DNA of 13,513 nucleotides from Leucobacter sp. (lineage in GTDB: Bacteria; Actinomycetota; Actinomycetes; Actinomycetales; Microbacteriaceae). Where the stretch lies: the NCBI GenBank assembly GCA_017990305.1, contig JAGNOB010000012.1, positions 1-13,513 of the forward strand. The letters run 5' to 3'. This document shows positions 1-13,513 of the stretch, in pieces. Numbering within the stretch: position 1 is the stretch's first letter; each line of letters begins with the position of its first letter. Both the position numbers and the translations under genes were made by a program. The notes beneath the pieces were generated by a model. It was not told the DNA's origin and did no database searches. It saw only the letters and a list, made by a program, of their open reading frames with translations.

Positions 1-717
1 GCTACGAAGATGCTCGCCGATTCGGGCCTGCGGTTCACCACGCACTGCCGCGGGGGTTTCTTCACTCTGCCCGAGGGGCCAGAACGGCGCGCCGCGCTCG
101 ACGACAACCGGCGCGCCATCGAAGAGACAGCGGCGCTCGCTGCTGCCGCGGCGGCCGGGTCCACAGCGGTGCTCGTGCTCGTCGCGGGAGGCCTCCCCGA
201 TGGCTCACGCGACCTCGTCGGGGCGCGAGAGCGCGTCCGTGACGCCATCGGCGTACTCGCGGATGATGCCAAAGCCGCGGGCGTGACACTCGCGATTGAG
301 CCGCTCCACCCGATGTACGCTTCCGACCGTGCCGTCGTCTCGACGCTCGGTCAGGCACTCGACATCGCAGCAGATTTCGCCCCTGAAGTTGTCGGCGCAG
401 CCGTTGACACCTTCCATATTTGGTGGGATCCGCAGGTCTTCGAACAGATTGCACGCGCGGGTCGCGAAAAGCGGATCGCAACCTACCAGGTGTGCGACTG
501 GAAGACTCCGCTGCCCGCCGACGTACTGCTCGGCAGGCATTACACCGGGGACGGTGTGATCGACTTCGGCTCGCTCACACGCGCCGTCGTCGACGCCGGG
601 TACACCGGCGATATTGAGGTGGAGATCTTCAACGAGGCGATCTGGGCAGCTCCGCCCCTGGAAGTTGTTCGACAGACCGCGCTCACCTTCGGCGCGGCCG
701 TCGCTCCCCACCTATGA
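1..717 (+). CDS. Sugar phosphate isomerase/epimerase, xylose isomerase-like TIM barrel (5' truncated)
   Basis: The reading frame is open from the first base of the window and ends at TGA 715-717. The ATG at 10 is probably internal, because the preceding codons read A-T-K in frame and the protein begins in what looks like the second helix of the barrel; roughly 40-50 residues are likely missing. Numbering from that ATG, the motifs of the AP-endonuclease-2/xylose isomerase-like family are present: an R-G-G-F-F stretch near residue 14, the metal ligand region E97-P-L-H100, the D133-T-F-H136 segment, D163 in C-D-W, a G-D-G-V-I-D loop near 180, and the final E-V-E-I-F strand with E203/E205. Members bind a divalent metal and isomerise or epimerise sugars; some relatives eliminate 3-keto-glycosides. 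The substrate cannot be read from the sequence. It is cytoplasmic (no signal in the visible part) and lies 41 bp upstream of the LacI-type regulator on the same strand, which suggests a sugar-catabolic role. Confidence 0.85.
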   Translation, partial: ATKMLADSGLRFTTHCRGGFFTLPEGPERRAALDDNRRAIEETAALAAAAAAGSTAVLVLVAGGLPDGSRDLVGARERVRDAIGVLADDAKAAGVTLAIEPLHPMYASDRAVVSTLGQALDIAADFAPEVVGAAVDTFHIWWDPQVFEQIARAGREKRIATYQVCDWKTPLPADVLLGRHYTGDGVIDFGSLTRAVVDAGYTGDIEVEIFNEAIWAAPPLEVVRQTALTFGAAVAPHL

Positions 718-743
718 GCCGCACCGCCGGCGAGCGCTTCGAC

Positions 744-749
744 TAGTAA
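744..749 (+). promoter_or_regulatory. Possible -10 element for a leaderless lacI-type transcript
   Basis: The hexamer TAGTAA ends 9 bases before the regulator ATG at 759, and no Shine-Dalgarno sequence lies in the short gap. This spacing is what leaderless actinobacterial promoters show. An AGCGCT core sits just upstream at 733-738, inside the region RNA polymerase would cover; the same core occurs in the operator at 5069-5089, so weak autoregulation is possible. The flanks around 733-738 are not palindromic. No good -35 was found. This is pattern reading only. Confidence 0.35.
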
Positions 750-758
750 GCTCGAATT

Positions 759-1790
759 ATGGCAGCGGAATCACCGAAGACCGCGCGGGCGTCAGCGCCC
801 ACACTGGATGATGTAGCCCGAGAGGCCGGTGTCTCACTTGCCACCGCCTCTCGGGTGCTCAACGGCTCTACCCGCAAAGTCGCTGAATCTTTCCGCGTGA
901 GAGTCGAAGCCGCCGCGGAGACGCTCGGGTACACCGCCAACGTCTCCGCACAGGCAACTGCGCGCGGCACGTCGGCGGTTGTCGCGCTGCTCGTGGCAGA
1001 TATCTCTGACCCCTATTTCGGGCTCATCGCTGCGGGCGTCGCGCGCGGCGCTGACGAAGAGGGTCTCATCGTCACGATCGCCGTGACCGAGCGTGATCCA
1101 GCGCGTGAACGCGCCATCATCCGCACGCTCCGCGGCCAACGCCCCCGCGGTCTCATCCTCGCGGCGTCTCGCGGGCACGAAGACGAATCGACGGCTGACG
1201 AGCTCCGCGCGTTCCAGCAGTTCGGCGGTCGTGTCGTCACCTTTGGCGCGAGCGTGCCAGTCGGCGAGGCCGTACACATCGACAATGTCGGCGGCGCTCG
1301 CATGCTTGGCGCAGAGATGGCCCTCCTCGGCTACCGCTCCGCGATTATCCTTGCAGCCTCGCGCGGCATCCGCACTTCAGACGACCGCGTCTCAGGCTTT
1401 TCGGCCGGGTTTGCGGCGGGTGGGGGCAGCGTGCTCAGTGTCGAACACGGCAGTTTTCAGCGCGACTCCGGCTACGACACCATGAAGCGCCTCCTTGCTG
1501 CTGGCGTTGATCCGGGCACCGTAGTGTTCGGCATGAGTGATGTCATCGCCATCGGCGCCATGGCAGCAATTCGCGACGCAGGGCGCACGGTGGGCGATGA
1601 CATCGCGGTCTGCGGTTTCGATGACGTACCGGCAAGCCTCGACGTCACGCCGCCTTTGACGACGGTGCGTGTCCCGCTGAGTGATATCGGTTACCAGGCG
1701 TTCCGGGCAACGGTGGATTCGGAGTGGGAGCCGACGGGTCTACCGCTCGAGGTCACCGTTCGCGCGTCGACTCCTCCCCGCAACAGCTAA
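759..1790 (+). CDS. LacI/GalR-family transcriptional regulator
   Basis: A 343-residue protein of normal LacI-family length. Residues 15-35 form the N-terminal helix-turn-helix (T-L-D-D-V-A-R-E-A-G-V-S, then recognition helix L-A-T-A-S-R-V-L-N), followed by the third helix and the hinge (L-G-Y near 56-58, A-Q-A-T-A-R-G-T-S at 64-72). The rest is a periplasmic-binding-protein-like effector domain, with V-A-L-L-V-A-D-I-S-D-P-Y-F as its first strand and V-C-G-F-D-D-V-P near residue 290. Such proteins bind a palindromic operator as dimers or tetramers and release it or tighten on binding a sugar. A matching palindrome lies at the ABC-transporter promoter (5069-5089), so this is probably the local regulator of that operon. 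The hinge residue that is normally Leu is Thr67. The ATG at 759 was chosen because it places the HTH at the usual distance from the N-terminus. The gene converges on the transporter operon. Confidence 0.93.
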   Translation: MAAESPKTARASAPTLDDVAREAGVSLATASRVLNGSTRKVAESFRVRVEAAAETLGYTANVSAQATARGTSAVVALLVADISDPYFGLIAAGVARGADEEGLIVTIAVTERDPARERAIIRTLRGQRPRGLILAASRGHEDESTADELRAFQQFGGRVVTFGASVPVGEAVHIDNVGGARMLGAEMALLGYRSAIILAASRGIRTSDDRVSGFSAGFAAGGGSVLSVEHGSFQRDSGYDTMKRLLAAGVDPGTVVFGMSDVIAIGAMAAIRDAGRTVGDDIAVCGFDDVPASLDVTPPLTTVRVPLSDIGYQAFRATVDSEWEPTGLPLEVTVRASTPPRNS

Positions 1791-1821
1791 CCCAGCTGTG
1801 CCCACCGTGGCACACCGCAGA

Positions 1822-1873
1822 AACAGCAGCGCCGCCGGCACACTGTAACGGTGCATCCGGCGGCGCTGCTGTT
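1822..1873. terminator. Bidirectional intrinsic terminator between lacI-type gene and ABC operon
   Basis: A perfect 17-bp inverted repeat (AACAGCAGCGCCGCCGG at 1822-1838 against 1857-1873) encloses an 18-base loop. The loop folds further: 1841-1845 pairs with 1849-1853 through one G:U-type pair. The structure lies 31 bp after the regulator stop and 13 bp after the stop of the MalG-type permease on the other strand. Strong GC stems at convergent gene ends are typical of actinobacterial terminators. No long T-tract follows on either strand, only AA/TT at the stem ends. Confidence 0.85.
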
Positions 1874-1886
1874 GTGTGCTGGCGGA

Positions 1887-2729
1887 TCAGCCCTTCACTG
1901 CGCCGGCGGCGAGGCCGCCCATAATAAAGCGCTGCATGAAGATAAAGATCACCAGAATCGGTGCGACCGCGAGGAGCAGCGTCGGGAACACGATTTCGTA
2001 GTTCGTCGCGTACGAAGACACAGCGGCATAGACGCCCGTCGTAATAGTCTTCGCCTGCGACCCCGGCCCGAGGATAAGCTGCGGGCTCACAAAGTCGTTC
2101 CATGCGCTGAGGGTGTTGAGAATGAATGCCGTCGCGATGATCGGCTTCATCAGCGGCGCGATGATCGTCCAAATCACGCGAAGCCGCCCGGCACCGTCGA
2201 TCGTCGCTGCCTCGTCGAGTGACTTCGGCAGCATGCGAATGTAGCCGGTGAACATGAACAGCGTGAACGGGATCATGGAGGCCGACATGAACAGCACAAG
2301 CCCCGGGACGGTCCCCATAAGCCCCAACGCCTTCAGCACGAAGATCGCGGGGACGAGGATAATCTGCGCCGGGATGAACATTCCAGCGACGAAGAACATC
2401 AGCATGATCGAGAACACGATGCCCGGCGTACGCGCGATGACGTAGGCGGCAGGGATCGCGAACCCAATGGCAATGACGTTGCAGGCGATCACGAGGAAAA
2501 TCGTGAAGACATACCCCTCGACGACCGGGAACTGTGTACTGTTCCAGGCGGCCTCAACGAACTCGGTGGTGGCGGTCGCTGGGTCAAGACTGAGCGGCGA
2601 CAGCAGGATCTCCTGCTGAGGCTTGAACGCGTTGATGACCATGATGTACATCGGTACGAGCATCGCGAGGGTGAGGATCGAAAGAAACACGACCCGAATA
2701 GTGTTCGAGATTTTGGCTTGGCGATTCAT
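1887..2729 (-). CDS. Carbohydrate ABC transporter permease, MalG type
   Basis: A 280-residue inner-membrane permease of the MalG/UgpE class. The start is the ATG at 2729: it gives the family's usual short N-terminus before the first membrane segment (about residues 11-33), has GGAGG upstream at normal spacing, and overlaps the upstream permease stop by four bases (ATGA). The frame is open further upstream, but that extension would overlap the neighbouring permease by 150 bp and is out of character. About six hydrophobic segments are visible (roughly 11-33, 73-98, 104-130, 138-162, 190-208 and 245-268). The EAA loop that contacts the ATPase reads E173-A-A-T-I-D-G179. The C-terminal G-L-A-A-G-A-V-K-G is typical of this permease class. 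With the upstream MalF-type permease it would form the channel of a CUT1-type importer for oligosaccharides or glycosides. It is the last gene of the operon; the specific substrate is unknown. Confidence 0.95.
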   Translation of the reverse strand: MNRQAKISNTIRVVFLSILTLAMLVPMYIMVINAFKPQQEILLSPLSLDPATATTEFVEAAWNSTQFPVVEGYVFTIFLVIACNVIAIGFAIPAAYVIARTPGIVFSIMLMFFVAGMFIPAQIILVPAIFVLKALGLMGTVPGLVLFMSASMIPFTLFMFTGYIRMLPKSLDEAATIDGAGRLRVIWTIIAPLMKPIIATAFILNTLSAWNDFVSPQLILGPGSQAKTITTGVYAAVSSYATNYEIVFPTLLLAVAPILVIFIFMQRFIMGGLAAGAVKG

Positions 2730-3712
2730 CCGACTGCCTCCGCCCCTTCTTCCGACTTGCGGCGCATGGCGATGATTGAGAAGGACAGGATTCCCGCGGC
2801 GATGATGAGAAGCACTGCCTGGGCGCTGGCAAGCCCAACGCGGTTGTTCGCGAACGAGACTGCGAGAATCTCGTACGCCCACGTCTGGGTCGCGTCTCCC
2901 GGCCCGCCATTCGTGAGGCCAAGTACCACGTCATACACCTTCAGCAGCGACAGGATGGACGTGATGATGGTGACCGTGACGGTCGGGGCGAGCGAGGGCC
3001 ACGTCACGTGGCGGAACACCTGCCACCGGTTTGCTCCGTCGATTCGGGCGGCCTCTTGCATTTCGACCGACACAGCCTGGAGCCCGGCGATATACAAGAT
3101 GAGCTGTACGCCGAACTGGGCCCACACGATCACGCCTATAAGCGTGTTCAGCGCCCAGGTAGGGTCTGACAAGAACGGCAGTGTTGATCCGGTCCACCGC
3201 TCCATCAAAGCGTTGATGGCACCCTGCGGTCCGAGGATTGCCTGCCACAGGAAGCCGACGATCAACGCGGAGAGGATGTGCGGGTAAAACATCACCGCAC
3301 GCCCGAAACTGTTGAACTTCGACCGCTTCTGCAGCATCAACGCGAGGCCAAGGGCCGCAACGTTCACGAGCAACGACCCGACAACCGCGATAGTGACCGT
3401 GACGAGGATCGAGGAGTGCATCTCATTCGCCGGATCCTGGAAGATCCTCGTGTAGTTATCGAGACCCACCCAGGTCGGTGACTGCGTCGGGATGCCGTTG
3501 TACTTGGTGAAGGAGTAGTACACGGCAAAGCCGACGGGCACGACCATCAGGAGGATGTAGACGACCAGCGCGGGCAGCGTGAGCGCGATGTCGAACGTCT
3601 TCGCCGCCTTCTTTGACGTCGCGCGGGGAGTGCGGGGCGAGGAGCCCCGGCGCACCAACCGTGAGGATGATGGCGCCGGGCTCCCAGCTGTTTCGGTCGG
3701 GACCGCGGACAT
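2726..3712 (-). CDS. Carbohydrate ABC transporter permease, MalF type
   Basis: A 328-residue membrane protein of the MalF/UgpA class. A Ser/Pro/Arg-rich cytoplasmic N-terminus of about 38 residues precedes the first membrane segment (about 43-68). Further segments lie near 101-127, 138-160, 188-211, 243-266 and 292-316. The ATPase-contact EAA loop reads E220-A-A-R-I-D-G226, and N-G-G-P-G near 268-272 matches family members. The start ATG lies 2 bp downstream of the lipoprotein stop codon. The nearest purine-rich sequence (GGAGAAG) is about 14 bases from the ATG, inside the lipoprotein gene, so translational coupling probably contributes. The stop overlaps the next permease start (ATGA). The two permeases and the binding protein form one CUT1 importer; substrate identity is not visible. 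Confidence 0.95.
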   Translation of the reverse strand: MSAVPTETAGSPAPSSSRLVRRGSSPRTPRATSKKAAKTFDIALTLPALVVYILLMVVPVGFAVYYSFTKYNGIPTQSPTWVGLDNYTRIFQDPANEMHSSILVTVTIAVVGSLLVNVAALGLALMLQKRSKFNSFGRAVMFYPHILSALIVGFLWQAILGPQGAINALMERWTGSTLPFLSDPTWALNTLIGVIVWAQFGVQLILYIAGLQAVSVEMQEAARIDGANRWQVFRHVTWPSLAPTVTVTIITSILSLLKVYDVVLGLTNGGPGDATQTWAYEILAVSFANNRVGLASAQAVLLIIAAGILSFSIIAMRRKSEEGAEAVG

Positions 3713-3714
3713 AA

Positions 3715-5004
3715 CTAGTTCAGCTTCTCCGCTTCGTACCAGGCGCTCAGAGCATCAGCGGTGTCGGCCGGCGTCTTACCCTGCCACAGACCCTGCACGA
3801 GCTCGGTGAACTTCGCGTTGAAGCCGGCTACAGGAAGCGCGAGATCGCCAACTGTCTGGTTGCCTGGGACGACAAGGCTAGGCGCCTCTGCAACGAGGTC
3901 CTGCACCAGTGTTGCGTATTCGTCGTTGGCAGTGTCGAGACCCTCACGAATCAGTCCGTCAGCCTTGGCCTGCATCTGAATGGCGTCTTCATCGGTCACA
4001 AGGTACTCAACGAGCGCGGCAGCCGATGCGACGTTCGAGGAGCCTGACCACACCATGTATGGATACGCGAGCGTGGCGCCCATGGGCCCGGGTGCGTCGT
4101 CTGCGTTCTCAACTGGCGGGGAGAACACCCCTACTTCAAACTCGGGTGGGGTAGCGGCGAGCGTGGTCGTGAACCACGATCCCATCGGGTAGATGCCCGT
4201 GGTGCCGTCAATGAAGTTTGCCTCCTGCGTACCCGAGTCGGTCGCAACGTCGTCTGCCGTTGTGTAGCCGGCATCGATCCACCCCTGGATGCGCTCGAAT
4301 AGCGGCAGGAACTGCTCGCCCAGATCTGCGTTCCCAGCGGCCACCTCTGCCTGCCAGCCCGGGGTGGTGACGTTCTGCTGTGGATGCCACATCTGCTGCG
4401 CCTGCACGCCGGTCGCCCACTCTGAAGCGAACGCGATCGGGCGCTTAACCCCGGAGTCGGCGAGGGCTGCGAGAGCCGCGTCGAACTCCTTCCAGGTCTT
4501 CGGCGCTTCCGTAATCCCAGCGGCCTCGAAGAGATCCTTGTTGTAGTACAGCACGGACTGGGCTTGTGTTCCGACACCGACGACGTTGATCTTTCCGTCA
4601 GTGGCGTAGGTGTCAGCCATCGGCGTCTTAGCGGCCCAGGCGTAGTCGGTCAGGTCAAGCACTTCGCTCGCTGTGTCGGCTGTCGGGAAGATCGACTCGA
4701 TGACATCGGGCGCGGTACCCGCTGCGAGGAGGGCCGGGAAGCTTTCCGCAACCGATTGGCCAGTGGGGCCCTCGATCTTCACGTCGACGCCGGTTTTCTC
4801 CTCGAAGGGAGCAACAATCTCATCCCAGCGATCCTGCGAGAGGTTGTCGGTGATATTCACGAGCATTCGAATCTCGCCACCAACCTCGCCGTCTGTCGCG
4901 GGCTCGGCGGGAGCTCCGGCAGAACTGCATGCCGTGAGCGCGATCAGGGGCGCGACTGCAAGCGCCGCGATCCAGGTCCTACGTCGTCCAAAATCTTTAG
5001 ACAT
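3715..5004 (-). CDS. Extracellular solute-binding lipoprotein of a sugar ABC importer (family 1)
   Basis: A 429-residue lipoprotein. The ATG at 5004 was chosen because AAGGAG lies 6 bases upstream and the product begins with a lipoprotein signal: basic residues R7-R9, a hydrophobic core, then lipobox L-T-A-C with Cys26 as the acylated residue. A longer in-frame extension to 5151 would run through the promoter and terminator region and is rejected. The mature protein has the family-1 (MalE-like) pattern: strand I-R-M-L-V near 45, F-E-E-K-T-G-V-D-V near 68, A-G-T-A-P-D-V near 94, Y-N-K-D-L-F-E-A-A-G-I near 154, and a G-S-W motif near 273. Many Trp and aromatic residues fit carbohydrate stacking. 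It is the first gene of the importer operon and would be tethered to the outer face of the membrane. Its promoter carries a LacI-type palindrome, so sugar-controlled expression is likely. Confidence 0.95.
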   Translation of the reverse strand: MSKDFGRRRTWIAALAVAPLIALTACSSAGAPAEPATDGEVGGEIRMLVNITDNLSQDRWDEIVAPFEEKTGVDVKIEGPTGQSVAESFPALLAAGTAPDVIESIFPTADTASEVLDLTDYAWAAKTPMADTYATDGKINVVGVGTQAQSVLYYNKDLFEAAGITEAPKTWKEFDAALAALADSGVKRPIAFASEWATGVQAQQMWHPQQNVTTPGWQAEVAAGNADLGEQFLPLFERIQGWIDAGYTTADDVATDSGTQEANFIDGTTGIYPMGSWFTTTLAATPPEFEVGVFSPPVENADDAPGPMGATLAYPYMVWSGSSNVASAAALVEYLVTDEDAIQMQAKADGLIREGLDTANDEYATLVQDLVAEAPSLVVPGNQTVGDLALPVAGFNAKFTELVQGLWQGKTPADTADALSAWYEAEKLN

Positions 5005-5010
5005 CTTCGT

Positions 5011-5016
5011 CTCCTT
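5011..5016 (-). promoter_or_regulatory. Ribosome binding site of the solute-binding lipoprotein gene
   Basis: AAGGAG on the minus strand, 6 bases before the ATG at 5004. It decides the start against a longer open frame reaching 5151. Confidence 0.85.
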
Positions 5017-5047
5017 GTGTTCTGCCTCGAACTGAGTGGCACAACTC

Positions 5048-5053
5048 ATAATA
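5048..5053 (-). promoter_or_regulatory. Probable -10 element of the ABC importer operon
   Basis: Minus-strand TATTAT, preceded directly by TG, lies 43 bases upstream of the lipoprotein ATG and would give a leader of about 35-40 bases containing the AAGGAG site. The expected -35 zone falls at the edge of the palindrome 5069-5089; no good -35 hexamer is seen, as is common in actinobacteria. Confidence 0.55.
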
Positions 5054-5068
5054 CATCCTACGTCCGCC

Positions 5069-5089
5069 TTTGGATAGCGCTTTCCCAAA
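5069..5089. promoter_or_regulatory. LacI-family operator at the ABC importer promoter
   Basis: On the minus strand the core reads GGGAAAGCGCTATCC. It is centred on the perfect hexamer AGCGCT, with matching GGA/TCC and TT/AA steps on each side and mismatches only at two symmetric positions. This is the classic LacI/CcpA-type operator pattern with a central CpG. It overlaps the expected -35 region of the importer promoter, where binding would repress. The LacI-type protein encoded at 759-1790 is the natural candidate to bind it. Confidence 0.7.
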
Positions 5090-5108
5090 CTCTCCTTGGG
5101 TACACACA

Positions 5109-5143
5109 CCGGGGGCCGGCGCACACTGTGCACCGGCCCCCGG
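5109..5143 (-). terminator. Intrinsic terminator of the beta-helix protein gene
   Basis: A nearly perfect 17-bp stem (CCGGGGGCCGG plus GCACA at 5109-5125 against 5127-5143, one C:A mismatch) with a very tight loop. It lies 17 bp past the stop codon of the minus-strand beta-helix gene and 20 bp before the operator of the next transcription unit, so it separates the two same-strand units. No clear T-tract follows. Confidence 0.8.
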
Positions 5144-5159
5144 CTCGCCAATCTTACCC

Positions 5160-8100
5160 TCAGCGAACCTCGATTGTTATGGGCGCACTTTCCGTTGAAC
5201 CCGCGCCATTTGTGAAGGTCATCACATACTCGCGAGTACCTGTCTCGCGCCCCTCAATGGGCACCTCAACCTGCTGCGCCTGAGGCGTGCGCGACTCGAC
5301 CTCACCGGCAGCTATCTGCTCACCGTCTTCAGTCAACGCCCAGGTTTCTGCGTTCGTGCCCCACCACATGTTGGCGGTGACGACGTACGCACCATCTCGG
5401 TCGTGGTTGTCGTGCGAGAGCACAACCTTGCCCGGCGTCGCCGCGCTCACCTCGACGGTGTGCGCCCCCTTGCACGGGGTCGCCCCGGCGACGTTAACGA
5501 GCTCGCACGTATACACGTAGCTACCGTTCGCCTTCCCAGCGACCGCCACGTCAACTCGTTGCGCCTGAGGGCTTGCGTCGGTCAGCTTCTCCTCGGCAAC
5601 AAGCTCTCCGTTTTCGAAGAGACGAAGGGAGGTACCGTTTTGATCCCACCACATATTTGCCGTCACCGTGTACGAGCCACCACGAATGCCATCCTGTGAG
5701 TTGTCGTCGCTGAGCACGGCGGCTCCAGGAACCGCAGGCATCGCGGCCTTGAGTGCTGCGGCGAGCGCCTGTCGCGCCGCATCAATCTTGCCCTGGGGTG
5801 CTCCTGTCGCCGCACCCACCTCGAGCGCAGTGGCGAGCGCCTGCTGCACCGCACTCAAGTCCCCTGCGACACCAGACGCAAGGAGCTTCTCAGCGCGGTC
5901 CACCTCGGCCCACAGCTCCGATGCGTCACCGCGATCGGGCCGCCCCACGCCTTCGAGCCCCACCTGAGCATTCCAGGCATCGATCCACTCCGCACCAAAC
6001 GCGGAAGCGACATCGCCGTTCTTCGAGAACTTCAGCGTGCCCATATCGAGGCCTGCGGCCTCAGTTGACGCCGGCGAAACGAGATTGGTGTTGATCTTGT
6101 CGCTCCAGGTCGAGAGAGAGTAACTCGCCGCTGGCTCAGAGAAGCGAATGGTGCTGCTCTTAAACTCGCCCCCACCGATGATGACGGAGTGATCAATCTC
6201 CACGCGCGCTGGCACGTTGAGCGAGTCAGGGTTCTCCCACACGCTCACACGGTCACAACCGTTCGTCGCGCTCGTCGCGTAATCGGCCGTGGTGCACACC
6301 GCGCCAGTGTCTGTATTGCGCGGGACGTACCACGTCTTCGTCTCAGGGAAGTCGATGGGGGTCCCGTCGGAGTATTCGTGCTCGCCGCTCGTGTAGTGGT
6401 CCTCCCAGATAGCCACGTTCTCGGGTGTCGCGCTGTACTTCTCGCCGTTGATGACTTCGAGCATGGAGTTGAACCGGCTGTGCACCACCCAGCCGTTGGA
6501 GACAAGGGCGTTACGCTCGCCCTTGCTTGCGTACTGCTGATCGTGCCCGGTCTGCGTGACATCGATGTACACGTTGTCGTTCGCGGTGTTGCTGTGCCCC
6601 GATTGGAAGAAAACGCCGGAGTGCGAATCCTTCACGACGTTGTGGTGGAACCGCATGCCGGACGCACCATCATCCATATAGAAGGCGTCGTTCTTGCCGC
6701 CGATGCCGTCGAACAGGTTGTACGCGATCTCGTTGCCAAGGTACGTGTAGTCGCGGCCTGTATAGACGACGCCTTGGTCGCCCGCGTTTGTCACGAGGTC
6801 ACGGAACGAGTTGTGATTGACTCGCATGTCATTACCCATGATCTGAACAGCCATGTGGGGTGCGTCGTAGACATCGTTGTACTCAAACGAGTTACCAACG
6901 CCATAGAGGTAACCGGCTGGGGTGTAGGTCGCGAGTTTGGAGAATCGGGCAATCTCGTTGTGGTGCGCAACGTTGTTGCCGCGTTCGAGCGTGCTGCGGT
7001 CGCCGCCGCCGAGAAGCACGCCGCCACCACCGAGATCGTGCAGGAATGAGTTCTGCACCACGTTTCCGGTACCACCGCGAACGGTCTCGTAGTCGGGAAG
7101 CGCGGTAATTGATTCCGAAGTTTCGCCGATGCGGATCGCGTCCATACTCACGTTCGAGATCTCGACGCCGTCGATGAGGGTGTTGTGCGAGTCGAGTAGC
7201 TGGATGCCACTCACAAGCGATTCCGACATCTCAAGATCGCGGATCGTGACACCCGTGGTCCCATCGAGCAGGAAAAAGTTCTTGTCGAACGCGGAAAGCG
7301 TGACCCGCTTACCCTCGACAGTGCCGTCCTCTGGGAGGTAGTAGAGCATGTCGTTGCCGTCGTGACGATCGATGTAGTACTCGCCCGGGACGTCAAGCTC
7401 CGAGAGGACGTTGGAGGCCTTGACCTTTGTGTAGCCCTCCTGCGGAATGTACATCGAGGGGTACTTTGTGAAGAGCGTGTCACCGCTCCACGACAGCATC
7501 CGCACCATCTCCACTGCGTAGTTGTTCCCGATATAGCCGCTGAGCCAGCCCTCGGTCTCGTAGCGGGTGTTGTCGATGTCTTCGATCCACTCGGGATCGG
7601 CCTGCACCGGGATGTCGGAGTAGTCGCCGAAGCCACGTGTGCCCCAGTCGTGCACAACGGGGGTCGCCTCTGGCGCCCAGGTCTTGTAGCGATCGTTCTC
7701 GAGCGCCCGCGCTCCAACCCTGAAGTTCGAGGGCGTCATTTTGCGCAGCTCATCCTGGCTCCAGGTATCGCGCGATTCGCCTTCGGGAAGCTGCTGCTTC
7801 TTGTCCTCGAACTGGGCGCGTGGCGAGGTGCCGCTGCGCTCCCAAACGCTTTGGGGCGCGAATCGCTCGTCAAGGTCGATCTGCGTGAGGTCCCCTGGCC
7901 CCTCTGCGCCCCATTTCTTTCCCGTGCCCCACAGGTGGCACTCGGTCTGCGAGGTGGTGCAGTCGTCGGCGTTGGGAAACTGCGCGAGCTCCTGGAGCGA
8001 ACCGTCAACCGAGAGTTCTGGTGCGAATGGCTGTTGTAGCCAGTTGAACCCGTTCTTGTAGAGCGTTCCTGGGTCGACGCCTGCGGCGCCAAGGTCGTAC

Positions 8101-8576
8101 ACCCAAGTGCCGGCACGCGCTGCGGCCTGCAGTCGAGTATTCGACGACAGCTTCGCATTCGCGAGGTCGGCATCTTCGAGCTTCTGCCACCCATCCTCGG
8201 GCAGTGCGTGTGCTCCGGTAATCGAGACGTCTTCGCCGCGGTAGGCGGAGTAGGTCACCCACGAGTCTTCCGCACCGGTCAGCGTGACCGCGTCATCGAG
8301 AACGTAGGTTCCCCCGCGGATCCACACCGTCCCCTGCGCGGCCTCACTCGTTCGGCCCCGCAGGGCGTCGCGGGCCGCCGCGATTGTTGCGAGCGGTGCG
8401 GCAATGCTCCCGTCGTTCGCATCGTCACCGTCAGGCGCCACGTATACAGTGAGCTCTGCGGCCCCCTGAGTGATGCCCTGTTCTGTGGCGAGAGCCGCCG
8501 TCGAGCCCAGCACTCCGGGTATCAACGCGAGGGTCATCGCCCACGCCACTCCGCTCCGCATTCGCATACGTCTCAT
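5160..8576 (-). CDS. Large secreted right-handed beta-helix protein, putative polysaccharide-degrading enzyme
   Basis: A 1138-residue exported protein. The ATG at 8576 is supported by AAAGGAG 9 bases upstream and by the signal peptide that follows (basic M-R-R-M-R-M-R, hydrophobic core about 9-28, cleavage near A-L-A30); the frame continues upstream to 8654 without such support. Residues 42-75 carry the Y-V-A-P-D-G-D-D-A-N-D-G-S entry motif of beta-helix enzymes. Residues 125-430 include an inserted segment with a P-G-E-Y-Y-I-D-R near 397 that resembles GH141-like proteins. Residues about 430-700 hold the helix coils (repeated short V/I-x-N/D-x-x-F/I turns with N-H-N and H-H-N steps). A FIVAR-like helical stretch (about 885-945) and two tandem modules (950-1044, 1048-1138) follow. 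No LPXTG anchor is present, so it is probably released or held by its C-terminal modules. Relatives include glycoside hydrolases and polysaccharide lyases; catalytic residues and substrate cannot be assigned. It is divergent from the operon starting at 8709. Confidence 0.85.
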   Translation of the reverse strand: MRRMRMRSGVAWAMTLALIPGVLGSTAALATEQGITQGAAELTVYVAPDGDDANDGSIAAPLATIAAARDALRGRTSEAAQGTVWIRGGTYVLDDAVTLTGAEDSWVTYSAYRGEDVSITGAHALPEDGWQKLEDADLANAKLSSNTRLQAAARAGTWVYDLGAAGVDPGTLYKNGFNWLQQPFAPELSVDGSLQELAQFPNADDCTTSQTECHLWGTGKKWGAEGPGDLTQIDLDERFAPQSVWERSGTSPRAQFEDKKQQLPEGESRDTWSQDELRKMTPSNFRVGARALENDRYKTWAPEATPVVHDWGTRGFGDYSDIPVQADPEWIEDIDNTRYETEGWLSGYIGNNYAVEMVRMLSWSGDTLFTKYPSMYIPQEGYTKVKASNVLSELDVPGEYYIDRHDGNDMLYYLPEDGTVEGKRVTLSAFDKNFFLLDGTTGVTIRDLEMSESLVSGIQLLDSHNTLIDGVEISNVSMDAIRIGETSESITALPDYETVRGGTGNVVQNSFLHDLGGGGVLLGGGDRSTLERGNNVAHHNEIARFSKLATYTPAGYLYGVGNSFEYNDVYDAPHMAVQIMGNDMRVNHNSFRDLVTNAGDQGVVYTGRDYTYLGNEIAYNLFDGIGGKNDAFYMDDGASGMRFHHNVVKDSHSGVFFQSGHSNTANDNVYIDVTQTGHDQQYASKGERNALVSNGWVVHSRFNSMLEVINGEKYSATPENVAIWEDHYTSGEHEYSDGTPIDFPETKTWYVPRNTDTGAVCTTADYATSATNGCDRVSVWENPDSLNVPARVEIDHSVIIGGGEFKSSTIRFSEPAASYSLSTWSDKINTNLVSPASTEAAGLDMGTLKFSKNGDVASAFGAEWIDAWNAQVGLEGVGRPDRGDASELWAEVDRAEKLLASGVAGDLSAVQQALATALEVGAATGAPQGKIDAARQALAAALKAAMPAVPGAAVLSDDNSQDGIRGGSYTVTANMWWDQNGTSLRLFENGELVAEEKLTDASPQAQRVDVAVAGKANGSYVYTCELVNVAGATPCKGAHTVEVSAATPGKVVLSHDNHDRDGAYVVTANMWWGTNAETWALTEDGEQIAAGEVESRTPQAQQVEVPIEGRETGTREYVMTFTNGAGSTESAPITIEVR
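5163..5729 (-). repeat. Two tandem ~93-residue C-terminal modules of the beta-helix protein
   Basis: Module 1 (residues 950-1044, about 5445-5729) and module 2 (1048-1138, about 5163-5435) align along their length. Shared landmarks are V-L-S-x-D-N, V-T-A-N-M-W-W followed by N, an E-x-G-E turn, P-Q-A-Q-x-V-x-V and N-x-A-G near the end. Similar modules with an N-M-W-W core occur at the ends of chitinase-like and other secreted glycan enzymes, where they are thought to be Ig-like accessory or binding domains. Module 1 has an extra cysteine pair (Y-T-C and P-C-K) absent from module 2. Confidence 0.75.
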
Positions 8577-8585
8577 CGGTAAGGT

Positions 8586-8592
8586 CTCCTTT
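8586..8592 (-). promoter_or_regulatory. Ribosome binding site of the beta-helix protein gene
   Basis: AAAGGAG on the minus strand, 9 bases before the ATG at 8576. It sets the start of the signal peptide and rules out the upstream in-frame ATG at 8654. Confidence 0.85.
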
Positions 8593-8697
8593 GTCCTATT
8601 CGGCCCGCGCGCAGCAGCACGCGTTTCGAGGTGAGCATACGTGCGACGAAACATCGCATGTATGATGTCTACACTGTCACAACCACACCAAAATTGG

Positions 8698-8703
8698 TAT
8701 GAT
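8698..8703 (+). promoter_or_regulatory. Extended -10 promoter of the dehydrogenase-ThuA-488aa operon
   Basis: TATGAT preceded by TGG gives a full extended -10 (TGnTATGAT). Transcription would begin about 6-8 bases downstream, at or next to the ATG at 8709, which predicts a leaderless or nearly leaderless mRNA. The element overlaps the ACCAA-AA-TTGGT dyad, so a regulator bound there would block the promoter. Confidence 0.6.
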
Positions 8704-8708
8704 ATGTT

Positions 8709-9725
8709 ATGAATTTCAGTGTGTTTCCAAAGAGGGAGAAGGCCATCAGACCGTCAACCGTTCTGCTCATGAGCCCGGCCTCTCTCGCCGAAGAGGTCTT
8801 CACGACCGACATGCTGAGCGAGCTCCGCGCACTCGTATCGCTACACGACGCAGTCATCACGGAGCTCACCGACACCTCCCGCGCGGCACTCCGCGAGGCT
8901 GAGCTCGTCATCGGCGGCTGGAGTGCGCCACGCATCTCCCCAACGGACGCCCCCAAGCTTCGGGCGCTTGTGTACCTTGGTGGCGTCGGATCGACCTGCC
9001 TCAACGACACCGCGGCTTGGAAACACACGGGCCTCGAGATTGCGAATGCGAGAAGCACCAACGCGATCCCAGTGGCCGAGTACGCCCTCGCGATGATCCT
9101 GCTTGATGGCAAGGATGCGTTCTCGCAGACGCGGCGATTCAGTGCGCAACGCGGCGCCTCCCCCGCTGCGCCCACGCCGCACAGGGTCGGCAATTTCCGC
9201 AGAACCGTCGGCATCGTCGGGCTCTCCCACACGGCCAAGACCCTCATCACCCTCCTCCGCCCATTCGACATTGATGTGATCGCGTACAGCCCCGAACTCA
9301 CCCCAGAACTCGCGGCACAACTCGGCATCCGTGCCGGCACTCTCGAGGAAGTCATGGCCACGAGCGACCTCGTCTCGCTCCATCAGCCCCTCATCGCGGC
9401 GACCCGCGGCCAGATCAACCGCTCGCTGCTCGCGCGCATGCGGGACGGCGCGACGCTGCTCAACACAGCAAGGGGCGCTGTCGTCGATCAGGGCGCACTC
9501 GACGACGAGCTTCGCTCCGGCCGAATCCGCGCCATTCTCGACGTGACCGACCCAGAGCCGCTACCAGCAGAGCATGACCTGTGGGCACTCCCCAACGTCG
9601 TGCTCACACCCCACATTGCGGGATCGATGGGCTCCGAGCTTCACCGAATGGGGCAGGGTGCGATTGACGAGGTGCGGCGCTTCGTTGCCGGCAAGCCTTT
9701 TCTCAATCGGGAGACACTCCAATGA
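8709..9725 (+). CDS. D-2-hydroxyacid dehydrogenase family protein with altered nucleotide-binding motif
   Basis: 338 residues if started at ATG 8709, about the family's length. The catalytic triad of D-isomer-specific 2-hydroxyacid dehydrogenases is present: R255 in N-T-A-R-G-A-V-V-D, E283 in D-P-E-P and H302 in T-P-H-I-A-G. Family members reduce 2-oxo acids to D-2-hydroxy acids, or the reverse, with NAD(P). The Rossmann glycine motif is unusual: G171-L-S173-H-T-A176-K replaces G-x-G-x-x-G, and the acidic residue expected after the second strand is S194 (A-Y-S-P), which would favour NADPH or altered cofactor use. Homologues would be expected to start near R-P-S-T-V-L-L, so the first 12 residues may not be translated (see the internal SD at 8732). 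It is the first gene of a tight operon; its stop overlaps the ThuA-like start (ATGA). The substrate is unknown; a sugar-derived oxo acid is a reasonable guess. Cytoplasmic. Confidence 0.88.
   Translation: MNFSVFPKREKAIRPSTVLLMSPASLAEEVFTTDMLSELRALVSLHDAVITELTDTSRAALREAELVIGGWSAPRISPTDAPKLRALVYLGGVGSTCLNDTAAWKHTGLEIANARSTNAIPVAEYALAMILLDGKDAFSQTRRFSAQRGASPAAPTPHRVGNFRRTVGIVGLSHTAKTLITLLRPFDIDVIAYSPELTPELAAQLGIRAGTLEEVMATSDLVSLHQPLIAATRGQINRSLLARMRDGATLLNTARGAVVDQGALDDELRSGRIRAILDVTDPEPLPAEHDLWALPNVVLTPHIAGSMGSELHRMGQGAIDEVRRFVAGKPFLNRETLQ
8732..8742 (+). promoter_or_regulatory. Shine-Dalgarno-like sequence inside the dehydrogenase N-terminus, before an in-frame ATC
   Basis: GAGGGAGAAGG lies inside the predicted reading frame. 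The GGGAG part is 6 bases before an in-frame ATC at 8745 (Ile13 of the long form). Starting there would give R-P-S-T-V-L-L-M-S-P, which looks like the natural N-terminus of the family. ATC is a very rare start codon, and the next in-frame ATG (8769) is about 30 bases away. It may be a real non-canonical start, a decayed ATG, or chance. Confidence 0.35.
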
Positions 9726-10426
9726 GCGAGTACGCAGACCAGCGCCTGGCACTCATCGTTCGCGGCGGCTGGGAAGGCCACGACCCTGTCGGTGCGACCG
9801 AACGATTTATCCCGCTGCTCATCGAGGCTGGCTTCGCGATTGACATCGCGGAAGACCTCGCCGTGTACGACGACGCACCCCGAGTCGCCTCGGCCGACCT
9901 CATCTTGCACTGCTGGTCTGGCGGATCACTCACTGCGAGCCAAGAACGCACACTGGTGGGCGCCGTTCGTGCCGGCACGGGATTTGCCGGATGGCACGGC
10001 GGAATCATCGGCACCAACGTCATGAACGCCGCGTACCTGAGAATGGTCGGCGGTAGGTTCCTCTATCACCCCGATGGGTTCCAGGACTACACGGTCACCA
10101 TCACGCAGTCGCCGGCACGCGACGGCGACATCACCGCAGGGCTTGAGCAGTTTGCGGTGCACACTGAGCAATACTGGCTCCTCGCCGACAGCCACAACAC
10201 TGTGCTCGCCGAGACCGTCTTCGAACCTGCCGAAGACACCGAATGGACAGAACCCGTGCCGATGCCCGTGACGTGGACGAGGCGCTGGGGCATGGGGCGT
10301 GTCTTCGTCTGCACGCTTGGCCATCGCCTCGCCGACTTCGATGTCCCAGAGACCACCACCATGATCCACCGCGGCTTGCTCTGGGCTGCACGCAACCAGG
10401 ACCTACACGAGGAGCCTTCCGTATGA
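9722..10426 (+). CDS. ThuA-like domain protein
   Basis: A 234-residue cytoplasmic protein that is essentially one ThuA domain (class I glutamine amidotransferase-like fold, without the amidotransferase catalytic residues). Family landmarks are W-E-G-H at 17-20, L-I-L-H-C-W near 60, G-F-A-G-W-H-G-G at 87-94, G-G-R-F at 110-113, E-Q-Y-W near 149-152, and P-V-T-W-T-R-R-W-G-M-G-R-V-F-V-C-T-L-G-H at 182-201. ThuA proteins were named from rhizobial trehalose utilisation, where thuA works with the dehydrogenase gene thuB; the reaction is not settled for most members. The start overlaps the dehydrogenase stop (ATGA) and the stop overlaps the next start (ATGA), so expression is probably coupled to both neighbours. 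The pairing with a hydroxyacid-type rather than a Gfo/Idh-type dehydrogenase is less usual. Confidence 0.9.
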   Translation: MSEYADQRLALIVRGGWEGHDPVGATERFIPLLIEAGFAIDIAEDLAVYDDAPRVASADLILHCWSGGSLTASQERTLVGAVRAGTGFAGWHGGIIGTNVMNAAYLRMVGGRFLYHPDGFQDYTVTITQSPARDGDITAGLEQFAVHTEQYWLLADSHNTVLAETVFEPAEDTEWTEPVPMPVTWTRRWGMGRVFVCTLGHRLADFDVPETTTMIHRGLLWAARNQDLHEEPSV

Positions 10427-11889
10427 CCACGAACACTGCCGCAACACCCGATGTCGGCGCGCTCGCACGCTGGATGCGCAGCTGGGTCGGCGACAACGGC
10501 CAGATCCGCGGCTTCCACAACCACAGCGTCTGGGGCACCAACCCAGCAACCTTCATCGATTTCACGAGCGGACACCAAGCGTTTTCAGCTCCCGCAACCG
10601 CAGCGTTCGGCGAGGCGCTCGGCCGCGACTTCGACGAGCGAGGCCTCGACCTCTGGCGACGCATGATGCTCTTCCAAGCTCGGACCGTGCAAGCCGATGG
10701 CCAGTACGCACACATCGGCTTCCAGGTGGGCGAGTCAGCAACCGCAGGGCTCATCCACAACATGGTGGGCAGTATCGGCATGCTCGAGGGCATGCGTCAC
10801 GCCGGCCAACACCTCAGCGACGACGAACGAGCCGAAATCTTCGCCGCAGTGCGCAACAACCTCCGCGCGTGCGAAGCGTACGGTGGCGGGCGGCCAACGC
10901 CCGAGGGCACGTGCAACCAGGAGTACGCACGGGTCTGGGTCAAGCTTCTCTACACAGAGCTTTCCGGAGACGACACCTACGACGAGGAGATCGCAGCCGA
11001 CCTCGATACGCTCATCACCCTCTGTTCGGTGCGCGGGGTGCCAGACACCGACAGCATCGGCACCTACCGCGTTGCGCTCGACCGCGAGCGCGGAGGCATC
11101 CTCGAACCAGCCGAGTACTACGGCCTCATGGTGATGCCCCTCGTCATCGCCGCACAGCGGTATGGTCGGGAAGATTTCCTCGAGGAGGCCCGTGGCATCT
11201 GCCGTCACGTCGTCCGCTCAGCCTGGACCGACGAAGCGGGCTACACCCGCTATCACCGCTACTGGTATGTCGACGGCGAGGTGCAGCGCCTCTCGACCAC
11301 GCCAATGCTCATCGCTGGGATGGGGCTCACCCTCCGCGGCATCGACGAGGTGCTCGCCCAGGGAGAAGACGCAGAGCTCGAAGCGTTCCGCAGCAACTGT
11401 CTGAACACCTACGCCGGGTACCAAACCCCCGCGGGCTACTTCGCTTCAGCGACCGGATGGCACAATGAGGCCGACGTGTCACCGAGCACTGCGTGGCACT
11501 CACACGACCTCATGGCCCTGGTTCACGGGTCTGAACTCGGCGAAGACTTCTGGGATCTCGTCTTTACGGATCACGACAGGCAATCGGTTCTGCTTTCCGA
11601 CCGCGCCTACTGGGTGGAGGACGGCGTGCACTGGTGCATCCTCAGCCCGCTCACCGCAGGCGATCTCAGCATTTATGGCCGAAAGGATAGCGACACGTTC
11701 TCGCGGTCATTCTTCAGCTGGACCGATAAGCCTGCGCTTCCCGAAGAGCTTGAGTTTCCCGAGGCTCCCGTGTTCTTCGCTGCCGACGACGGGCTGTACC
11801 GCGTCGACAAGGCCACACGCCCCACTGACGTCACCACTCTCGGTAGCTCCCCCTACCGTGGACCGGTGGGCGCTCCCGACAGGAGCTGA
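10423..11889 (+). CDS. Uncharacterised 488-aa protein, probable alpha/alpha-barrel carbohydrate-active enzyme
   Basis: I do not recognise a named family. The ATG at 10423 overlaps the ThuA-like stop (ATGA) and has GAGGAG 9 bases upstream; the frame is open back to 10243, but that would overlap the ThuA-like gene by 180 bp. There is no signal peptide, so the protein is cytoplasmic. Residues about 50-330 read as successive amphipathic helices with Gly/Pro/aromatic-rich connecting loops, as in alpha/alpha-toroid hydrolases and lyases. Polar aromatic clusters could form an active site: G-F-H-N-H-S-V-W (30-37), C-N-Q-E-Y-A-R (164-170), E-P-A-E-Y-Y-G (228-234), T-R-Y-H-R-Y-W-Y (275-282), W-H-N-E-A-D (346-351) and W-H-S-H-D (358-362). 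Residues 395-470 look beta-rich, like a small C-terminal lid. It is the third gene of the operon and ends 6 bp before a strong hairpin. Function as a glycosidase, uronyl hydrolase or lyase is inference from fold impression and context. Confidence 0.9.
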   Translation: MTTNTAATPDVGALARWMRSWVGDNGQIRGFHNHSVWGTNPATFIDFTSGHQAFSAPATAAFGEALGRDFDERGLDLWRRMMLFQARTVQADGQYAHIGFQVGESATAGLIHNMVGSIGMLEGMRHAGQHLSDDERAEIFAAVRNNLRACEAYGGGRPTPEGTCNQEYARVWVKLLYTELSGDDTYDEEIAADLDTLITLCSVRGVPDTDSIGTYRVALDRERGGILEPAEYYGLMVMPLVIAAQRYGREDFLEEARGICRHVVRSAWTDEAGYTRYHRYWYVDGEVQRLSTTPMLIAGMGLTLRGIDEVLAQGEDAELEAFRSNCLNTYAGYQTPAGYFASATGWHNEADVSPSTAWHSHDLMALVHGSELGEDFWDLVFTDHDRQSVLLSDRAYWVEDGVHWCILSPLTAGDLSIYGRKDSDTFSRSFFSWTDKPALPEELEFPEAPVFFAADDGLYRVDKATRPTDVTTLGSSPYRGPVGAPDRS

Positions 11890-11895
11890 TGCGAC

Positions 11896-11931
11896 GCCCG
11901 GGGCCGGAGCTTCCCCACTCCGGCCCCGGGC
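11896..11931. terminator. Bidirectional intrinsic terminator at the end of the dehydrogenase operon
   Basis: A perfect 14-bp stem (GCCCGGGGCCGGAG at 11896-11909 against 11918-11931) with the 8-base loop CTTCCCCA. It sits 6 bp after the operon's last stop codon and 11 bp after the stop of the convergent SRPBCC gene, so it can end both transcripts. It marks the right-hand edge of the presumed sugar locus. No T-tract is present. Confidence 0.85.
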
Positions 11932-11942
11932 AGGCGATCACA

Positions 11943-12398
11943 CTAGCCTGCTGCTTCGGCGATGCGCAGCACCTCGTCGAGGAACACCTGCCATCCCTCC
12001 AACGTTGCGGCCTTCTGTTCGTGCGGGAAATCCGGGGTGTCCTGCGTCATCCGCAGCGCTGCTCCCCCGTCCGCGGGGAACACGGAGAACGTGACGAGTA
12101 CCTCTGGCGCGTCGGCCCCAGGCATGTCGGTGAGCGTGAGATCGAAGCGCGAGGGCGGATCAACCCGCACGAAGGTGCCCCGCCAGTCGATGGTGTTGCC
12201 GTCGGGCAACACCATCGTTGCGCGCCACGACCCGCCCTCGACGGCCGCGAAGGAGAGCTGGTCCGCGGGAACGTCGACGTCGACTCCACCGAACCAGCTC
12301 GCGAACGATTCAGGTTCGCTCAGCGCCGCGAACACGGCCTCGGGCTGCGCCGAGGTCGTGCGGTCAATCTCAATGCCAGTCTGCGTGACTCCAGTCAT
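11943..12398 (-). CDS. SRPBCC-domain protein, AHSA1-like
   Basis: A 151-residue soluble protein with the START/SRPBCC (Bet v 1-like) helix-grip pattern: I-E-I-D-R-T near residue 8, A-Q-P-E-A-V-F-A-A-L-S-E-P-E-S-F-A-S-W-F-G (first helix and turn, about 17-37), alternating beta strands through residue 120, and a long C-terminal helix containing the G-W-Q-V-F-L-D-E motif (133-140) typical of AHSA1/Aha1-like members. Family members bind small hydrophobic ligands or act as chaperone co-factors; this one's ligand is unknown. The start at 12398 has a G-rich SD (AGAGGGG) at normal spacing. A weak -10-like TAGTCT (12444-12449) lies upstream. The gene lies just outside the presumed sugar locus and shows nothing that links it to it. 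Confidence 0.88.
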   Translation of the reverse strand: MTGVTQTGIEIDRTTSAQPEAVFAALSEPESFASWFGGVDVDVPADQLSFAAVEGGSWRATMVLPDGNTIDWRGTFVRVDPPSRFDLTLTDMPGADAPEVLVTFSVFPADGGAALRMTQDTPDFPHEQKAATLEGWQVFLDEVLRIAEAAG

Positions 12399-12485
12399 GT
12401 TGGCCCCTCTCGGCGAGCTGGGGCTGACGCCCCTTGGCCTACGAGACTACTGCGCTCACCCGCGGCGGGGAACCCTGTTTCGTAG

Positions 12486-13513
12486 CTACACCACGACGCG
12501 TAACGAATCGACGGCAGGATCGATGGCTCCGCGCACGAACCCGATTGGGGATGCAGCCACGTCGCGGAGGAATGCGATCGCCTCAGCGGTGATCTCTTCC
12601 CCCGGCGCGATATTCGGGATCCCTGGCGGGTACGCAGCAAGCGCATCGGCTGACACGCGCCCGACGCTCTCGGCTGCGGGAACCACCTCTGTTGCGGAGA
12701 AGTAGGCTGCGCGCGGCGTCATCCGCCGGGGCCCAGGGTCTGGGAGGCGGGGCAACTGGTGGGCGGCTGCACGTTTGCCTGTGCGCCTGAGGACCTCGTC
12801 GATCGCGGTGAACAGCCGCTCCACGTCGAGCTCTTTACCAGGGCCGAGGAACGCAACGACCGCGGAGGAGGTTGCGATTTCGAGCAGAATATCGTGCGCC
12901 CGCGCGAGTTCGGCGCGCATCTCGTAGCCGGAGCAGCCGCTCTGCGAGAGCCCGATCGATACCCGCAGCGGATCGGCCGTCACGACGCTCGCATAGTTCG
13001 CGAATTCGTCGCTCACGAGCGTGAGCTGCGGGTGCGACCGCACAAGAGCGCGCAGCCGCTCGGCGAGTTCGATGCTCTCGCCGATCCGCTCGGTTTCGAG
13101 CATGAGGCTGCGCCTGGCGATGTCGAGCGAGCCAAGCAACAGCGAGCTCGCGCTCGTCGTCTGGGTGAGGTTGTATGCGCGTTCGAGTGCTGGTTCGAGC
13201 CGCGCAGCAAACGGGCCCTCAGCGAGCAAGAGCATCGCGGACTGACCGAGGCTGCCGCCCATTTTGTGCGTGCTCGTCACCACGATGTCCGCACCGAGCG
13301 CAGCGGGAAACACCGGCAGTTCCTCGTGGAAGCCAAAGTGCGCGCCCCACGCAGCATCGACGATAAGTGGGACGCCGTTGGCGTGGGCGACCTCCGCCAA
13401 CCCTGCGATGTCCGACACCGCACCAAAGTAACTCGGGGAGATCACGTAGGCAGCACTCGGGCGCTCACCGGCTGCGGCTGCCCGATCGAATCCGGCGGCG
13501 AGCGCGGCTGGCG
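12486..13513 (-). CDS. PLP-dependent Orn/Lys/Arg decarboxylase-type enzyme (5' truncated)
   Basis: The frame is open to the edge of the window, so the N-terminal part is missing; the GTG at 13445 is internal (residues before it continue a normal sequence). Counting from that codon, the fold-type-I PLP features are V-I-S-P-S-Y-F-G (1-8), D30 in V-D-A-A-W-G-A-H-F-G-F-H for the pyridine nitrogen, and K61 in S-T-H-K-M-G-G-S-L-G-Q-S-A as the Schiff-base lysine. The C-terminus has Y-P-P-G-I-P followed by P-G-E, the hallmark of the Orn/Lys/Arg decarboxylase C-terminal domain. The protein stops soon after this, which fits the shorter (about 480-residue) bacterial subgroup rather than the 700-residue inducible enzymes. 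Substrate (arginine, lysine or ornithine) cannot be told. It lies upstream of the SRPBCC gene on the same strand, 87 bp apart. Confidence 0.9.
   Translation of the reverse strand, partial: PAALAAGFDRAAAAGERPSAAYVISPSYFGAVSDIAGLAEVAHANGVPLIVDAAWGAHFGFHEELPVFPAALGADIVVTSTHKMGGSLGQSAMLLLAEGPFAARLEPALERAYNLTQTTSASSLLLGSLDIARRSLMLETERIGESIELAERLRALVRSHPQLTLVSDEFANYASVVTADPLRVSIGLSQSGCSGYEMRAELARAHDILLEIATSSAVVAFLGPGKELDVERLFTAIDEVLRRTGKRAAAHQLPRLPDPGPRRMTPRAAYFSATEVVPAAESVGRVSADALAAYPPGIPNIAPGEEITAEAIAFLRDVAASPIGFVRGAIDPAVDSLRVVV

Follow-up and report, generated by a model that had tools for sequence, protein, structure and literature searches.

An unclassified (alpha/alpha)6-barrel protein encoded beside a GH141-like enzyme and a sugar importer is a candidate intracellular carbohydrate enzyme

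Introduction

Several carbohydrate-active enzyme families bear on the protein described here, and their catalytic residues differ. GH127 enzymes have a zinc-binding Cys cluster with a catalytic Cys and Glu, GH88 unsaturated glucuronyl hydrolases use two catalytic Asp (D88 and D149 of Bacillus UGL), and GH76 alpha-1,6-mannanases have an adjacent catalytic Asp pair. In the AGE/cellobiose 2-epimerase superfamily the catalytic residues are a pair of His, which are His247 and His377 in CsCE and their counterparts His259 and His390 in RmCE (from the excerpt of PMC5726027 used here). Among secreted enzymes, BT1002 of family GH141 is endo-acting and frees a methylxylosyl-fucose disaccharide from rhamnogalacturonan II. 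A different GH141 member acts as a xylanase, so that membership of GH141 does not by itself define the substrate (both activities from part of PMC10154630). Finally, a non-phosphorylative route for L-fucose is described in PMC13406643, as far as the sections drawn on here go.

We analyzed a 13,513-nucleotide stretch of DNA from Leucobacter sp. (the window), in which a gene for a 488-aa protein lies close to a secreted GH141-like protein and a sugar importer. Its features are as follows.

10..717, + strand: xylose-isomerase-like TIM barrel (PF01261), frame open at the window start (Pfam)
759..1790, + strand: LacI-family regulator (Pfam)
1887..2732, - strand: ABC sugar permease (Pfam)
2726..3712, - strand: ABC sugar permease (Pfam)
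3715..5004, - strand: lipoprotein sugar-binding protein of an ABC importer (PF01547; Pfam)
5160..8654, - strand: secreted GH141-like parallel beta-helix protein, ORF of 1164 aa (Pfam, profile match)
8709..9725, + strand: D-2-hydroxyacid dehydrogenase family protein (PF02826), gene 1 of a three-gene unit (Pfam)
9722..10426, + strand: ThuA-like protein (PF06283), ATGA overlap with the 488-aa gene (Pfam)
10423..11889, + strand: 488-aa unclassified protein with (alpha/alpha)6 barrel and beta-rich domain (sequence, homologues, model)
10450..11535, + strand: (alpha/alpha)6 barrel, residues ~10-371 (alignment, AlphaFold2 model)
11530..11886, + strand: C-terminal beta-rich domain, residues 370-488 (alignment, AlphaFold2 model)
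11896..11931, + strand: 14-bp GC-rich hairpin directly 3' of the 488-aa gene stop codon (folding compared with shuffles)

The gene and its locus

The 488-aa protein is encoded by a single open frame of 488 codons plus a stop (window:10423-11889:+). A database search found 172 proteins that match it at E<=0.001. Such conservation rules out a chance frame, and the ORF is genuine. The gene starts within an ATGA overlap with the preceding ThuA-like gene, with AGGAG upstream of the start, and the ThuA-like gene itself overlaps the 2-hydroxyacid dehydrogenase gene by ATGA. The order of this tightly coupled unit is thus 2-hydroxyacid dehydrogenase, ThuA-like gene, 488-aa gene. The hairpin that follows has a stability z of -4.5, with none of 200 shuffles equally stable. 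A terminator scan found no classical T-run terminator, the hairpin having no T run, and we regard the hairpin as a possible end of the transcription unit.

The strongest 12-residue hydropathy mean in the first 45 residues of the protein is 0.48, and the highest such value among 70 aligned relatives is 1.41. By this simple check, made on hydropathy only with neither predictor nor control, the N-terminus is not signal-peptide-like. This agrees with the first-pass annotation of the DNA, and the protein is likely cytoplasmic.

A divergent block on the opposite strand to this unit encodes the secreted beta-helix protein and the ABC sugar importer. We placed the start of the sugar-binding protein at a lipoprotein-like signal inside ORF 3715-5151, and the start of the GH141-like protein is likely nearer 8576. 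The locus is otherwise ordinary, combining sugar uptake with a GH141-like enzyme, and its unexplained part is the 488-aa protein.

A family without a name

Among the 172 proteins of the database search, the 120 listed cover 81-100% of the length of the 488-aa protein. A profile search with the family found 173 proteins, and the 120 listed there are members of this family too. Among the matches listed, the name is nearly always 'hypothetical protein', and the record titles place them in Actinobacteria, Firmicutes, Chloroflexota, Verrucomicrobia and others. No Pfam family matched the 488-aa protein above its cut-off, NCBIfam gave zero matches and PDB sequence searches found no relative, in agreement with the first-pass annotation, which could not place the protein in a named CAZy family. 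In titles and abstract openings of the literature we found no description of the family or its gene set. Judged by sequence, the protein belongs to an isolated family without a name.

We aligned 70 sequences out of the 120 listed homologues and found 57 invariant columns. In the barrel, N33, H34, W37, H51, H112, N113, N165, Q166, Y168, R170, R216, E228, E231, Y232, Y233, R265, D270, R276, E349, D351, H361 and D362 are invariant (70/70), as are W397, E399 and W404 in the C-terminal domain, while R279, R420 and K421 are near-invariant. Several of these had been named beforehand as residues to follow: E228, E231, E349, D351 and H361 are conserved in all 70 sequences and H278 in 69, whereas position 167 (E in 49, D in 21 of 70) and H359 (56/70) are weaker.

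Predicted fold and pocket

The AlphaFold2 model of the 488-aa protein has a pLDDT of 94.3 and predicts an (alpha/alpha)6 barrel followed by a C-terminal beta-rich domain. The alpha/alpha barrel read earlier from the sequence is thereby supported by a confident model and by its likeness to (alpha/alpha)6 sugar enzymes; the beta-rich domain at residues ~372-488 was absent from that description. The predicted barrel has an inner and an outer ring of six helices each, and one of its faces is a conserved pocket face. The nearest solved folds include sugar epimerases, GH88, GH76 and GH127, and the model resembles an (alpha/alpha)6 carbohydrate enzyme. The C-terminal domain had no convincing structure match in the PDB.

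To locate the conservation, the barrel was split into three parts: an active face (the loops that enter the inner helices, together with residues 1-6 of each such helix), the face opposite to it, and the remainder. Columns conserved at >=90% in the 70 sequences number 69/192 on the active face, 3/62 on the opposite face and 19/108 in the remaining barrel, with 13/117 in the C-terminal domain. Such one-sided conservation is the pattern of a single-ended enzyme pocket. The invariant acids and bases on the pocket face include H34, D46, H51, H112, E228, E231, D270, E349, D351, H361 and D362, of which we infer that E228, E231, E349, D351 and H361 are candidate catalysts. R216 and R276 are on the same face, and R170 follows N165 on the same inner helix. 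Considering that R170, R216, R265 and R276 are invariant and that R279, R420 and K421 are nearly so, the substrate would be acidic.

The GH141-like partner

The beta-helix cluster has 44 members, and a profile built from 26 of them matches 9rx2 (E 8.8e-58) and BT_1002 (5mqp), the founder of GH141 (E 8.4e-22). D626 and D661 of the GH141-like protein in the window, which are invariant in all 26 members, align with 5mqp chain residues 528 and 569. The spacing of 41 is that of the catalytic D523 and D564 of BT1002, which suggests a numbering offset of 5 between the chain and BT1002. The neighbour is thus related to BT1002 and has an Asp at each of the two catalytic positions. The secreted glycan-active protein and importer reported in the first-pass annotation are both present, and the former can now be described as GH141-like.

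Within 297 genomes of the order, four match the 488-aa protein at E<=1e-30, three of them over the full length. The GH141-like protein was matched over nearly its full length in the same three genomes only; at most two candidate places were scored per genome, so a further full-length gene could be missed. The other 38 of the 41 genomes that match this protein do so in its C-terminal part only, from residue 892. Genome-wide co-occurrence of the two proteins is supportive but not decisive, because two of the three genomes share a genus.

Two side observations concern the same genomes. Residues ~892-1163 of the GH141-like protein recur at 40-55% identity on other open frames in the 38 further genomes, and this part is perhaps a cell-surface or carbohydrate-binding module. 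In the fourth genome that matches the 488-aa protein, an open frame (G331:C3:493384-493668) matches only residues 388-486 of it, at 64% identity. This frame could be a gene remnant, a stand-alone gene for the C-terminal domain or an artefact of assembly.

Gene neighbourhoods of the relatives

We compared the window with 67 loci from one-per-species genomes (68 loci in total). Genes were called and clustered by script and taxonomic groups were assigned from record titles. Each cluster was named from one or two representatives, and the counts are lower bounds: in L005 and L056 the family gene escaped the positional test, the family cluster is uncalled in L005, L006 and L007, and all loci were kept in the denominators.

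Of the 30 actinobacterial loci, all 30 have ABC permeases, 29 a binding protein and 29 the 2-hydroxyacid dehydrogenase. The GH141-like beta-helix cluster is present in 27, of which 23 are the window's own type. These are followed by GntR (26), an enolase-type dehydratase (24), aldo-keto reductase (22), SDR (15), FAA hydrolase (14), ThuA (12), a lactonase-like amidohydrolase (12), a rhamnose-mutarotase-like protein (10), DeoC-like (8), RbsD-like (8), LacI (7), PfkB (7) and GH95 (5). In L003, L005, L008 and similar loci (7-8/30), DeoC-like, ribokinase-like and RbsD-like genes come after the importer, suggesting an alternative lower pathway.

Among the 19 Firmicutes loci, 13 have GH88, which in all 13 shares a gene run with the family member. 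Aldo-keto reductase (12), GFO/IDH/MocA (11), ABC permeases (10), a second binding-protein type (7), a protein that weakly matches rhamnose mutarotase (6), the beta-helix cluster (5), a heparinase II/III-like protein (5) and the enolase type (4) also recur. A nameless family of ~643 aa (cluster c25, L063:12411-14342) shares the gene run with the 488-aa relatives in 8/19; its representative has no Pfam match above cut-off and is another uncharacterised candidate enzyme. Judging by record titles, Paenibacillus cymbidii R196 and one Paenibacillus MAG each have two members of the 488-aa family (L036 and L062; L054 and L059), and these paralogues may serve different glycans.

The three Chloroflexota loci contain ABC permeases (3), the beta-helix (2) and PhyH (2), and both aldo-keto reductase and enolase are absent from them. 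The other 16 loci, from Opitutae, other Verrucomicrobia, Bryobacteraceae and Abditibacterium, are without the ABC permease cluster, beta-helix, reductase, enolase, GH88, lactonase and FAA hydrolase. They include GFO/IDH/MocA (1), PhyH (1), EamA (9), a two-domain permease (9), a DtxR-type gene (6) and FeoB (5). These loci argue against a universal pathway tie of the family. In L051, L052, L060 and other Opitutae, the relative comes after the two-domain permease and EamA transporter, and FeoB and DtxR-type genes are nearby in place of sugar genes. PhyH-type dioxygenase genes directly adjoin the relatives in four non-actinobacterial loci (L032, L034, L035 and L056).

Several clusters could be compared with known enzymes. 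Three have nearest relatives that they match below the curated cut-off: L-fucono-1,5-lactonase for the amidohydrolase, 2,4-didehydro-3-deoxy-L-rhamnonate hydrolase for the FAA hydrolase and L-talarate/galactarate dehydratase for the enolase. A 101-aa gene scores above the PF05336 (RhaM) cut-off, L-galactose dehydrogenases are the nearest PDB entries for the aldo-keto reductase, and unsaturated glucuronyl hydrolases of solved structure are close relatives of the GH88 gene product. These steps resemble the non-phosphorylative L-fucose route, as outlined in the part of PMC13406643 used. The gene neighbourhoods tie the family to catabolism of L-fucose/L-galactose-type sugars.

The window's own genome is incomplete (74.7%). 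One of its contigs (C77) has a mutarotase-like gene, a lactonase-like gene and the 5' part of an aldo-keto reductase gene that runs off the contig, and another (C419) has a GntR-enolase pair. The enolase is found in 20/297 genomes of the order at E<=1e-80. The C419 copy shares 59% identity with the query. In this it resembles a second copy group elsewhere (55-65%) and differs from the copies beside the 488-aa relatives in G360 and G410 (77%), so it may belong to another route.

Proposed role and alternatives

The 488-aa protein is very probably an enzyme that acts inside the cell on imported sugar chains with L-fucose-like sugars, and its likeliest activity is that of a glycosidase on acidic oligosaccharides that have been taken up. 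We give a probability of roughly 0.45 to the reading that the family comprises unclassified cytoplasmic carbohydrate enzymes hydrolysing imported oligosaccharides rich in L-fucose/L-galactose-type sugars. The secreted GH141-type beta-helix enzyme would cut the polymer, and the ABC importer would take up short oligosaccharides, probably with uronic acid. The 488-aa enzyme would then hydrolyse these in the deep pocket at one end of its barrel. The freed sugar would be oxidised by the L-galactose/L-fucose-dehydrogenase-like reductase and passed to the lactonase, the enolase-type dehydratase and downstream steps.

Hydrolysis is the favoured candidate reaction, mainly because an importer and an intracellular glycosidase would naturally continue the GH141 endo-cut. 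The first-pass annotation had proposed that the protein may be a hydrolase or lyase; its barrel fold and likely cytoplasmic location are supported, and its choice of class is one candidate among others, as the fold and the position of H361 also fit an AGE-like isomerase/epimerase. Tentatively, and at odds that stay well short of even, the protein could be the founding member of a new CAZy family of cytoplasmic glycosidases on acidic L-fucosyl/L-galactosyl oligosaccharides delivered by GH141. If so, it would make the intracellular cut so far missing from the oxidative L-fucose/L-galactose route of actinobacteria and Firmicutes and thereby feed that route. Its pocket would be an unusual one, aided by the protein's own beta-rich C-terminal domain.

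The strongest competitor, which we consider unlikely, is a cofactor-independent sugar isomerase/epimerase similar to AGE/cellobiose 2-epimerase, in which E228 or E231 and H361 would form the acid/base pair in place of two His. The fold is compatible with such an enzyme: 325 residues of the model superpose on RmCE (rmsd 3.5). Judged from where the alignments end, residue 371 of the model lies opposite RmCE 400 and CsCE 387, and H361, ten residues before, falls on CsCE His377 and RmCE His390. H361 would thus match the second catalytic His of AGE, and it presumably also coincides with H374 of RaCE. The other catalytic His position would lie near E228/E231 by spacing, where the family appears to have no His. 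The YihS rows of the fold comparison disagree, giving no single offset, and the matched epimerase chains stop at about the barrel end, whereas the family has a further domain of ~115 residues. None of the 70 members matched PF07221 (AGE) at E<=0.1, a profile-profile comparison with an AGE alignment of seven sequences gave a probability of <1%, and the surrounding route has no need of an isomerase.

A lyase, acting by beta-elimination on an imported uronate-containing oligosaccharide with Tyr/His/Asn/Arg chemistry, is in our estimate quite improbable. The invariant N33-H34 and H112-N113, Y168, Y232, Y233 and several Arg would suit it, as would the heparinase II/III-like (5/19) and GH88 (13/19) genes of Firmicutes. 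However, the separate heparinase-like gene can account for unsaturated GH88 substrates, no lyase family is among the eight Pfam families matched by the 70 members, and a shallow profile comparison with the local heparinase-like cluster (five sequences) was null.

We give very little credence to a divergent member of GH127, GH88 or GH76 whose profile is merely insensitive. In its favour, 49 of the 70 members touch PF07944 (GH127) at E<=0.1 (best 8.6e-7), eight of the 120 homologues listed have a precomputed PF07944 label, three of these being above the cut-off here, and UniRef names P0092, P0095 and P0130 'Glycosyl hydrolase'. However, the 488-aa protein itself scores 12.9 bits and misses the curated cut-off of 24.9. 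In the eight labelled relatives residues 278-372 pair with PF07944 positions 46-135 of 376, and in the 488-aa protein residues 300-363 pair with positions 60-124. Because this pairing of the late barrel with the early profile is not collinear, the match looks like a generic helical-hairpin match. Cys columns reach at most 56/70 and none is invariant; our control alignment of 20 PF07944 proteins did not show the Cys cluster either. In hhalign comparisons, which rest on shallow alignments, the probability was <2% for GH127 and 1.7% for GH88, and the eight Pfam families that the 70 members match include neither PF07470 (GH88) nor a GH76 profile. Mapping the two catalytic Asp of GH88 onto the family gave no confident positions.

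A sugar enzyme with a house-keeping or non-catabolic function, repeatedly recruited into different loci, would explain why the pathway clusters are absent from the 16 loci of Verrucomicrobia and others, but is hardly to be expected from a patchy gene with three full-length copies in 297 genomes and a GH141-like partner in each of the same genomes.

Comparison with known enzyme families

Most other recurring genes in the actinobacterial loci of the 488-aa family are nameable, and for this reason the family marks a well-bounded gap in the use of L-fucose-type glycans by soil bacteria. The GH141, GH95 and GH88 partners can narrow the substrate, and the enzyme would represent either a new glycosidase family or new chemistry on the (alpha/alpha)6 fold.

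We kept the protein out of GH127, GH88 and AGE because it lacks profile membership in each of them. A relation to GH127, GH88/105 and polysaccharide lyases had been considered in the first-pass annotation; it was seen at the level of the fold only, and shallow profile comparisons gave no sequence relation to GH127, GH88 or the heparinase-like cluster. With the AGE/cellobiose 2-epimerase superfamily, the protein has the (alpha/alpha)6 barrel in common, but the family apparently has Glu in place of the first catalytic His and an additional C-terminal beta-rich domain, and a sequence relation was not detected. GH127 has the same fold class, with a PF07944 match that is weak and not collinear. The likeness to GH76 alpha-1,6-mannanase is at the fold level only. 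GH88 unsaturated glucuronyl hydrolase also has the fold in common with the 488-aa protein, and in the Firmicutes loci of the family it is encoded as a separate protein.
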